Shown: positions 1 to 64,000 of the stretch, piece after piece
Layout: every line of letters starts with the position of its first letter
Position numbering within the stretch: the stretch's first letter is position 1
NCBI RefSeq assembly: GCF_014201415.1
Contig: NZ_JACHEH010000004.1
Coordinates: forward strand, 186,001 to 250,000
Direction of reading: 5' to 3'
Length of the DNA stretch: 64,000 nucleotides
Source: Chelatococcus composti
GTDB taxonomy: Bacteria > Pseudomonadota > Alphaproteobacteria > Rhizobiales > Beijerinckiaceae
Notes under the pieces: model-generated
What the model was told of the DNA's origin: nothing
The model's database searches: none
The model's input: only the letters and a program-made list of their open reading frames with translations
Translations under genes and position numbers: made by a program

Positions 1-576
1 CGAGGACGTCGCCACCGCCTGGTGGATCGGCCTGCCGTAGAAGGTCATGAACAGGCTCGACAGCTGTCCGCCGCCGATGCCCATCAGGGACGACAGCACG
101 CCGATGAGGACGCCGTAGATGCGCATGACGAGCTTGCCGGGCACCTCCGTGCCGAAGCGCCAGCTGTCCTTGCCGAAGAGGAGCCGCACGGCCGAGATGC
201 CGGCGACGAGGACGAAGACGGCCTTGAACAGGTCTGCCGGCGCGTAGCGGGCGATGAGGCTGCCGAGCGCCACGCCGGCGACGACCGGCACGGCCCAGAT
301 GCGCACGATGGACATGTCGACCTTCCCCCGTGCGCGATGGGCGTTGAAAGAGCGGATCGAGGTCGGGATGATCACGGCGAGCGAGGTGCCGACGGCCAGC
401 GGCATGCGCACCTCCTCCGGCACGCCCACCACACGGAAGAGCTCGTAGAGCACCGGCACCACCACGGCACCGCCGCCGACGCCGAAGACACCGGCCAGAA
501 TACCCGTGAGCGCGCCGGCCGCCAGCAGCGCACCGGCGAGCATGACCAGATCGGATGTGGGAATGGCAGCGAACAT
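1..576 (-). CDS. TauE/SafE-family membrane transporter (3' end outside window)
   Basis: This reading frame is open from an ATG at 576 to the left edge, so only the N-terminal 192 residues are present. The translation starts MFAAIPTSDLVMLAG and is strongly hydrophobic. It carries the glycine-rich repeat typical of TauE/SafE permeases twice: GVFGVGGGAVVVPVL near residue 30 and a GIGGGQLSS segment near residue 170. The family exports or imports small organosulfur or organic anions through the inner membrane. The substrate cannot be told from sequence. The start is the first in-frame ATG, and no clear ribosome site was found. The gene reads away from the thioesterase at 663, in the same direction. 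Confidence 0.8.
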   Translation of the reverse strand, partial: MFAAIPTSDLVMLAGALLAAGALTGILAGVFGVGGGAVVVPVLYELFRVVGVPEEVRMPLAVGTSLAVIIPTSIRSFNAHRARGKVDMSIVRIWAVPVVAGVALGSLIARYAPADLFKAVFVLVAGISAVRLLFGKDSWRFGTEVPGKLVMRIYGVLIGVLSSLMGIGGGQLSSLFMTFYGRPIHQAVATSS

Positions 577-662
577 GAAGGCCCCCGCGGCAGGAGCCCA
601 CTCGTGCGCGATAAGGGCGGCGAAGGCAAGCGCCGCTGCCGCATGGCCGGCCGGCGCCTGGC

Positions 663-1112
663 TCAGTCTGTTATGCCCTCGCGCCCCTCAAGCGTCACCA
701 GCGTGGCCGTCATCACCGCGACGGTCTTGCGTCGCTCGCCATCGACAGCCTCCACGTCGGCCTGGGCCACGGTCAGCAGGCGCCCCGCGCGCACGACGCG
801 CCCGTGCGCCTCGAGCCGCTGGCCGGCCGCGGGCGCGAGGAGATTGATCTTGAACTCGGCGGTGAGGACGCCTGCGCCTGGCGGCATCAGCGACAGGGCG
901 GCATAGCCGCAGGCCGAATCAGCAATCGTCGAGACGACGCCGGCATGGACGAAACCGTGCTGCTGGCTGATGTGCGGCGCGACCGCGAGCTCGACCGTGG
1001 TCTCGCCCGGCGCAACGCGGGTGAGGCGCGCGCCGATGGTCTCCATCACGCTCTGCCTGGCGAAGCTGCGGCGCACGCGCGCCTCGAAATCCGGATCCTG
1101 CGGCTGGTGCAT
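663..1112 (-). CDS. PaaI-family hotdog-fold thioesterase
   Basis: A 149-residue single-domain protein with the PaaI thioesterase signature HGFVHAGVVSTIADSA at about residues 52-67. The HG pair and the Asp (D65) are the positions used for acyl-thioester hydrolysis in this family. The rest fits one hotdog fold (a long helix followed by antiparallel strands), and the length is normal for the family. It probably hydrolyses acyl-CoA or aromatic-CoA esters in the cytoplasm, but the true substrate is unknown. It lies 86 bases upstream of the TauE/SafE gene on the same strand, with dusA further upstream, so co-transcription is possible but not shown. Confidence 0.85.
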   Translation of the reverse strand: MHQPQDPDFEARVRRSFARQSVMETIGARLTRVAPGETTVELAVAPHISQQHGFVHAGVVSTIADSACGYAALSLMPPGAGVLTAEFKINLLAPAAGQRLEAHGRVVRAGRLLTVAQADVEAVDGERRKTVAVMTATLVTLEGREGITD

Positions 1113-1204
1113 GCCCCGTTCCTTCCCCTCTCATTGTCGGGACCAGGCAAGGAAGGCCGCAAGCCAAAGGCGTGCAAAGCGCCCTTGGCTGTTGCGCACG
1201 CGCT

Positions 1205-2296
1205 TCAGGCGGCTTCCGCCTCGCGCCGCGCCATCTCCCGCCGCACGTGGGCAACCGCATCGACGATGACCTCCGGCCCCGCGCCGGGCTTGCAGGCTTC
1301 CGTCGCAAGGTGGCGGCGGAACAGGCGCGCGCCGGGCCGGCCCGGAAAGAGGCCAAGGATGTGCCGCGTGAGCTGGTTGAGGCGCACACCCTCCGAAAGC
1401 CTGCGCTCCACATAGGGCAGATAGGCCTCGACGACCGCAAAGGCGTCCCCAAGCGGTGCCGGCGTGCCGAAGAACAGCGGATCGACGCCGAGCAGGATCT
1501 CCGGGTTCTGGTAGGCCGCGCGGCCGAGCATGACGCCGTCGAGCGCCGGCCCTTCCGCCGGATACATCGCGGCCTGGGCCGCCTCCAGCGTCGCGAGACC
1601 GCCGTTGAGGACAATCGGCACATGCGGCAGGCGTGCCTTGAGGCGGTGGACGCGGTCGTAGTCGAGCGGCGGGATCTCCCTATTGTCCTTGGGAGAGAGG
1701 CCCTGCAGCCAGGCCTTGCGCGCATGGACGACGAGCCTATCCGCCCCGGCCGCGACGACGGCGTCAGCCAGCCTGTCGAGCGCCTCCTCCGGATCCTGAT
1801 CGTCAACACCGATGCGGCACTTGACGGTGACGGGAACATCGACCGCGTCCTTCATCGCCGCGACGCAGGCCCCCACCAGCTCCGGCTCGCGCATGAGGCA
1901 GGCACCGAAGCGCCCGTTCTGCACCCTGTCCGACGGGCAGCCGACGTTGAGGTTGATCTCGCGGTAGCCGAAGGCGGCGCAGATGCGCGCCGCTTCGGCT
2001 AGCTCGGCTGGCTCGCTGCCGCCGAGCTGCACGGCGAGCGGCTGCTCCACCGCGTCGAAGCCGAGCAGACGCTCCCGATCCCCATGGATGACAGCGCCTG
2101 TTGTCACCATCTCCGTGTATAGCAGCGCATGGCGCGTCATCAGCCGGTGGAACACGCGGCAGTCCCGGTCCGTCCAGTCCATCATGGGCGCGACGGAAAA
2201 GCTGTGGGAGATCAGTTCCTTCACCTTCTTCAGCGTCCAGCGTTGTCCTATTTGCCGTATCGTCAGGCGTGCCACCCTGTGGCGGCCGGCAGGCAC
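1205..2296 (-). CDS. dusA: tRNA-dihydrouridine(20/20a) synthase DusA
   Basis: FMN-dependent reductase that converts uridine to dihydrouridine in the tRNA D-loop. The N-terminal FMN-binding TIM barrel begins with SVAPMMDWTDRDCR (about residues 34-47). The motif NVGCPSDRVQNGRFGACLM (117-135) contains the conserved cysteine of the family. HARKAWLQGLSPKDNR and the long C-terminal helical segment are typical of DusA rather than DusB or DusC. The listed start is a GTG at 2296. The first 25 or so residues look non-conserved, and a downstream GTG (VKELISHSF, about residue 25) would give a more usual N-terminus. The function call is firm; the exact start is not. Confidence 0.9.
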   Translation of the reverse strand: MPAGRHRVARLTIRQIGQRWTLKKVKELISHSFSVAPMMDWTDRDCRVFHRLMTRHALLYTEMVTTGAVIHGDRERLLGFDAVEQPLAVQLGGSEPAELAEAARICAAFGYREINLNVGCPSDRVQNGRFGACLMREPELVGACVAAMKDAVDVPVTVKCRIGVDDQDPEEALDRLADAVVAAGADRLVVHARKAWLQGLSPKDNREIPPLDYDRVHRLKARLPHVPIVLNGGLATLEAAQAAMYPAEGPALDGVMLGRAAYQNPEILLGVDPLFFGTPAPLGDAFAVVEAYLPYVERRLSEGVRLNQLTRHILGLFPGRPGARLFRRHLATEACKPGAGPEVIVDAVAHVRREMARREAEAA

Positions 2297-2421
2297 TTTT
2301 CATAGCACGGCCGGCGCCATCCCCGCCCGCATGCGGGAACGGCCCGCCCCCTGTCTAGCCCGGATCGCCTCCGAACGCGAGGACCGGTGCACACCACCTT
2401 CCGGCAAGCCCCGTTTCGTAA

Positions 2422-2440
2422 AATTGTTGTGATCGCAATT
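2422..2440. promoter_or_regulatory. Inverted repeat AATTG-N9-CAATT upstream of the small amber-interrupted gene
   Basis: The site reads AATTG, nine bases, CAATT, with TTGTGATCGCAA near its centre, inside an AT-rich stretch that is unusual for this window. It lies about 56 bases before the ATG at 2496. It could be a regulator-binding site for the small gene or for dusA, which starts about 130 bases to the left on the other strand. No specific regulator is assigned. Confidence 0.3.
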
Positions 2441-2495
2441 CCGCCACGATTGTTTCCGCAACTTGAAGTACGAGTAAAAAAGCCGGAGGACGCAC

Positions 2496-2825
2496 ATGAC
2501 CGTTGATGAACCGAGGCACAAGGCTCCGGAAGTGAAGGAAGCGATGCTGAAGCTTGTGGTTCATCAGGTTGTCGAAGCGTATTCTCATGCTTTCATCCAG
2601 GCTATTTCGAGCGAAATCGAATCGGACCGCTAGGCTGCATTCGAGACGTTCGCCTCCGCGGCGCAGGAGCGCGCCTTGATCGTCCTCGGAGAACTGGATG
2701 GAGCGATCAAGGCGAGGATTGCGGAAACGAGTCGCGAGATCATCGACCAGTCGCTGGCGACGATCGCCGAGGGCGCCGGCGTGCGCCTCACCAAGGGGCG
2801 GCGCCGCTCGCCCGTCACCCACTAG
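2496..2825 (+). pseudogene. Small hypothetical gene split by an in-frame TAG at codon 46
   Basis: An ATG at 2496 preceded by a good ribosome site (GGAGGA, 2485-2490) opens a frame that reads 45 residues (MTVDEPRHKAPEVKEAMLKL and onward) to a TAG at 2631-2633. Past that TAG the same frame continues for 63 more sense codons to a second TAG at 2823-2825. Both halves look helical and charged: the first has a VVHQVVEAYSHAFIQAISSE segment and the second ERALIVLGELDGAIKARIAE. Third codon positions are AT-rich before the amber codon and GC-rich after it. Possibilities are a nonsense-mutated gene, a 45-residue peptide gene followed by chance coding-like sequence, or amber readthrough. The protein family is not recognised. 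Confidence 0.45.
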
Positions 2826-2892
2826 GCCCGGCGGCGCCCCCTCGCATGGGGAGCGAGCGATCTCTGACCCTCCACCCACCACCTCGCGCAAT

Positions 2893-2910
2893 GGTGCCCG
2901 CTCGGGCACC
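2893..2910 (+). terminator. GC-rich hairpin after the small gene
   Basis: GGTGCCC, loop GCTC, GGGCACC: seven perfect base pairs and a 4-base loop. It falls between the end of the interrupted gene (2825) and the next gene (2986). There is no T-run, so termination would be weak or factor-dependent. Confidence 0.35.
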
Positions 2911-2985
2911 GGCGGTCGGTTGCCTGTCGCATTCTCTGCGCACATACTCGCATCTCGGCCCATGGCCATCGGGAGGGAGATGACC

Positions 2986-3258
2986 ATGCGATCGGAGCGG
3001 GGCGATCTCTTCTTCGGCGGACAGCGCGTCAGCGATGTCGATTTCTCGATCGATGGCACGGTAGCCAGGGACCGAACGCGACAATATCGCGGAAGGCTCG
3101 GGGCTCCGCGGGACGTCATCCTGCGCGCCTGGCGGTCGGGCGGGGCGCGCCTGCAGACCACGGACGGCGCCTTGATCGACATCATCATCACCGATGCACA
3201 GAGCGGCGCCTTCATCGGCCGGCAGACGGGCCGTGCCGGGGAGACGCCGGCGGATTGA
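2986..3258 (+). CDS. Conserved-looking small hypothetical protein (90 aa)
   Basis: The protein MRSERGDLFFGGQRVSDVDF and onward is not recognised. It is rich in short beta-type segments (DLFFGGQRVSDVDFSIDG, DVILRAWRSGGARLQ, GALIDIIITDAQSGAFIG) and has no signal peptide or membrane segment, suggesting a small cytoplasmic beta-barrel-like domain. The ATG at 2986 is chosen because the GGGAGGGA at 2971-2978 lies about 7 bases upstream; ATGs at 2980 and 2962 are in frame but badly spaced or without a site. Codon use matches the surrounding GC-rich genes, which supports it being real. It lies 69 bases before the I78 lipoprotein gene on the same strand. Confidence 0.55.
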   Translation: MRSERGDLFFGGQRVSDVDFSIDGTVARDRTRQYRGRLGAPRDVILRAWRSGGARLQTTDGALIDIIITDAQSGAFIGRQTGRAGETPAD

Positions 3259-3327
3259 GCCGCCTGACGCGCCGGGCGGCCGGGCTGCGGGCGGCACCTT
3301 CCCCGGGGCGCGAGCGGAGAAAGGGCG

Positions 3328-3630
3328 ATGACGAGAGCGCGCCTTTACCCGGCCCTTGCGGCCGTGAGCCTCGGCTTGCTGATGCCGGCCTGCACCGCGT
3401 CGTCACCGGTTGAGCCGGCTGCGGCGCCCGGCCCCTGCCGCCCCGATGCCGCGAGCGCGCTCGCCGGCCAGCCGAAACCTGCCGATGACGAGGCACGGCG
3501 GCTCACCGGCGCCACCGTCGTGCGCCAGATCAGGCCGGGCCAGCCGGTGACGATGGACTACTCGCCCGCCCGCGTGACAATCGAGACCGACCCCCGCTCA
3601 GGCCGCGTGCTGCGCGCGGCCTGCGGATAG
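3328..3630 (+). CDS. I78-family peptidase inhibitor, probable lipoprotein
   Basis: A 100-residue exported protein. A hydrophobic leader (MTRARLYPALAAVSLGLLMP) ends at AC, with Cys22 in a loose lipobox (LMPAC), so a lipid-anchored periplasmic or outer-membrane protein is likely. The C-terminal half has the I78 (elastase inhibitor) pattern: D-A-A-S-A-L-A-G-Q near residue 40, then RLTGATVVRQIRPGQPVTMD and a final DPRSGRVLRAACG, with the conserved PGqpvTmDy core and the last Cys-Gly. This family forms a small potato-inhibitor-like fold that blocks serine proteases. The native target here is unknown. AGAAAGGG at 3316-3323 provides the ribosome site. Confidence 0.75.
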   Translation: MTRARLYPALAAVSLGLLMPACTASSPVEPAAAPGPCRPDAASALAGQPKPADDEARRLTGATVVRQIRPGQPVTMDYSPARVTIETDPRSGRVLRAACG

Positions 3631-3778
3631 GGTGCCTGCCATTCGCCCCGCGCGCTCCGCAGCGTCGGCAGAAAGCCGTATCCTGCCCCCCTGAAAGGCT
3701 GCTATACTAAGAAAAAGTAAAAAATGGCAGGCCGCCGTCGGGCCAAGCCTGAGCAGTCATACGCGAGGGGGCATGCCG

Positions 3779-3997
3779 ATGGACCGGGGGCGTACGGGGG
3801 CATACGCGGCGGTGCAGGAGCAGCTGCTCAGCGCGATGCGTCATATTGCCGAGGCCCAGCGCCTCGTGGGCGAATTCCTCAGCCACTGCGCCGGCTTACG
3901 AGTGCATCCGCCCGCCGACATGGCTCATGGCCCCTGTCTGCCTGGCCATGGCACTCCTGCCCTGTCGGACGAAGCCCACATCGACGGCAGTCACTGA
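3779..3997 (+). CDS. Possible small hypothetical protein (72 aa)
   Basis: MDRGRTGAYAAVQEQLLSAM and onward. A GAGGGG at 3765-3770 sits 8 bases before the ATG at 3779 (a second in-frame ATG at 3773 is too close to it). A TATACT at 3703-3708 in an AT-rich patch could be a -10 element. The middle forms an amphipathic helix (EQLLSAMRHIAEAQRLVGEF). The C-terminal half is rich in His, Pro and Gly and shows no fold. No family is recognised. It is listed because site, spacing and composition are plausible, but it may be non-coding. Confidence 0.35.
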   Translation: MDRGRTGAYAAVQEQLLSAMRHIAEAQRLVGEFLSHCAGLRVHPPADMAHGPCLPGHGTPALSDEAHIDGSH

Positions 3998-4030
3998 GCG
4001 CGGCGCCGCGAGGCACAGGTCGCGGCCCGG

Positions 4031-4858
4031 TCATTCACCACGAGCGAGCTGCGGAGCCGTGAACCTGCGGTTGGCCAGAACCGGCAGGACGCTGCGCGCA
4101 TGGGCGATGCGGGCCGGGTCGATGTCGGCGAACAGCAGCGTCGGCGCCTCGCCGGCGCGGGCGATGGCGACGCCCAGCGGGTCCACCACCATGCTCGCGC
4201 CGATGTTGCGCTCCCCGCATTCGCCCGTCGCCACCACGTAGCAGGTGTTCTCGAGCGCCCGGGCGGTGACGAGCACCTCCCAGTGCGCCTCCTTGCCGGG
4301 GCCGCGCAGCCACGCCGACGGCGCGGCGATGACATCGGCCCCGTCGAGGGCGAGGCGCCGCGCCATCTCCGGAAAGCGCAGGTCGTAACACGTCATGGTG
4401 CCGACCTTGAGCCCCGCCACCTCGATGAGCGGCGGAATCTCGTCGCCGGGGGCGACATGGGTCGATTCCTTGACGCTGAAGGCGTCGTAGAGATGCAGCT
4501 TGCGATAGGCGCCGATGACGGCGCCGTTGCGCACGGTCACCAGCGTGTTGAAGACGCGCCCATTGCCGGCCGGCACGTGGATGCAGCCCATCACCGCAAG
4601 GTCGCTGCCGCGGCTGGCGCTGAGCACCTCCTGCATGAAGGGCCCGTCGAGCGGCTGCGCCGCCTTGAGCACGATGTCGGGATCGGCGATGTCTCGCGCC
4701 AGGATGCCCTCGGGCAGGACGAGCAGCCTGGCGCCCGCATCCGCCGCCTCGTGCATCAGCCGCACGACGGTCGCGGCGTTCTCCCGCCATTCCCGCCCGA
4801 CGGCGAATTGCCCGAGCGCCACCTTGATGACCGGACGCATGGACGACGGAGAACTCAT
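4031..4858 (-). CDS. Carbon-nitrogen hydrolase (nitrilase superfamily amidase)
   Basis: A 275-residue single nitrilase-fold protein with the complete Glu-Lys-Cys triad: E50 in LLVLPEGILA, K120 in GAYRKLHLYDAF and C157 in GTMTCYDLRFPE. The DLRFPE and NTCYVVATGECG segments resemble amidases of the Nit/deaminated-glutathione-amidase and omega-amidase group. The precise substrate cannot be set from sequence. The start is placed at 4858 (MSSPSSMRPVIKVALGQF) because GAGGAAG lies 6 bases upstream. A longer in-frame extension to 4960 has no homology-like content. The neighbouring azoreductase stop codon is about 100 bases upstream in the same direction. Confidence 0.85.
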   Translation of the reverse strand: MSSPSSMRPVIKVALGQFAVGREWRENAATVVRLMHEAADAGARLLVLPEGILARDIADPDIVLKAAQPLDGPFMQEVLSASRGSDLAVMGCIHVPAGNGRVFNTLVTVRNGAVIGAYRKLHLYDAFSVKESTHVAPGDEIPPLIEVAGLKVGTMTCYDLRFPEMARRLALDGADVIAAPSAWLRGPGKEAHWEVLVTARALENTCYVVATGECGERNIGASMVVDPLGVAIARAGEAPTLLFADIDPARIAHARSVLPVLANRRFTAPQLARGE

Positions 4859-4956
4859 GCCGGCTTCCTCGGGATCTTGCGTTTCGTCGCGGGGGCCGGG
4901 CTTCTCGCGCCCGGCCATGTGCCGCGCCGAAATGAGCGACCATCCGAGCGCCGGCG

Positions 4957-5577
4957 TCAAGCCGCGAGGCGCTCTCCGATGCGGGAAAGCTCACCGCGCG
5001 CGGCAGCCACGGCCTCGGCGCTCGCCTCCGGCCCGAAGCCCTGCCGCTCGGCCCGCACGAAGACCACGTCCGTGATGCCGATGAAGCCGAGCAGCGTGCG
5101 CAAGTGCGGCTCCTGCGAATCCATGGCCTGCGCCGGCCCCTCGCTGTAAAGCCCGCCGCGGCTCTCGATGACGATGGCGCGCTTGCCCTTGAGAAGCCCT
5201 TCCGGCCCCTTCTCGCTGTAGCGGAAGGTGATGCCGGCGCGCAGCACGTAGTCGAACCAGGCCTTGAGCGTGGAGGGGATGCCGAAGTTGTACATCGGCG
5301 CGCCGATGACGATGACGTCCGCCTCGCGCAGTTCGCCGATCAGCTGATCAGACAGGGCGATGGCCGCACGCTCGGCCTCGGTCTTCACCTCGCCCGTGCG
5401 CAGGGCGCCGACCGTCTCGGCCGTCAGGTGCGGGATGGGGTCGGAACCGACATCGCGCGTGATGACGCGGTCGACGCCGCCGTTCGCCTTCAGCGCCTCG
5501 ACTGCTTCGGCAACGAGGCGGCCGGAAACGGACTGCGCGCCCGAGGCGCTGCTGGTGATGGCGAGAACCGTGGTCAT
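4957..5577 (-). CDS. azoR: FMN-dependent NADH-azoreductase (first copy)
   Basis: A 206-residue flavodoxin-fold quinone/azo reductase. The N-terminal phosphate-binding loop is ITSSASGAQSVS, the flavin-contacting motif is APMYNFGIPSTLKAWFDY at about residues 95-112, and IESRGG follows near residue 145. AzoR homodimers use NADH and FMN for two-electron reduction of quinones and azo dyes, mainly as protection against electrophilic quinones. The start at 5577 has GGAGAAG just upstream. The gene is divergent from the LysR regulator at 5690, the usual arrangement for a LysR target. A second azoreductase/LysR pair lies at 6.7-8.4 kb. Confidence 0.9.
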   Translation of the reverse strand: MTTVLAITSSASGAQSVSGRLVAEAVEALKANGGVDRVITRDVGSDPIPHLTAETVGALRTGEVKTEAERAAIALSDQLIGELREADVIVIGAPMYNFGIPSTLKAWFDYVLRAGITFRYSEKGPEGLLKGKRAIVIESRGGLYSEGPAQAMDSQEPHLRTLLGFIGITDVVFVRAERQGFGPEASAEAVAAARGELSRIGERLAA

Positions 5578-5613
5578 GGACTGCTTCTCCGAAACGGATG
5601 ACAAAGGCGTGCC

Positions 5614-5648
5614 GGATAACTGGCGGTTCTCTTGCCGCACCGGTATCC
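5614..5648. promoter_or_regulatory. Nested inverted repeat in the azoR/LysR divergent promoter
   Basis: GGATA (5614-5618) pairs with TATCC (5644-5648), and inside it GGCGG (5622-5626) pairs in part with CCGC (5635-5638). It lies between azoR (start 5577) and the LysR gene (start 5690), where a LysR binding site is expected. Assignment is by position and symmetry only. Confidence 0.35.
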
Positions 5649-5689
5649 TCTCATTTAGCACCAAGGCGTTGCTGAAAGAGGAACAGGCG

Positions 5690-6658
5690 ATGCCGGACAT
5701 CGAAGACATCAGGTGTTTCATCGAGGTGGTGGACAGCGGCGGCTTCGGCCGCGCGGCCAAGCGGCTCGGTATCGCCAAGTCCATCGTCAGCCGCCGCATC
5801 GCCCGGCTGGAGGCGGAGCTCGACGCGCGCCTGCTCACCCGCACCACGCGCGGCATCAGCGCGACGGAGGCTGGGCTCGAGTTCAAGATGCGCAGCGAGC
5901 GCATCCTCGCCGATCTCGCGGAGGCACGGGACGCCGTCGCGCAGCACGGCAACGGCATCGTGGGCACCCTGCGCCTGTCGGTCCCCCTCTCCTTCGGCGT
6001 CAGGTACGTGGCGCCGGTGCTCGCCGAGATGGCAGCCGCCCACCCGCGGCTCGGCATCGACGTGGCCTACAGCGACCGCATCGTCGATCTCATCGGGGAG
6101 CGGTTCGATGCGGCCATCCGCATCGGCTACCTGCGCGATTCGAGCCTCATCGCCCGCAAGATCGCGCCGGTCTACACTGTCGTGCTGGCGAGCACCGACT
6201 ACATCGCCCGCCACGGCCGGCCCGGAACGCCGGACGACCTGATGCGCCACGAATGCATCGTCTATACGGCCGCAAGCGACCCTGACCTGCGCTTCCGCTG
6301 CGGCACGCGCTGGACGAGCGTGCGTCCGCGCGGGCGCCTCCTCGCCGACAACGGCGAGGCCATCCTGCAATGGGCACGGGCGGGCCTCGGCATCGCAGTG
6401 GTGCCCACCTTCCTCGCCGCCGAGGACATCGACAGGGGCACGCTGGTGCCGCTGCTGACCAACTACGAGATGCCGGAGGCCGGGATCTACGTGGTGCGGC
6501 CTCCGGGCTCCTATCTCCCGGCCAAGGTCCGGCTGCTCATCGACACGCTCGCCGCCCGCTTCGGCGGCGAGCCCTACTGGGATGCCTGCCTCCTGAACCG
6601 ACTGCGGCGCAGGCAGGCGTCGGAACCGGCCGCGGCCGACTGCATCGCGTCCGGCTGA
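5690..6658 (+). CDS. LysR-family transcriptional regulator (first copy)
   Basis: A 322-residue LysR regulator. The N-terminal winged helix-turn-helix is DIRCFIEVVDSGGFGRAAKRLGIAKSIVSRRIARLE (about residues 5-40). The C-terminal periplasmic-binding-like effector domain starts near residue 90 (GTLRLSVPLSFG). The SGGFGRAAKRLGIAKSIVSR variant places it near regulators of quinone or electrophile responses. The start at 5690 is the ATG directly before PDIEDIRCF, with AAAGAGGAA (5675-5683) upstream. It is divergent from azoR and probably controls it in response to a small aromatic or electrophilic ligand. Its 3' end faces the second azoreductase gene with only 7 bases between. Confidence 0.9.
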   Translation: MPDIEDIRCFIEVVDSGGFGRAAKRLGIAKSIVSRRIARLEAELDARLLTRTTRGISATEAGLEFKMRSERILADLAEARDAVAQHGNGIVGTLRLSVPLSFGVRYVAPVLAEMAAAHPRLGIDVAYSDRIVDLIGERFDAAIRIGYLRDSSLIARKIAPVYTVVLASTDYIARHGRPGTPDDLMRHECIVYTAASDPDLRFRCGTRWTSVRPRGRLLADNGEAILQWARAGLGIAVVPTFLAAEDIDRGTLVPLLTNYEMPEAGIYVVRPPGSYLPAKVRLLIDTLAARFGGEPYWDACLLNRLRRRQASEPAAADCIASG

Positions 6659-6665
6659 GCGCGGC

Positions 6666-7364
6666 TCAGGCCGCCTCGCGCTCCGAGACACCGACGGCGG
6701 CCGCCAGACGCTCGGCAAGGGCGTCAACGGCGCGCTCGGCATTCGCGATCGACGCCGCGAGGCGCTCGCCGGCGAACTCATCGTATTCGACAGCCACGGT
6801 CGCCACGTCCGTGATGCCGATGTAGCCGAAGGCGGTACGGATGGCCGGCTCCACATGGTTCATGTGGGCGATGCGCCCGCCCTCGTCGTAGCCGAAGTCG
6901 CCGCGCGAGGAGAGAATGACGAGCCGCTTGCCCATATCCGCGAGCAGCGGCCAATAGGGCTCGCCCGCTCGCGTGCGGTCGAAGCCGAAGGTGCGCCCCA
7001 CGCGCACGATGTTGTCGATGTAGGCCTTGAACTGGGCCGGCACCCCGAAGTTGTACATCGGGACGCCCGCCACGATGACGTCAGCGCCGATCAACTCGTC
7101 CACCAACATGTCGCTTTCCCTGAGCACCGCCCGCATCCAGGGCGTTCGGCGTTCCTCGGGCGTGAACGCCGCGTGGATCCAGGAGGCGGAGACGGGCGCC
7201 GGGGGCGTCAGGCCTACATCCCGGTAGAGCACCGTGTCCCCCGGCCTCAGCTCGCGCCAGCGGGCAAGGAAGCGCTGGCCGAGCCGGCGGGTGTGGGATC
7301 CGAAGGTGGTGAGGTCGGACCCCGCGGGGCGGGCGCTGGCATCGATATGCAAAAGCGTCGGCAT
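6666..7364 (-). CDS. FMN-dependent NADH-azoreductase (second copy)
   Basis: A 232-residue member of the same flavodoxin-like family as the gene at 4957, but clearly divergent. The loop is HIDASARPAGSDLTTFGS, the flavin motif GVPMYNFGVPAQFKAYIDN, then ILSSRGDFGYD and FGYIGITDV. FGYIGITDV here and LGFIGITDV in the first copy show common ancestry. It is about 25 residues longer than the first copy. The start at 7364 (MPTLLHIDAS) has GAGGA about 10 bases upstream; a 20-residue in-frame extension to 7424 has no support. It is divergent from the LysR gene at 7492, with a perfect palindromic site between them. Confidence 0.88.
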   Translation of the reverse strand: MPTLLHIDASARPAGSDLTTFGSHTRRLGQRFLARWRELRPGDTVLYRDVGLTPPAPVSASWIHAAFTPEERRTPWMRAVLRESDMLVDELIGADVIVAGVPMYNFGVPAQFKAYIDNIVRVGRTFGFDRTRAGEPYWPLLADMGKRLVILSSRGDFGYDEGGRIAHMNHVEPAIRTAFGYIGITDVATVAVEYDEFAGERLAASIANAERAVDALAERLAAAVGVSEREAA

Positions 7365-7452
7365 GGATGATATGTCCTCATCTTCATTGAGGGTTGATGC
7401 CGACGATGGTCCCGTCTGATGCAAACGATGGCAAACGCGAAATTCTCAGCTT

Positions 7453-7475
7453 ATAGATGATTTGGGTTCATCTAT
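7453..7475. promoter_or_regulatory. Perfect LysR-type box between azoreductase 2 and its LysR gene
   Basis: ATAGATGA (7453-7460), 7 bases, TCATCTAT (7468-7475): an 8-base perfect inverted repeat with the T-N11-A spacing expected of a LysR recognition site. It lies 17 bases before the regulator start (7492) and about 90 bases from the divergent azoreductase start (7364). Confidence 0.6.
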
Positions 7476-7491
7476 TTTCAGCCTCGTCATC

Positions 7492-8415
7492 ATGATCGAC
7501 AGCCGCCCCGGTCGCCGCCTGCCGCCCCTGCCCGCCCTGCGGGCCTTCGAGGCCGCAGCCCGCCACCTCAGCTTCAAGGCCGCCGCCGAGGAGCTGGCGG
7601 TGACGCCGACAGCGATCAGTCACCAGGTGCGGCAGCTCGAGGACGGACTCGGCGTCCGGCTGTTCCTGCGCCGGCCGCGGCGCGTGGCACTGACGCCGGA
7701 GGGGCGCATGCTCTATCCCGTGCTGCGTGACGGTTTCGACGCCTTCGAGGAGGTCATCGGCCGCCTGCGTGGCCAGCGGCTCAAGCCGGTCGTCACGCTT
7801 TCGGCCACGGTCGCCTTCACGGCGCGCTGGCTGGTGCCGCGCGTCGCGGCCTTCCATGCGGCCAATCCGGGGCTGGACCTCAAGCTGCACGCCTCCGACG
7901 ATCCCGTCGATCTTCTCGCCGGCACGGCCGACGCTGCCGTGCGCTACGGCCGGGCCGTGCCCGCCGGCCTCGTCGGAGACCTGCTTTTCGAGGACGCGTT
8001 CGCGCCGGTGTGCAGCCCCGCCCTCGGCCTGCGGCGCCCCGAGGATCTCGCCGACCATACGCTGATCCACTTCGAGTGGCGGCGTCCGCACAGGGACAAT
8101 CCCGTCTGGGAGCGTTGGCTCGCCGAGGCGGGTCTCGCCGGCCTCGTGCCGCGGGCCGAGCTGACCCTGAGTGACGAGAACCAGGCGGTGCAGGCGCTCG
8201 TGGCGGGCCAGGGCGTCGCCCTCGCCGGGTTGGTGCTGGTGGCGGACGAGATCGCCGCCGGCCGTCTCGTCGTGCCCTTCGGGCCGCGGCTGCGCGGCTA
8301 CGACTATCGCCTCGTGTACCCGGCCGATCCGCCGCATCCGGAACGCATTGCGGCCCTGCGCCGCTGGATCCGCATCGAGGCGGCACGCACCCTGCCGCTG
8401 GCGGGAGCGGCATGA
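7492..8415 (+). CDS. GcvA-type LysR transcriptional regulator
   Basis: A 307-residue LysR regulator of the GcvA/AmpR branch, shown by the N-terminus RRLPPLPALRAFEAAARHLS, the helix-turn-helix SFKAAAEELAVTPTAISHQVRQLE, and an effector domain that starts at VVTLSATVAFTARWLVPRV. The start is the ATG at 7492 (MIDSRPGRRL); an upstream in-frame TTG at 7462 would fall inside the palindromic site and is rejected. It is divergent from the second azoreductase gene and is its probable regulator; the site at 7453-7475 would allow autoregulation. The gene ends in front of a strong hairpin shared with the convergent ABC operon. Confidence 0.9.
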   Translation: MIDSRPGRRLPPLPALRAFEAAARHLSFKAAAEELAVTPTAISHQVRQLEDGLGVRLFLRRPRRVALTPEGRMLYPVLRDGFDAFEEVIGRLRGQRLKPVVTLSATVAFTARWLVPRVAAFHAANPGLDLKLHASDDPVDLLAGTADAAVRYGRAVPAGLVGDLLFEDAFAPVCSPALGLRRPEDLADHTLIHFEWRRPHRDNPVWERWLAEAGLAGLVPRAELTLSDENQAVQALVAGQGVALAGLVLVADEIAAGRLVVPFGPRLRGYDYRLVYPADPPHPERIAALRRWIRIEAARTLPLAGAA

Positions 8416-8420
8416 AGAAA

Positions 8421-8440
8421 GCGGCCCCTCGCGGGGCCGC
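8421..8440 (-). terminator. Rho-independent terminator of the ABC sugar operon
   Basis: GCGGCCCC, loop TCGC, GGGGCCGC: eight perfect GC-rich pairs. On the minus strand it is followed by TTTCTTC, so it terminates the operon that ends at 8461. On the plus strand it may also stop the LysR transcript ending at 8415. Confidence 0.75.
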
Positions 8441-8460
8441 ACGCAGGTGGCCCGCTCTGG

Positions 8461-9411
8461 TCAGAAGGGGCTGTCGGGGAAGTAGAAGTCCTTGGCGTTG
8501 TCCTTCGTGATCAGCTCCGAGCCGATGACGAAGCGCCCGGAGACCGGCGCGTTGGAGACGAAACGCAGCGCCGTGATCTCGATGGCCGTGGCGATCATCG
8601 ACGGCGGGTAGGTGACATTGGCCGGCACGCGCGTGTCGCCGTCCATGACGCGCTTGATCATCTCCTTCATGCCCGCGCCGCCGAGCACCCACATCTCGTC
8701 CTGCCGGCCTGCCTGGTTGATGGCCTCGAGCACGCCGACGGCCATGTCGTCGTCGGAGGCCCAGACGGCGTCGATCTTGGGATGTTTGGAGAGGAAGTCC
8801 TGCATCACGGTGAAGGCATTGTCACGGTTCCAGTTGCCGTGCTCCATGCCGATGATCTCGATGCCGCTGCCCTCAATGGCCTTCTGGAAGGCTTCGACCC
8901 GCTCGTTGTCGATGGTGGTCGGGATGCCGCGCAGCACCACGATCTTGCCGCCATTCGGCAGCCGCTCGCGGAAGAACTCACCCGCGACACGGCCAAAGCC
9001 GGGGTTGTCGCCGGCCACATAGAGGTCCTCGATCCCCTCCTCCGCCAGGCCGCGATCAACGACCGTGACCCACTTGCCCGCCTCGGCTACACGCTTGACC
9101 GGGCCGGTGAGCGGCGCCGACTCGAAGGGCAGAACAACGAGCGCATCGATGTTGCGGGTCGCCATCATGTCCTCGATGTCGCTGACCTGCTTGGCCGGGT
9201 CGCCCGCCGTCGCGAGAACGAACTTGAGCTGCGGATAGGTTTTCTCGAGGCGCTTCACCGCCTCCTGCGCATGATAGTTCATGCCGCCCGCCCAGCCGTG
9301 CGTGGCGGCGGGGATGGACACGCCGATGACCTTGCTGTCCTGCGCCTGCGCGGCCGGCGCGGCGAGGACCGCCGCTACCGCCAGCGCCCTGAAAGCCTTG
9401 ACCACTCCCAT
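8461..9411 (-). CDS. Ribose-type ABC transporter substrate-binding protein
   Basis: A 316-residue periplasmic protein of the RbsB class. A Sec signal peptide (MGVVKAFRALAVAAVLAAPA, cut after AQA near residue 23) is followed by VIGVSIPAATHGWAGGMNYH, the N-terminal lobe of a type I sugar-binding fold, then hinge segments NIDALVVLPFESAPL and AVWASDDDMAVGVLEA. It delivers a sugar to the permease encoded by the next gene. The sugar cannot be named; neighbouring enzymes suggest a polyol or inositol-like compound. The start at 9411 is the ATG after GGGAGAAGAA; the frame extends further upstream without homology-like content. It is the last gene of the operon before the hairpin at 8421. Confidence 0.9.
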   Translation of the reverse strand: MGVVKAFRALAVAAVLAAPAAQAQDSKVIGVSIPAATHGWAGGMNYHAQEAVKRLEKTYPQLKFVLATAGDPAKQVSDIEDMMATRNIDALVVLPFESAPLTGPVKRVAEAGKWVTVVDRGLAEEGIEDLYVAGDNPGFGRVAGEFFRERLPNGGKIVVLRGIPTTIDNERVEAFQKAIEGSGIEIIGMEHGNWNRDNAFTVMQDFLSKHPKIDAVWASDDDMAVGVLEAINQAGRQDEMWVLGGAGMKEMIKRVMDGDTRVPANVTYPPSMIATAIEITALRFVSNAPVSGRFVIGSELITKDNAKDFYFPDSPF

Positions 9412-9466
9412 CGTTCTTCTCCCTCTCTGTTGTACAGCCCTGTCGCCGGGCGTTGGCGCCGTCCGC

Positions 9467-10474
9467 TCAGAGCGCCTTCTTCTGGCGCTGCAGCACGACG
9501 GCAAGAACGATGATCACGCCCTGGATGGCTCCATTGAGGTAGGGGCTCACCAGGTCCGTGAGGTTGAGGATGTTCTGGATCAGGTTGAGGATGAGCACGC
9601 CGACGACCGTGCCCCAGACGCGGCCGAAGCCGCCCTTCAGCACCGTTCCGCCGATGATGACGGCCGCAATGGCCTCGAGCTCCCACAGCACGCCCGTCGC
9701 CGACGAGGCCGAGCCGAGGCGCGGCACGTACATGATGGTGGCGAGGCCCACCAGCATGCCGAGGATGACATAGGTGGCGAGCCGCACGCGCTCCACGTGC
9801 ACCGCCGAATAGCGCGCCACCTGTTCGTTGGAGCCGATGGCGGCGCAATGCCGGCCGAAGGCCGTGTGTCGCATCACGATCTCGCCGGCCACGGCCACGA
9901 CAAGGAAGACGATGATCGGCCAGGAGATGCCGAGGATGCCGCCATAATAGACAGGCCGGTAGACATCCCTCACCTGGAAGTTCAGCGACAGCGTGCCGCC
10001 ATCGGCGAGCCAGGTGATGAGCGAGCGGAAGATGCCCATGCTGCCGAGCGTGACGATGAAGGCCTCGATGCGCGCCCTGGTGATGAGGAGGCCGTTGCCG
10101 AGGCCGGCGAGGAAGCCGAAGACGAGCGCCGCCGCCATGCCGACAAGGATGACGGGCCAGCCGGCGCCGAGCGTCGGCACCAGCGCGTTCATGACGAGGA
10201 TCATCAGCCCCGCGATGAAGGCCGCCATGGAGCCGACGGAAAGGTCGAGCCCGCCGGAGGTGATGACGAAGGTCATGCCCACTGCGATGATGCCGATGAA
10301 GGCCGAGCGGGCGAGCACGTTGGTGACGTTGCCGTAGCTGAGGAAATTTGGGTTCAGCAGCACGCCGACGATGACGAGGGCAGCGAGCGCGACGAGCGGT
10401 CCGATGACGTGCAGGTTGACCGCCGGCCGGTGCGCCTTGCGCGGCCCCTGACGCGTGGTCGTGGCGTCAGCCAT
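9467..10474 (-). CDS. Ribose-type ABC transporter permease
   Basis: A 335-residue RbsC-class inner-membrane permease with about nine hydrophobic segments, starting LHVIGPLVALAALVIVGVLL. The conserved permease regions GLDLSVGSMAAFIAG and AIAAVIIGGTVLKGGFGRVWG (residues about 250-270) are present; the latter includes the EAA-like contact with the ATPase. It forms the transmembrane path for the sugar delivered by the binding protein (8461). Its start overlaps the end of the ATPase gene by 8 bases, so the two are translationally coupled. Confidence 0.92.
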   Translation of the reverse strand: MADATTTRQGPRKAHRPAVNLHVIGPLVALAALVIVGVLLNPNFLSYGNVTNVLARSAFIGIIAVGMTFVITSGGLDLSVGSMAAFIAGLMILVMNALVPTLGAGWPVILVGMAAALVFGFLAGLGNGLLITRARIEAFIVTLGSMGIFRSLITWLADGGTLSLNFQVRDVYRPVYYGGILGISWPIIVFLVVAVAGEIVMRHTAFGRHCAAIGSNEQVARYSAVHVERVRLATYVILGMLVGLATIMYVPRLGSASSATGVLWELEAIAAVIIGGTVLKGGFGRVWGTVVGVLILNLIQNILNLTDLVSPYLNGAIQGVIIVLAVVLQRQKKAL

Positions 10475-12017
10475 TGCCCTCGACCCTCCTTGCTTCGAGC
10501 CCCATGGCGAGGCGCACGATGGTGTCCTCGTTGATGTCCGCCCCGCTCACGACGCCGGCAAGGCGCCCCGCGCGCATGACGCAGACGCGGGTGGCGAGCC
10601 CGATGATCTCGGCCATCTCCGACGAGACGAGGATGATGCTCTTGCCTGCGGCGGCGAGGCGCTGCACGAAGCCGTAGATCTGCTGCTTGGTGCCGATGTC
10701 GATGCCGCGCGTCGGCTCGTCGATGATGACGATGTCGGGCTCCGCCAGCATGGTCTTGGCAAGCAGCAGCTTCTGCTGGTTGCCGCCGGAGAGGTTGCCG
10801 ACCGGGATGTCGCGCGTCGGGGCGCGGATGTCGAACTCGGCAATGGCCTTGTCGAGCGCCCTCTCCTCTGCCTTGCGGTCGATGAGGAAGCACCCGAAGC
10901 GGGCGAGCGCGAGCAGGGTCAGGTTGGGCCGCATGGGCTGGCCGAGCAAGAGGCCGCGCTCCTTGCGGTCCTCCGTGAGGTAGGCGATGCCAGCGCGGCG
11001 CGCCTCCTCGAGAGAGCGGATGCGCACCGGGCGGCCGGCGAGCGTGACCCTGCCGCGCGCCGGGCGCAGGCCGACGAGCCCCTCCATCAGCTCCGTCCGC
11101 CCGGAGCCGACGAGACCGGCGAAGCCCAGCACCTCGCCGCGCGCGAGGGTGAAGGACACGTCCTCGGCGAAGCCCTCGACGCTGAAACTCTCGACCGCCA
11201 GCACCGGCGGGCCGGGCGCCGGCTCGACCTTGGGCGGAAAGAGGTGGGACAGCTCGCGCCCCACCATGGCCTCGGCCATGGCGTCCTCGCTCAGGGCGCC
11301 GCGCGGCGCCGTCACGACGTGCCGGCCGTCACGCAGCACCGTCACACGGTCTGCGAGCCGCGCCACCTCGTCAAGCTTGTGCGAGGTATAGAGGATCGCC
11401 GTGCCCGCCGCCCTGAGGCGCTCGATCTGGCGGAAGAGCACTTCCGCCTCCTTGCGCGTCAGGACCGCCGTGGGCTCGTCCATGATGATGACGCGCGCCC
11501 TGCGCGACAGCGCCTTGGCGATCTCCACCATCTGCTTCTCGGGCACCGAGATGTCGGCGACGATGGCCGCGGGATCGACCGGCGTCTCGAGCTCGGCGAG
11601 CAGCGCCAGCGCCCTCTCGCGCATGGCGCGATGGTCGAGGAAGGGGCCGCGCTTCAGCTCGCGGCCGAGGAAGATGTTCTGCTCGACGGAGAGCTGGCGG
11701 GCGAGGTTGAACTCCTGGTGGATGAGCACGATGCCGCGCTCCTCAGCCTCCTCGCTCGAGGCGAAGGTGACGGGCGCGCCGTCGAGCAGCACTTCGCCCC
11801 TCGTTGGGGCGAGGTAGCCGGCCATGATCTTCATCAGGGTCGACTTGCCGGCGCCGTTCTCGCCGATGAGGGCGTGCACCTCCCCGGCCTTCAGGTCAAA
11901 GTCGATGTCGAACAGCACCTCGACGGGGCCGAAGGCACGGCCGACGCCGGCGAGCGCCAGCACCGGAGCGGCGACCGGGTTGGAAGCAGCCGAGGCGGCG
12001 GGCGCAGCCACGGCCAT
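10467..12017 (-). CDS. Ribose-type sugar ABC transporter, double ATPase subunit
   Basis: A 516-residue RbsA-class protein with two ATP-binding cassettes. The first has a Walker A motif GENGAGKST and Walker B VIIMDEPTAVLT; the second has the signature LSGGNQQK and Walker B IVIIDEPTRGID. As in other RbsA proteins, the second cassette lacks a normal Walker A and the first has a degenerate signature, so only one composite ATP site should be active. The start at 12017 (MAVAAPAASAAS) is 4 bases after the stop of the Gfo/Idh gene, and TGAGG at that stop serves as the ribosome site. The frame runs on upstream to 12260, but that part is antisense-like filler. Confidence 0.92.
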   Translation of the reverse strand: MAVAAPAASAASNPVAAPVLALAGVGRAFGPVEVLFDIDFDLKAGEVHALIGENGAGKSTLMKIMAGYLAPTRGEVLLDGAPVTFASSEEAEERGIVLIHQEFNLARQLSVEQNIFLGRELKRGPFLDHRAMRERALALLAELETPVDPAAIVADISVPEKQMVEIAKALSRRARVIIMDEPTAVLTRKEAEVLFRQIERLRAAGTAILYTSHKLDEVARLADRVTVLRDGRHVVTAPRGALSEDAMAEAMVGRELSHLFPPKVEPAPGPPVLAVESFSVEGFAEDVSFTLARGEVLGFAGLVGSGRTELMEGLVGLRPARGRVTLAGRPVRIRSLEEARRAGIAYLTEDRKERGLLLGQPMRPNLTLLALARFGCFLIDRKAEERALDKAIAEFDIRAPTRDIPVGNLSGGNQQKLLLAKTMLAEPDIVIIDEPTRGIDIGTKQQIYGFVQRLAAAGKSIILVSSEMAEIIGLATRVCVMRAGRLAGVVSGADINEDTIVRLAMGLEARRVEGNG

Positions 12018-12021
12018 CGCC

Positions 12022-13191
12022 TCAGAGCGTGACCCAGGCGGCGTTGCGTTTCGACGAGCGCACGCAGGCCTCGACGAAGGCAACGCCGGCGACGCCGTCC
12101 GCGATCGTCGGGAAGACGACATCCCGCGGCACCGGCCGCCCCTCGCGGCGGGCGAGGATGGCGCGGGCGGCCTCGGCATAGATATTGGCGAAACCTTCGA
12201 GGTAGCCTTCCGGATGTCCGGCGGGCGTGCGCGTGACGCGCCGTGCCGCCGCTCCGGCACCGGCGCCGCCGCGTGTCAGCAGCTGCTTGGGCTTGCCGAA
12301 AGGCGTGAACCACAGGCGGTCCGGCTCCTCCTGGCTCCATTCGAGGCCACCGCGCGTGCCGTAGACGCGCAGCCTGAGGCCGTTCTCGTTGCCGGGCGCG
12401 ACCTGGCTCGCCCACAGCATGCCCTTGGCGCCGCCGGAGAAGCGCAGCAGCACATGGGCGTTGTCGTCGAGCCGCCGGCCTTCCACGAAGCTGTCGAGGT
12501 CGGCGCTCAGGCTCTCCAGCGTGAGGCCGGTGACAAAGGTGGCGAGGTTGAAGGCGTGGGTGCCGATGTCGCCGATGGCTCCGCCTGCGCCCGAGCGGGC
12601 CGGATCGGTGCGCCACTCGGCCTGCTTGGCGCCGGTGCGCTCGAGTGGTTCCGTCAGCCAGTCCTGCGCGTATTCCACCTGCACCAGGCGCAGCTCGCCC
12701 AGCTCTCCGGCGGCGACCATCTCGCGGGCCTGCCGCACCATCGGGTAGCCGGTGTAGTTGTGGGTGAGGATGAACAATGCGTCCGACTTCTCGGCGAGCG
12801 CCGCAAGGCGCTTCGCATCGGCCAGCGTCGAGGTCAGCGGCTTGTCACAGATGACGTGGATGCCGCGCTTCAGGAATTCGCGCGCCGCCTCGTAGTGAAC
12901 GTGGTTGGGCGTGACGATGGCGACTGCCTCGATGCCGTTCCGGAGCCGCTTCTCGCGCGCTGCCATCGTGCGGAAGTTGTCGTAGATGCGGTCCTCGGCG
13001 AGGCCGAGGAGGCGGCCGGATTCACGGGCCTTGTCCGGGGTGGAGGAGAGCGCGCCGGCCACGAGCTCGAACTCACCGTCGAGCCTGGCGGCGATGCGAT
13101 GCACGGCGCCGATGAAGGCGTCCTTGCCGCCGCCGACCATGCCGAGACGGATACGCGCAGGTGCACTCTCGCGGGAAGCCTCGATCGCCAT
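12022..13191 (-). CDS. Gfo/Idh/MocA-family NAD(P)-dependent sugar oxidoreductase
   Basis: A 389-residue two-domain dehydrogenase. The Rossmann motif is RLGMVGGGKDAFIGAVHR near residue 18, and the family motif EKPL appears as CDKPLTSTLADAKRL near residue 115. The following alpha/beta domain contains AIGDIGTHAFNLATF, with the catalytic His region. Such enzymes oxidise or epimerise sugars and cyclitols such as myo-inositol or 1,5-anhydro sugars. It starts 3 bases after the stop of the isomerase gene and ends 4 bases before the ATPase start, so it is in the middle of a tightly packed operon for uptake and first oxidation of the same sugar. Confidence 0.9.
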   Translation of the reverse strand: MAIEASRESAPARIRLGMVGGGKDAFIGAVHRIAARLDGEFELVAGALSSTPDKARESGRLLGLAEDRIYDNFRTMAAREKRLRNGIEAVAIVTPNHVHYEAAREFLKRGIHVICDKPLTSTLADAKRLAALAEKSDALFILTHNYTGYPMVRQAREMVAAGELGELRLVQVEYAQDWLTEPLERTGAKQAEWRTDPARSGAGGAIGDIGTHAFNLATFVTGLTLESLSADLDSFVEGRRLDDNAHVLLRFSGGAKGMLWASQVAPGNENGLRLRVYGTRGGLEWSQEEPDRLWFTPFGKPKQLLTRGGAGAGAAARRVTRTPAGHPEGYLEGFANIYAEAARAILARREGRPVPRDVVFPTIADGVAGVAFVEACVRSSKRNAAWVTL

Positions 13192-13194
13192 CGC

Positions 13195-14253
13195 TCACCC
13201 CTCCAGCCCGAGCATGCGGCGGTTGGCGGCCTCGTCCGTGCCAGCGCCGGCAAAATCGTCGAAAGCCTTCTCCGTCACGCGGATGATGTGGCGGCGGACG
13301 AACTCTGCCCCCTCGCGCGCCCCGTCCTCCGGATGCTTCAAGGCGCATTCCCACTCGACGACGGCCCAGCCGTCGAAGTCGTTGGCCGCCATCTTGGAGA
13401 AGATGGCCCCGAAATCGACCTGCCCGTCGCCCAGGGAGCGGAAGCGCCCGGCACGGTTCACCCAGCTCTGGTAGCCGGAATAGACGCCCTGCCGGCCGGT
13501 CGGGTTGAACTCCGCATCCTTGACGTGGAACATCTTGATGCGGTCACGGTAGATGTCGATGTTGTCGAGATAGTCGAGGCACTGCAGCACGTAGTGCGAC
13601 GGGTCGTAGAGCATGTTCGCGCGCGGATGGCCGCCCACCCGCTCCAGGAACATCTCGAAGGTGATGCCGTCGTGCAGATCCTCCCCCGGATGGATCTCGT
13701 AGCAGATATCGACCCCGTTATCCTCCGCATGGTCGAGGATGGGGCGCCATCGGCGGGCGAGCTCGTCGAAGGCGGTCTCGATCAGCCCCGCCGGGCGCTG
13801 CGGCCAGGGATAGACGAAAGGCCAGGCGAGAGCCCCCGAGAAGGAGGCGAGCGTGGTGAGACCCAGATTGCGCGAGGCGGTGATCGCCTTCTTCACCTGA
13901 TCAACCGCCCATTCCTGCCGGGCCTTCGGATTGCCGCGCACGGCCGGGGCGGCGAAACCGTCGAAGGCTTCGTCATAGGCCGGATGGACGGCGACGAGCT
14001 GTCCCTGCAGATGGGTGGAGAGATCGGTCACGGCCACGCCGTTCTCCCGCGCCCTCCCGAGAAACTCGTCGCAGTAGTCGCGCGAGGCGGCAGCCTTGTC
14101 GAGGTCGAACAGGCGCGCATCCCAGCTCGGCACCTGCACGCCGATGTAGCCGCAGTCCGCGGCCCAGCGCGTGATGGAATCCCACGAGTTGAAGGGGGCT
14201 GTGTCGCCCGCGAATTGGGCGAGGAAGAGCGCGGGGCCCTTAATCGTCTTCAT
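13195..14253 (-). CDS. Sugar phosphate isomerase/epimerase (xylose-isomerase-like TIM barrel)
   Basis: A 352-residue AP-endonuclease-2-type TIM barrel. Metal-binding acidic and histidine residues are visible in CYEIHPGEDLHDG, NMLYDPSHYVLQ, KMFHVKDAEFNP and AVVEWECALKHP. This set is typical of sugar isomerases and 2-keto-inositol dehydratase-like enzymes. With the Gfo/Idh gene just downstream (3-base gap), it probably works on a keto-sugar produced by that oxidoreductase. The start at 14253 has GGGAGGAAAC immediately upstream and is the first gene of the operon, divergent from the LacI gene at 14438. The real substrate is unknown. Confidence 0.88.
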   Translation of the reverse strand: MKTIKGPALFLAQFAGDTAPFNSWDSITRWAADCGYIGVQVPSWDARLFDLDKAAASRDYCDEFLGRARENGVAVTDLSTHLQGQLVAVHPAYDEAFDGFAAPAVRGNPKARQEWAVDQVKKAITASRNLGLTTLASFSGALAWPFVYPWPQRPAGLIETAFDELARRWRPILDHAEDNGVDICYEIHPGEDLHDGITFEMFLERVGGHPRANMLYDPSHYVLQCLDYLDNIDIYRDRIKMFHVKDAEFNPTGRQGVYSGYQSWVNRAGRFRSLGDGQVDFGAIFSKMAANDFDGWAVVEWECALKHPEDGAREGAEFVRRHIIRVTEKAFDDFAGAGTDEAANRRMLGLEG

Positions 14254-14308
14254 CGTTTCCTCCCGAAGGGCTTGGTGCCCTGCGGGCGGTCGGTGCCGCC
14301 CGTTTTGT

Positions 14309-14322
14309 TGTAATCGGTTGCA
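14309..14322. promoter_or_regulatory. LacI/GalR-type operator, site 1
   Basis: TGTAATCGGTTGCA, a near-palindrome of the GalR/LacI form TGTAA-N4-TTRCA, in the divergent promoter between the sugar operon (start 14253) and the LacI gene (start 14438). It begins exactly 32 bases before the start of site 2. Confidence 0.65.
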
Positions 14323-14340
14323 ACCAGTCATACGCTAGAC

Positions 14341-14354
14341 TGTAATCGTTTACA
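14341..14354. promoter_or_regulatory. LacI/GalR-type operator, site 2
   Basis: TGTAATCGTTTACA: TGTAA and TTACA are perfect inverted arms around TCGT. It shares its first 8 bases with site 1. Spacing of 32 bp, about three helical turns, puts both sites on the same DNA face, as expected for cooperative binding of a LacI-family tetramer or two dimers. Confidence 0.7.
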
Positions 14355-14437
14355 AGCGGGCGCTCCGGGCGGCCGAAAATCTGTTTGCCTTCCTCCAAAA
14401 AGGCGGACAAAAGGCAGCCAGGAGTTGAAACAAGCCT

Positions 14438-15481
14438 ATGAACAAGCCCCTGCCGCGCATCCGGGACGTCGCCCTGGCCGCCGGCGTCTCGACCGCCACG
14501 GTCAGCCGCGCGCTGTCACACCCTGAGCAGGTCTCACGCGAGACGCGCGAGCGTGTCCTTGCCGCCATCGACGCCACCGGCTACACCATCAACCACGCGG
14601 CCCGGAACCTCAGGCGCAGGCGCACAGGGGCCATCGTCGTCCTGGTGCCGAACCTCGCCAACCCGTTCTTCTCCAAGATCCTCTCGGCCATCGCCGCCGA
14701 GATCGCGCCTGCCGGCTACAACGTGCTCGTCGCCGACACGGCGCCGCAGGGGCAGGAGCGCGACGACGAGCGCATGCTCGGCTATCTCAGCAACAACCGG
14801 GCCGACGGGCTCATCCTGCTCGACGGCCACCTGCCCGGCGAGCTCCGGCAGGACATCGGCGTCTCGCGCTCGCTGCCGCCGCTCGTCTTCGCCTGCGAGT
14901 GGATTGACGGCCTCGCCACGCCCTCGGTGGTCATCGACAATGCGGAGGGGGCGCGCCTCGCCATCCGGCATCTTGTCGGGCTGGGGCACCGGCGCATCGC
15001 GCACATCATGGGGCCGCCGACCAACGTGCTCACCATCGAGCGCCGCCGTGGCACGCTGGAAGGGCTGGCTGAGGCCGGCATCTGCCCGCGCGAGGAATGG
15101 CTCCTGCCCGGCGACTTCACCATGGAGAGCGGCGCCGCCGCCGCGCACCGCTGGCTCGCCTGCGCCGAGCGGCCGACGGCCGTCTTCTGCGCGAGCGACG
15201 AGATGGCCTTCGGCTTCATCTCGGAGCTGCACCGCATGGGCCTGTCCGTACCGCGCGACGTCTCCGTCGTCGGCTTCGACGACATCGAGACGGCGTCCCG
15301 CTACGTGCCGGCGCTGACGACCGTGCGCCAGCCGCGCGACTGCATCGGCACCACCGCGGCACGCATGCTCCTCGCCCTCATGGCGAAAAGCGAGGAGGCA
15401 AAGGCGCCCGTGCTGTCAGGCGAGCGGCGGCTGCTGCCGATCGAGCTCGTGGTCAGGGAGAGCACCCGCCCCCCGGAATGA
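14438..15481 (+). CDS. LacI-family repressor of the ABC sugar operon
   Basis: A 347-residue LacI/GalR regulator. The helix-turn-helix plus hinge is RIRDVALAAGVSTATVSRAL through NHAARNLRRRRTG (residues 5-60). A periplasmic-binding-like effector domain follows (AIVVLVPNLANPFFSKILSA, VVIDNAEGARLAIRHL, VFCASDEMAFGFI, VVGFDDIETAS). It is divergent from the uptake operon, with two operators in between, so it most likely represses that operon and itself until the imported sugar or a metabolite binds. The start at 14438 has CCAGGAG upstream. Its 3' end is convergent with the VOC gene, 20 bases away. Confidence 0.92.
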   Translation: MNKPLPRIRDVALAAGVSTATVSRALSHPEQVSRETRERVLAAIDATGYTINHAARNLRRRRTGAIVVLVPNLANPFFSKILSAIAAEIAPAGYNVLVADTAPQGQERDDERMLGYLSNNRADGLILLDGHLPGELRQDIGVSRSLPPLVFACEWIDGLATPSVVIDNAEGARLAIRHLVGLGHRRIAHIMGPPTNVLTIERRRGTLEGLAEAGICPREEWLLPGDFTMESGAAAAHRWLACAERPTAVFCASDEMAFGFISELHRMGLSVPRDVSVVGFDDIETASRYVPALTTVRQPRDCIGTTAARMLLALMAKSEEAKAPVLSGERRLLPIELVVRESTRPPE

Positions 15482-15501
15482 TCCGGCACCATGCCGGAGG
15501 C

Positions 15502-15936
15502 TCACCCCGCCCGGCCACCGGCCAGCGGATGGGCAATGCTCCAGGAATGGCCGAAGGGGTCGCGGATACGGGCATAGCGAGCGCCCCAGAAGGTATCCTG
15601 CGGTGGCATGGTGACGGTCGCACCGGCCGCCTCAGCCTTAGCCACCGCCTCGTCGCAGCTGGGCACATCGAGATGAAGCGTCACGCCCGTGCCGCCGATG
15701 ACGGGTGGCGGAGCGACCTTTGCGTCGCCGCTCGCCTCGCTGCAGAACTCCGGAAAATGGTCGCAGAGATAGACACTGGCACCGTTCACGCGAAGTTCCG
15801 CATGCATGAGGCGCCGCCCGTCGTGGGCCGGCACGCGCATCACCTCTTCAGCCCCGAAGGCCCGGCGGTAGAAGTCGATCGCTGCGGCGGCCCCATCGAC
15901 CACGAGATGGGGAACGAGACTCTGCCTCCCGTCCAT
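15502..15936 (-). CDS. VOC-family protein (PhnB/glyoxalase-like)
   Basis: A 144-residue vicinal-oxygen-chelate protein made of two beta-alpha-beta-beta-beta halves. It begins LVPHLVVDGAAAAIDFYRRA, has VTLHLDVPSCDEAVAKAE in the middle, and ends RDPFGHSWSIAHP. The pattern matches the PhnB-like (YaeR/3-demethylubiquinone-related) group rather than glyoxalase I. Enzymatic activity is uncertain, since several members lack metal ligands. It is divergent from the MarR gene at 16088, with a palindrome between, so it is a plausible MarR target. Confidence 0.85.
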   Translation of the reverse strand: MDGRQSLVPHLVVDGAAAAIDFYRRAFGAEEVMRVPAHDGRRLMHAELRVNGASVYLCDHFPEFCSEASGDAKVAPPPVIGGTGVTLHLDVPSCDEAVAKAEAAGATVTMPPQDTFWGARYARIRDPFGHSWSIAHPLAGGRAG

Positions 15937-16064
15937 CCTGCCTCTCCCCTGTTCCGGCCGTTATGTCGCGCCGCAGCCGTCTTGCGGGGCGTCGACCCGG
16001 CGGCTAAGAGCCGCCAGCATCGCATTGGGCAGGCATGCGGCAATCTCGCCCATTGCTTTTTTAC

Positions 16065-16076
16065 GTTGATATCAAC
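16065..16076. promoter_or_regulatory. Perfect 12-bp palindrome, probable MarR operator
   Basis: GTTGATATCAAC is fully symmetric and lies 11 bases before the MarR start codon, in the AT-rich gap shared with the VOC gene. MarR-family dimers bind such compact palindromes and commonly repress their own gene and the divergent neighbour. Confidence 0.65.
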
Positions 16077-16087
16077 ATTAATAGGCC

Positions 16088-16549
16088 ATGTCAAAGATGG
16101 ACGCGCCGGCCGAAACGATCCTGCCCTACGAGGTCACGCTGCACGTGCGCGACAACTGCCTGTGCCTGCACGTGCAGCGTGCAGCGCGCGCGCTCGCTCG
16201 CCGCTTCGACGAGGCGCTCCGCCCCGTGGGGCTGACGAGCGGGCAGTTCTCGCTGCTGATGTCGCTCAACCGGCCCGATCCGCCGAAGATCGGCGAGGTG
16301 TCCGCCCTGCTCGCCATGGACCGCACGACGCTGACGGCCAACCTCAAGCCTCTGGAACGGCGCGGCTTCCTCGTCGTCAGCGTCGATCCCAGGGACAAGC
16401 GCAGCCGCCGCCTGATCCTCACCGACGAGGGCCGGCGGGCGCTGGCCGCCGCCTATCCCTACTGGGAGGAGTGCCAGGCGAAGCTCGTGAGCCGCTTCCC
16501 CGGTGAGGACGCGGCGCGCCTGCTGGCCGACCTGCAGGCGCTGTCTTGA
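16088..16549 (+). CDS. MarR-family transcriptional regulator
   Basis: A 153-residue winged-helix regulator. The dimerisation helices flank a wHTH with PPKIGEVSALLAMDRTTLTA (recognition region about residues 76-95), and the wing RRGFLVVSVDPRDKRSRRLILTDEGR is typical of MarR. A cysteine-containing N-terminal stretch (RDNCLCLHVQ) might allow redox sensing, but this is only a possibility. No strong ribosome site precedes the ATG at 16088; a second ATG at 16097 is in frame. The palindrome at 16065 suggests autorepression. It is convergent with otnI, 13 bases away. Confidence 0.9.
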   Translation: MSKMDAPAETILPYEVTLHVRDNCLCLHVQRAARALARRFDEALRPVGLTSGQFSLLMSLNRPDPPKIGEVSALLAMDRTTLTANLKPLERRGFLVVSVDPRDKRSRRLILTDEGRRALAAAYPYWEECQAKLVSRFPGEDAARLLADLQALS

Positions 16550-16562
16550 CCCGTGCGGCGGG

Positions 16563-17345
16563 TTACGCCCGCCTTGCCCGGTAGGGCGCGAACCAGCCGA
16601 GCCCTTCGACGGTGCCGCCCCGCGGGCGATACTCGCAGCCGACGAAACCGGCGTAGCCGAGGCGGTCCAGCTCGGCGAAGAGGAAGGGGTAGTTCAGCTC
16701 CTCTCCGTCCGGCTCGTTGCGCGAGGGCACGCTCGCGATCTGGATGTGTCCCGTCACCGGCAGGAGCGCGCGCAACGCCATGGTGACGTCGCCATGCATG
16801 ATCTGGCGATGGTAGATATCGAACTGCAGCTTCACGTTGGGCCGCCCCAGTGCCTCGATGAGGGCGACGGCGCGGCCGAAGTCGTTGAGGAAGTAGCCCG
16901 GCATGTCGCGGCCGTTGATGGGCTCGAGCATGAGGTCGATGCCCTTCTCGCCGAGCCTGTCGGCGGCAAACGCGACAGCATCGCGATAACGGGCCGCGGC
17001 GACGGGATCGGCCGGGTCGGCCAGGCCACTCATGAAGTGCAGGCGCTTCACGCCCGTGGCCTCGGCATAGCGCAGCGCCGTGGCGATCGACTCACGGAAC
17101 TCCTCCTGCCGGTCCGCGAGCGCCGCAATGCCGCGCTCGCCCTTGCCCCAGTCGCCGGGCGGGCAGTTGAACAGGGCCTGCGTCAGGCCGTTGTCGGAGA
17201 GGGCGCGCGCCACGTCTTCCGGCGCGTGCTCGTAGGGAAAGAGATACTCGACGGCGTCGAAGCCCGCATCCGCCGCCGCCTTGAAGCGGTCGAGGAACGA
17301 CCATTCGTTGAACATCATCGAGAGGTTGGCGGCAAAGCGCGGCAT
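16563..17345 (-). CDS. otnI: 2-oxo-tetronate isomerase / hydroxypyruvate isomerase-like (OtnI)
   Basis: A 260-residue TIM-barrel isomerase of the hydroxypyruvate isomerase family. It starts PRFAANLSMMFNEWSFLDRF, and metal-ligand regions ECxPING-type (MLEPINGRDMPGYFL), LQFDIYHRQIMHGDV and FVGCEYRPRGGTVEGLGW are conserved. In the C4 acid-sugar pathway OtnI converts 2-oxo-tetronate to 3-oxo-tetronate, the substrate of OtnK. Context favours OtnI over glyoxylate-type hydroxypyruvate isomerase because ltnD, otnK and otnC are adjacent. It lies 31 bases downstream of ltnD in the same direction. Confidence 0.85.
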   Translation of the reverse strand: MPRFAANLSMMFNEWSFLDRFKAAADAGFDAVEYLFPYEHAPEDVARALSDNGLTQALFNCPPGDWGKGERGIAALADRQEEFRESIATALRYAEATGVKRLHFMSGLADPADPVAAARYRDAVAFAADRLGEKGIDLMLEPINGRDMPGYFLNDFGRAVALIEALGRPNVKLQFDIYHRQIMHGDVTMALRALLPVTGHIQIASVPSRNEPDGEELNYPFLFAELDRLGYAGFVGCEYRPRGGTVEGLGWFAPYRARRA

Positions 17346-17376
17346 CGGGGCCTCGTGCGTTCGCGGTTCGGGAGGA

Positions 17377-18297
17377 TCAGGATTTCGCTGCCGGCAGCGT
17401 CACGCCGGCGGTCTGCGCATAGAAACGGGCAACGGAGGAATCGTCGTCGCGGCCCATGCCGGCCGCCGAGGTCATGGTGAAGAGCTGCAGCGCCGTGGCC
17501 GCGATGGGCACCGGGAAGTTGTTTGCCCGGCTCATGTCCATGATGATCCCGAGATCCTTCGTGAAGATGTTGACGGCCGACAGCGGCGTGTAGTCGCCCT
17601 CGAGAATGTGGGGCACCCGGTTCTCGAACATCCAGGAGTTGCCCGCCGCACCCTTGATCACCTCATAGACCTTGCGGATGTCGAGGCCGAGCTTCGCCGC
17701 GAAGGTGATGGCCTCGCAGGCAGCCGCGATGTGCACGCCGGCCAGGAGCTGGTTGACCATCTTGAAGGCGGCCGCCGTGCCCGGCTCGTCGCCGAGCTCG
17801 TGCACGGTCGCGGCCATGGCGGCGAGCACCGGGCGGGCCTTGTCGACGGCGGCGGGCGCACCGGAGGCGAGCACCGTCAGGGCGCCTTCCGCGGCCTTCT
17901 TCGCTCCGCCGCTGATGGGCGCATCGAGATAGTGGCGCCCCGTCGCGGTGAGGCGGGCGGCAAGCGCGCGCGCCGCCTCCGGCGCCATGGTGGCGCAGGA
18001 GATGAAGACCGCCCCCTCCGGCAGGGCGGCTGCTACCCCGCCCGCCCCGAAGAGCACGTCCTCGGTCTGTGCCGCATTGACGACGACGCAGACGACCGCG
18101 TCCGCCCCCTCGGCCGCGGCGGCCGGCGTCGCGGCGGCACGGCCGCCGGCGGCGACGAATTTCTCGACCGCTTCCGCAGACAGGTCGAAGCCCGCAACAT
18201 CGAAGCCGGCGCGAACGAGCGACGTCGCCATGCCGAAGCCCATGGCGCCGAGACCGACCACGCCGACGCGCCCCTTCTTTGTTTCCTCCTGCGACAT
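17377..18297 (-). CDS. ltnD: L-threonate/tetronate dehydrogenase-like (LtnD), HIBADH family
   Basis: A 306-residue NAD-dependent beta-hydroxyacid dehydrogenase. The Rossmann motif is VGVVGLGAMGFGMATSLVRAG near residue 10, the substrate loop is DAPISGGAKKAAEGALT, and the helix with the catalytic lysine is FKMVNQLLAGVHIAA. In this pathway LtnD oxidises C4 acid sugars such as L-threonate at C2 to 2-oxo-tetronate. The stereochemical preference cannot be read from sequence. The start at 18297 (MSQEETKKGR) is preferred over an upstream extension to 18333 because that would enter the operator. It heads the ltnD-otnI unit and is divergent from the LacI-otnK-otnC unit. Confidence 0.85.
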   Translation of the reverse strand: MSQEETKKGRVGVVGLGAMGFGMATSLVRAGFDVAGFDLSAEAVEKFVAAGGRAAATPAAAAEGADAVVCVVVNAAQTEDVLFGAGGVAAALPEGAVFISCATMAPEAARALAARLTATGRHYLDAPISGGAKKAAEGALTVLASGAPAAVDKARPVLAAMAATVHELGDEPGTAAAFKMVNQLLAGVHIAAACEAITFAAKLGLDIRKVYEVIKGAAGNSWMFENRVPHILEGDYTPLSAVNIFTKDLGIIMDMSRANNFPVPIAATALQLFTMTSAAGMGRDDDSSVARFYAQTAGVTLPAAKS

Positions 18298-18318
18298 GAG
18301 CTTTCTCCGTGCGGCTTG

Positions 18319-18332
18319 TGCAAGCGCTGTCA
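18319..18332. promoter_or_regulatory. LacI-family operator, left copy
   Basis: TGCAAGCGCTGTCA, an imperfect palindrome around AGCGCT, 22 bases upstream of the ltnD start. It is the exact reverse complement of the right copy at 18351-18364. Confidence 0.7.
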
Positions 18333-18350
18333 ATCAAGCAATATAATGGA

Positions 18351-18364
18351 TGACAGCGCTTGCA
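18351..18364. promoter_or_regulatory. LacI-family operator, right copy (inverted)
   Basis: TGACAGCGCTTGCA, the exact reverse complement of the left copy, 41 bases upstream of the LacI start. The two centres are 32 bp apart, so one repressor could close both divergent promoters. Confidence 0.7.
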
Positions 18365-18405
18365 TAGATGCTATCTACGCGGCCATCAGCCGCCGGGGCC
18401 CGCCC

Positions 18406-19446
18406 ATGACCATCCGTGACGAGACCGTGCCGACGCCCGCGAGCCCGCTGCGCCTCGCCGAGGTTGCGGCGCGCGCCGGCGTCAGCGAGAGCACTGTCTC
18501 GCGCGTGCTGCGCAACATCGGCCCCATCGCGGAGACAACGCGCGCCGCCGTGCTGAAGGCGGCCGAGGAGCTGGGGTACGTGCCCAATCGCCTGGCCGGC
18601 GCGCTCGCCTCGACGGGCAGCGCCCTCGTCGGCGTTGTCGTGCCGTCGCTCGACAACATCGTCTTCGCCGAGGTGCTGCGCGGTGTCACCGAAAAGCTGG
18701 AGGAGGCCGGGCTGCAGGCCGTCATCGGCGTCACGGGCTATGACCTCGCGCGCGAGGAGCGCATCGTCTCCGCCCTGCTCGCCTGGCGGCCGCGCGGCAT
18801 CGTCATCGCCGGCATCGACCATACGCCGCGCGTGCGCGACCTGCTCGCCGCCAACGGCACGGCCGTTGTCGAGATGATGGACATCGACGGCAGCGAGCCG
18901 GCGCTCGGCCGGCGCGTCGGCCTCTCGCACGGGGCGGCGGGCGCGGCCATGGCGGCGCACCTCGTGGCGCGCGGCCACCGCCGCTTCGGTTATGTCGGCC
19001 ACGACATCTCTCGCGACATCCGTGCGCGCAAGCGCCTCGACGGCTTTGCCGCCGAGCTCGCCCGGCGGGGGGGTGATCTGGTCGCACGCCAGATGGTGCC
19101 CGGCCCCTCCTCCGTCTCCGCCGGCCGGGCCGGGCTCGCCGCACTGCTCGCCGCCCAGCCCGACCTCGACGCCGTCTACTTCTCCAACGACGACATGGCG
19201 GTCGGAGGCTATTTCCACTGCGAGGCGAACGGCATCCGCATGCCGGACGACCTCGCCATCGCCGGCTTCAACGGCCTCGACATCGGCCAGGAGCTGCCCC
19301 GGCGGCTGACCACCGTGCGTTCGCCGCGCTACCGCATCGGCCAGCTGGCGGCCGAGCAGATCCTGACACGGCAGGACGCGGCTGGCCCGGCGAGCCCAGC
19401 AACCATCGATGTCGGTTTCGAGCTCATCGCCGGAGAGACGGCCTAG
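18406..19446 (+). CDS. LacI-family repressor of the C4 acid-sugar genes
   Basis: A 346-residue regulator. The helix-turn-helix RLAEVAARAGVSESTVSRVL is followed by the hinge VPNRLAGALASTGS and an effector domain (LVGVVVPSLDNIVFAEVL, YFSNDDMAVGGYFH, IAGFNGLDIGQELPRRLT). This layout resembles the GntR/IdnR group of acid-sugar regulators, which fits the pathway. The frame is open far upstream, but the ATG at 18406 is chosen because the operators lie upstream of it and the usual helix-turn-helix starts about 17 residues in. It is followed 34 bases later by otnK on the same strand and is probably co-transcribed with it. Confidence 0.9.
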   Translation: MTIRDETVPTPASPLRLAEVAARAGVSESTVSRVLRNIGPIAETTRAAVLKAAEELGYVPNRLAGALASTGSALVGVVVPSLDNIVFAEVLRGVTEKLEEAGLQAVIGVTGYDLAREERIVSALLAWRPRGIVIAGIDHTPRVRDLLAANGTAVVEMMDIDGSEPALGRRVGLSHGAAGAAMAAHLVARGHRRFGYVGHDISRDIRARKRLDGFAAELARRGGDLVARQMVPGPSSVSAGRAGLAALLAAQPDLDAVYFSNDDMAVGGYFHCEANGIRMPDDLAIAGFNGLDIGQELPRRLTTVRSPRYRIGQLAAEQILTRQDAAGPASPATIDVGFELIAGETA

Positions 19447-19480
19447 CCGGCCCGGCATCACGACAAGAGAGGAAAATCCC

Positions 19481-20755
19481 ATGCTTCTCGGCTGCATCGC
19501 CGACGACTTCACAGGCGCGAGCGACCTCGCCAACACGCTGGCCAAGGGCGGCATGCGCACGACCCAGTTCATCGGCGTGCCGTCCGGGCCGGCGGCGGCC
19601 GACTGCGAGGCGGGCGTCGTCGCCCTGAAGAGCCGCTCCATCCCGGCCGCAACGGCGGTGTCGCAGTCGCTGGCTGCGCTCAAATGGCTGCAGCAGCAGG
19701 GTTGCCGGCAGTTCCTCTTCAAATATTGCTCGACCTTCGATTCCACGCCGCAGGGCAACATCGGCCCGGTGGGCGAGGCGCTCGCCGAAGCGCTCGGCAC
19801 CAAGGGGGTGGTCGCCTGCCCGGCCTTTCCGACCACCGGGCGCACGATCTACCAGGGCCACCTGTTCGTGAAGGACCGTCTCCTGTCCGAGTCGGGAATG
19901 GAGAAGCATCCGCTGACGCCCATGACGGATCCCGACCTGCGGCGCTTCCTCGCCCTGCAGACGAAGACGCCCGTCGGCCACGTACCGTGGACCACGGTGA
20001 ATGCCGGCGCCGCGGCCGTTGCGGCGGCGCTGAACGAGGCGGCCGGCCGCGGCGAGACACTGGTCATCGTCGATGCGATCACCGACGCCGACCTCCTCAC
20101 CATCGGCGCGGCGCTCGCCGGCGCACCGCTCGTGACCGGCGGCTCGGGCATCGCCCTCGGCCTGCCCGAGAACTTCCGCAAGGCCGGCCTCCTCTCCGGC
20201 CAGGGCTCCGCCTTCACGCCCGTCGACGGTCCAGCGGTGGTGCTGGCCGGCAGCTGCTCGGGCGCGACGCGCGAGCAGGTGCGGATCCACGCCGGCAAGC
20301 ATCCCGGCCTCGCGCTTGAGATCGACAAGATCATGAGCGGCACGCTGACGCCGGAGCAGGCGGCCTTCTTCCTCATGGAGCGAATCCGCCTCACGCCCAT
20401 CTGCTACTCCACCGCGACGCCCGAGGAGGTGAAGCAGATGCAGGACCGCTACGGCCGCGAGGCGGTGGCCGAGGCAATCGAGGGCTTCTTCGGCGAGCTC
20501 GCCGTCATCCTCAACAACCGGGGCGTGAACCGCATCGTCGTCGCCGGCGGGGAGACATCGGGCGCCGTCGTCAGCGCGCTCGAGATCGACCGGCTCGACA
20601 TCGGCCCGGAGATCGACCCCGGCGTGCCGGCGCTGTCGGGCACGCGCAACGGGCCACTGGCGCTGGCGCTCAAGTCCGGCAACTTCGGCGCGCCCGACTT
20701 CTTCGACAAGGCGGCCGCCGTGTTGGCCGGCAAGGCGGCTGGAGGCGCGGCATGA
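19481..20755 (+). CDS. otnK: 3-oxo-tetronate kinase (OtnK, four-carbon acid sugar kinase family)
   Basis: A 424-residue two-domain kinase of the former DUF1537 family. The N-terminal domain begins LLGCIADDFTGASDLANTL, the classic substrate-binding signature. The C-terminal nucleotide domain has VLAGSCSGATREQV and VAGGETSGAVVSAL, the GGETSGAV loop of the family. It phosphorylates 3-oxo-tetronate at the 4-hydroxyl to give 3-oxo-tetronate 4-phosphate. AGAGAGGA about 7 bases upstream supports the ATG at 19481. Its stop overlaps the start of otnC by 4 bases (ATGA), which is strong evidence that they act as one unit. Confidence 0.93.
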   Translation: MLLGCIADDFTGASDLANTLAKGGMRTTQFIGVPSGPAAADCEAGVVALKSRSIPAATAVSQSLAALKWLQQQGCRQFLFKYCSTFDSTPQGNIGPVGEALAEALGTKGVVACPAFPTTGRTIYQGHLFVKDRLLSESGMEKHPLTPMTDPDLRRFLALQTKTPVGHVPWTTVNAGAAAVAAALNEAAGRGETLVIVDAITDADLLTIGAALAGAPLVTGGSGIALGLPENFRKAGLLSGQGSAFTPVDGPAVVLAGSCSGATREQVRIHAGKHPGLALEIDKIMSGTLTPEQAAFFLMERIRLTPICYSTATPEEVKQMQDRYGREAVAEAIEGFFGELAVILNNRGVNRIVVAGGETSGAVVSALEIDRLDIGPEIDPGVPALSGTRNGPLALALKSGNFGAPDFFDKAAAVLAGKAAGGAA

Positions 20756-21429
20756 ACGAGACGAAGCTGCGCGAGGAGATCGTCCGCTTCGGCCGCTCGC
20801 TCTTCGAGCGCGGGCTCACGCCCGGCTCGTCGGGCAATATCTCGGTGCGGCTCGACGACGGCGGCTGGCTGGTCACGCCGACGAACGCCTCCCTCGGCTT
20901 TCTCGACCCGGCCCGTATCTCGCGCCTCGACGCGCAGGGGCGCCTTCTCGACGGCGATGCGCCTACCAAGGAGATCCCGCTGCACGCCGCGCTCTACGAG
21001 ACGCGCGGCAGCGCGCGGGCCATCGTACATCTGCATTCGACGCACTCGGTGGCCGTGTCCATGCTGCCTGACATCGACGCGCGCAACGTGCTGCCGCCGC
21101 TCACGGCCTATTCGGTGATGCGCGTGGGTCGCACGGCGCTGGTGCCCTACTACCGCCCCGGCGACCCGGCCGTGGCCGATGCGATCCGCGGCCTCGCCGG
21201 CCGCTACAGCGCCGTGCTGCTCGCCAACCACGGGCCGGTGGTGGCCGGCGACACGCTGGAGGCGGCCGTCTACGCCACCGAGGAGCTGGAGGAGACGGCA
21301 AAGCTCCACCTGCTCACGCGCAATCTCAACCCGCGCATGCTCTCGCCGGCCCAGGTGCGCGATCTCATCGCGCATTTCAAGCTGGAGCCCTGGCCCGAGG
21401 ACGACCACGATCACGGGCACGACCACTGA
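20752..21429 (+). CDS. otnC: 3-oxo-tetronate 4-phosphate decarboxylase (OtnC, class II aldolase family)
   Basis: A 225-residue class II aldolase/adducin-family enzyme. Zinc-ligand histidines are visible in IVHLHSTHSVAVSML (HLH motif, about residue 93) and VLLANHGPVVAGD, and the phosphate-binding segment SSGNISVRLDD is near residue 25. It decarboxylates 3-oxo-tetronate 4-phosphate to dihydroxyacetone phosphate, feeding glycolysis. The C-terminus ends in a histidine- and aspartate-rich tail (EDDHDHGHDH), which could bind metal. It is translationally coupled to otnK. Its 3' end faces the IclR gene 6 bases away. Confidence 0.92.
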   Translation: MNETKLREEIVRFGRSLFERGLTPGSSGNISVRLDDGGWLVTPTNASLGFLDPARISRLDAQGRLLDGDAPTKEIPLHAALYETRGSARAIVHLHSTHSVAVSMLPDIDARNVLPPLTAYSVMRVGRTALVPYYRPGDPAVADAIRGLAGRYSAVLLANHGPVVAGDTLEAAVYATEELEETAKLHLLTRNLNPRMLSPAQVRDLIAHFKLEPWPEDDHDHGHDH

Positions 21430-21435
21430 GGCGCG

Positions 21436-22272
21436 TCAGGTCCTGCGGGCCGCGCGCCCCTTCGCCTCGCGCCCGCGGCCAAAGTCAGCGAGCTTCATCT
21501 CGAGTCGCCGCGCCTCCTCCTGCAGGAGCGCGGCGACCTGCGCCTGGCGGGCCGGGCCGAGGCGGCTTTCGATGGCCGCGATGCTGAGCGCGCCGACCGG
21601 CTGGCCGGCACCGTCGCGCACTGCGACCCCCATCCCCCAGGAGCCCTGCATCAGCAGGCCGGGATTGAGCGCATAGCCGGCGGCCCGCGTCTCGGCCACG
21701 CTGGCGCGCAGCAGCTCGGGGGTGAACTGCGGATAGCGCTCGGCCAGCACGGCGCTGTTGGCGGCGATCACCGCCTCGACGTCCTCGTCCGGCAGCGCCG
21801 CCAGGATGGCGAGCGAGCCGGAGCCGACGCCAAGCGGGTGCCGGTCCCCCGGCATCAGCACATGCGTGCGAATGGGAAAGGCCCCCTCCTCCCTGTGCAG
21901 GCAGATGGCGTAATTCTCGCGCCGGATGGAGACGAAGGCCGTGTCCTCCGTGCGGGCGGCGAGGCGCGCCACGCCTTCCAGCGACAGGCGGTGCAGGCCG
22001 AATCGCTCCTCCGCGAGGGTGCCGAGAACGTAGCTCTCGGGACCCAGGTGGTAGCGCCCGCCGGCAGCCTCCTGCTCGACGAGGCCTGCGCGCATGAGCG
22101 ACAGCAGCAGACGGCGGACGGTGGGCTTGTTGAGCCCGCTCTCGGCCACCAGGTCCGCGAGCCGCGCGCCCTCCCGCCGACGGGCGCCGACCATCATGAG
22201 AAGCGCCAGCGCCCTGTCGACGCTCTGCGCACCGTCCGACCTGCTGCTGCCACGATCCACACTGCGGATCAA
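21436..22272 (-). CDS. IclR-family transcriptional regulator
   Basis: A 278-residue regulator with an N-terminal winged helix (AQSVDRALALLMMVGARRRE, then ADLVAESGLNKPTVRRLLLS) and a C-terminal GAF-like IclR effector domain that starts near residue 95 (RLSLEGVARLAARTEDTAF). The latter includes GDRHPLGVGSGSLAILAALP and LSIAAIESRL. IclR proteins often control aromatic or acid catabolism. The targets here are not clear: it is convergent with otnC and divergent from a small cytochrome c, so the cytochrome gene or a distant locus may be regulated. The start at 22272 is the first ATG; the true start might be a few codons downstream. Confidence 0.9.
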   Translation of the reverse strand: MIRSVDRGSSRSDGAQSVDRALALLMMVGARRREGARLADLVAESGLNKPTVRRLLLSLMRAGLVEQEAAGGRYHLGPESYVLGTLAEERFGLHRLSLEGVARLAARTEDTAFVSIRRENYAICLHREEGAFPIRTHVLMPGDRHPLGVGSGSLAILAALPDEDVEAVIAANSAVLAERYPQFTPELLRASVAETRAAGYALNPGLLMQGSWGMGVAVRDGAGQPVGALSIAAIESRLGPARQAQVAALLQEEARRLEMKLADFGRGREAKGRAARRT

Positions 22273-22360
22273 GCGACGCCTCCGACTATTCCTTGAAACT
22301 CATGAGAGTAGCCATTTCGACCGGCCACGCAACCGCGCGCCGCTCAATCTAGGCATTTAC

Positions 22361-22377
22361 GGTTCACATATCGGACC
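22361..22377. promoter_or_regulatory. Possible IclR operator
   Basis: GGTTCACATATCGGACC is an imperfect palindrome (GGT..C..A...G..ACC) in the 222-base gap between the IclR gene and the divergent cytochrome c gene. It is placed by position and partial symmetry only. The rest of the gap shows no other clear element. Confidence 0.3.
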
Positions 22378-22494
22378 AATGCCGCCGGAAACCTGCCCGA
22401 AAATCCACACCCCGGACGACGCCGTGCCGCGACGCAGCGGAGCCATATTGCTCTACCATCGTGGGCGTCGGGCACGGGACTGGAGAGACGCACG

Positions 22495-22818
22495 ATGGAT
22501 GCCCGCTGGTTGATCATCGGCCTCGCTGCAACGATCTTGCTCGGAACGGTGTCAGTGGTCCGCGCCGGAGACGTGACGGCTGGCCGGGCCCTGGCCCAGA
22601 AGCACTGCGGGGCATGCCATGCCCTCGACAGGGCGGACAGGAGCCCGAAACCCGAGGCGCCGCCCTTCCGCACCCTGCACCAGCGCTACCCGGTCGACGG
22701 CCTTGAGGAGGCGTTGGCCGAGGGCATGGTGACCCTGCATCCCGACATGCCGGAGGTGACCTTCGCACCCGACGACATCGACAACTTCATCGCCTATCTG
22801 AAGACGCTGGAACAGTAG
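22495..22818 (+). CDS. Small exported c-type cytochrome (monohaem, 107 aa)
   Basis: An uncleaved or Sec-cleaved leader (WLIIGLAATILLGTVSVVRA, about residues 5-24) is followed by one class I cytochrome c domain. The haem site is CGACH near residues 38-42, and a likely axial methionine is in HPDMPEVTF. The domain ends in the usual helix DIDNFIAYLKTLEQ. It is an electron carrier or subunit in the periplasm; partner unknown. It is divergent from the IclR gene and convergent with the enoyl-CoA hydratase gene, separated by a single base. Confidence 0.87.
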   Translation: MDARWLIIGLAATILLGTVSVVRAGDVTAGRALAQKHCGACHALDRADRSPKPEAPPFRTLHQRYPVDGLEEALAEGMVTLHPDMPEVTFAPDDIDNFIAYLKTLEQ

Positions 22819-22819
22819 C

Positions 22820-23608
22820 CTAGCGGCCGGTGAAGCGGGGCGGGCGCTTGCCGACGAAGGCGCTGACGCCCTCCGCGAAGTCGGCACTCGCAGCCAGGGC
22901 GGTGAAGGCGGCCGCCTCCTCGGCGAACTGTTCGGCGAGGCTCCTGTCGAAAGAAGTGCGCATCAGCTGCTTGATCCTGCCATAGGCGAGCGCCGGCCCG
23001 GCGGCCAGACGGGCGGCGAGCGCCGCCGTCTCCCCCTCCAGATGCTCGCGCGGGACGACGCGGTTGACGAGATTGAGCCGCAACGCCTCTGCAGCATCGA
23101 TCGTCTCGGCGAGCAGCGCCAGCTCCAGCGCCTTGCGCAGCCCGACGATGCGCGGCAGCGACCATGTGGCCGAACCGTCCGGGCTCGCGCCGATGCGCGC
23201 ATAGGCCAGCGTGAACTGTGCATCGTCCGCGGCGATGGCGAGATCGGCCAGCAGCGCGAAGCTGAGCCCGGCGCCGGCGACGGGTCCGTGCAGGCTGGCG
23301 ACGACCGGCTTCGGCATCTCTGCGAGGCGCGCCACCGCCGCGTGGAACGGCTCGATCACCCGCCGCACCAGGGACGGCGCCTCCGGTCCCGCCGCGTGGA
23401 AGCGCCCCACGTCGCCCCCGGCCATGAAGCCGCGCCCCTCGCCCGAGAGAACGACGACGCGCACCCGCTCATCGCGCGCCGCTGTCTCCACCGACGCGCG
23501 CAGGGCGGCCACCATGGCCTCGTCGAGCGCGTTGAGCACGCTCGGCCGATTGAAGCGGATGGAGGCGATGCCCTCCGCCCGTTCGAAGATGATGGGGCTC
23601 TCGCTCAC
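22820..23608 (-). CDS. Enoyl-CoA hydratase/isomerase family protein
   Basis: A 262-residue crotonase-fold protein. The oxyanion-hole segments are SGEGRGFMAGGDVGRFHAAG (near residues 54-73) and VASLHGPVAGAGLSFALLAD (near 103-122). The segment LAYARIGASPDGSATWSLPR holds the position of the second catalytic acid (Asp in SPDG instead of Glu in some family members), and the C-terminus AFVGKRPPRFTGR is normal. It hydrates or isomerises an enoyl-CoA; the pathway is not evident. The GTG start at 23608 is preferred because GGGAGGA lies 7 bases upstream. The longer frame to 23983 overlaps the cytochrome gene and has no family content. Confidence 0.88.
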   Translation of the reverse strand: MSESPIIFERAEGIASIRFNRPSVLNALDEAMVAALRASVETAARDERVRVVVLSGEGRGFMAGGDVGRFHAAGPEAPSLVRRVIEPFHAAVARLAEMPKPVVASLHGPVAGAGLSFALLADLAIAADDAQFTLAYARIGASPDGSATWSLPRIVGLRKALELALLAETIDAAEALRLNLVNRVVPREHLEGETAALAARLAAGPALAYGRIKQLMRTSFDRSLAEQFAEEAAAFTALAASADFAEGVSAFVGKRPPRFTGR

Positions 23609-23688
23609 GCAGCGTCCTCCCGGCTCGTTTGCGGGAGAATGGCGGCTGGCGCGCGCAGGCGCAATCGCCTCAGCCGCCTGCGCGCAAA

Positions 23689-24084
23689 CTATTCGGCCAC
23701 GCGTGTCCCGTCGGCTCTGAAGGTCTTGAGATAGGCCACGAGGTCGTCGATCTCCTGCTCCTTCTTGAGCCCGGCGAAGACCATCTTCGTGCCCGGGATT
23801 CTGGCCCTCGGGTCGGCGATGTACTCGCGGAAGGTCGCCTCGTCCCAGACGAGGCCGGATTCCTTGTTGGCCTTGGAATAGCTGTAGCCGGGCGCGGAGC
23901 CTGCCGGGCGACCGAAGAGCCCGTTGAGCACCGGGCCGACGACGTTCTTCGCATTCTCTCCCACCTGGTGGCACGCGCGGCACTTGAGGAAGACACGCTC
24001 ACCGGCCTTCACGTCGCCGGCCGCGGCGGCCGGCGACAGGGCGACCGCGAGAAAGACGGTCGCCAGCAGCGATCTGACAATCAT
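23689..24084 (-). CDS. Periplasmic cytochrome c (c550/c2 type, 131 aa)
   Basis: A signal peptide (MIVRSLLATVFLAVALSPAA, cut after AAA) precedes a class I cytochrome c with haem motif CRACH near residues 37-41. The conserved GPVLNGLFGRPAGSAPGYSY core, an axial methionine in PGTKMVFAGL and a final helix (IDDLVAYLKTF) are present. This pattern matches mitochondrial-like cytochromes c2/c550 that link the bc1 complex and terminal oxidases. The start at 24084 has CGGAGAA... upstream; longer frames are rejected. It is followed by the enoyl-CoA hydratase gene 80 bases downstream, with which it shares no obvious function. Confidence 0.9.
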   Translation of the reverse strand: MIVRSLLATVFLAVALSPAAAAGDVKAGERVFLKCRACHQVGENAKNVVGPVLNGLFGRPAGSAPGYSYSKANKESGLVWDEATFREYIADPRARIPGTKMVFAGLKKEQEIDDLVAYLKTFRADGTRVAE

Positions 24085-24102
24085 CGGAGAACTCCCTGTA
24101 CA

Positions 24103-24130
24103 CCGGCTCCGGGCCACGGCCCGGAACCGG
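24103..24130. terminator. Strong hairpin between sugar kinase and cytochrome c genes
   Basis: CCGGCTCCGGGCC (24103-24115) pairs with GGCCCGGAACCGG (24118-24130), 12 of 13 positions. No T-run follows on the minus strand, so it may attenuate rather than fully stop the kinase transcript. Confidence 0.45.
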
Positions 24131-24160
24131 AAAACGAGGCCCAGCCTCTTCGTCGGCAGA

Positions 24161-25084
24161 TCAGCCCTGCGCCATGAAGGTGGCAACGTCCGCCGCCCGT
24201 GGCATGGGCGCCACGGCGCCATGGCCGAGGGTGGAGAGCGCCGCAGCGGCATTTCCGTAGGCGGCGGCCGCGAAGGGGTCGCCCGAGCGCAGCCACTCGA
24301 CGAGGAAACCGCCGTCGAAGGTATCGCCCGCGCCCGTCGCGTCGACGGCCTTGACCGGGCGGCCCGGGATCAGCCTGCGCTCGCCCGGCACGGCGACCAT
24401 CGTGCCGTCCTTGCCGAGCGTGAGGGCGACGACGCGGGCGCCGCCCTTCAGGTAGAAGTCGCAGATGTCTTCCGGCCGGTCGAGCCCGGTGAGCTGGCGC
24501 GCGTCGTCGAGGCCGGGCAGGACGATGTCCGCGAGCTGGGCCGTCGCATTGATGACGGCACGCGCCCGGTCGAGCGGCCACAGCCGCAGGCGCAGGTTGG
24601 TGTCATAGCTCACCACCACACCCTTCTCGCGGGCGTGACGCACCGCCGCGAAACAGGCATCGCAGGCCGAGACCGAGATCGCCTGGCTGATGCCGGAGAG
24701 GTGCAGGACCCGACTTGAACCGATTAGATCGAGAGGCAAAAGAGAAGGGGTGACGAGGCTCGCGGCGGAGCCGGCGCGATAGTAGCTGAACTCGTGGCCG
24801 TTCGGGCCGTAGCTGATGAAGTAGATGCCTGTGCGCTCGCCGGGCATGGTGATGACGGAGGAGCGATCGACACCCTCCTCGTCCCACAGCTTCAGGAAGT
24901 CCCGGCCGAAGGAATCGTCCCCGACGGCGGTGAAGACCGCGGTCTTCGCGCCGAGCCGGGCCGCGGCGATGGCGACGTTCGACGTATCGCCGCCGAAGCC
25001 GGGCAGATAGTGCCGCCGCGTATCGTCGAGCTGGGCGAATTCCATCAGCGGTTCGCCGAATGCCAGGATGTCGAAGGCGGCCAT
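24161..25084 (-). CDS. PfkB-family sugar kinase, 2-keto-3-deoxygluconate kinase-like
   Basis: A 307-residue ribokinase-fold kinase. The substrate glycine pair is in YLPGFGGDTSNVAIAAARLG (near residue 30). The ATP/catalytic motif KAVDATGAGDTFDGGFLVEW (about residues 243-262) holds the catalytic Asp in DTGAGD form (DATGAGD). FSYYRAGSAASL and LSGISQAIS resemble KdgK, so 2-keto-3-deoxygluconate is the likeliest substrate, though other keto sugars are possible. ATG at 25084 is preferred to a TTG one codon upstream. It stands alone, with no gluconate or uronate genes beside it. Confidence 0.87.
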   Translation of the reverse strand: MAAFDILAFGEPLMEFAQLDDTRRHYLPGFGGDTSNVAIAAARLGAKTAVFTAVGDDSFGRDFLKLWDEEGVDRSSVITMPGERTGIYFISYGPNGHEFSYYRAGSAASLVTPSLLPLDLIGSSRVLHLSGISQAISVSACDACFAAVRHAREKGVVVSYDTNLRLRLWPLDRARAVINATAQLADIVLPGLDDARQLTGLDRPEDICDFYLKGGARVVALTLGKDGTMVAVPGERRLIPGRPVKAVDATGAGDTFDGGFLVEWLRSGDPFAAAAYGNAAAALSTLGHGAVAPMPRAADVATFMAQG

Positions 25085-25214
25085 CAACGGACTCTCCGGT
25101 CTCTCTTCCAGGATTCAGGGGCGGATGCGCCGGCCAGGCCCGGCCGCGCCGACGGATCCGGCCCCGGTCGCGGCTGTCTAGACCATGGCGCCCAAAAGTG
25201 TAAGGCCTTTTCGC

Positions 25215-26132
25215 TTATCGTAGCACCTCGCTCCGCAGGAGGAGATCCGCCGCCGTCGCCGCGGCGATGATGGCCGGCGACTTGCCCGTGATGCCGGCAA
25301 TTCCGATCGGGCAGACGAGGCGGGCGATGTCCGTCTCCTCCAGCCCCGCCCGGGCGAGCTGGCCGACGAAACGTGCCCTCTTGGTCTCGCTGCCGATGAG
25401 GCCGATGTATGGAATGTCCGGGCGCCGCAGGGCCGCCGACACGACGGCGAGGTCGAGCGCGTGGTCGTGCGTCATGACAAGGACGAACGCGCCGGCTGGC
25501 GCGGCGGCAAGCTCCTTCTGCGGATCGGCGAAGACCGCGGCGGTCGCGTTGGCCGGAATGTGGGGCGGAAAGGCGTCGGGGCGCGCATCGAGCCAGCGCA
25601 CGGCAAACGGCAGGGGGGCAAGCGCCAGGACGAGCGCTCGCCCGACATGCCCGGCACCGAAGAGAAGGACCGGCGTCGCCGCCTCCCCGTAGTGCTCCCG
25701 CCAGGCGCCGGCCGGCGCTTGCCCGCCGATGCGCCGCAGCACACGGCCGGTCCTGTCCGGCATGGCGACGACCGAGAACGGCCCCTCCTGCTCCGCCGCT
25801 GCGAGCACCGCGAGCTCGTCCGCATCCTCCGGGCCGAACACCTCGACGTGGACGGTGACACGCCCGCCGCAGCACTGGCCGAGATCGGGGCCGAGCGCCA
25901 GGTCGAGCCGCGTCAGCGCACGCCGGCCGGCCGCCATCGCCCGGCGTGCCTCGGCAAGCGCCTCCCATTCGAGCCGTCCGCCGCCGATCGTGCCGTGAAA
26001 GGCGCCGTCGGGCCGCACCACCATGCGGGCCCCGACCTCGCGCGGAGCCGAGCCCCTGACCTCGGCAAGGGTGACGAGCGCCGCACCGCCATGGTCCTGC
26101 ACGAAATCCCGCAATGTCCGCCAGACGGGCAT
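25215..26132 (-). CDS. xdhC: Xanthine dehydrogenase accessory protein XdhC
   Basis: A 305-residue maturation factor that binds molybdenum cofactor, promotes its sulfuration and inserts it into XdhB. The N-terminal XdhC/CoxI domain has the metal/cofactor region VTLAEVRGSAPREVGARMVV and FHGTIGGGRLEWEALAEARR. A Rossmann-like domain follows (VLLFGAGHVGRALVLALAPL), and the family ending LVCPIGIAGITGKSPAIIAA is complete. It lies 6 bases downstream of xdhB as the last gene of xdhA-xdhB-xdhC. A gap of 130 bases to the kinase gene downstream holds no clear element. Confidence 0.93.
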   Translation of the reverse strand: MPVWRTLRDFVQDHGGAALVTLAEVRGSAPREVGARMVVRPDGAFHGTIGGGRLEWEALAEARRAMAAGRRALTRLDLALGPDLGQCCGGRVTVHVEVFGPEDADELAVLAAAEQEGPFSVVAMPDRTGRVLRRIGGQAPAGAWREHYGEAATPVLLFGAGHVGRALVLALAPLPFAVRWLDARPDAFPPHIPANATAAVFADPQKELAAAPAGAFVLVMTHDHALDLAVVSAALRRPDIPYIGLIGSETKRARFVGQLARAGLEETDIARLVCPIGIAGITGKSPAIIAAATAADLLLRSEVLR

Positions 26133-26138
26133 GATGCC

Positions 26139-28556
26139 TCACAGCGCGCCAACGATGGCACGCAACACGGCCTCGGGCGTCGCCGGCGCGTCGAGGGGCG
26201 CGAGCCCGTCCCCACGCGCGGCGCGCACTGCATCGGCGATGGCGCAGAAAACCGCGTTCGCCAACATCAGCGGCGGCTCGCCCACGGCCTTGGACCGGTA
26301 GATGGTCGGCTGCCGGTTGGCGCTCGTGAACAGCCTGACGCGGAAGTCCTGCGGCACGTCCGAGGCCACGGGGATCTTGTAGGTGGAGGGTGCATGGGTG
26401 GCGAGGCGCCCCTTGGCGTCGAAGACCAGCTCCTCGGTGGTCAGCCACCCCATGCCCTGCACAAAGCCGCCCTCGATCTGGCCGATGTCGATGGCCGGGT
26501 TCAGCGAACGGCCGGCATCGTGCAGGATGTCGACCCGGTCGAGCCTGTATTCGCCGGTCAGGGTGTCGATCGTCACCTCGGCGCAGGCCGCGCCGTAGGC
26601 AAAGTAGAAGAAGGGCCGCCCCCGCCCCGCCGCGCGGTCCCAGTGAATCGCGGGCGTGCGGTAGAAGCCGGTGGCGGAGAGCGGGATGCGCGCCTGGTAG
26701 GCCTTCTTCACCAGATCGGCGAAGGCGAGGCTCTCGTTGCCGAAGAAGACGCGATCGTCGCGGAACGTGACCTCGCCCTCGGCGACGTCGTACGTCTCGC
26801 AGAGAAATTCGACGAGGCGCTGGCGGATGGTGGCGGCCGCTATGCGCGCCGCCATGCCGTTGAGGTCCGAGCCCGAGGAGGCAGCGGTTGGCGACGTGTT
26901 GGGCACCTTGGCCGTCGTCGTCGCCGTGATGCGGACGCACTCGATGCCGACGCCGAACTCCTCCGCCACCACCTGTGCGACCTTGATGAAGAGCCCCTGC
27001 CCCATCTCGGTGCCGCCGTGGTTGAGGTGGATCGAGCCGTCCTGGTAGACGTGCACCAGCGCGCCCGCCTGGTTGAGGTGGGTGAGCGTGAAGCTGATGC
27101 CAAACTTCACCGGCGTCAGCGCAAGGCCTTTCTTCAGCACGCGGGAGCGCGCGTTGAAGGCCGTCACCGCCCTGCGGCGGGCGCGGTAGTCGCAATCGGC
27201 CTCCAACTGCGCCACGAGCGCGGCGAGCACGTCCGTGTCCTCCACGGTCTGGCCGTAGGGCGTCTCGTCACGGCCCGGCGCGTAAAAGTTCGCCTTGCGC
27301 ACGTCCAGCGGGTCGCGCCCGAGGCGGGCGGCGATCTCGTCCATCACGCGCTCGACGGCGAGCATGCCCTGCGGCCCGCCGAAGCCGCGGAAGGCGGTGT
27401 TGGAGACCGTGTTGGTCTTGAGCCGCCGCGAGGCGATGCGCGCCGCAGGCAGAAAGTAGGCGTTGTCGGCATGGAACATGGTGCGGTCGACGACGCCCTG
27501 GCTGAGATCGGCCGAGCAGCCGCAGCGGGCGTTGAACACGATGTCGTAGCCGAGGATGCGTCCGTCGCCGTCGAAGCCGACGCGCCAATCCGCCCGCATG
27601 TCGTGGCGCTTGCCCGTTACCACCATGTCGTCGTCGCGGTCGAGGCGCAGCTTGCACGGGCGGCCGGTGGCCCGCGCGGCGAGCGCGGCGATCACCGCCC
27701 ATTGCGTCGCCTGCGTCTCCTTGCCGCCGAAGCCGCCGCCCATGCGCCGGACCTCGCAGGTGACAAAGGCGTCGGGGATGCCGAGCACCCGCGCCACGAT
27801 GTGCTGGACCTCGCTCGGATGCTGGGTGGAGGAATGGACGAGGATGTCCCCCTCCTCGCCCGGCACCGCGAGCGCCGCCTGGCCTTCGAGGTAGAAATGC
27901 TCCTGCCCGCCGATGCGCAGCACCCCCTCGAGGCGATGGGGAGCGGCCGAGAGCGCCGCCTCGACGTCACCGCGGCCGAAGGTGTAGTCCGGCAGCACCG
28001 TCTCGCCGCGCGCGAGCGCATCCTCCACCGTGATACTCGGCGGCTCCTCCTCGATGTCGAAGGTGGCGAGCCGGGCGGCACGTCGCGCTGCGTCCCGCGT
28101 CGTCGCCACCACGGCGAAGACCGGCTGGCCGTGGAAGAGCACCTCCTGCTCGGCGAAGACCGGCTCGTCGCCGTTCGCCGGGGAGATATCGTTGCGGCCG
28201 GGCACGTCTGCCGCCGTCAGCACGGCGACGACGCCCGGCGCCGCGCGCACGGCTGCAAGATCAAGCCCCCTGAGGCGCCCGCGCGCGACGGGGCTGAGGC
28301 CGAGCGCAACATGGAGCGTTCCTTCCGGCTCCCGGATGTCATCGATGTAGAGCGCGGTGCCCGAGACGTGACGCACCCCGGAATCGTGCGGCAGCGGACG
28401 ATGGACGTAGCGCAGCGTGGTGCCGTCGTCGCCCGCGACGGGCGCCACGGCCGCCCCCCCGGTCGTGGCCGGCGGGCGGGAAGAGGCATCGCGCATCGAC
28501 GGGCGAGGTGTCGCCCCGCGTGAGGTGAGGTTTTCCGTCCCTTCACTCTGCCGCAT
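26139..28556 (-). CDS. xdhB: Xanthine dehydrogenase molybdopterin-binding subunit XdhB
   Basis: An 805-residue molybdenum hydroxylase large subunit that oxidises hypoxanthine to xanthine and urate. Molybdopterin contact motifs are present: RRMGGGFGGKETQATQWA, FRGFGGPQGMLAVERVMD, NHGGTEMGQGLFIKVAQ and SSGSDLNGMAARIAA. The catalytic Glu occurs in KAVGEPPLMLANAVF near the C-terminus. The start at 28556 (MRQSEGTENL) overlaps the end of xdhA by 14 bases and has a GGGAGA site. The first 50 or so residues are a low-homology extension, so an ATG at 28496 is an alternative. XdhB pairs with XdhA as an alpha2-beta2 complex. Confidence 0.95.
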   Translation of the reverse strand: MRQSEGTENLTSRGATPRPSMRDASSRPPATTGGAAVAPVAGDDGTTLRYVHRPLPHDSGVRHVSGTALYIDDIREPEGTLHVALGLSPVARGRLRGLDLAAVRAAPGVVAVLTAADVPGRNDISPANGDEPVFAEQEVLFHGQPVFAVVATTRDAARRAARLATFDIEEEPPSITVEDALARGETVLPDYTFGRGDVEAALSAAPHRLEGVLRIGGQEHFYLEGQAALAVPGEEGDILVHSSTQHPSEVQHIVARVLGIPDAFVTCEVRRMGGGFGGKETQATQWAVIAALAARATGRPCKLRLDRDDDMVVTGKRHDMRADWRVGFDGDGRILGYDIVFNARCGCSADLSQGVVDRTMFHADNAYFLPAARIASRRLKTNTVSNTAFRGFGGPQGMLAVERVMDEIAARLGRDPLDVRKANFYAPGRDETPYGQTVEDTDVLAALVAQLEADCDYRARRRAVTAFNARSRVLKKGLALTPVKFGISFTLTHLNQAGALVHVYQDGSIHLNHGGTEMGQGLFIKVAQVVAEEFGVGIECVRITATTTAKVPNTSPTAASSGSDLNGMAARIAAATIRQRLVEFLCETYDVAEGEVTFRDDRVFFGNESLAFADLVKKAYQARIPLSATGFYRTPAIHWDRAAGRGRPFFYFAYGAACAEVTIDTLTGEYRLDRVDILHDAGRSLNPAIDIGQIEGGFVQGMGWLTTEELVFDAKGRLATHAPSTYKIPVASDVPQDFRVRLFTSANRQPTIYRSKAVGEPPLMLANAVFCAIADAVRAARGDGLAPLDAPATPEAVLRAIVGAL

Positions 28557-30015
28557 GGCGGATCTCCCGGTGGCCGATGAGACGGGTTGCGGCATCATCG
28601 CCCGTCGCGATCTCCGTCAGCGCCTTGCGCAGAAGGTTGCCGGCGACACGGCGGCGATAGCCGGCGCTGGCGCGATGGTCGCTGAGAGGCGAGAAGTCGC
28701 CGGCGAGCGCGGTGACCGCCCGCTCCATGGCGGCGCCGTCGGCAAGGGTGGCGCCGGCGAGCGCCGCTTCCGCGGCTCGTGCACGCTTCGGGATGCCGGC
28801 CATGCCTCCATAGGCGATGCGCGCCTCGCGCACCGTCCCGTCCGCGATGTCGAGGCAGAAGGCGCCCATGACGGCGGAGATGTCCTCGTCGAAGCGCTTG
28901 CTCACCTTGAAGGCGCGGAAGTGCCGGCCAGCCGGCTTGCGCAGCGTGACGGCCGTGACGAATTCGCCCGGGCGCCGGTCCTGCTTGCGGTAGTCCAGGA
29001 AGAAGTCCTCGAGCGGCAGGCTGCGGCGCTCCGCGCCGCGCCGCAGGTGCAGCGTCGCGCCGAGCGCGATGAGCGCGGGCGCGAGATCGCCGATTGGCGA
29101 GCCGTTGGCGACGTTGCCGCCAACCGTGCCCGAGGCCCGCACCTGCCGCGAGCCGAAGCGGCGCATTAGCTCGCCGAGATCGGGATCGAGCCCGGCGAGC
29201 ACGTCACGCGCCCGCGACAGCGGGACGGTGGCGCCGAGCGTCACGGTCTCGCCGTCCTCCGCCACCGCGTCGAGCCCGGCGACCCGCCCAAGCCAGATGA
29301 CCTTCGGCAATTCGGCAAGCGCCTTGGTGATCCAGAGGCCGACGTCGGTGGCGCCGGCGACGAGCGTCGCATCGGGGTGCGCGAGACAGAGCTGCGCCAG
29401 GGCCTCGATGCTCGCGGGCGCCGCGAAGAAGGACTGGTCGCTGCCGACGAAGACATCCGCCTCGTCGGCGAGGGCTGCAAGTTTCCCCGCGACCTGCTGC
29501 CGCCGCGCGACGAACGGGTCCTCCTCCCTCCGCGCGAGGGCATCGAAGGCCGCGTCGACGATGGGCCGGTAGCCCGTGCAGCGGCAGAGGTTGCCGGCGA
29601 GCGCGTCCGTTACCTCCTGCCGGTCCGGGGCCATGCCGGCCTCGTAGAGCGCGAAGAGGCTCATGACGATGCCGGGCGTGCAGAAGCCGCACTGGGAGCC
29701 GTGGTGCTCCACCATCGCCTGCTGCACGGGATGCAGGCGCCCCTCCGCTGCCAGATCCTCGACCGTCAGCACCTCGCTGCCGTCCACCTGGCCGAGGAGG
29801 AGGATGCAGGCATTGACGGGCGCCGGGACGAGGCGCCCATCGACGAGGCGGCGCAGCACGACCGTGCAGGCCCCGCAGTCGCCTTCTCCGCAGCCTTCCT
29901 TGGTGCCGGTGGACCTTTCACTCAGGCGCAGCCAGTCGAGCAGCGTTGTGCGTGGTGCGAATTGCTCGACCTCGACCGTTTCGCCCTTTCGCAGGAAACG
30001 GATTGTTCGGCGCAT
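28543..30015 (-). CDS. xdhA: Xanthine dehydrogenase small subunit XdhA (2Fe-2S and FAD)
   Basis: A 490-residue subunit carrying two [2Fe-2S] clusters and FAD. The plant-type cluster ligands are C42, C47 and C50 in GCGEGDCGAC plus C70. The second, helical cluster has C109 and C112 in QCGFCTPG and C144 and C146 in CRCTGY. The FAD-binding domain follows from about residue 190 (VGSDQSFFAAPASIEAL, VAGATDVGLW, VGGNVANGSPIGD). It passes electrons from the Mo site of XdhB to NAD. It is first in the xdhABC operon; the start at 30015 has AGGGGA about 9 bases upstream. The gap before it (126 bases) contains a CCCC-ATTC-GGGG hairpin. Confidence 0.95.
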   Translation of the reverse strand: MRRTIRFLRKGETVEVEQFAPRTTLLDWLRLSERSTGTKEGCGEGDCGACTVVLRRLVDGRLVPAPVNACILLLGQVDGSEVLTVEDLAAEGRLHPVQQAMVEHHGSQCGFCTPGIVMSLFALYEAGMAPDRQEVTDALAGNLCRCTGYRPIVDAAFDALARREEDPFVARRQQVAGKLAALADEADVFVGSDQSFFAAPASIEALAQLCLAHPDATLVAGATDVGLWITKALAELPKVIWLGRVAGLDAVAEDGETVTLGATVPLSRARDVLAGLDPDLGELMRRFGSRQVRASGTVGGNVANGSPIGDLAPALIALGATLHLRRGAERRSLPLEDFFLDYRKQDRRPGEFVTAVTLRKPAGRHFRAFKVSKRFDEDISAVMGAFCLDIADGTVREARIAYGGMAGIPKRARAAEAALAGATLADGAAMERAVTALAGDFSPLSDHRASAGYRRRVAGNLLRKALTEIATGDDAATRLIGHREIRHAAE

Positions 30016-30140
30016 ATAGTGTTGTCCCCTCTGTTGGCCCGAGTGTGCCCCATTCGGGGAGCCGTGCAACAGAGGAAACGAGAGCGGCCGGCGCCGGACG
30101 GCATCGAGGCCCGCGGGCCGCCGAGGCAGCCCTCCCTGCC

Positions 30141-31196
30141 TCAGCCCGCGTGGAAGCGGAACTCGCTCACCTGCCGGTAGACGTCGCCGGGTGTCAGCAG
30201 GACCGAGGGGAAGTGCGGAATGTTGATGCTGTTGGGAAAGTGCTGCGGCTCGAGCGCGAGACCGGCATTCGAGCCATAGATGGCGCCGTCGAGGCCGGGG
30301 ATGCCGCTGAGGTCGATCTTGCGCCCGTCATAGACTTGGAGTCCGGGGGCTGTCGTCCACACGTCGAGCGCGAGGTTGTTGCGCAGCGAGGTGACGAGGG
30401 CGGCATGGGCCAGCGGCATGCCGGGAATGCCGGACGGCTCCAACCGGGTGCGGCGCAGGACGAAGTTGATGTCGTAGTGCACCGGCGCGCCCGTCTCGGC
30501 GTCGGGAAAGCGGATGGAGCGGTTGCCGCGGAAGTCGTAGGGCGTGCCTTCGACCGAGCGGATCTCGCCGGTGGGGATGAGGTCCGCATCCGTCGCCGTG
30601 ATGAAATCCGCCTCCACGCGCATGCGGTGGTCGAGGATCGAGGGCGAGCCGTCGAGATTGAAATAGGAATGGTGGGCGAGATTGACGGGCGTCGGCCTGT
30701 CGGTCGTCGCCGAGAGTTCGATGCGCAGCGTCGCCGGCTCGAGCAGGCGATAGACGCAGGTGACGGTCACGTTGCCCGGAAAGCCGTGATCGCCGTCCGG
30801 CGAGAGAAGCGTGAGGGTGACGCTGCTGTCGTCGTGGTGGGCGAGCTGCCAGGGCCGCTTGCCGAAGCCCTTCGTTCCCCCGTGCAGCGTATGCCGGCCG
30901 TCCTGGTTGCGGTCGACCTCGTAGACTGTGCCGTCGATGGTGAAGCGGCCGTGGCCGATGCGGTTCGCCACCCGGCCGGCAATGGCCCCCATGTGCGGGG
31001 AATGGGCAATGTAGGCGTCGAGGCTGTCGAAACCGAGGACGACGCGCTGCAGCTCACCCGAAGGCAGGGGCACCAGCATGTCCCTCAGCACGGCGCCCCA
31101 GGTCAGCACCTTGGCCCGCGCGCTGCCCTTGGGAGCGCGAATGGTGATCTCGCGGACGGGCTCGCCGTCGGCCACTCCGAATTCCCTGACGCTCAT
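30141..31196 (-). CDS. galM: Aldose 1-epimerase (mutarotase)
   Basis: A 351-residue GalM-family beta-sandwich that interconverts alpha and beta anomers of aldoses. Conserved regions include NRIGHGRFTIDG, the substrate segment DGRHTLHGGTKGFGKRPWQL (with catalytic His), NLAHHSYFNLDGSPSILDH with the second His, and a late FPNSINIPHFPSVLLTPGDV with the catalytic Glu position nearby (ALEPQHFPNS). Length and motif order are normal. It is upstream of xdhA in the same direction (126 bases) and divergent from a small lipoprotein gene. Nothing nearby ties it to a particular sugar. Confidence 0.92.
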   Translation of the reverse strand: MSVREFGVADGEPVREITIRAPKGSARAKVLTWGAVLRDMLVPLPSGELQRVVLGFDSLDAYIAHSPHMGAIAGRVANRIGHGRFTIDGTVYEVDRNQDGRHTLHGGTKGFGKRPWQLAHHDDSSVTLTLLSPDGDHGFPGNVTVTCVYRLLEPATLRIELSATTDRPTPVNLAHHSYFNLDGSPSILDHRMRVEADFITATDADLIPTGEIRSVEGTPYDFRGNRSIRFPDAETGAPVHYDINFVLRRTRLEPSGIPGMPLAHAALVTSLRNNLALDVWTTAPGLQVYDGRKIDLSGIPGLDGAIYGSNAGLALEPQHFPNSINIPHFPSVLLTPGDVYRQVSEFRFHAG

Positions 31197-31379
31197 TGCC
31201 GCTCCGTTCCTCGCGCGCCCGGCATCATGATCCCGGCCCGGCTACCATTACTCCCACGACGTCGATCTTGCCAAACTCCGGATCCTACCCCGATACCCGG
31301 CCTCACACCTTGACCTCACCGCCCGTCTGGGGCACCTCGCCCCTGAAGAGCGAACGCAACGGATCACAAGGGGATGTCC

Positions 31380-31535
31380 ATGCGCATCATCGTCGTCGCC
31401 GCGCTCCTCGGCCTGGTGCTCGCCGCCTGCAGTTCCTCGTCCAGCACGCGCACGCAGGCCCCCCATTCCTATATGCCCCATCCGGCGCCGGGGCAGCTGA
31501 TCGACCCCGACAACGACCCCTACGCCGTAGACTGA
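31380..31535 (+). CDS. Small lipoprotein (51 aa)
   Basis: MRIIVVAALLGLVLAAC is a complete lipoprotein signal with a good lipobox (LAAC, Cys17). It is followed by a short serine- and proline-rich tail that ends DNDPYAVD. AAGGGG lies 7 bases before the ATG at 31380; an in-frame ATG at 31374 is too close to it. Very small lipoproteins with unstructured tails occur widely in alphaproteobacteria, and their roles are mostly unknown. It has its own 183-base upstream region shared with galM, in which I see no clear promoter motif. Confidence 0.65.
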   Translation: MRIIVVAALLGLVLAACSSSSSTRTQAPHSYMPHPAPGQLIDPDNDPYAVD

Positions 31536-31565
31536 GGGGCTTCGCCCGCCTTCCCGCTCTGCAAG

Positions 31566-31583
31566 CGGAGCCTGAAGGCTCCG
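31566..31583. terminator. Hairpin between the small lipoprotein and glyoxalase genes
   Basis: CGGAGCC, loop TGAA, GGCTCCG: seven perfect pairs. A second small hairpin (GGGC-TTC-GCCC, 31537-31547) precedes it directly after the lipoprotein stop codon. The two genes are convergent, so these may end both transcripts, although T-runs are absent. Confidence 0.45.
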
Positions 31584-31670
31584 GACCATGGCGCCTCTCC
31601 GGCTCACCGGCCGCCCGGCATCGCGCCGCAGCGGCCGGTCGCCGGAGGGATGGCAGCGCCGCCGCCGGCC

Positions 31671-32111
31671 TCACCAAGTTCCGGTGTTTGGCATGGAGGC
31701 CCAGGGCTCGGCCGGAGGCTTGGGCTCACCCTCCTGCAGGAGCTCGATGGAGATGCCGTCCGGTGAGCGGATGAAGGCCATGTAGCCGTCGCGCGGCGGG
31801 CGGTTGATGGTGACACCCGCCTTCATCAGCCGGTCGCAAAGTTCGTAGATGTCGTCGACGCGATAGGCCAGGTGGCCGAAGTTGCGCCCGCCCGTGTATT
31901 CTTCGGGATCCCAGTTGTACGTGAGCTCGAGCAGCGGGGCCTGGCTCTTCGCGGCCGCCTCCATGTCCTTCGGCGCGGCGAGGAACACGAGGGTATAGCG
32001 CCCCTTCTCGTTCTCCACCCTCCGCACCTCGACGAGGCCGAGCTTGTTGCAATAAAAGTCCAGCGAGTCTTCGAGATTCGAGACACGCACCATCGTGTGC
32101 AGATATCGCAT
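31671..32111 (-). CDS. gloA: Lactoylglutathione lyase (glyoxalase I)
   Basis: A 146-residue VOC-fold enzyme that turns the methylglyoxal-glutathione hemithioacetal into S-lactoylglutathione. The signature [20 protein letters not shown] at the N-terminus carries the first metal His, [20 protein letters not shown] the first Glu, [18 protein letters not shown] the second His, and the C-terminal DGISIELLQ the second Glu, which is the usual nickel/zinc ligand set. The start at 32111 matches the family N-terminus exactly; the longer frame upstream overlaps the divergent transporter gene and is rejected. Confidence 0.94.
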
Positions 32112-32186
32112 GGATCCTCTCCCGTCCGCTGCGGAAAGGATCGTCGATGCCGCGGGCAAGTCAAACCCGCAAGCGGAATAGGTGCC

Positions 32187-33641
32187 ATGAGTCCACCGTC
32201 CATCTCGCCGGAGCGGCGGCGCAGCGAGCGTCGCAAGGAGCGCGCCGCCTTCGTCTCGATCCTGGCGAGTGCCGGGCTCACCATCGGCAAGGGCGTCGCC
32301 GGCTACGCCACGGGCTCGCTCGCCCTCATCTCGGACGCGGCCAACAGCCTGCTCGACGTGGCAGCCACGACCATGACGTGGCTGGCCGTGCGCGCCGCGC
32401 ACAAGCCGGCCGACGCGCGGCACCATTACGGCCACGGCAAGTTCGAGTCCCTCTCCGCGCTGGTGCAGACGGCCTTCCTCTTTCTCCTTTCGGGCATCAT
32501 CGCCGTGGAGGGCGTGCGGCGGCTGTCGAGCGGACAGACGGAGATCTTCCTCTCCTGGCCGGCGGTTGCGGTGGTGGTCGGCTCGATGTTCGTCGACGGC
32601 TGGCGCTGGTGGGGGCTAGCCCGCGTAGCCCGCGAGACGGGCAGCGAGGCGCTGGCGGCCGACGCGCTGCACTTCTCGTCTGATCTCGTCAACTCCGCCT
32701 GCGTGCTCGTTGCCTTCGCGGCGGCCCATCTCGGCTATCCGCAGGCAGATGCGCTGATCGCCATCGGCGTCTCGTTCTTCATCGCCATCGCCGGCTTCAG
32801 GCTTGCCCGACGCACCATCGACACCCTGCTCGACACGGCGCCCAAGGGCCTCGCCGAGCGGGTGACGGGACTGGCCGAGAAGGTGCCTGGCGTCGTTGGC
32901 GTGGAGCGGGTGCGTGTGCGCTCCTCCGGCTCGCAGATCATGGGCGAGGTAGGCATCTTCGTCTCGCGCACCCTACCGCTCGACCGTGTCACCCAGATCA
33001 AGGAGCGTGTGCTCGGCGCCATCCGTACGGATCTGCCGGACAGCGAGTTCACGATCTCGACAACGCCCGTGCAGATTGACGACGAGACCATCCTCGAGCG
33101 GGTGATGCTGACCGCCGCGCGCCTGCGCGTGCCGGTGCATCATGTGACGGTGCAGAACCTCGCCAACCGCCTGTCGGTGAGCTTCGACATCGAGGTCGAC
33201 GCCCGGCTCACGCTGGCCCAGGCGCACGAGGTGGCAAGCCGCCTCGAGGCGGCGCTCGTCGAGGAGCTCGGCCCGCAGGTGGAGGTGGAGAGCCACATCG
33301 AGCCGCTCGTGGTGCAGCATCTCGAGGGGCGTGAGGCGGATGCGGAGACCGTTGCCGGCATCGCCCTCTCCCTTGCCAACCATGCACGCGAATGCAACGG
33401 CATCACCGGCGTGCACAGCGTGCGGGTGCGCGAGACGCCGGCCGGCCACGTCGTCAACTACCACTGCCGGCTCGATCCCGGCCTCGACATCGCGACCGTG
33501 CACGATATGGTCGACGAGCTCGACCGGAGAATGCGCATCGACCACCCCGAAATCGGCCGAATCGTCGGCCATGCAGAGCCGCGGCCGCAGGACCCTGCCG
33601 GAAGAGACATCGCGGCGGGTGGCTCGAGCAGCTATCGTTGA
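32187..33641 (+). CDS. Cation diffusion facilitator with three C-terminal cytoplasmic repeats
   Basis: A 484-residue inner-membrane metal/proton antiporter, much longer than ordinary CDF proteins (about 300). Six transmembrane helices lie in residues 20-200. The transport site aligned to E. coli YiiP gives Asn53 and Asp57 in TM2 (SDAANSLLD) and His162 and Asp166 in TM5 (HFSSDLVNS), so the first Asp is replaced by Asn. Then come three ferredoxin-like alpha/beta repeats instead of one: about residues 205-285 ([18 protein letters not shown]), 295-375 ([19 protein letters not shown]) and 385-470 ([20 protein letters not shown]). Metal specificity is not predictable. It is followed by pepN 24 bases later. 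Confidence 0.9.
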
Positions 33642-33665
33642 AACAAGCTACGGGAGCGAGTGCTG

Positions 33666-36299
33666 ATGCGTGACGAGAGCGGCGCCGTCATCAGGCTGGA
33701 GGACTACAGGCCGACGGATTACCTGATCGACCGCACGGAACTGGACATCCGGCTCGACCGGCACGCCACCCGCGTCCGCGCGACGCTGCACCTGCGCGCC
33801 AATGCCGCCGGCAGGCCGTCGGCTCCGCTGGTGCTCGACGGCGACGAGCTGCGCCTCATCTCCCTCGCCATCGACGGCCGGCCCGCCGCCCCGGACGCCT
33901 ACGAGGCCTCGCCCGAGCGCCTCGTCATCCACGCCCCGCCGGCATCGCCGTTCACGCTGACCATCGAGACCGAGATCGACCCCACGGCCAATACCAAGCT
34001 GATGGGGCTTTACCGGTCGGGCAGCGCCTATTGCACCCAGTGCGAGGCCGAGGGCTTCCGTCGCATCACCTATTTCCTCGACCGGCCGGACGTCCTTTCT
34101 GTCTTCACCACCCGCATCGAGGCGGATCGGGACGAGGCGCCAGTGCTGCTTGGCAACGGCAATCCGGTCAAGGCAGGTGACGCCGGCGGCGGCCGCCACT
34201 ACGCTGTCTGGCACGATCCCTTTCCCAAGCCCTGCTATCTCTTCGCCATCGTCGGCGGGCGCCTCGACAAGGTGGCTGACACGTTCACGACCATGTCGGG
34301 GCGGCGCGTCGATATTGCCGTCTATGTCGAGCCGGGCAAGGCCGGCGATGCGGCCTATGCCCTCGACGCGCTGAAGCGTTCCATGGCGTGGGACGAGCGC
34401 GTCTTCGGCCGCGAGTACGATCTCGACGTGTTCAACGTTGTCGCCGTGTCGGACTTCAACATGGGGGCGATGGAGAACAAGGGCCTCAACATCTTCAACG
34501 ACAAGTACGTACTCGCCAGCCCGGAGACGGCCACCGACACGGACTACGCCAACATCGAGGCGATCATCGCCCACGAATACTTCCACAACTGGACCGGCAA
34601 CCGCATCACCTGCCGGGACTGGTTCCAGCTCTGCCTGAAGGAAGGGCTCACGGTCTTCCGTGACCAGGAGTTCTCCGCCGACCAGCGCTCCCGCGCGGTC
34701 AAGCGCATCGCCGACGTGCGCGTGCTCCGGTCGCAGCAGTTCGCCGAGGATTCAGGCCCCCTCGCCCACCCCGTGCGCCCGCGCCAGTATCGCGAAATCA
34801 ACAACTTCTATACGGCGACGGTCTACGAGAAGGGCGCGGAGGTCATCCGCATGCTGCGGACGCTGATCGGCGAGGAAGCGTTCCGCCGCGGCATGGACCT
34901 CTATTTCGACCGCTACGACGGGACGGCGGCGACGATCGAGCAGTTTCTCTCCTGTTTCGCGGAGGCAAGCGGCCGCGACCTCGGCCATTTTGCCCTGTGG
35001 TACGAGCAGGCCGGCACGCCGACCGTCACCGCCCGCGGCCACTACGACCCGGCGGCGAAGGTCTATCGCCTGACGCTGACCCAGGCGACGCCGCCGACGC
35101 CGGGGCAGCTGGAAAAGTCGCCGCAGGTCATCCCGATCAGCCTCGGGCTCGTCGGCGCGAGCGGGGCAGACATCCCCCTCTCGCCGCCGGCCACCGAGGG
35201 CCACGCGCCGGGCGTCTTCGTGCTCGACGGCCCGTCGGCGACACTGACCTTCACCGACGTGCCCGAGAAGCCGGTGCCGTCGCTTCTGCGCGGCTTCTCG
35301 GCGCCGGTCAGGCTGGAGATCGACCTTGAGGAGGAGGATCTGCTCGTCCTTTTCCGCCACGACAGCGACCCCTTCAACCAGTGGCAGTCCGCCCAGACGG
35401 TCGCGACGCGGGCGATCCTGCGCGCTGTCGCGGGCGACAAGCGCGCCGCCGACCATCGCATGGCCGATGCGCTTCGCCACTTCCTCGCCATGCGCGCTGC
35501 CAGCGACCCCGCCTTCGCCGCCCAGGTGCTCGCCCTGCCGACGGAAGCCGATATCGCGCGCGAGATCGGCCACGACGTGGATCCGGATGCAGTGCACCAC
35601 GCGCGGCGGCTGGTGAAGGCCGAGATCGGCGCGGCGCTCGGCGACGAGCTGGCGGAGCTCTATGGCCGCCTGACCACGCGCGAGCCCTACACGCCCGACG
35701 CAGCCGGTGCGGGCCGGCGGGCGCTGCGCAATGCGTGCCTCGACCTGCTCGCGGCTGGCCGGCCGGCCGAGGGTGAGGCGTTCGCCCTGCACCAGTTCCG
35801 CGACGCCGACAACATGACGGACCGCTTCGCGGCACTCTCCGTTCTGTCGCACCTGCCGGGCACAGCGCGCGAGACAGCGCTCGCCGAGTTCGCGGAGCGT
35901 TTCCGAGACAATGCGCTCGTCCTCGACAAGTGGTTCTCGCTGCAGGCGATGATCCCCGAGACGGGGACCCTGGAGCGAGTGCGCGGCCTGATGAGCCATC
36001 CTGCCTTCTCGATGGGCAACCCCAACAGGGTCCGCTCGCTCATCGGCAGCTTTGCGATGGGCAATCTCACCCAGTTCAACAGGCCCGACGGCGCCGGCTA
36101 CGAGTTCCTCGCCGACATCGTGATCGCGCTCGACGCGCGCAATCCACAGGTGGCGGCACGGCTGCTCACAGCCTTCCGCACGTGGAAGATGCTGGAGCCC
36201 GGACGCAGGGCGCTCGCCGAGAAGGCGCTGCGCCGCGTCGCCGAAACGCCTGGCCTCTCGCCCGATGTCGCCGACATATCGGGCCGATCCCTGTCGTGA
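33666..36299 (+). CDS. pepN: Aminopeptidase N (M1 family)
   Basis: An 877-residue zinc metallopeptidase of the gram-negative PepN type. The exopeptidase motif GAMEN is at residues 267-271, the zinc site HEYFH at 303-307, and the third ligand Glu326 lies in LKEGLTVF. The long C-terminal helical domain characteristic of PepN is complete, ending RRVAETPGLSPDVADISGRS. It removes N-terminal residues from peptides in the cytoplasm. The ATG at 33666 is 9 bases after GGGAG; a GTG two codons earlier is also possible. It follows the CDF gene closely and may share its transcript. Confidence 0.96.
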   Translation: MRDESGAVIRLEDYRPTDYLIDRTELDIRLDRHATRVRATLHLRANAAGRPSAPLVLDGDELRLISLAIDGRPAAPDAYEASPERLVIHAPPASPFTLTIETEIDPTANTKLMGLYRSGSAYCTQCEAEGFRRITYFLDRPDVLSVFTTRIEADRDEAPVLLGNGNPVKAGDAGGGRHYAVWHDPFPKPCYLFAIVGGRLDKVADTFTTMSGRRVDIAVYVEPGKAGDAAYALDALKRSMAWDERVFGREYDLDVFNVVAVSDFNMGAMENKGLNIFNDKYVLASPETATDTDYANIEAIIAHEYFHNWTGNRITCRDWFQLCLKEGLTVFRDQEFSADQRSRAVKRIADVRVLRSQQFAEDSGPLAHPVRPRQYREINNFYTATVYEKGAEVIRMLRTLIGEEAFRRGMDLYFDRYDGTAATIEQFLSCFAEASGRDLGHFALWYEQAGTPTVTARGHYDPAAKVYRLTLTQATPPTPGQLEKSPQVIPISLGLVGASGADIPLSPPATEGHAPGVFVLDGPSATLTFTDVPEKPVPSLLRGFSAPVRLEIDLEEEDLLVLFRHDSDPFNQWQSAQTVATRAILRAVAGDKRAADHRMADALRHFLAMRAASDPAFAAQVLALPTEADIAREIGHDVDPDAVHHARRLVKAEIGAALGDELAELYGRLTTREPYTPDAAGAGRRALRNACLDLLAAGRPAEGEAFALHQFRDADNMTDRFAALSVLSHLPGTARETALAEFAERFRDNALVLDKWFSLQAMIPETGTLERVRGLMSHPAFSMGNPNRVRSLIGSFAMGNLTQFNRPDGAGYEFLADIVIALDARNPQVAARLLTAFRTWKMLEPGRRALAEKALRRVAETPGLSPDVADISGRSLS

Positions 36300-36394
36300 G
36301 ATACTAAATGTAGTTTGAAGTAGTCCAGAGGGCGCGTCAGCGGAAAAGCATCTGCACAACAAGCATTTCCCGCGTCGTGTCAACCAATCATAAA

Positions 36395-36480
36395 GACTCT
36401 GGACAAACGGCCCCTTCGGGATTCAGATGTTGGTGATTCGGTGAGATGCGGCACGTCTTTCCGATGAGACGTTTGGACTC
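36395..36480. promoter_or_regulatory. Cluster of four GANTC (CcrM methylation) sites before the pleC-like gene
   Basis: GACTC at 36395, GATTC at 36420, GATTC at 36435 and GACTC at 36476 lie within 86 bases of the 196-base gap between pepN and the kinase gene. A hairpin or palindrome (ACGTCT-N8-AGACGT, 36453-36472) sits among them. In alphaproteobacteria CcrM methylates GANTC, and promoters of cell-cycle genes are often controlled by it. No exact -35/-10 pair was assigned. Confidence 0.5.
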
Positions 36481-36495
36481 CGAAGGGGGCATTCA

Positions 36496-38799
<2,304 letters not shown>

Positions 38800-38814
38800 G
38801 GACCGGGCGGCGCC

Positions 38815-41769
38815 CTAATCCTTTGCCTTGTGCGCCTTGCCCGCGTCGCCGGCGCCGAGCAGCTCGTTGAAGACGGTGCGCACCTGGCGACGCGTGTCGT
38901 CTAGCGTCCGGGCCAGCACCTTCTGGTCGGGCAGCCCAACGGCAGTGGCGATGCGCTTCTGAATCGCGGGAGCAACGGTCTTCGGGTCGAAGCGCCCCTC
39001 CACCGTCAGGCGCTGCCACTGGAAGACACTCGACAGCAGGTCGTAGGCTGGGCGCAGCACGTCGGCCCGCCCCGGCGGCAGGATGCCCTTTTCAGCCGCG
39101 CGGGCGAGCACGTGCGCCGTGCCGGGCACGATCAGGGCCGGCTCCTCCGCCGCATGGGCCAGGATCAGGAACTGGGCGATGAACTCGATGTCCACGAGCC
39201 CGCCGGCAGCGAGCTTGAGGTCCCCCGGATCATCACCCTTCTCCTGCGCGATGAGCGCACGCATGTCGCGGATGTCCGCGGCGAGCTTCTCCCGGTCGCG
39301 GCTCTCACGCAGCACCGACGCGATCGCCTCCTCCACCTCCGCGGCGAGGGACGGGTCGCCGGCGATGACGCGGGCACGCGTCAGCGCCATGTGCTCCCAC
39401 GTCTCGGCCTCGGTCCTCTGATAGGCCAGGAAGCCGTCGAACTGCGTCGCGACCGGCCCCTTGCGCCCCGAGGGGCGCAGGCGCATGTCGACCTCGTAGA
39501 GCCCACCGCGGCGCGTCGGCACCGTCAGCGCGCTCACGAGGCGTTGTGTCAGACGGCTGTAGTAGACCACGGCATCGAGGGGACGGCGCCCGTCACTCTC
39601 CCGGTTGTCGGGATCGAAATCGTAGATGACGACGAGGTCGAGATCCGACGTCGCCGTCATCTCGCGCGCGCCGAGCCGGCCAAGACCCAGGACGACAGCG
39701 CGCCCGTCGGGCACCCGGCCATGCTCCTCGGCGAAGGCCGCCTGTGCGGCGTCCAGGCTGAGGCGCACGGCGGCCTGTGCCACGGCGGCGAAAGCCTCGC
39801 CCGCCCGCGGCGGCGACAGGATGTCGGACAGGAAGCGCGCGCCGACAAGGAAGTTCTCCTGCCGCACCGCCTCGCGCAGCCGGTCGAGAAAGTCCTCGTA
39901 GCCCGCCGGCGTGCCGACGAGGCTCCTGAGCCGCGCCTCGATGGCGGCCTCGTCGGTCGTCGGGTCGAGGAAGGTCGGGTCGATAACTGCGTCGAGCACG
40001 TGCGGACCGGCCGAAACGACCTCGGCAAGCCGCGGCGCGCCGCCGAGAAGGTCGGCAAAGAGGCGCAGCAGCCGCTCGTTGGAGCGCAGAATGGAGAGCA
40101 GCTCGACCGCGGCAGGCATGCGGCCGAAGGCCTCGTCGAGTGCGGCCAGGGCCGCGTCGGGCGCCGCGGTCTGGCCGAGCGCCGTCAGGAGCGCCGGCGT
40201 CAGCTCCGTCAGCACCTCGCGCGCACGCGCGCTCGTGACGGCCGCGCGGCGGCCGAAGTGCCATCCGCGCACCGTCTCCGCGACGCGGGGCGGATCGGCG
40301 AAACCGAGCCGCCGCAAGGTCTCCAGCGTCTCGGGGTCATCGCCCGTGCCCGTGAAGACGAGGCTGCCGGCCTCGGCTGCCAGCTCCGGCCCCTCCTCGA
40401 ACAGCATGGCGTAGTGGCCCTGCACCTTGCGCGCATGGGCGGTCAGCGCCTTGCCGAAGGCCTCCACCGTCGCGAATCCGCAGAAGCGGGCGACGCGCGC
40501 GAGCGCCTCCGGGTCGTCCGGCAGGCGCTGCGTCTGCTCGTCCGCCACCATCTGCAACCGATGCTCGACCGTGCGCAGGAAGACATAGGCTGCCGCCATG
40601 TCGTCACGCGCCTCGGGCGTGATCCACTTTTCCTCGACGAGAGCGTCGAGGACTTCGAGCGTCCGGCGGCCGCGCAGCGAGGGGCGACGTCCGCCGAAGA
40701 CGAGCTGCTGCGTCTGCACGAAGAACTCGATCTCGCGGATGCCGCCACGACCGAGCTTGATGTCGTGCCCCGCCACCGCGATGGCCTCGTGGCCGCGCAC
40801 GGCGTGGATCTGCCGCTTCATCGCGTGGATGTCGGCGATGGTGGCGAAGTCGAAGTACTTGCGCCAGACGAAGGGGCGCAGATCGGCGAGGAAGCGCTCG
40901 CCGAGGGCGATGTCGCCGGCCACCGGGCGCGCCTTGATGAAAGCGGCGCGCTCCCAGTTCTGGCCGACGCTCTCGTAATAGGAGAAGGCGGCCGGCAGCG
41001 ACACCGCGACGGCCGTGGAGCCGGGGTCGGGCCGCAGGCGCAGGTCGACGCGGAAGACATAGCCGTCTCCGGTGCGCTCTTGCAGGATCTTCACCAGCCC
41101 CTGCGTCAGGCGCACGAAGAAGGGGGCCGGTTCCAGCCCCTCGCGCAGCGGCGCCTCGGGGTCGAAGAAGACGACGAGATCGATGTCGCTCGAATAGTTG
41201 AGCTCCCGCGCGCCGTGCTTGCCGAGCGCCAGCACGACGAAGCCCGGCCCGTCCCCGTCCGCGGCGACGAGGCGCCCCGCCTCTCGCGCCTCGCGCAGGA
41301 GGAAGGTGACGGCGGCCGCCACGCAGGCGTCAGCGAAATCGCTGAGCGCACGCGTAACCTGCGGAAGGTCCCACACGCCACCGCAGTCGCACAAGGCGAC
41401 GAAGAGCGCGAACTCCGCGCGCAGACGCCGGAGGCGGCGCATGATGTCAGAGGTCTCCTGCGCCTCCTCCCCCGCCCGCTTCACGTCGGCGAGGATGCGG
41501 GCGCGGACCTCATCCGGCGGGGCCTCCGCGAGGGCCAGGAACCGCTCCGGCTTCGTCGTCACCAGCCGCCACAGGAAGGGTGAGTAGTCGGCGAAGGCGG
41601 CAGTGAGCTTCTGCAGCTGCGGATGAGCTGCGAAAAGGCGGCCGAGTGCGTCGAAGGTCTCGCCTTCGCCCGCCAGGTCAGCCCTCAAGCGTGCGACGGC
41701 GGCCTTGGCAGGGGGTGCCGGCAAGCAGCGGACCGCGGCGGCGAGAGAGGTCGTTTCCAGCCCTGTCAC
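38815..41769 (-). CDS. glnE: Bifunctional glutamine-synthetase adenylyltransferase/adenylyl-removing enzyme
   Basis: A 984-residue protein with two nucleotidyltransferase domains that adenylylate and deadenylylate glutamine synthetase in response to PII. The N-terminal adenylyl-removing domain has LGKHGARELNYSSDIDLVVF (near residue 190). The C-terminal adenylyltransferase domain has LGRLGAREMTATSDLDLVVI (near 690), each followed by the expected helical regulatory region. The start is uncertain: GTG at 41769 gives a short gap of 19 bases to the upstream kinase gene, while an in-frame ATG at 41829 overlaps that gene by 41 bases and adds an Arg-rich stretch that looks like shadow sequence. Confidence 0.95.
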   Translation of the reverse strand: MTGLETTSLAAAVRCLPAPPAKAAVARLRADLAGEGETFDALGRLFAAHPQLQKLTAAFADYSPFLWRLVTTKPERFLALAEAPPDEVRARILADVKRAGEEAQETSDIMRRLRRLRAEFALFVALCDCGGVWDLPQVTRALSDFADACVAAAVTFLLREAREAGRLVAADGDGPGFVVLALGKHGARELNYSSDIDLVVFFDPEAPLREGLEPAPFFVRLTQGLVKILQERTGDGYVFRVDLRLRPDPGSTAVAVSLPAAFSYYESVGQNWERAAFIKARPVAGDIALGERFLADLRPFVWRKYFDFATIADIHAMKRQIHAVRGHEAIAVAGHDIKLGRGGIREIEFFVQTQQLVFGGRRPSLRGRRTLEVLDALVEEKWITPEARDDMAAAYVFLRTVEHRLQMVADEQTQRLPDDPEALARVARFCGFATVEAFGKALTAHARKVQGHYAMLFEEGPELAAEAGSLVFTGTGDDPETLETLRRLGFADPPRVAETVRGWHFGRRAAVTSARAREVLTELTPALLTALGQTAAPDAALAALDEAFGRMPAAVELLSILRSNERLLRLFADLLGGAPRLAEVVSAGPHVLDAVIDPTFLDPTTDEAAIEARLRSLVGTPAGYEDFLDRLREAVRQENFLVGARFLSDILSPPRAGEAFAAVAQAAVRLSLDAAQAAFAEEHGRVPDGRAVVLGLGRLGAREMTATSDLDLVVIYDFDPDNRESDGRRPLDAVVYYSRLTQRLVSALTVPTRRGGLYEVDMRLRPSGRKGPVATQFDGFLAYQRTEAETWEHMALTRARVIAGDPSLAAEVEEAIASVLRESRDREKLAADIRDMRALIAQEKGDDPGDLKLAAGGLVDIEFIAQFLILAHAAEEPALIVPGTAHVLARAAEKGILPPGRADVLRPAYDLLSSVFQWQRLTVEGRFDPKTVAPAIQKRIATAVGLPDQKVLARTLDDTRRQVRTVFNELLGAGDAGKAHKAKD

Positions 41770-41788
41770 GTTCTGTTTTCTGCCTGTT

Positions 41789-43228
41789 TCATAGCGATGG
41801 TCGCGCGAGCGCCGCCTCGGCGCCGACATGGCCGGCCTTGATCCCGCCCTTCGCCAGCGGCAGGGCGAGCACGGCCCGCAGGCCCGGCCCGTTGTCCTCG
41901 AGCCGCAGCGCCCCCGCGTGCAGGCGCGCGACGGCCGAGGCGAGGCTGAGGCCGAGGCCGAAGCCGGGCTTGGAACGCGCGCTCTCCAGGCGCGCGAAAC
42001 GCTCCAGCACGCGTTCGCGCTCTCCTTCGGGAATGCCCGGCCCCCGGTCGCTCACCGCGATCTCCACCATGTCGCCGACTCGCCGGGCGCGGATCCTCAC
42101 CTCCGGCGTCGTTTCGCAGCTTGTGCCGTATTTGAGGGCGTTGTCCATCAGATTGGCGAGCGCCTGGCTGATGAGCTCGCGGTTTCCGTGCACCGGCAGG
42201 TTCGGCTCGATGTCCGCGACGAGCGGCATGCCCGCCTCCTCGGCGAGGGGCTCGTAAAGCTCCGCGAGACTGCCGGCGATCTCGGCGGCATCGAAATCGC
42301 CCATGGAGGGGGTGGCGTTGCCGGCCTCAAGCCGCGCGATCATCAGAAGCGCATTGAAGATGCGGATGAGATTGTCGGATTCGTCGATGATGCCTTCGAG
42401 CGCGGCGGCGTACTCGTCCGGTGACTTCGCCGCGCGCAGCGCTTCCTCGGCGCGGTTGCGCAGGCGCGTCAGGGGCGTCTTGAGGTCATGGGCGATGTTG
42501 TCGGATACCTCGCGCATGCCGGCCATCAGTTCGCCGATACGGCTGAGCATGTCGTTGAGGTTTCGCGCCAGACGGTCGAGCTCGTCGCCGGTGCCCGTCA
42601 CGGCGAGGCGCCCGTCGAGGTCGCCTTCCATGATCGTGCGTGTCGTCTCGGTCATCTCGTCGACGCGCTTGAGCACGCGCCGGGTGATGAACCAGCCGCC
42701 GAGGCAGGCGAGCACGGTGACGAGGCCGATGGACAGGGCCAGCGCCCGGCGGATGACGGCCTGCAGCTGCAACCGCTCCTCGACGTCGCGGCCGACGAGG
42801 AGCCGGAAGCCGCCGGGCAGCACATAGACGCGCACGAGCGCGCGGAACTCCCGGTCGCCCGCCTCGTCGCTGCGCCTGTAGGCGATCTCGCGCGAGCCGG
42901 GTTCGTCGAGAACGTCGAAGGGCACGTCCACGACATTGCCCGCCAGCGGCTCGCCGGTGACTGTTGTGACGAGGTAGAGCGAGGCGCTCGGCGCCCGCGA
43001 GCGCCGGTCGATGATGTTGACGAGCCGGCGGATGCCGCCGATGCGATACTGCTCGGCCAGCCCCTGCAGCTCGGCGTCGATAGTGCCCTGGATCTGGTCG
43101 TCGAGGACGCGCCGCGCGTTCCACGCAACATAGCCCAGGATGGAGCCCGCGAAGAGGACGAAGACGAGGAGATAGGCCGCCGACAGCTTGAAGGCTGTCG
43201 TGCGGAAGAGCTTACCGAGACCCGTCAC
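41789..43228 (-). CDS. Sensor histidine kinase with HAMP domain
   Basis: A 479-residue two-transmembrane kinase. TM1 is at about residues 12-34 (FKLSAAYLLVFVLFAGSILG), followed by a periplasmic domain, TM2 at about 162-184 (LALSIGLVTVLACLGGWFIT), a HAMP linker, the dimerisation helix with phosphoacceptor His in NIAHDLKTPLTRLRNR, and an ATPase domain with N box (DNALKYG) and G2 (GFGLGLSLASAVARLH). It overlaps the response regulator gene by 17 bases, so the two form one system. The kinase lies between degP and glnE, as in other rhizobia. The stimulus is unknown; linkage to degP hints at envelope stress. Confidence 0.92.
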   Translation of the reverse strand: MTGLGKLFRTTAFKLSAAYLLVFVLFAGSILGYVAWNARRVLDDQIQGTIDAELQGLAEQYRIGGIRRLVNIIDRRSRAPSASLYLVTTVTGEPLAGNVVDVPFDVLDEPGSREIAYRRSDEAGDREFRALVRVYVLPGGFRLLVGRDVEERLQLQAVIRRALALSIGLVTVLACLGGWFITRRVLKRVDEMTETTRTIMEGDLDGRLAVTGTGDELDRLARNLNDMLSRIGELMAGMREVSDNIAHDLKTPLTRLRNRAEEALRAAKSPDEYAAALEGIIDESDNLIRIFNALLMIARLEAGNATPSMGDFDAAEIAGSLAELYEPLAEEAGMPLVADIEPNLPVHGNRELISQALANLMDNALKYGTSCETTPEVRIRARRVGDMVEIAVSDRGPGIPEGERERVLERFARLESARSKPGFGLGLSLASAVARLHAGALRLEDNGPGLRAVLALPLAKGGIKAGHVGAEAALARPSL

Positions 43229-43904
43229 GGATCATGTATCCCGCTCCGCGCACCGTCTGGATCAGCGGCACGTCCTGGCCCTTGTCGATCTTCGAGCGCA
43301 GGCGAGAGACATGCACGTCGATGACGTTCGTCTGCGGGTCGAAGTGATAGTCCCACACGTTCTCGAGCAGCATGGTGCGCGTCACCACCTGTCCGGCGTG
43401 CTTCATGAGATACTCGAGCAGGCGGAACTCGCGCGGCTGCAACACGATCTCCTGCCCGCCGCGCGTCACACGATGCGACAGGCGGTCGAGCACGAGGTCG
43501 CCCACCTGGTAACTGGTCGGCTCGCCGTTCGCACCCTTCTTGCGGCGGGCGAGCACCTCGACCCGCGCCAGCAGCTCCGAAAAGGCGTAGGGCTTGGGCA
43601 GATAGTCGTCGCCGCCCGCCCGCAGGCCCTTGACCCTGTCGTCCACCTGCCCCAGCGCGGAGAGGATGAGCACGGGCGTATCCACGTTCTGCTCGCGCAG
43701 CGAGCGGATCAGCGACAGCCCGTCGAGCTTGGGCAGCATGCGGTCCACGACGAGAACGTCGTATTCGCCCTCGCGCGCCATGGCGTAGCCATCGAGGCCA
43801 TCGGCCGCGTGGTCCGCCACATGGCCCGCCTCGCGAAAGGCCTTCACCATGTAGGCGCCGGCCTCCTGATCATCTTCGATGACGAGAATCTTCATGGCGC
43901 TCAT
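43212..43904 (-). CDS. OmpR-family response regulator
   Basis: A 230-residue regulator. The receiver domain starts KILVIEDDQEAGAYM (acidic pair), the phospho-acceptor Asp lies in LVVDRMLPKLDG, and the switch Lys is in YLPKPYAF. A winged helix OmpR-type DNA-binding domain follows (REFRLLEYLMKHAGQVVTRT, VDVHVSRLRSKIDKG). The start at 43904 (MSAMKILVIEDD) is favoured because GGAG lies about 8 bases upstream. It is downstream of degP across a strong hairpin and overlaps the partner kinase. Confidence 0.93.
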   Translation of the reverse strand: MSAMKILVIEDDQEAGAYMVKAFREAGHVADHAADGLDGYAMAREGEYDVLVVDRMLPKLDGLSLIRSLREQNVDTPVLILSALGQVDDRVKGLRAGGDDYLPKPYAFSELLARVEVLARRKKGANGEPTSYQVGDLVLDRLSHRVTRGGQEIVLQPREFRLLEYLMKHAGQVVTRTMLLENVWDYHFDPQTNVIDVHVSRLRSKIDKGQDVPLIQTVRGAGYMIRDGSR

Positions 43905-43926
43905 GGTAGCAACTCCGAAATGCAAA

Positions 43927-43960
43927 CGGCAGACCGGACGCGGGGATGTCCGGCCTGCCG
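43927..43960 (-). terminator. Terminator between degP and the response regulator gene
   Basis: CGGCAGACCGGAC (43927-43939) pairs with GTCCGGCCTGCCG (43948-43960) in 12 of 13 positions, with an 8-base loop; on the minus strand a short TTT follows. This should stop or reduce transcription from degP into the two-component genes. Confidence 0.65.
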
Positions 43961-44020
43961 CCGTGCGGGAGGGGGCGACGGTCTGTGGGCGACAGGCGGC
44001 CCGCCGCCCCTTCCCGAGGA

Positions 44021-45541
44021 TCAGGCGATGGGCAGCGCGACGAAGCGGGCCCCGTTGGCCGACTCGACCTGCATCAGCACGGCCTTGCGCCCCTCCTTGC
44101 GCAGCTCCTTGACGGCCTCGCGCACGTCCTGCGGGGTCTCGACCTTCTTGCCGCCGACGGAGACGATCACGTCACCCGAGCGCAGGCCGCGCTCCTCGGC
44201 TGGGCTGCCCGGCTCGACCCCCACGACGACGACGCCTTCCTTGTCGGCGCCGTCCACCGAGCTGGCGGGCGCCAGCGAAAGGCCGAGCTTGCCGCCCTGC
44301 TCCTCGCCGGTCTCGGCGCTCGCGGTCTTCTCGCCGGGCATCTTCGTCAGCGTGACGGAGATCTCGCGCTTCTTGCCGTCGCGCCAGACGGTAACGTCCA
44401 CCGACTTGCCCGGCGCGAAGCCGGCGATGTCGCGGGCCAACTCGCGGGCGTTCTTCACCTCGTGTCCATCGACGGCGAGGATGGCGTCACCGGTCTTGAT
44501 GCCGGCCTTCTCGGCCGGGCTCCCCCCTTCGACGCGGGCGACGATGGCACCCTTGGCGTCGTCGAGGCCGAGCCCTTCGGCGATGTCCTTGCTGATGGGC
44601 TGGATCTGCACGCCGAGGTAGCCGCGGCGCACCGCACCGTGCTCCTTGATCTCGGCGACGACCTTCTGCACCGTCTCGGCCGGGATGGCGAAGGCGATGC
44701 CGACATTGCCGCCCGAGGGCGAGGCGATGGCTGTGTTGACGCCCACGACCTCACCGGCGGCGTTGAAGGTCGGCCCGCCGGAGTTGCCGCGGTTCACAGC
44801 CGCGTCGATCTGCAGGAAGTCGTCGTAGGGGCCGGCGCCGATGTCGCGGCCGCGGGCCGAGACGATACCCGCCGTCACGGTGCCACCGAGGCCGAAGGGA
44901 TTGCCGACGGCGAGCACCCACTCGCCCACGCGCGGTGCATTGCGCGCGAAGCTGACATAGGGGAAGCCGCCCTCGGCATCGACCTTGAGCAGCGCCAGGT
45001 CGGTCTTGGGATCGGTGCCGACGATCCTGGCGGAATAGGTCTTGCCGTCGTCGGTCTGGATCTCGACCTCGCGCGCCTTCTCCACGACGTGGTTATTGGT
45101 GACGACATAGCCGTCGGCCGAGATGAAGAAGCCGGAACCCTGGGCCTCGCCGTAGCGGCGCGGAGCGGGCCGCTGGCCTTCGTCGCCGAAACGGCGGAAG
45201 AACTTCTCGAAGGGGCTGCCCTCAGGCAGGCCGAACTGGCGCAGGTCGAACCCTTCGGCGCTCGCCCCCTCGACCGCCACCTTCACGCGCACGGACACGA
45301 CGGCGGGCTTCACGTGGTCGACGACATCGGCGAAGCCGGCAGAGGTCGCCGCCGGCACCTGGGCCGACAGGTTCTGTGCATAGGCGGGGGTCGGTCCGAC
45401 ATCGAAGCTGCTCTGCAGCATTGCCCCGGTGGTCAGGGCACCGAGGGCGACGGCGCCCAGCAGCATGGACATGCGCCGGCTGGCGCGCTTCGGGGACTTG
45501 ATGCGGGCCTTCAGGGCTTCGCTGTGGTCTTTCTCGTGCAT
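44021..45541 (-). CDS. degP: Do/DegP-type periplasmic serine protease
   Basis: A 506-residue quality-control protease/chaperone. After an N-terminal signal or anchor segment (MSMLLGAVALGALTTGAMLQ, about residues 24-43) comes the trypsin-like domain with triad His151 (NNHVVEK), Asp181 (TDLALL) and Ser254 (GNSGGP). Two PDZ domains follow (RRGYLGVQIQPI, about 290-380, and GLSLAPASSVDGADKEGVVV, about 400-506). It degrades or refolds misfolded envelope proteins. The start at 45541 (MHEKDHSEAL) has GGAG 6 bases upstream. An inverted CTTACG/CGTAAG pair in the leader (45608-45645) may be regulatory. A hairpin follows at 43927. Confidence 0.94.
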   Translation of the reverse strand: MHEKDHSEALKARIKSPKRASRRMSMLLGAVALGALTTGAMLQSSFDVGPTPAYAQNLSAQVPAATSAGFADVVDHVKPAVVSVRVKVAVEGASAEGFDLRQFGLPEGSPFEKFFRRFGDEGQRPAPRRYGEAQGSGFFISADGYVVTNNHVVEKAREVEIQTDDGKTYSARIVGTDPKTDLALLKVDAEGGFPYVSFARNAPRVGEWVLAVGNPFGLGGTVTAGIVSARGRDIGAGPYDDFLQIDAAVNRGNSGGPTFNAAGEVVGVNTAIASPSGGNVGIAFAIPAETVQKVVAEIKEHGAVRRGYLGVQIQPISKDIAEGLGLDDAKGAIVARVEGGSPAEKAGIKTGDAILAVDGHEVKNARELARDIAGFAPGKSVDVTVWRDGKKREISVTLTKMPGEKTASAETGEEQGGKLGLSLAPASSVDGADKEGVVVVGVEPGSPAEERGLRSGDVIVSVGGKKVETPQDVREAVKELRKEGRKAVLMQVESANGARFVALPIA

Positions 45542-45607
45542 AGCCATCTCCGTTGGCGAAATTCTCGGGCTCAGCCCGTTTTCGCCACCGAAGATGGCCA
45601 ACCGCGC

Positions 45608-45645
45608 CTTACGGCAGCCTCACGAGGACATGAAATCTTCGTAAG
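45608..45645. promoter_or_regulatory. Inverted CTTACG/CGTAAG pair in the degP leader
   Basis: CTTACG (45608-45613) and CGTAAG (45640-45645) are exact inverted copies 32 bp apart, in the 117-base gap between degP and the upstream M20 peptidase gene. They could be binding sites for the downstream OmpR-type regulator, but no consensus supports this. Confidence 0.25.
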
Positions 45646-45658
45646 GGTGCCGGCGGCC

Positions 45659-46831
45659 TCAGCGCCCCGCCTCACACCGCATCACGGCGCGCGCCAGCGC
45701 CTGGGCGCGCGGCACGAGCGAGGCAACCTCCATGTACTCTTCCGGCGAGTGCGCCTTGCCGCCCACCGGCCCGAGGCCGCAGAGCGTGGGCGTTCCGACC
45801 GCCGCCGAGAAGCCGGCGTCAGAGCAGCCGCCGGTGAACTCCCCCTCGACGACAAGGCCCGAATCGGCGGCCGCAGCCTTGTAGGTCGCCATCATGCGCT
45901 CGCTTTCGGGCGTGGCGACGAGAGGCAGGAAGTCGCCGCGCGTGGTGAAGCGCGCGTGGGTGCCGGGAACGGTGGATGCAGCCACGATGCGCTCCACCTC
46001 CGCAACGAGCGCGGCGCGCTGATGCGGTGTCACGTATCGCATGTCGACCTCTGCCTCGGCGTAGGGCGCCGTCGTGTTGACCGACTGGCCGCCGCGCACG
46101 GTGCCCACGTTGACGGTGATGCCGGCCTCAAGATCGGTCAGCGCATGCAGGGCGACGATCTTGTGGGCGAGCTCGCCGATGGCGCTCGCCCCATCGCCGA
46201 AGTTGGCGCCCGAGTGGGCCGCCTTCCCGAAGACCTCGAGGTGTAGGAACACGCCGCCCTTGCGACCGCTGACGATGTTGCCGGAGGCGCGGCCCGGCTC
46301 GCCGTTGAACACGGCGCGCGACGCCGCCGCCTCCTCCTCGATGATCTTGCGGGAGAAGGGCGAGCCGATTTCCTCGTCCCCCGTCATCAGCACCACGACC
46401 GGCCCAGGAGCGGCATTCCGCGCCGCGAGCGCGGCGAGAACGAAGGCATTGATGACAAGCCCGCCCTTCATGTCGGCGACGCCCGGGCCGTAGGCACGCC
46501 CGTCGACAATCTTGAAGGGCCGGCGCGCCGCCTCGCCTTTGGGGAAGACCGTGTCGCGATGGCCGAGAAGGAGGACCGGCTTGAGATTGCTGCCGGGGCA
46601 GGCGAGCTCCGCGCGCAGCGCATCGCCGTAGGTCTCGCCCCGCCGCCAGGAAACGGGAATGCCATGGTCGGCGAAGAAGCGGGCAAAGCGCTCACCCACG
46701 GCGTCGACACCGGCCTTGTCGTAGCTACCGCTGTCGATGTTCACCACCTCTTCGAGGAGGGCCAGCATCTCGCCCTCCCGCTCCGCCAGCCAGCGGCACA
46801 CGTCTTCCTCGGCTCCGACGCCTCGCGTCAT
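45659..46831 (-). CDS. M20-family zinc metallopeptidase (carboxypeptidase G2-like)
   Basis: A 390-residue di-zinc hydrolase. Metal ligands are visible in VLLLGHRDTVFP (His, Asp), YGPGVADMKGGLV (bridging Asp) and MTGDEEIGS (Glu pair). The lid/dimerisation domain is FLHLEVFGKAAHSGANFGDG, with the conserved His in AAHSG. The final metal His is in GGKAHSPEEYMEV. It resembles glutamate carboxypeptidases (CPDG2) and other peptidases acting on small peptides or acyl-amino acids. The start at 46831 (MTRGVGAEEDV) is chosen because the longer frame reads antisense-like sequence. It sits between the ccm operon and degP, on the same strand. Confidence 0.9.
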   Translation of the reverse strand: MTRGVGAEEDVCRWLAEREGEMLALLEEVVNIDSGSYDKAGVDAVGERFARFFADHGIPVSWRRGETYGDALRAELACPGSNLKPVLLLGHRDTVFPKGEAARRPFKIVDGRAYGPGVADMKGGLVINAFVLAALAARNAAPGPVVVLMTGDEEIGSPFSRKIIEEEAAASRAVFNGEPGRASGNIVSGRKGGVFLHLEVFGKAAHSGANFGDGASAIGELAHKIVALHALTDLEAGITVNVGTVRGGQSVNTTAPYAEAEVDMRYVTPHQRAALVAEVERIVAASTVPGTHARFTTRGDFLPLVATPESERMMATYKAAAADSGLVVEGEFTGGCSDAGFSAAVGTPTLCGLGPVGGKAHSPEEYMEVASLVPRAQALARAVMRCEAGR

Positions 46832-46985
46832 GGCTCCACTCCCCCTCGGCTGCCGCGCGACATGAATCGCGCGGCCGATCAGAGGCGCCAGCATGCGCCA
46901 TCGTGCCCGGCGGTGCATCTGCCGGCAGCGCATGACGACGGCCGGGACCATTCGGCCGAGGACAGGAAAAGGCACCGAGCGGCTG

Positions 46986-47459
46986 TCAGGCGTCCTGATC
47001 GCGCCCTTCGAGCAGGGCGGCGAGGCGAGCCTTCTCCTCGTCGCTCAGCGGTGCGATAGCCGCGACTTCCGTCCGCCGGCGCCGCGCCGCGGTCACGATC
47101 GCAGCGATGCCGGCGAGGAGCACGAGGAAAGGACCGCCCCAGAGCAAGGCCGTCTGCCAGTTGAACGGCGGACGCAGCAGCACGAAGTCGCCATAGCGGG
47201 CCACGACGAAGTTGCGCACCTCCTCGTCACTGTCTCCCGCGCTGAGGCGCTCCCGCACGAGGATGCGCAGGTCGCGCGCGAGCGGCGCATCGGAATCGTC
47301 GATGGACTGGTTCTGGCAGACGAGGCAGCGCAGCTCGGCGGAGATAGCCCGCGCCCGCGCCTCAAGCGCCGGGTCGCGCAGCACCTCGTCCGGCTGCACC
47401 GCGAGCGCGGGCAGGGCAAGGAGGAGAACGGCGGCAAAGACGGGCAGGAACCGTCGCAT
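46986..47459 (-). CDS. ccmH: Cytochrome c maturation protein CcmH/CycL
   Basis: A 157-residue periplasm-facing thiol oxidoreductase. A signal peptide ([20 protein letters not shown]) precedes the three-helix domain with the conserved [15 protein letters not shown] motif (about residues 43-57, redox pair CLVC). A C-terminal transmembrane helix ([20 protein letters not shown]) follows. It keeps apocytochrome CXXCH cysteines reduced for haem attachment with CcmF. It is the last gene of ccmI-ccmE-ccmF-ccmH and starts 4 bases after the ccmF stop codon. Confidence 0.94.
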
Positions 47460-47463
47460 CGCC

Positions 47464-49437
47464 CTACTCCGCCGGAACCATCCGGGCGCGGGCAGCCGCA
47501 GGTGCGGCGACGCGCAGGCGCCGGTCCGTCAGGGAAAGGAGCCCGCCGGCGGCCATGACAACGGCACCGAGCCAGACAAAGAGCACGTAGGGCTTCCAGT
47601 AGATGCGCACGCCGAGCCCGCCGGACGGCTGCGGCTCGCCGACGCTCACGTAGAGCTGGCTCGGCCCGAGCGTCATGATGCCGGCCTCCGTGGTCGGCAT
47701 GCCGCGCGTCACATAGAGGCGCTTCGCCCCCTCGACGGTGCCGACGATGCGTCCGTCGCGCAGAACGGTGAAGCGCGCCACGTCCTCGCGGTAGTTGTGG
47801 GCCGTGCGCGGGAAGACGGCGTCGAGCCGCAGCGTGTAGCCACCGGCACTGACGAGATCGCCGCGGTTGACCACGGCCAGCGTCTCGGTGCTCCAGGCCT
47901 GGGCGGCGATGCCGAGGACAGTGATGCCGACACCGGCGTGGGCGATGGCGGTGCCCCAGGCCGAACGCGGCAGGCCGAGCGCACGGCGCAGCATGACGGG
48001 CAGAGCGACGCGCGCCCCTCCGGCGCGGTGGAAGATGTCCACCGCCGAGCCGACGACGAGATAGACCCCGAGCCCGATACCCACGAGGGCGAGCACCGGC
48101 CCGCCGCGGACGAGGGCGAGGACGACGAGCGCGCCGGCGATGCCCGCACCGTAGGCAACCCACAGGCGCTGCAGCGTGCCGAGCAGATCGCCTCTCTTCC
48201 AGGCAATCGTCTGGCCGATGGGGATAAGCGCGAGCAGCGGCATCACGATCGGCAGGAAGGTCGCGTTGAAGAAGGGCTCGCCGACGGAAATCTTGGCGCC
48301 CGTCAGCGCCTCCAGCGCCAGCGGATAGAGCGTGCCGATGAACACGGTGGCGCAGGCCGTGACGAGCAGCAGGTTGTTGACGACGAGCGCCCCCTCCCGC
48401 GAGACCGGCGCGAACAGCCCGCCCTGGCGCAGCAGCGGTGCGCGCCAGGCGAACAGGGCGAAGCCCCCGCCGATGAAGACGACGAGAATGGCGAGGATGA
48501 AGGCGCCGCGCGTCGGGTCCGTGGCGAAGGAATGCACAGAGGTCAGCACGCCCGAGCGCACGAGGAAGGTGCCGAGCAGCGACAGCGAGAAGGTGAGGAT
48601 GGCGAGCAGGATGGTCCAGACCTTCAGCGCATCACGCTTTTCCATCACGATCGTGGAATGCAGCAGCGCCGTGCCTGCGAGCCACGGCATCAGCGACGCG
48701 TTCTCCACCGGATCCCAGAACCACCAGCCGCCCCAGCCCAGCTCGTAATAGGCCCAGTAGGAGCCCATCGCGATGCCGAGCGTAAGGAAGAGCCAGGCCG
48801 TGAGCGTCCACGGCCGCACGGCGCGCGCCCAGACGGCATCAATGCGCCCTTCGATGAGCGCCGCCAGCGCGAAGGCGAAGGAAATGGAGAAGCCGACATA
48901 GCCGATGTAAAGCAGCGGCGGGTGAACGGCGAGGCCGGGATCTTGCAGGATCGGATTGAGGTCCTGCCCTTCGAAGGGCGCCGGGTCCAGCCTCAGGAAG
49001 GGGTTTGAGGTGAACTCGATGAAGGCGAGGAAGGCGAAGGCGACCGCGCCCTGTATGGCGAGCGTCAGGTGGCGCAGGCGCGACGGCACGGCGCGACGCG
49101 ACAGGGCCACCATGGCGCCGAACAGGGTGAGGATCAGCACCCACAGCAGCATGGAACCCTCGTGATTGCCCCATACGCCCGTGAGCTTGTAGACGAACGG
49201 CTTCAGCGAGTGCGAGTTCTCGACGACATTGACCAGCGAAAAGTCCGACGTCGCATAGGCATAGGTCAGCGCCGAGAAGGCCAGTGCCACGCAGGCGAAG
49301 GCGGCAAGCGCGGCCGGCGTGGCGATGGCCGCGAGCGCGCCGTCACGCACCGTGGCCCCCCACAGCGGCATGAGAAACTGCACGAGCGAGAGCCCGAGGG
49401 CGAGGGTCAGCGCATAGTGCCCCGTTTCGACGAACAT
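47464..49437 (-). CDS. ccmF: Cytochrome c haem lyase subunit CcmF/CycK
   Basis: A 657-residue polytopic membrane protein, the core of the cytochrome c synthetase. The tryptophan-rich WWD haem-handling domain is [20 protein letters not shown] (about residues 230-250). Periplasmic histidines flank it ([19 protein letters not shown]). The normal number of about 15 transmembrane helices is apparent, and the C-terminal region includes the periplasmic domain [17 protein letters not shown]. It transfers haem from CcmE to apocytochromes, with CcmH and CcmI. It begins 6 bases after the ccmE stop codon. Confidence 0.96.
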
Positions 49438-49443
49438 CAGGCC

Positions 49444-49923
49444 TCACTCGCTCGCCGTGGTTGGGCTGCCGGCCGGCGCATCCGCCTTGCCGCTGTGCTG
49501 CCACAGCCCCTGCTCCTTCAGGCTGTCGGCGACCTCGCGCGGCATGTAGTTCTCGTCGTGTTTGGCGAGCACGCTGTCAGCCCGGAACAGTCCCGGCCCT
49601 TCGAGCACCCCCTCTGCCACGACCCCCTGCCCCTCACGGAAGAGGTCCGGCAACAGGCCCGTATAGCGCACGGTGATGCTGCGGTTCGTATCGGTCACGG
49701 CGAAGGTCACGTTCTGGCCCTCGCCCTTCACCACCGAGCCCGCGGCAACGAGGCCGCCCAGACGCAGGCGCGTGCCGGGCGCGACCGCCTTGGCCTCGAT
49801 ATCCGTCGGTGAATAGAAGAACACGATGCTGTCGCGCATGGCGAACAGCACGAGCCCGAGCGCCACCCCGAGCACGGCCAGGGCCGCGGCGATGAGCGTG
49901 AGACGTCTTTGCTTGCGGGTCAC
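49444..49923 (-). CDS. ccmE: Haem chaperone CcmE/CycJ
   Basis: A 159-residue membrane-anchored periplasmic protein. After an N-terminal anchor ([20 protein letters not shown], residues 8-27) comes the beta-barrel OB-fold domain. It includes the haem-binding HxxxY motif in [11 protein letters not shown], where His binds haem covalently and Tyr is the axial ligand. The protein hands haem to CcmF. Its start overlaps the end of ccmI by 4 bases. Confidence 0.95.
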
Positions 49924-51026
49924 TGCCGCGCTCCGGTCCCGTCGGTTTCGAGTGACAGCTCGCGCGCGAGCGCCGTCAACATATCGAGCGAGGCGGCATC
50001 GGCCGCAAGCTGCTTCCGTGCCTTGTCCAGAGCCTCGCGGGCCTTGTCCTTCTCGCCGAGGACGACATAGGAGCGCACGAGCCGGGCCCAGCCGGCAGCG
50101 TCCGATCCGTCCGCCTCGAGCCGGGCGGCGAGCCCCTCCACCATGCCGCGGATGGCCCGCGCCTGTTCTTCCTGCGGCTGCGAGACGATGGCATTGGCAC
50201 TGGCGCTGGCCGAAAGGGCTGCAAGCCGCTGCTCGACGGCGCCGCGCCAGGGCGCGTCGGCCGGCGCATCGGCCAGGAGCTTCTGCAGCATGTCGGCCGC
50301 TCTGGCGCTGTCCCCGTCCTGGCCGGCGGCGAGCGCGAGGTAGTATCTCGCCTTGGGATTGGCCGGATCGAGCGCAAGGGCGCGCTCGAAGGCGGCGCGT
50401 GCCCGCGCGTCGACGATGCCGCCTGCCTCGGCTGTCACGGCCTCTCCCAGATCGGTGAGGCGCGACGGGGTCTCGCCCAGGATGTCGATGGCCGACTGAT
50501 AGGCACGTGCCGCGTCTCCGAAGCGTCCCGCCCGCAGATAGACCGGGGCCAGCACCTCCCAGCCACGGCCGTCGCCGGGGTTCTGGGCAAGATGCGCCTC
50601 GATCTTCGCGACGGCGGCACCGACGTCAAACTCCTTGCCGTCCATGCGCGCGGCCAAGGGCACCTGCGGCAGGTGCGGCGAGCCCATGGCGCCATAAGTG
50701 GCGAGCGCGAGGAGCGGAATCGTCGAGAGCGCGATGGCCGAGGCGGCACGACGCCGGCGCAGGGCCGGCTCCCCCTCGGGGCCCCTGCGCCCGTCCGCGC
50801 GCGACGCGCGCAGCAGGCGCCGGCCGATCTCGGCGCGCAGCGCCTCGGCCTCGCTCTCGGAGACGAGGCCCGCCTCGCGGTCGCGTTCGAGATCGGCCAT
50901 CTGCTGGCGGAAGAAGGCCGCGTCGCCGGCCTCGGCCGCATCGGCCGGCTCGGCGCGCGACAGGGGCCACAGCACCGCAAGCACGGCTGCGCCGGTCATC
51001 AGGGCAAAGACAAGCCAGATCAGCAT
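49920..51026 (-). CDS. ccmI: Cytochrome c maturation protein CcmI/CycH
   Basis: A 368-residue apocytochrome chaperone. It begins with a transmembrane helix ([20 protein letters not shown]), a leucine-zipper-like segment ([20 protein letters not shown], near residue 38), and a second transmembrane helix ([20 protein letters not shown], about 93-112). A TPR-rich periplasmic domain follows ([40 protein letters not shown]). It binds the C-terminal helix of apocytochromes for the CcmF/H complex. First gene of the ccmIEFH operon; the 87-base gap to the kinase gene upstream shows no clear promoter. Confidence 0.94.
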
Positions 51027-51113
51027 GAGCTCTGTTTAGCTCAAGGCCTGTGGCCGGCTCATGTCACGATGCGGCGACATAAGGTCACGCAGCATGCAAG
51101 ACATTGATCCGTC

Positions 51114-52496
51114 TCACACCCGTGGCAGCCGCAGGCTGGCGCGCAATCCCCCCTCGGGCGCCACGCCGAGTTCAAGCGCGCCGCCGTAGAGTCCGGCCAG
51201 CTCGCTGACGATGGCAAGGCCGAGGCCGGAGCCGGGCTTGCTCTCGTCGAGACGTCGCCCGCGCTGCACGGCCGCCTGGCGCTCGGCCTCGCCGAGACCC
51301 GGACCGTCGTCATCGACGAGGACGAGGAGAACCGGCGGCTCGCTGCCCGGCACGGCACTGGCGCGGATCCGGACGCGGCTGGCCGCCCACTTGCAGGCGT
51401 TGTCGGCAAGGTTGCCCACCATATCCTCGAGATCCTGCCGCTCGCCGCGGAAGCGCAGGCCCGGCTCGACCTCGAGCGTCAGGGAAAGGCCGCGCCGCTC
51501 ATGGATGCGCTCCAGAGCCCGCACGATGCCGGCGACGGCCGGTTCAACTTCCGTGATGGTACCCAGGGTGCCCGCGAGCGCCGCCGCACGGGCGCGCTCG
51601 AGGTAGTAGTTCACCTGGTCACGCATGACGAGGGCCTGCTCGCGCACCTTGACGGCGAGTGGATCGTTCCGGGCATCGGCCTCGTTGAGAATGACGCTCA
51701 GGGGGGTCTTCAGGGCATGGGCGAGGTTGCCCACCTGGGTGCGGGCGCGCTCCAGGATCTCACGGTTGCTGTCGATGAGGAGGTTGAGCTCGCCCGCGAG
51801 CGGCGCAATGTCGTCGGGGAATGTGCCGGCAATGCGCTCGGCCTCGCCGAGGCGGACGGCGCCGACCGCACGACGCAGCCGCACGAGCGGGCGCAGGCCG
51901 TAGCGCACCTGCAGCAGGGTCGTCAGCCCGAGCACGAGCGCCAGGGTGAGGAAGGTCGCCGCCACGACCAGTTCGAACTGGCGGATATCGCTCTCGATGG
52001 TGTCAGCCGGAGCCGCGACCGAGACGAGGTAGCGCCCCTCGTCACCGAGGTCGATGACACGCTCGACGACGCGCAGCCGGCGCCCGTCCACGCCGTCGTA
52101 ATAGGCCTCGCGGGCATCGCCCTCGCGCGCGGGCGCCCCGAGTTCCGCGAGCGGCGGCAGCCTGCTGCCGAAGAGAGACTTGGAAGCCCGCATCTCCCCC
52201 TTGCTGCCGGGGTCGACGCGGATCACCTGCCAGTACCAGCCAGAGAGGGGCAGGTCGAAGCGCGGCTCGCCGAGAGTGCCGAGCGCCTTGTCGTCGAGCG
52301 GCTCTGGGCCGGCGAGATCGGCAACGATGTCGGTGAGATAGACCTGCAGCCGCTCGTCGAAGGCGCGCTCGCTGGTGCGGCGGTAGACCTGGGACAGCGC
52401 CAGCCCGCCGAGAAGCAGGACGACGCCGGTCCACAGCGCTCCGAGGATCAGCAGACGCGCTGCGATGGAGCGGCGTTCGAAGAAGCCTGTCGGCAC
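51114..52496 (-). CDS. feuQ: Sensor histidine kinase, FeuQ/PhoQ-like
   Basis: A 460-residue two-transmembrane kinase. TM1 is at about residues 13-33 (LLILGALWTGVVLLLGGLAL), followed by a periplasmic sensor (about 34-175), TM2 (FELVVAATFLTLALVLGLTT, about 174-193), HAMP, the PhoQ-type phosphoacceptor motif VGNLAHALKTPLSVILNEAD, and an ATPase domain with N (DNACKWA) and G2 (GSGLGLAIVSELAGLYGG) boxes. Gene order PepSY-regulator-kinase-cycHJKL matches the rhizobial FeuP/FeuQ iron-uptake and osmotic regulation locus. The FeuQ name rests on that synteny and the PhoQ-like motif. It starts 7 bases after the regulator stop codon. Confidence 0.85.
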   Translation of the reverse strand: MPTGFFERRSIAARLLILGALWTGVVLLLGGLALSQVYRRTSERAFDERLQVYLTDIVADLAGPEPLDDKALGTLGEPRFDLPLSGWYWQVIRVDPGSKGEMRASKSLFGSRLPPLAELGAPAREGDAREAYYDGVDGRRLRVVERVIDLGDEGRYLVSVAAPADTIESDIRQFELVVAATFLTLALVLGLTTLLQVRYGLRPLVRLRRAVGAVRLGEAERIAGTFPDDIAPLAGELNLLIDSNREILERARTQVGNLAHALKTPLSVILNEADARNDPLAVKVREQALVMRDQVNYYLERARAAALAGTLGTITEVEPAVAGIVRALERIHERRGLSLTLEVEPGLRFRGERQDLEDMVGNLADNACKWAASRVRIRASAVPGSEPPVLLVLVDDDGPGLGEAERQAAVQRGRRLDESKPGSGLGLAIVSELAGLYGGALELGVAPEGGLRASLRLPRV

Positions 52497-52503
52497 GGGC
52501 CGG

Positions 52504-53169
52504 CTACTCCGCCGGTGGCTCGAGCCGGTAGCCGAGCCCCCTCACGGTCTGGATCACATCCACGCCCAGCTTGCGCCTCAGGCGACCGATGAAGACCTCT
52601 ATCGTGTTGGAATCGCGGTCGAAATCCTGGTCGTAGAGGTGCTCCACCAGCTCCGTCCGCGAGACGACCCGCCCGGCATGATGCATGAGGTAGGCGAGAA
52701 GACGGTATTCGTGCGAGGTCAGCCTCACGGGCTCGCCCCGGACAGTCACCCGGCTCGCCCGCGTGTCGAGGCACACCGGCCCGCAGACGATCTCGCTGGA
52801 GGAATGGCCGGCGGCACGCCGCAGCAGCGCGCGCACCCGCGCCAGCACCTCCTCCATGTGGAAGGGCTTCGTCACATAGTCGTCGGCGCCGGCATCAAAT
52901 CCCTGGACCTTGTCGCTCCAGCGGTCACGGGCCGTCAGGATCAGCACGGGCATGTCCCGCCCCGCGCGCCGCCACTTCGTCAACACCGACTGGCCGTCGA
53001 GTTTCGGCAGGCCCATGTCGAGAATCACGGCGTCATAGGGCTCTGTCTCGCCCAGGAAGAGCCCTTCCTCGCCGTCGTAGGCGCGGTCCACCACATAGCC
53101 CGCTTGCACGAGCGCGTCGGCGAGCTGCCTGTTGATGTCCCTGTCGTCCTCGACAACCAAGAGCCGCAC
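52504..53169 (-). CDS. feuP: OmpR-family response regulator, FeuP-like
   Basis: A 221-residue regulator. The receiver starts RLLVVEDDRDINRQLAD, the phospho-acceptor Asp lies in VILDMGLPKLDG, and the switch Lys is in YVTKPFHMEE. The winged-helix C-terminal domain contains VRLTSHEYRLLAYLMHHAGR and NTIEVFIGRLRRKLGVD. The GTG start at 53169 has GGGGGAG 6 bases upstream and fits the receiver N-terminus exactly. A long frame upstream to 53574 reads through the PepSY gene out of frame and is rejected. Paired with the kinase at 51114. In Rhizobium FeuP controls high-affinity iron uptake, and in Sinorhizobium osmotic adaptation. Confidence 0.88.
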   Translation of the reverse strand: MRLLVVEDDRDINRQLADALVQAGYVVDRAYDGEEGLFLGETEPYDAVILDMGLPKLDGQSVLTKWRRAGRDMPVLILTARDRWSDKVQGFDAGADDYVTKPFHMEEVLARVRALLRRAAGHSSSEIVCGPVCLDTRASRVTVRGEPVRLTSHEYRLLAYLMHHAGRVVSRTELVEHLYDQDFDRDSNTIEVFIGRLRRKLGVDVIQTVRGLGYRLEPPAE

Positions 53170-53191
53170 GCGCGCTCCCCCATCCCGGCGC

Positions 53192-53503
53192 TCAGCGCCC
53201 TTCCAGAACCTTGCCGCTGCCGCCATCCACGACGACGCGCATGACGCGGCCGTCGCGGCGCAGGACCGAGATGCGGTAGACGTAGCCTCCGCCCTGCCGG
53301 CAGAGCTCCGCCCGCACCACCTCGCCACCCGAGGCGGCGTCCCGGGCGGCCGAGACGGCACGGGAAGGCGCCACCACCCCCCCCTGTGCCACGGCGACGC
53401 GCGTCTCCTCCGGCGAAAGGCAAGCTCCCTGCGCCGCAGCCTTGAAGCAGGCGAGTCCGGCAAGAAGCGCGATCGCCGCAAAGATGGTCCTAGCTGCCCA
53501 CAT
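53192..53503 (-). CDS. Small exported PepSY-domain protein, FeuN-like in position
   Basis: A 103-residue protein with a signal peptide (MWAARTIFAAIALLAGLACF, cut near AAA/AQG) and a single C-terminal PepSY-like domain (CRQGGGYVYRISVLRRDGRV, then VVVDGGSGKVLEG). It is 22 bases upstream of the regulator gene on the same strand. Small periplasmic proteins in this position (FeuN in Sinorhizobium) restrain the kinase FeuQ. That this protein does so is inferred from position and size only. An ATG at 53536 would lengthen the leader by 11 residues; ATG 53503 gives the better signal peptide. Confidence 0.75.
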   Translation of the reverse strand: MWAARTIFAAIALLAGLACFKAAAQGACLSPEETRVAVAQGGVVAPSRAVSAARDAASGGEVVRAELCRQGGGYVYRISVLRRDGRVMRVVVDGGSGKVLEGR

Positions 53504-53575
53504 GGAGCCGAAATATGACGGCCGAGGACTGAACATTCCCTGAATGCCTGGCAGCTGCAGCCGCGCCGAACCACC

Positions 53576-53785
53576 TCATCGCCCGAGGCGGTTGGTCGCG
53601 ATCACGCGGAAGACGGTGGAGACGACGAAGCTGACACCGGCGACGATCTGCAGCAGCGCATCCGTAAACGCGCCGGTGTCGATGCCGTCGGTCTCGACGC
53701 CGACGAGCGACAGGAGAATGGCGACCATGCCGACGGCATTGGCCCAGACCGTGCGGCTCATGAAGATCGACTTCGTATCCGACAT
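53576..53785 (-). CDS. Holin-like protein from an internal start within the endolysin frame
   Basis: An in-frame ATG at 53785 begins MSDTKSIFMSRTVWANAVGM, a 69-residue protein with two hydrophobic segments (AVGMVAILLSLVGVET and LLQIVAGVSFVVSTVFRVIA). A strong ribosome site, AAAGGAAGAG, lies 2-4 bases before it, which would be unexpected if the sequence were only the tail of the endolysin. Similar stand-alone holins occur next to GH108 genes in related bacteria. The fused product and the separate holin may both be made. It is listed separately because of this site; no experiment is known to me. Confidence 0.55.
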   Translation of the reverse strand: MSDTKSIFMSRTVWANAVGMVAILLSLVGVETDGIDTGAFTDALLQIVAGVSFVVSTVFRVIATNRLGR

Positions 53786-54355
53786 GTCTCTTCCTTTCCC
53801 TGCTGTGTGACTGGACATCGTTCCGGGCGTCGCGGCTGCCTGTGCCGCGAGCTGCTTCGCCCGCTTCTCGACCTGCTCCACCCTCCGGCGCCAGCCGCGG
53901 CGGAAGAAACGGAAATGGCGCAGCTGCTCGAGGAAGCCGAGGCGCGCCGCGCAATAGCGCTCGATGAGGGGGATGGCGGGCTGCGCCGCCACCGCCGCCA
54001 GCGTCACCGGCCCCACGCGCCCGTCGGCAGCCACGCCCGCCACCTGCTGGAGCAGACGTACGGCACGGGCCGGGCCCGAATGGACCGCCGCGTCGAAAAC
54101 CACGAGGTCGACGCCCGCAGGCAGCTCATCGGCGCGCACGGCGAGCCAGTAGTGCTGCCGGTAGATCACCGCCGCCTCGTGCCGCGTCAGCGCCATCACC
54201 TCGGCCAACGCGACGTCACGGCCCCGCACGCGGCGCAGCGTGGCCCGTGTGATGCCGAACTTGGTGGCGCCGCCCGGATCGAGCGGGTGATCCACGTAGC
54301 CGCCCTCGAAGGCGAAGACGGATTCGAGCGCCTCGTCGAAACTGGCGATGGCCAT
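53576..54355 (-). CDS. GH108 endolysin fused to a holin-like membrane segment
   Basis: A 259-residue protein. Residues 1-170 form a glycoside hydrolase 108 muramidase with catalytic motif FAFEGGYVDHPLDPGG (Glu in EGGY) and KFGIT, followed by the peptidoglycan-binding segment GVAADGRVGPVTLAAVAAQP. Without any stop codon the frame then runs through a short linker (GTMSSHTAGKGRDMS) into a 69-residue part with two hydrophobic segments that looks like a small holin. The gene lies directly downstream of GTA gene g15, so it probably lyses the host or drills the peptidoglycan in GTA release. The start is ATG 54355, with GAGAGAAG upstream. Confidence 0.8.
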   Translation of the reverse strand: MAIASFDEALESVFAFEGGYVDHPLDPGGATKFGITRATLRRVRGRDVALAEVMALTRHEAAVIYRQHYWLAVRADELPAGVDLVVFDAAVHSGPARAVRLLQQVAGVAADGRVGPVTLAAVAAQPAIPLIERYCAARLGFLEQLRHFRFFRRGWRRRVEQVEKRAKQLAAQAAATPGTMSSHTAGKGRDMSDTKSIFMSRTVWANAVGMVAILLSLVGVETDGIDTGAFTDALLQIVAGVSFVVSTVFRVIATNRLGR

Positions 54356-54382
54356 GGGCTTCTCTCGCAAGGAGGGGCAGGC

Positions 54383-57300
54383 TCAACGCACCTCGACCAC
54401 GCCGCGCCGGGCAAAGCCGCGGCCGACGACGGCGCTGAGCTGGGCTACGGCGATGTCGAGGCGCCGCTGGGGCTGGCCGAAATCGGCCAGCTCCTGTTCC
54501 ACTGCATAGAGGGCGCGCTGCTCGGGCGTGCGCAGCCGGCGCACCGGCTCACCGTCCCGGAACACGTCGATCTCGTAGGCCTCCACGTCCTCGCCGAGAG
54601 GCACCTCCGCGACATCCCAGCCGTCGCCGTTCAGGCGCGTGCGCCGGATGAAGGAGATCTCGATCCCCGCAGCGAGGCGTCGTGCCCTGAGGTGCACCGG
54701 CGCCAGGGGCCGTAGCGCGACGTCCGTCGCTTGTGCGCCGAAGGCGGCATAGGCGGGGTCGCCGTGGTCGAGCGTCGCCGGGCCGGCGCGGTAATAGGCA
54801 TGGCGGCCGATGTCGTCGAGCCGGCTCGTCAACGGCACGAGCGCCTGGTCGAGCAGCACGACGCTCGCCCCTGCCGGGACGGGCCGCGTCGCCAGGAGAT
54901 CCGAGCCGGCGAGCCCGCGCAGCAAGCAGCCGATGCGGTAGACATCAGCCTCGACAAGCTCGGCCTCGGCTGCGGCCATGATCTCCCATGCGCCGTCGGG
55001 GCCCCGCACCGCCATGAGGTTGGCGCCGGAAAGGGCCGCGCCCTTGCCGACGCTGGTGAGCCCCCCCCCGTGGAGCCGCAATGTCAGCCGGCTCTGCCGG
55101 TCCCAGCGCCAGACAGGCCCCGGCGGCAGCAGATCGAGCGTCTGGCCGACGACGGCCGGAAGAGCCGTTTCGGCGAGCGGGGCAAAGCTCGCCCCGTCCT
55201 CCGACCGCCAGACGACCACCCGCCCCGGCCACGGGTCCGCGACCACGGCAAGATGCTGGAGGACGGGCGGATCCTGCACGACCGCGGGCAGGTCGAGCAC
55301 CACAACGTGGGGACGGCCCGGCAGCAACGGCGCCGGCTTCGGCGGTGGCGGCTGATGGACGGCAGGCAGCGAGAAAACAGAAGGCTCGATCCTGCGGGCC
55401 GTGGCGCGCCGGGCCGTGCCATCCGTGAGCTGCGTGATCTGATAGGTTTGCGGCGCCGGCAGCACCGGCAGGGCAACAATGTCGCCGACCTGGAGGCCCG
55501 CGAGCCGCGGCGCCAGCGAGAACTCGGCTGTCTCGCGCCCCACCCAGAGATCCTGCAGCCAGATCTCGGCGAGCCTCATCGCCTCGCCGGCACGGATAAC
55601 AAGGGCGAGATCGGCGCTCGCCTCACGCCGGCTCATCCCCTCCAGCCGTCGCGACCGGGCCGCGGCGCGACGGAAATCGCGCTCGCTATCGCTGTAGCCG
55701 ATGCGCACCTCGCGCGGCAGCTCGGTCTCCTGCTGGCGCCGCAGGGCGACGAGTGCGCCGCTGTCGTCGGGCACGAGATCGTCTTCACCGAGGCTCGCCG
55801 CCACGGGCCGGGCGTGCATGGCGAAATGCAGCACGCCGCCACTGGCGAGCGCATTGAAGCCGAAGGCTTGCGCCAGCGGCTCCAGCGCCTGGCGGGCCGA
55901 CATCGTCCGGTCCACCACATAGCCATCGACCATGCCGTCGATATCGAGCCGTTGCGGCAGGTCGACGGAAAAGTCGCGCAGTATGGCCGCAACCAGCCTG
56001 TCGAGCGGCACGCTCTCCAGCCGCCCGGTCAGCCAGTGGCCGGTCTGCCAGTTCTCCCCGTCGGACCAGACGCCGAGCATCTGCGGAAAGGCCGGGAAAG
56101 GGCGCGCATCCCACGCCCAGACGAAGGCATGGCCGGGCGCGACCATCGGACCGCCGTAGACCGGCGAGACGGGATTTGCCGAACCGGGCTCGCCATAGAC
56201 CGCGAGCATCGCCTCGAGCCCCCGAATCTGGATGAGGTCGTCACGCCCTCCCGAGGAGAAGGGCGGGAGTCCCCCGTCGACCGATTTCGGATCGGGAAAG
56301 ACGTTGGGCGCATTCGTGCCCTTGTCAACGGCGGGCACCCCGAACTCCGTCAGCCAGACGGGTTTGGACCTCGGCTGCCAGGCCGTGGGACCGGTCTCGA
56401 CACCATCCACGCGTTCGATGTGCTCGTTCGCCCACCAGCCGGCCAGATCCTTCTGCCGGAACAGCCACGGCTTGCCGTAGGCTCCATCCGTGATGGGGCT
56501 GCGGCGCTGCGCGATGCGATCCTCCTCGCTCGCGTAATACCAGTCGTACGCCTCGCCGGCGGTCAGCCGGCTGCGCAGGTAATCGCGGTCGTAGATGGAG
56601 CGGGCCTCGGCCGCATCGCCATGGCCGGTGCCGTCGCGCCAGTCGCTCAGCGGCGGGTAGAAGTCGATCCCCACGGCGTCGATGGCGGGTGATGCCCAGA
56701 GGGGATCGAGCGGGAAGCGCACCTCCCTACCGCCCTCAAGCACATGGGCACCGTATTCCGTCCAGTCGGCCGCATAGGTGATGGCCGTGCCCTCGCCGAC
56801 AATTGTCCGCACCGCCTCCGCCAGGGCGATGAGGGCCGATGTTGCCGGATAGTGGCCCGAGGCGGAGCGCAGCCGCGTCAGGCCGACGAACTCCGAGCCG
56901 ATGACGAAGCCATGCACGCCGCCCGCCGCCACCGCAAGATGGGCGTAATGCAGGACCTGCCGGCGCAGGGACCACTGCGGCGGCCCGTGATAGGAGACGA
57001 CATCCCCCGAACGGGTGAAATGGTGTGGCTGGGCGTTACCGAAGAAAGCCTGCACCTGAGCCTCGACCGCCGGCCCTCCGTCGGGCGAGCCCGGCCGGCC
57101 CGGGGCCGGATGGCATGTGAGGCGGCCTCGCCAGGGATAGGCCGGCTGCCCGGCGGCTCCCGTCCAGGGATCGGGCAGACTGTTGCCGGCCGGCACGTTT
57201 ATCATGACGAAGGGATAGAGCACGACCTCCAGGCCGCGCGCCTTCAGGTGCCGGATGAGCGCGACCACGCTGTCGTCGGAGGGCGTGCCGCCGTAGGCGG

Positions 57301-58312
57301 GCCGGCCGTTGACATGGCTGACAACGCGCGCCGTCCCGCGTGTGAGGGAGGAAACCCGCCACGGCAGCAGGCCGCTTCCGTCCTCGGTCGTCTTGTCTGC
57401 AGCCTCGACACGCGGCGCGATCGTGCAGGAGCCGGCGCGCAGGTCGTCCCCGAACCAGCTCACCACGAGCGCGACGCGTTCCAGGTTGGGGCACAGCGCC
57501 GTCAGCATGTCGAGCGAGGCAACGACATCGACGCCGCTCATGAGCTGATGGCGGTTTTCCGACTGGCTCGCACCGAGGCCCACCACCTGCGTGATATGCC
57601 TCGGCATGTAGCCGAACTCACTCGCGCCGGGGATGAGGTTGATGGCACGGACGGCGCTGCCGAGCCCCTCCACCGGACGCACCACCTCGAACGAGAACTG
57701 CGGAATGCGGTTGCCATAGGGCCCGAGCGGCAGATGCTCGAACACCACATAGGCGAGGCCGCGGTAGGCGGGCGCGTTCTGCGCCCCCTCCTTGGCGATG
57801 ATGAGCGGATCGGGCGCCTGGCTCTCGCTGCCGCAATGGACGCGCATGTTGACCCGCGTGAGGTCGATCTCCTTGCCGTCCGCCCAGACACGGCGGACGA
57901 AGGCGATGGGGCCCTCGCACAGGCCGATGGCGATGTTGGCGTAGTAGCTGTAGGTCGTCTCGATTGTCGTCGTCTTCGGCGACGAGCCCTTGCCGCCGGA
58001 CGAGGGCGTGCGCGTGACGGTGGTTACCGCCTCCTCCTTCAGGCGTGTCGCCCAGATCAGCTGTCCGCCGACGCGCGCCCGGCCGTAGACACGGGGGATG
58101 GGCGCCCCCTCCGTCGAGGTAATGCCCTCGACATCCTGGAGGCGCGGCCCTTCGACGACGCGCCGGGTGCCGCCGCCCGCGCGCGAGATGAGGGCGCTGT
58201 CGATGGCCGCCCCCGCAAGCCCTCCGAGCGCCCGCCCGACGATGGCGCCGACGGGCCCGCCGACAAGCCCGCCCAGGGCCGAGCCGGCAACCTGCAGGAC
58301 GATCGTGGCCAT
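54383..58312 (-). CDS. GTA host-specificity/tail-tip megaprotein (g15 homologue)
   Basis: A 1309-residue protein, the usual size of RcGTA g15. It begins MATIVLQVAGSALGGLVGGP, a glycine-rich segment seen in tail-assembly proteins. The middle (about residues 400-720) holds the GTA TIM-barrel-like region (GFVIGSEFVGLTRLRSASGH, AVGIDFYPPLSDWRDG, KPVWLTEFGVPAVDKGTNAP). A phage-tail-3-type domain comes next (about 780-950) and fibronectin-like segments near the C-terminus. It forms the baseplate megatron/tail fibre base that contacts the recipient cell. Stop of g14 and start of g15 overlap as TGATG. Confidence 0.93.
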   Translation of the reverse strand: MATIVLQVAGSALGGLVGGPVGAIVGRALGGLAGAAIDSALISRAGGGTRRVVEGPRLQDVEGITSTEGAPIPRVYGRARVGGQLIWATRLKEEAVTTVTRTPSSGGKGSSPKTTTIETTYSYYANIAIGLCEGPIAFVRRVWADGKEIDLTRVNMRVHCGSESQAPDPLIIAKEGAQNAPAYRGLAYVVFEHLPLGPYGNRIPQFSFEVVRPVEGLGSAVRAINLIPGASEFGYMPRHITQVVGLGASQSENRHQLMSGVDVVASLDMLTALCPNLERVALVVSWFGDDLRAGSCTIAPRVEAADKTTEDGSGLLPWRVSSLTRGTARVVSHVNGRPAYGGTPSDDSVVALIRHLKARGLEVVLYPFVMINVPAGNSLPDPWTGAAGQPAYPWRGRLTCHPAPGRPGSPDGGPAVEAQVQAFFGNAQPHHFTRSGDVVSYHGPPQWSLRRQVLHYAHLAVAAGGVHGFVIGSEFVGLTRLRSASGHYPATSALIALAEAVRTIVGEGTAITYAADWTEYGAHVLEGGREVRFPLDPLWASPAIDAVGIDFYPPLSDWRDGTGHGDAAEARSIYDRDYLRSRLTAGEAYDWYYASEEDRIAQRRSPITDGAYGKPWLFRQKDLAGWWANEHIERVDGVETGPTAWQPRSKPVWLTEFGVPAVDKGTNAPNVFPDPKSVDGGLPPFSSGGRDDLIQIRGLEAMLAVYGEPGSANPVSPVYGGPMVAPGHAFVWAWDARPFPAFPQMLGVWSDGENWQTGHWLTGRLESVPLDRLVAAILRDFSVDLPQRLDIDGMVDGYVVDRTMSARQALEPLAQAFGFNALASGGVLHFAMHARPVAASLGEDDLVPDDSGALVALRRQQETELPREVRIGYSDSERDFRRAAARSRRLEGMSRREASADLALVIRAGEAMRLAEIWLQDLWVGRETAEFSLAPRLAGLQVGDIVALPVLPAPQTYQITQLTDGTARRATARRIEPSVFSLPAVHQPPPPKPAPLLPGRPHVVVLDLPAVVQDPPVLQHLAVVADPWPGRVVVWRSEDGASFAPLAETALPAVVGQTLDLLPPGPVWRWDRQSRLTLRLHGGGLTSVGKGAALSGANLMAVRGPDGAWEIMAAAEAELVEADVYRIGCLLRGLAGSDLLATRPVPAGASVVLLDQALVPLTSRLDDIGRHAYYRAGPATLDHGDPAYAAFGAQATDVALRPLAPVHLRARRLAAGIEISFIRRTRLNGDGWDVAEVPLGEDVEAYEIDVFRDGEPVRRLRTPEQRALYAVEQELADFGQPQRRLDIAVAQLSAVVGRGFARRGVVEVR

Positions 58313-58755
58313 CAGTCGGTTACTCCCGGGAAGCGGAAGGCGAAGGCAAGATGCCGGCGCCACCAGCCGCACAGCGGCACCTCGGCAACGGCGGCGCCGT
58401 CATGGGCGTGCACCATGCTCGCGGCATCCGTCATGATTGCCGCGTGCTTGGCCGGCAGGTGCGCCCGCCAGCGGAAGAGGAGGACATCCCCCGCCCCCGC
58501 CTGCCCGATCGGGACACGGACGAAATGGCGCTCGCCGGCCTCTGCCATTGTCTCGCGCAGGCCGGCCTCGGCCCAGTCGGGCGCGTAGGGCGGCACTGCC
58601 TCGGGCTCCGGCCCCACCACCTCGCGCCACACCCCGCGCACGAGGCCCAGACAGTCGCAGCCGACGCCCTTGAGAGAGGCCTGGTGGCGGTAGGGCGTGC
58701 CGATCCAGCCACGGGCCGCGGCGACGATGGCGGCCCGTTCGATACCCGCTCTCAT
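58312..58755 (-). CDS. GTA NlpC/P60-family cell-wall peptidase (g14 homologue)
   Basis: A 147-residue NlpC/P60 peptidase. The catalytic Cys is in GVGCDCLGLVRGVWRE (near residue 37), the His in PAKHAAIMTDAASMVH, and the following polar residue in the VPLCGWWRRH region. It cleaves peptidoglycan stem peptides at the tail tip to let DNA into the recipient. The start at 58755 (MRAGIERAAIV) overlaps g13 by 4 bases (ATGA). The longer frame to 58953 is shadow. Confidence 0.92.
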   Translation of the reverse strand: MRAGIERAAIVAAARGWIGTPYRHQASLKGVGCDCLGLVRGVWREVVGPEPEAVPPYAPDWAEAGLRETMAEAGERHFVRVPIGQAGAGDVLLFRWRAHLPAKHAAIMTDAASMVHAHDGAAVAEVPLCGWWRRHLAFAFRFPGVTD

Positions 58756-59648
58756 CGAAAGAAGCTCCCGCCGTCGTGGCCTTCCCCCTCGCGTGGATAG
58801 GCGACGACGAAGTCGTTGCCCGGCATGTGCGGGAAGCCGCGGAAGTTCACGACGTTGGCGAAGCGGTCCCGGCAGGTGGCGTGGCGCTTGTCGCAGCCCG
58901 CCGTCACGGTGAAGGCGTCGCCCGCGCCAATGGTCGCGGCGGGCGCTTGCCACAGGGTGAGCACGTGCTTGTGCCCATCGCGCCGGTGGTGTTTGACCTC
59001 CACTGCGGCGGCGCCGGCATTCGCTCCGGCCGTCCAGACCAGCCGACCGCCGGTAAACCAGCCGTCGGCATAATCGCCGAGGTCGCCCGCCTGCACGAGG
59101 AGCCGCCCGTCCGTCGCCGCCACGCTGCCCTCGGCGCAGAAGGCAGGCAGCGTCAGGTCGATGCCGCAGCGGGCATCGCCCAGGTCAGCGGCGCAGGCGA
59201 GCGAATAGAGCCTCCCCTGGGGCTGGTCGAGACGGTGCATGATGCCGCGCAGCTCGGCGAGAAAGGCGTGGTCAGTGCGCTTGATCTCGCCGATGGAGGC
59301 GACGTCGAGGAGAAGGCGTTGCCCCTCCGGATCGGCCCAGTTGACCAGCCACGTCTCGACCGTGGCGTCGTCGTAAAGCCCACTGACGATATCCGCCTCG
59401 GTCAGGGACAGGGCGCTCAGCGCGCCGGCAACCTCGCTCGTCGCAACGGCAAAGCCCAGCTCCGCCGAGATCTCCGATGGCTCGAGACCGCTGCAAGCGG
59501 CGAAGGTGACGCCAGCGAAGACGAGATCGCGGTCGTGATCGGTGAAGCCGAGAACCACGCCGTCACGGCGCAGCAGCTTCCAGCAATGGCACAGCGTTGT
59601 CGCGCCCTCAGCCATGTGCCCTGCCAGGGCCGGAGCGATGTCGCGCAT
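58752..59648 (-). CDS. GTA tail hub protein, DUF2163/BR C-terminal family (g13 homologue)
   Basis: A 298-residue protein with the conserved DUF2163 N-terminus (GATTLCHCWKLLRRDGVVLG, then FTDHDRDLVFAG). The C-terminal phage-BR domain contains CDKRHATCRDRFANVVNFRG and PGNDFVVAYP. These cysteine-rich segments are characteristic of GTA g13, an iron-sulfur-binding hub component. It overlaps g14 by 4 bases and is followed upstream by g12. Confidence 0.92.
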   Translation of the reverse strand: MRDIAPALAGHMAEGATTLCHCWKLLRRDGVVLGFTDHDRDLVFAGVTFAACSGLEPSEISAELGFAVATSEVAGALSALSLTEADIVSGLYDDATVETWLVNWADPEGQRLLLDVASIGEIKRTDHAFLAELRGIMHRLDQPQGRLYSLACAADLGDARCGIDLTLPAFCAEGSVAATDGRLLVQAGDLGDYADGWFTGGRLVWTAGANAGAAAVEVKHHRRDGHKHVLTLWQAPAATIGAGDAFTVTAGCDKRHATCRDRFANVVNFRGFPHMPGNDFVVAYPREGEGHDGGSFFR

Positions 59649-59671
59649 GAGAGCATCCTCGGAAACTGCCG

Positions 59672-60313
59672 TCAGGGAACGATCTCAATCACCGGCAGAC
59701 TGGGGATGGCGCCTGCCGAGAAGGCCGCGCAATCGATCTCCAGCCGGTCGGTGTCGAAGCGGACCGGAACGTCGAACAGGTACCCGGCCGTCACAACCGC
59801 GCCGGAGGCCGGGACGCGACTCTCGGCGAAGGTGACGACGCCCGTCGTCGCGTCGCAGGAGAAATCAAGGCCGGGGGTGAGCTCCGTCCCGTCGATGGCG
59901 ACGCGGACGCTGCCATCGACGGGCTTGAGAATCGGCCGTTCGTAGGGCGCATGGGCACCGCCGTACCGCTTGAGGAGCTGGAAGGTGGCCTTCTGCCCGT
60001 CGCCGGTCCCGATCACCTGGTCCGTCGCCGCGGGTTCCTGCGACGGGAGACAGGACTTGAAATCAAGGCGGTCGCGCCAGCGGAAGCCGTAAAGCCGCCC
60101 GCGCCTCTCCTCGAAGAAGGCGAGCGCTGTCGCTAACGCGTCGAGCGTCTTGATGCCGTAGCCTGCTTCATAGCGCCGGCGGGAATGATACCAGCGCGCG
60201 TTGCGGCTCTCGCGCCCGGAGCCGAGGAGGACGATATCCGTGCGCCGCTCGGGACCGCCGCTGCTTGCAAGCGAGATATCGATGGGAAACCTGACTTCGT
60301 GGAACGCGCCCAT
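59672..60313 (-). CDS. GTA distal tail protein, DUF2460 family (g12 homologue)
   Basis: A 213-residue protein of the DUF2460 family. The N-terminus FHEVRFPIDISLASSGGPER and the segment RNARWYHSRRRYEAGYGIKT, followed by FFEERRGRLYGFRWRD, are typical. The C-terminal strand-rich half ends PVRFDTDRLEIDCAAF. It forms the distal tail ring between tube and hub. The start at 60313 has GAGGAAG 5 bases upstream and leaves a 10-base gap to the tape-measure gene. Confidence 0.92.
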   Translation of the reverse strand: MGAFHEVRFPIDISLASSGGPERRTDIVLLGSGRESRNARWYHSRRRYEAGYGIKTLDALATALAFFEERRGRLYGFRWRDRLDFKSCLPSQEPAATDQVIGTGDGQKATFQLLKRYGGAHAPYERPILKPVDGSVRVAIDGTELTPGLDFSCDATTGVVTFAESRVPASGAVVTAGYLFDVPVRFDTDRLEIDCAAFSAGAIPSLPVIEIVP

Positions 60314-60323
60314 CGCGTCTTCC

Positions 60324-60899
60324 TCAAAGCGCACGCTGGCCGCGGGCGACGGCGCGAGCGAGCGCCGCCGTCACCTGCGCTTCCGAGCGCCGGAAACTTT
60401 CGGCATCGTTGGTCGTGATGTTGACTGTGACCTGCGTCGGCGCAGCGCCGCGGCCACCCGTGGCCCGCACGCCCAGCCTGCCATCCGGCCCGCGAGCGAG
60501 CGGCATGATCGCCTCGGGGCCGCGCTCGCCCATCAGCCCGAGCCCGCCGGCGAGCGGGAAGTAGGTCGGCCTTGCGACGACGCCCCCCTCGGCGAAGGGC
60601 TGCACGAGGCCGCGCGAGATCACGCCGCCTTTCGCAAAGGGCAAGACGCCGGACAGGCCCCCGAGCACGGCCTCGATGCCGCTGCCCAGCGCGCTCTCCA
60701 GCGGCTTCGTCGCAGCCCGCAACGCGATGTCGACCAGACGCTGGCCGATGCTGCGCAGTACATCCTCGAAGCGCCGGCCCTCTACCACACTCGACGAGAA
60801 GGCCTTGACGAGCGTGGCACCAAAGCTCGCCGCCAGCCGGTTTGCCTCGCGCAGGGGATCGAGGTCGATGCCCAAATCCTGCGAATGGTCGCTCGTCAT
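60324..60899 (-). CDS. GTA tail tape measure protein (g11 homologue)
   Basis: A 191-residue protein with the lambda-type tape-measure C-terminal pattern: LVDIALRAATKPLESALGSG, the glycine-rich FAKGGVISRGLVQPFAEGGV and GERGPEAIMPLARGPDGRLG, then a VNITTNDAESFRRSEAQVTA ending. It is short, as in other GTAs, because the GTA tail is short. It may also act as a pore component in DNA entry. It overlaps the upstream chaperone gene by 4 bases. Confidence 0.9.
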   Translation of the reverse strand: MTSDHSQDLGIDLDPLREANRLAASFGATLVKAFSSSVVEGRRFEDVLRSIGQRLVDIALRAATKPLESALGSGIEAVLGGLSGVLPFAKGGVISRGLVQPFAEGGVVARPTYFPLAGGLGLMGERGPEAIMPLARGPDGRLGVRATGGRGAAPTQVTVNITTNDAESFRRSEAQVTAALARAVARGQRAL

Positions 60900-61144
60900 G
60901 ACACGCTGGCTCCTTCCGTGGTCGAAGTGTCGGGGAAAGCGCGCATCAGCGCGTCGAGATCCGCCCGCCCCGGCGCGGCGGTGCGGCCGATACCGAGTGC
61001 ACGTGCGGCCGCTGCTATCTCGCGCGGTGTCAGACGCCAGAAGGCGTCCGGGCCTAGCCGCAGGACGCCGAAGCCGAAGGCCTGCACCACGTCCCAGGGA
61101 AAGGGCTGGCAGGCGCCAGCCTCGGGGCGCCCTGCGGCGGTCAA
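60896..61144 (-). CDS. GTA tail assembly chaperone-like protein (rcc01693 family)
   Basis: An 82-residue protein with the family core FPWDVVQAFGFGVLRLGPDA and FWRLTPREIAAAARAL. It matches the small gene found between g10 and g11 in Rhodobacter GTA (called g10.1). It presumably works with the 110-residue protein just upstream to chaperone the tape measure. It overlaps both neighbours by 4 bases (ATGA-type coupling). Confidence 0.88.
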   Translation of the reverse strand: MTAAGRPEAGACQPFPWDVVQAFGFGVLRLGPDAFWRLTPREIAAAARALGIGRTAAPGRADLDALMRAFPDTSTTEGASVS

Positions 61145-61473
61145 GGGTTTGGCCGGGGCCCCTCCCCGGCTCCGAATGTCACTGCGAGCAGCCGGGCGAC
61201 GATGGAGGCGAGGTTCTCGAGGCCTTGCCCGATTGGCAGCGCCGCGACCTCCCGGTCGCTCATCTGCCGCCCTCCGCCGCGGATACCGGCACCGAGGAGG
61301 CGGATCATGTCGCCGGCAGACAGGCGGCCGCGCGCGAAGCGCTCGCCGAGGGCCGCGAGATCCTCGACGCCGAAGGCCTCTTCCAGCTCGGCCAGCGCCC
61401 CGAGCGTCAGGCAGAGCACAAAGGTTTCGCCACCGATGTCGGCCGTGATCTCTCCGCGTCGTGCATTGGCCAT
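61141..61473 (-). CDS. GTA tail assembly chaperone (g10 homologue, GTA gp9/TAC-11 type)
   Basis: A 110-residue protein beginning MANARRGEITADIGGETFVL, with LGALAELEEAFGVEDLAALG and the helix GQGLENLASIVARLLAVTFG. This layout is typical of the small GTA protein encoded between the tail tube and tape-measure genes. A role as tail assembly chaperone is from family knowledge. It starts 7 bases after the tail-tube stop codon. Confidence 0.88.
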   Translation of the reverse strand: MANARRGEITADIGGETFVLCLTLGALAELEEAFGVEDLAALGERFARGRLSAGDMIRLLGAGIRGGGRQMSDREVAALPIGQGLENLASIVARLLAVTFGAGEGPRPNP

Positions 61474-61480
61474 GGTTGCC

Positions 61481-61888
61481 TCACAGGGCCGAGAAGGTGA
61501 GCGCGCCGGCGGATTCCAGCGCGAGCTCGAAGGTGACCTCGCCCGCGTGGTCGCCGCGATACTCGAGGGCCGTCACCTGAAATGGTCCCTCGATGGTGCC
61601 GAAATCCGGCACCACGACCTGCCAGTGCCGGATGTCGTCGTCGAAGAACAGCTCGCGCACATAGGCGTCGGATGCCTCGTCCTTGAAGATGCCCGAGCCG
61701 CTGATGCCGGCCCGGCGCACGCCGGCGCCGGCGAGCAGCTCGCGCCAGCGACCGGCCGATTCCGCATGCGTGACGTCAACCGTTTCGGCGTTGAATGCGA
61801 TCTGCCGGGCCCTGAGCCCGGCGACCGTGACAAAAGTGCCGCCGATGTCGAGCTTCAGCAGCAGGTCCTTGCCTTTCTGGGCACCCAT
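61481..61888 (-). CDS. GTA major tail protein (g9 homologue, TP901-1 family)
   Basis: A 135-residue tail-tube protein. It begins AQKGKDLLLKLDIGGTFVTV, with NAETVDVTHAESAGRWRELL and the central GAGVRRAGISGSGIFKDEAS loop, then a strand-rich C-terminal part (ALEYRGDHAGEVTFELALES). Pattern and length match TP901-1-type tubes in GTAs. Many copies stack to make the tail tube. A 37-base gap separates it from g8 upstream. Confidence 0.9.
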   Translation of the reverse strand: MGAQKGKDLLLKLDIGGTFVTVAGLRARQIAFNAETVDVTHAESAGRWRELLAGAGVRRAGISGSGIFKDEASDAYVRELFFDDDIRHWQVVVPDFGTIEGPFQVTALEYRGDHAGEVTFELALESAGALTFSAL

Positions 61889-61925
61889 GTTGTGGTCTCC
61901 GGTGGATCGGTCGGTGATGGCGTCG

Positions 61926-62342
61926 TCACGGCGCCGGCAGGCGCTCCGTCACGGCTCTCAGGCGCAGCGTCACGCGCGCACGGTCCGCCCGCTCGTCGCG
62001 GCGGGCCTCGGTCTCGACGGTGCGGATGGCGACGAGCCGGTGGCCGTCGAGCGGCAGCGAGGCTTCGCCCAGCAGCGCATCGATACGGCCGGCGCTTTCG
62101 AGTGCGCTGCGCGCGCTGCCGCCCCGGGCCCAGACGGTGAGCGTGATGTCGTGCTCCTCGCCGGCGTCGGTGCCTGTCGACCAGTCGCGAGCCTTCCAGG
62201 GGCCGATGACGCAGTAGAGGCCGTCGAGGCCCCGCGGCACCTCGTCGAAAATGCGCGCCCCCCCGAGGAGGGCAACGAGGTCAGCGTCGGCGGACAGGCG
62301 GGACACGACCGCTTCCCGCAGCGCGATGTAGGACGGCTTCAC
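61926..62342 (-). CDS. GTA tail terminator protein, DUF3168 family (g8 homologue)
   Basis: A 138-residue protein with the DUF3168 pattern: SYIALREAVVSRLSADADLV, GARIFDEVPRG, YCVIGPWKARDWSTGTDAGE and ITLTVWARGGSARSALE. It caps the tail tube at the head-tail joint. The GTG start at 62342 overlaps g7 by 4 bases. The longer frame upstream is shadow. Confidence 0.88.
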   Translation of the reverse strand: MKPSYIALREAVVSRLSADADLVALLGGARIFDEVPRGLDGLYCVIGPWKARDWSTGTDAGEEHDITLTVWARGGSARSALESAGRIDALLGEASLPLDGHRLVAIRTVETEARRDERADRARVTLRLRAVTERLPAP

Positions 62343-62674
62343 GGCGTTACCTCCTGCAGCGTGCATACGAGCCGGCGACGGCGGCCGTCGGGGTCGACGG
62401 CGGACAGCACGGCGAAGGTCCGCCCCCCGAGGGCGAGGCGGCAGGAGCCGTCGACATCGGCGCGCCAGCGCATCTCCGCCCGGAAACGTGCGGCGAGATG
62501 GCGCCGGTCGGCCCGCTCCTGCTCGTCGTCGCCCGCCGTCACACCGTCGAGCGAGCACCAGAGATGCCCGTCGACCTTGAAGGCGCGGTCGACGCCGCCG
62601 GTGCCGTCCGGGCTCTCATTCGGCCGCAGCAGAGCCGCCCGGTGGCGCAAGCGGCCAAGCGCAAGGGCGGCCAT
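62339..62674 (-). CDS. GTA head closure/adaptor protein (g7 homologue)
   Basis: A 111-residue protein. It begins MAALALGRLRHRAALLRPNE, with WCSLDGVTAGDDEQERADRR and the ending LVCTLQEVTP. It matches phage head-tail joining proteins of the SPP1 gp16 fold. It sits between g6 and g8 in the canonical order; start ATG 62674, one base after the g6 stop codon. Confidence 0.85.
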   Translation of the reverse strand: MAALALGRLRHRAALLRPNESPDGTGGVDRAFKVDGHLWCSLDGVTAGDDEQERADRRHLAARFRAEMRWRADVDGSCRLALGGRTFAVLSAVDPDGRRRRLVCTLQEVTP

Positions 62675-62675
62675 G

Positions 62676-63230
62676 TCACAACCTCGTCCGTCGCCAGGGC
62701 GCGAGAAGAGCGACGACTTCCGGCGGCAGAGGCGGCTTGTGCGCGACCGGCTCATCGCCCCTGTTCTCGAACCAGTGGGCCACCAGCAGGCGGATTGCCT
62801 GGCGCAGCGGACCCGGCACGTCATCAGCCCCGCCGAAACCCAGCCGCACGTCAACCTCGACGGCGCGTGGCGGGGCCGCCAGCCGGTCGAAGTAGAGGGC
62901 ATCGCGCTCCACCGTCGCGGCCGGCGAGACGACCCCTTCCGGCACGGCGAGCTCGGCGCCGGCCATGTCGCGGCCGCGCACCGACAGGACGGAGTCGACC
63001 GGTGCCATCGGCAGGCGCAGCACGCCCGCTCCCGGCCACGCCTCGAGCACGAAACGCCAGGTCTGGGAGACGAGCGCCAGCCCGCTTACGGCTTCGACAG
63101 TCAACCGCGCGGAGGTGACGAGCGCCGCGAGGAGCCCGTCCTCCGCCGTATCGTCAAGACGTACGAAGGCCCGCGCCTCGGCGAGAGCCACTGGCTCCTC
63201 CGCAGGCGGCTGCAGCAGGATGGGGGTCAT
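62676..63230 (-). CDS. GTA head-tail connector (g6 homologue)
   Basis: A 184-residue protein of the phage gp6/HK97 connector family. It begins TPILLQPPAEEPVALAEARA, then VRLDDTAEDGLLAALVTSAR, a helix bundle typical of adaptor proteins, and ends PPEVVALLAPWRRTRL. It makes the ring between portal and tail. It is the first GTA gene in this window on this strand; GAGG just before its ATG at 63230 is the ribosome site. The next upstream gene expected, the capsid (g5), is absent at this position. Confidence 0.88.
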   Translation of the reverse strand: MTPILLQPPAEEPVALAEARAFVRLDDTAEDGLLAALVTSARLTVEAVSGLALVSQTWRFVLEAWPGAGVLRLPMAPVDSVLSVRGRDMAGAELAVPEGVVSPAATVERDALYFDRLAAPPRAVEVDVRLGFGGADDVPGPLRQAIRLLVAHWFENRGDEPVAHKPPLPPEVVALLAPWRRTRL

Positions 63231-63314
63231 GAAAACCTCAAAATGGTGCGCGCCCTCTTGCGCCGATCGAAGCCGCCGCTAAGGCTGGCGCGACCGACGA
63301 AAGGACTTTGGTTC

Positions 63315-64000
63315 GTGAAACGGCGCTCGCCTCGCGCCATCCGGCGCCTCATCCCGACGATCCTCCTGGCCGCCGGCCTGCTCGGCCCTTTGCATGGGCC
63401 GGCCGAAGCCGTGATCGGTGGGCGGGAGGACGCCGGGCCGCTCGCGCGGGCGAGCGTCATGGTGCTGAACGCGCGCGGCGGCGTGTGCAGCGGCATCGTC
63501 CTCGCACCCGACGTCGTGCTGACGGCCGCCCATTGCGTGACCGGCGCCGAGGCCTACCGCGTGCACTATCGTGACAGGACCGGCGAACCTGTGCTGATCA
63601 CGCCACGTGAGATCGTCGTCCACCCGCGCTACGACCGCGACGCCATCAAGGCCCGCCGGCGATCGGTGGACATCGCCCTGGTGCGGCTGCCGCAGCCGCT
63701 GCCGCAGTCCTTCGCGACGGCAGCCCTGTCGCGTGCGGCGCCGCCGCGGGAAGGCGCGCGGCTGACGATCGGCGGCTGGGGCGTTGCCGCAGAGGGGGAC
63801 CACCGCAGCACCGGCACCTTCCGCGTGCTCGAGATGACGGTGGTGGAGCCCTACGGGCCGGGACGCATCCTCGTCTGGCTGGCGAACGGCACGAAGCGCC
63901 GTGCCGGCGCCTGTGAAGGCGACTCCGGCGGCCCCATCGCCGACGCCGGGGGCCTCGTCGTCGCCGTGACCGGCTTCGCCCGCGGCGAGGGCCGCGACCG
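63315..64000 (+). CDS. Secreted trypsin-like serine protease (3' end outside window)
   Basis: An S1-family protease, 228 residues visible. A signal peptide (VKRRSPRAIRRLIPTILLAA and following, cut after AEA) is followed directly by VIGGREDAG, like an activated trypsin N-terminus. The catalytic His is in TAAHC, the Asp in SVDIALVRL and the Ser in CEGDSGGP. It is probably periplasmic or secreted. GTG 63315 has AAAGGA about 10 bases upstream; an in-frame ATG at 63243 would add 24 basic residues and has no site. It runs divergent from GTA gene g6 in the place where the capsid gene normally is. Confidence 0.85.
   Translation, partial: MKRRSPRAIRRLIPTILLAAGLLGPLHGPAEAVIGGREDAGPLARASVMVLNARGGVCSGIVLAPDVVLTAAHCVTGAEAYRVHYRDRTGEPVLITPREIVVHPRYDRDAIKARRRSVDIALVRLPQPLPQSFATAALSRAAPPREGARLTIGGWGVAAEGDHRSTGTFRVLEMTVVEPYGPGRILVWLANGTKRRAGACEGDSGGPIADAGGLVVAVTGFARGEGRD

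Follow-up and report, generated by a model that had tools for sequence, protein, structure and literature searches.

A probably secreted S1 serine protease gene between the head and tail genes of an RcGTA-type cluster in Chelatococcus composti

RcGTA-type head–tail clusters are known from Rhodobacter capsulatus and Caulobacter, and to our knowledge R. capsulatus has no protease gene between g5 and g6. The C. composti locus described here, identified by its gene content, shares with these clusters the g1–g15 order and the gene families, including the megatron, hub and distal tail models, and differs from them by a secreted-type protease gene on the opposite strand between g5 and g6. A trypsin-like peptidase domain has been connected with GTA before: according to the consulted sections of PMC13236601, GTA lysis in Caulobacter needs the trypsin-like peptidases LypA and LypC, which belong to LypABC, a CARD-NLR-like, multidomain lysis system (CARD, ATPase, endonuclease) treated there apart from the core GTA cluster. 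Unlike LypABC, the present protein has a single domain; its 261 aa start with a signal-like stretch, and its gene lies inside the cluster. Pfam detected only Trypsin-type domains in these 261 aa, CARD and ATPase domains being absent, and the scanned neighbours are GTA genes.

A whole GTA cluster interrupted by a protease gene

The window, a 64,000-nucleotide stretch of contig NZ_JACHEH010000004.1, and the adjoining sequence carry the following features. Positions beyond the window end are counted on from window base 1; ORF limits are as listed, and some starts are uncertain.

51114–52496, −, histidine kinase, feuPQ-like from its surroundings, flanking the GTA
52504–53220, −, response regulator, feuPQ-like from its surroundings, flanking the GTA (PF00486/PF00072)
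53192–53536, −, PepSY protein, feuN-like (named after its surroundings), flanking the GTA (PF03413; perfect TTCA-N7-TTCA box nearby)
53576–54370, −, GH108 lysozyme-like gene after g15 (PF05838, E 1.7e-28)
54383–58372, −, g15, GTA megatron (NF048004, 1760 bits, cut-off 800)
58312–58953, −, g14, NlpC/P60 peptidase, start uncertain (TIGR02219, 197 bits)
58752–59648, −, g13, baseplate hub (TIGR02218, 312 bits)
59672–60334, −, g12, distal tail protein (TIGR02217, 298 bits)
60324–60899, −, g11, tape measure, shorter than the model at its N-terminus (RcGTA_tape, below cut-off)
60896–61144, −, small rcc01693-family gene after g10 (TIGR02216, 68.7 bits, cut-off 56.1)
61141–61473, −, g10 (position and same-place homologues in other GTA loci)
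61481–61888, −, g9, major tail protein (PF06199, E 2e-47; TIGR02126)
61926–62342, −, g8, tail completion (PF11367, E 3e-25)
62339–62674, −, g7, head completion (PF05521, E 7e-17)
62676–63230, −, g6, head–tail connector, ATG at 63230 (TIGR02215, 148 bits, cut-off 39; PF05135)
63231–63314, no strand, gap of 84 bases between the divergent starts of g6 and the protease gene (from the sequence)
63315–64100, +, S1 (trypsin-fold) serine protease embedded in the GTA and probably secreted, 261 aa from a GTG start, cut by the window at 64000 (Pfam Trypsin)
64108–65391, − (g6 strand), g5, HK97 capsid (PF05065)
65334–66128, − (g6 strand), g4, prohead protease (PF04586)
66267–67478, − (g6 strand), g3, portal (PF04860)
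67500–69113, − (g6 strand), g2, terminase (PF03237/PF17289)
68743–69234, − (g6 strand), g1-like gene (same-place homologues in other GTA loci)

The original prediction had read g15 to g6 as complete and in canonical order. They are present in that order on one strand (−), with NCBIfam matches above cut-off for g15, g14, g13, g12, the rcc01693-type gene, g9 and g6, and the prediction placed the 84-base gap and the divergent trypsin-fold protease starting at GTG 63315 correctly. The g11 product scored 193 bits against RcGTA_tape (cut-off 220), with the first 46 model positions unmatched, and the g1-like gene matched neither Pfam nor PHROG. The same prediction held that g5, g4, g3 and g2 do not follow, and offered an inserted gene, a split GTA or lost head genes as explanations. 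Reading the contig to the right of the window, we found the head genes directly past its edge and directly after the protease gene, in the direction of g6; HK97 capsid, prohead protease, portal and large terminase form one block. The GTA cluster is thus whole: the head and tail genes from g1 to g15 are co-directional and in canonical order, interrupted by the protease gene. Because the head genes directly follow the protease gene in the g6 direction, the inserted gene is the only one of the three explanations to survive. A split or degraded GTA with its head genes elsewhere or lost, suggested by the window end alone, has practically no probability left, as the genome-wide search for head genes (capsid, portal, terminase) proposed with the prediction returned a head block that adjoins the protease gene. 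A second HK97 capsid and portal lie on contig C3, separate from the GTA, and the C3 capsid is 51% identical to g5.

The original prediction also reasoned that the 84-base gap would need a separate promoter for the tail module, which our consensus scans did not support. The gap contains a block, CTTGCG-N16-CTAAGG (63257–63284), followed by AAAGGA (63300–63305); it is kept in three aligned genomes of the genus (a fourth, G018, was left out of this alignment) and could read towards the protease gene. No consensus promoter or terminator was found in 63231–63314. The alphaproteobacterial promoter consensus used for scanning is CTTGAC-N17-CTATAT, and the CtrA-type site is TTAA-N7-TTAA. With the former, the mean best score at 29 loci was 7.07 towards the protease gene, 6.48 towards g6 and 6.82 in shuffles, giving no support; the latter occurred upstream of the protease gene at 0/123 loci. 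The letters of CTTGAC-N17-CTATAT were not found in the consulted passages of PMC3616915, and the literature search for Methylobacterium gave no published promoter or protease link.

Conservation and origin of the insertion

In all, 99 genomes of the family were counted for a GTA-type capsid (matches below 55% identity excluded, fragments above it counted). Protease matches were present in 60 of the 64 genomes with such a capsid and in 21 of the 35 without, kinship being uncorrected in this comparison. The protease gene lies on the 3' side of the capsid gene, on the opposite strand, in 59/64, and position and orientation are kept in 59/59 genomes where both genes lie together. Among 80 loci from named genomes, 58 read tail–protease–head, 17 have no GTA (several on short contigs) and five have one side only. 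Both g5 and g6 were found at 90 loci, a set in which some genomes count twice; the protease gene lies between them at 78 (one copy at 23, two copies at 55), every copy running against g5, and is missing at the other 12. Over 64 loci, protease distances followed capsid distances (Spearman 0.80; protease–g12, 0.63; g5–g12, 0.65).

In the order sample, 43 families gave a capsid match, and the protease gene was read beside the GTA in just three of them; a class-wide search at E 1e-25 matched 3/240 genomes, all from the window's family. The original prediction called a secreted protease beside GTA genes unexpected. This is fair, but a chance neighbour it is not, being conserved in the family and read in two further families of its order as well. 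At eight loci from other families (L204–L211), g5–g6 gaps measure 90–195 bases. Three of these (G108, G110 and G141) show both flanks of the GTA, which are those of the present site; g5 adjoins g6 in them and the protease gene is missing there, so it entered a pre-existing GTA. It is dispensable in some lineages: in four family genomes the GTA has g5 beside g6 and a protease match is absent from the whole genome, and 14/99 have neither protease nor GTA-type capsid, the kinase and PBP flanks lying only 2.1–5.5 kb apart in six of these.

A phage-borne (moron) or phage origin was rejected, as a search of 50,697 phage records at E 1e-3 gave no protease match, nor did PHROG. Among 34 loci on viral contigs, 22 have GTA genes beside the protease gene and 12 are distant or partial matches only; the viral sequence collection thus includes such protease-bearing GTA clusters as viral contigs. 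We found no earlier report of a protease gene between g5 and g6 in the literature searched, mostly outside subscription titles: the consulted passages of PMC13236601, PMC10783043, PMC3338782, PMC7947584, PMC7363004, PMC9836097, PMC6821227, PMC10883770, PMC11409702, PMC3616915, PMC3610622 and PMC8265664 do not mention one.

The protease and its probable role

The protease matches Pfam Trypsin (E 3.5e-24), and its structure model (mean pLDDT 87.6) matches S1 proteases in the PDB, with 18–25% identity to the 50 solved structures listed. It shares with S1 peptidases the fold, the GDSGG motif, a VIGG N-terminus and the triad His73/Asp119/Ser204, which is invariant in 22/22 aligned copies. A loose triad motif missed 6/126 copies, all six with intact residues in variant surroundings. 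It differs from trypsin-type S1 peptidases in lacking Asp at position 189, where Gly198 stands in at least 90% of the 22 aligned copies (numbering counted back from the Ser), so trypsin specificity is not expected. Judged by eye, the N-terminus is signal-like and ends ...AEA|VIGG.

We favour, at a probability of roughly 0.64, an intact RcGTA-type cluster with an inserted exported-type serine protease that the host retains for a task in the envelope or outside the cell and that is not part of the particle. The gene would have been inserted in an ancestor, between g5 and g6 and running against them. The precursor is predicted to be exported and cut by signal peptidase after AEA; since this cleavage would expose the VIGG N-terminus that the S1 fold requires, the enzyme would be active immediately, whether in the periplasm or outside the cell. 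Because Gly takes the place of trypsin Asp189, the predicted substrates would not be preferentially Lys/Arg sites, and cleavage at small or hydrophobic residues is predicted instead. The host would keep the protease for its own sake, its location in the GTA being inherited. As the sequences read best, the gene probably has its own selective value and is lodged in the GTA; full independence would not call for the co-occurrence of protease and GTA seen in the family sample.

That co-occurrence would fit a protease with a part in the GTA life cycle. Export ahead of lysis or in its course would let it loosen the envelope for release or trim recipient surface proteins, and GTA-less copies would be leftovers or serve receive-only cells. 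Its kept position and orientation, its divergence in step with g5 and the need for LypA and LypC in Caulobacter point the same way. We nevertheless consider this role rather unlikely, given that the gene is transcribed against the GTA genes, is next to the GTA in so few families of the order, is missing from four GTA-bearing family genomes and is similarly constrained without a GTA: median dN/dS was 0.205 in 12 GTA-less pairs (three of them copies at another site, L197–L199) and 0.243 in 147 GTA pairs, pairs not being independent. Also doubtful is a combination, in which a GTA lineage would have taken up an exported protease as a release or reception accessory and the same gene would live on in descendants without a GTA, acting on the recipient side or in the envelope; such lineages would form a natural series of GTA losses from which a single gene survives.

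Protease genes at GTA-less loci

The favoured reading, a protease of value to the host itself, draws on relatives that still carry the protease gene at the site although the GTA modules on either side have disappeared. Copies in such GTA-less genomes keep intact triads and are under constraint similar to that of copies with a GTA. GTA-less protease loci comprise 33 rows, 29 of them distinct (L133, L170, L176 and L183 are second copies of the same contig): ten keep both flanks, ten the regulator side only, five the YcgN side only and four neither. As these loci were found via the protease, they yield no retention rate. A protease tree gave 13 GTA plus/minus changes with unclear rows left out, and 16, at least seven forced by starred branches, with minus set against all other rows; being a tree of the protease and not of species, its counts cannot separate gain from loss. 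Rows with the same protein were collapsed, which took 126 rows to 119 (118 once L195 was removed), the short rows L077 and L108 (the latter intact on re-reading) and the contig-end protease of G039 were left out, seven loci near contig ends were labelled '?' and two 'remnant'.

The regulator flank raises an envelope-signalling function, in which the protease degrades, or is held back by, the feuN-like PepSY protein and tunes a FeuPQ-type pathway whether or not a GTA lies between. At 22/33 GTA-less loci, regulator and protease gene have a PepSY match between them (E 1, a loose cut-off), and a perfect FeuP-type box, a motif taken from PMC3616915, precedes the protease gene by at most 220 bases at 14/33 (12 distinct; shuffles 0.000). 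The box is real but was rejected as a protease element: it points to the PepSY gene, which has it with the GTA present too (window about 53530–53544), and it comes near the protease gene in GTA-less loci because the GTA was lost. A perfect box precedes the protease gene at 0/82 GTA-bearing loci; regulator and kinase lie beside the GTA in 5/6 other-family genomes read on that side, and five other-family genomes have the regulator pair and GTA with no protease gene at the site. We therefore hold this function improbable.

Less probable still is a neutral passenger, kept only through the kept GTA gene order. The same slot does receive other genes: L096 has one for a PemK-type toxin there, L187 one for a flavin reductase and L163 one for a Nal1-like protein (just below cut-off). 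A passenger is hard to reconcile with dN/dS near 0.2 with or without a GTA, which already weakened this reading, with the intact triad, or with a protease gene that stays after both GTA modules are lost.

Collectively, the false lead of a split GTA is corrected and replaced by a system suited to comparison, in which a single gene within a domesticated phage cluster is inherited with it and able to outlive it. Relatives with the full cluster, remnants or the protease alone (e.g. within Methylobacterium and Bosea) allow a comparison that can tell the GTA-locus genes needed by the host itself from the others. One GTA-less protease copy, at L077, is frameshifted.

The head genes beyond the protease gene

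As originally described, the sequence together with Pfam and NCBIfam matches showed tail genes g15–g6 of the gene transfer agent (GTA), an 84-base gap (63231–63314) and a divergent protease start. That head genes do not follow, however, was an effect of the window end: they appeared absent because the window ends there, and they come right after the protease on the g6 strand. The window corresponds to G000:C4:186001–250000. Positions below count from window base 1 (coordinates in L005, the continuation of the contig, plus 60000).

64100 (L005 4100), + strand: protease end
64108–65391 (L005 4108–5391), g6 strand: g5, capsid
65334–66128 (L005 5334–6128), g6 strand: g4
66267–67478 (L005 6267–7478), g6 strand: portal
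67500–69113 (L005 7500–9113), g6 strand: terminase
68743–69234 (L005 8743–9234), g6 strand: g1-like gene

A genome-wide search found one capsid, one portal and one terminase gene at this continuation, and the sole terminase (Terminase_6C) match of the whole genome lies in the head block beyond the protease. A split or lost head module was thus ruled out, the head genes being in place behind the protease. Outside the window (G000 C3:112690–116099), HK97-type capsid and portal genes occur together once more, probably as part of a prophage or what is left of one; this other capsid shows 51% identity to g5. The g11 tape measure (60324–60899) is ~46 positions short at the N-terminal end of the RcGTA model and does not reach its cut-off score. 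In four other loci (L109, L221, L222 and L228) a g11 match lies on the g2–g3 side of the head genes, away from the usual tail place. Directly after g15 is a GH108 lysozyme-like gene (53576–54370), whose product has a hydrophobic-looking C-terminal part (by eye) that may be a membrane anchor.

A protease gene between capsid and tail genes

Among 99 family genomes, 81 had a protease match and 71 a capsid match, the capsid being GTA-type (identity ≥55%, fragments counted in) in 64. The protease lay within 20 kb of the GTA-type capsid in 59 of these 64, and in 59 of 59 genomes with both genes near it was on the opposite strand to g5 and on its 3′ side. Of the others, G017, G042, G057 and G078 gave no protease match in this sample, and in G038 the capsid match is just a fragment where a contig ends, the protease being on a different contig. 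The protease occurred without a GTA-type capsid in 21/99 genomes; two of these, cut by contig ends, carry GTA tail genes (G031) or g6 beside the protease (G023), and G097 retains a g6 remnant. Neither gene was matched in 14/99.

The best 80 of at least 392 confirmed loci of named relatives included Methylobacterium, Methylorubrum, Bosea, Microvirga, Enterovirga, Chelatococcus, Alsobacter, Lichenibacterium, Methylocapsa and Ancylobacter. Head and tail genes surrounded the protease in 58 of the 80, tail genes only in 3, head genes only in 2 and none in 17, several of the last on contigs too short to show more. The g5–g6 slot held two protease copies in 55 of 78 loci and one in 23, on the opposite strand to g5 in all 78. 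Other slot occupants were a PemK-type toxin gene (L096:11144–11539), a flavin reductase (L187:10834–11454) and a Nal1-like protein scoring just under its cut-off (L163:12020–13129). The protease profile also picked out 34 loci on viral contigs, of which 22 (L221–L242) had GTA genes beside the protease; these are GTA clusters filed as viral contigs.

The protease has 261 residues and a signal-like N-terminus. The triad His73, Asp119 and Ser204 is invariant in 22/22 aligned copies, with Gly198 at the specificity position. Its AlphaFold model (mean pLDDT 87.6, with low values over residues 1–30) resembles PDB structures of S1 proteases, with crab collagenase first and 18–25% identity among the 50 matches listed. 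Many relatives carry an AxA-type motif immediately before VVG or IVGG; by S1 chemistry, signal peptidase cleavage there could yield the active N-terminus.

Protease and capsid distances were correlated across 64 loci (Spearman 0.80; at most 0.28 in 200 permutations), compared with 0.63 for protease–g12 and 0.65 for g5–g12.

Insertion into an existing GTA

A sample of 160 genomes from the order, with family codes reaching f52, gave capsid matches in 114 (E 1e-80) and protease matches in 21 (E 1e-20). Five of the 21 belong to f1, the family of the window, and f20, f35, f36 and f50 contribute four apiece. In read loci it adjoins GTA genes in f20 (G117, G162, G227 and G197) and f36 (G174); in three genomes of f36 genus g78 it is located elsewhere. 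The four f50 genomes carry it between the regulator pair and YcgN–PBP without GTA; in f35 the matches are weaker and only partial. A class sample gave matches (E 1e-25) in 3/240 genomes, all of the window's family.

In eight protease-free GTA loci of other families (L204–L211), g5 and g6 are 90–195 bases apart. On the g15 side, read in six such genomes, the regulator–kinase pair was present in G108, G110, G132, G139 and G141 and not found in G102. At the g1 end, G108, G110 and G141 have both YcgN and PBP, and G102 has PBP alone; neither was within the stretch read at the other four loci. Because both flanks surround a protease-free GTA in G108, G110 and G141, sequence comparison indicates that the protease was inserted into an already present GTA at an already present site.

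Protease loci without GTA genes

We labelled 33 loci (29 distinct) GTA-less, a label describing, for named relatives, the state at the locus. Since these were found via the protease, they are uninformative on how often it is lost. Thirteen (10 distinct) are flanked by the regulator and, opposite it, by YcgN or PBP, with the regulator 9 kb off in L180; of the remaining distinct loci, 10 retain just the regulator flank, 5 just the YcgN flank and 4 neither. GTA remnants at protease loci include g5 in L159 and a piece of g6 in L088 (G097). GTA-less examples occur within GTA-bearing genera, such as Bosea psychrotolerans with Bosea sp. OK403, and Methylobacterium platani with its relatives. On a quick-method protease tree of 118 rows, leaving out uncertain ('?') and remnant rows gave 13 changes between GTA-bearing and GTA-less states; GTA-less against all other rows gave 16, of which starred branches force no fewer than 7.

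Median dN/dS was 0.205 for 12 GTA-less pairs, 3 of which are copies from a different site, compared with 0.243 for 147 GTA-bearing pairs; one GTA-less locus (L077) has a frameshifted copy. The protease is a conserved gene inside the GTA, diverging in step with the capsid and still constrained in loci that have lost the GTA. The most likely reading (probability about 0.64) is that it serves the host in the envelope or outside the cell, ranked above service in a GTA function, which is possible but rather unlikely.

Whole-locus loss, of GTA and protease together, also happens. Where neither gene was matched, the distance between kinase and PBP is ~2.1–2.6 kb in G089, G073 and G035, ~5.0–5.5 kb in G021, G061 and G092 and, by match positions, 15 kb in G028; in the other seven of the 14 the two are on different contigs or far apart, or PBP was not found.

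Consensus scans of the protease gene's surroundings gave neither a promoter nor a terminator, and no promoter consensus was enriched across 29 g6–protease gaps. A gap block, CTTGCG-N16-CTAAGG, and an AAAGGA site ahead of the protease start are kept in three aligned genomes of the genus, which suggests a candidate protease promoter. A perfect TTCA-N7-TTCA box (53530–53544), a candidate FeuP site according to PMC3616915, lies near the PepSY gene start. The same perfect box occurs ≤220 bases upstream of the protease in 14 of the 33 GTA-less loci, pointing to the PepSY side.
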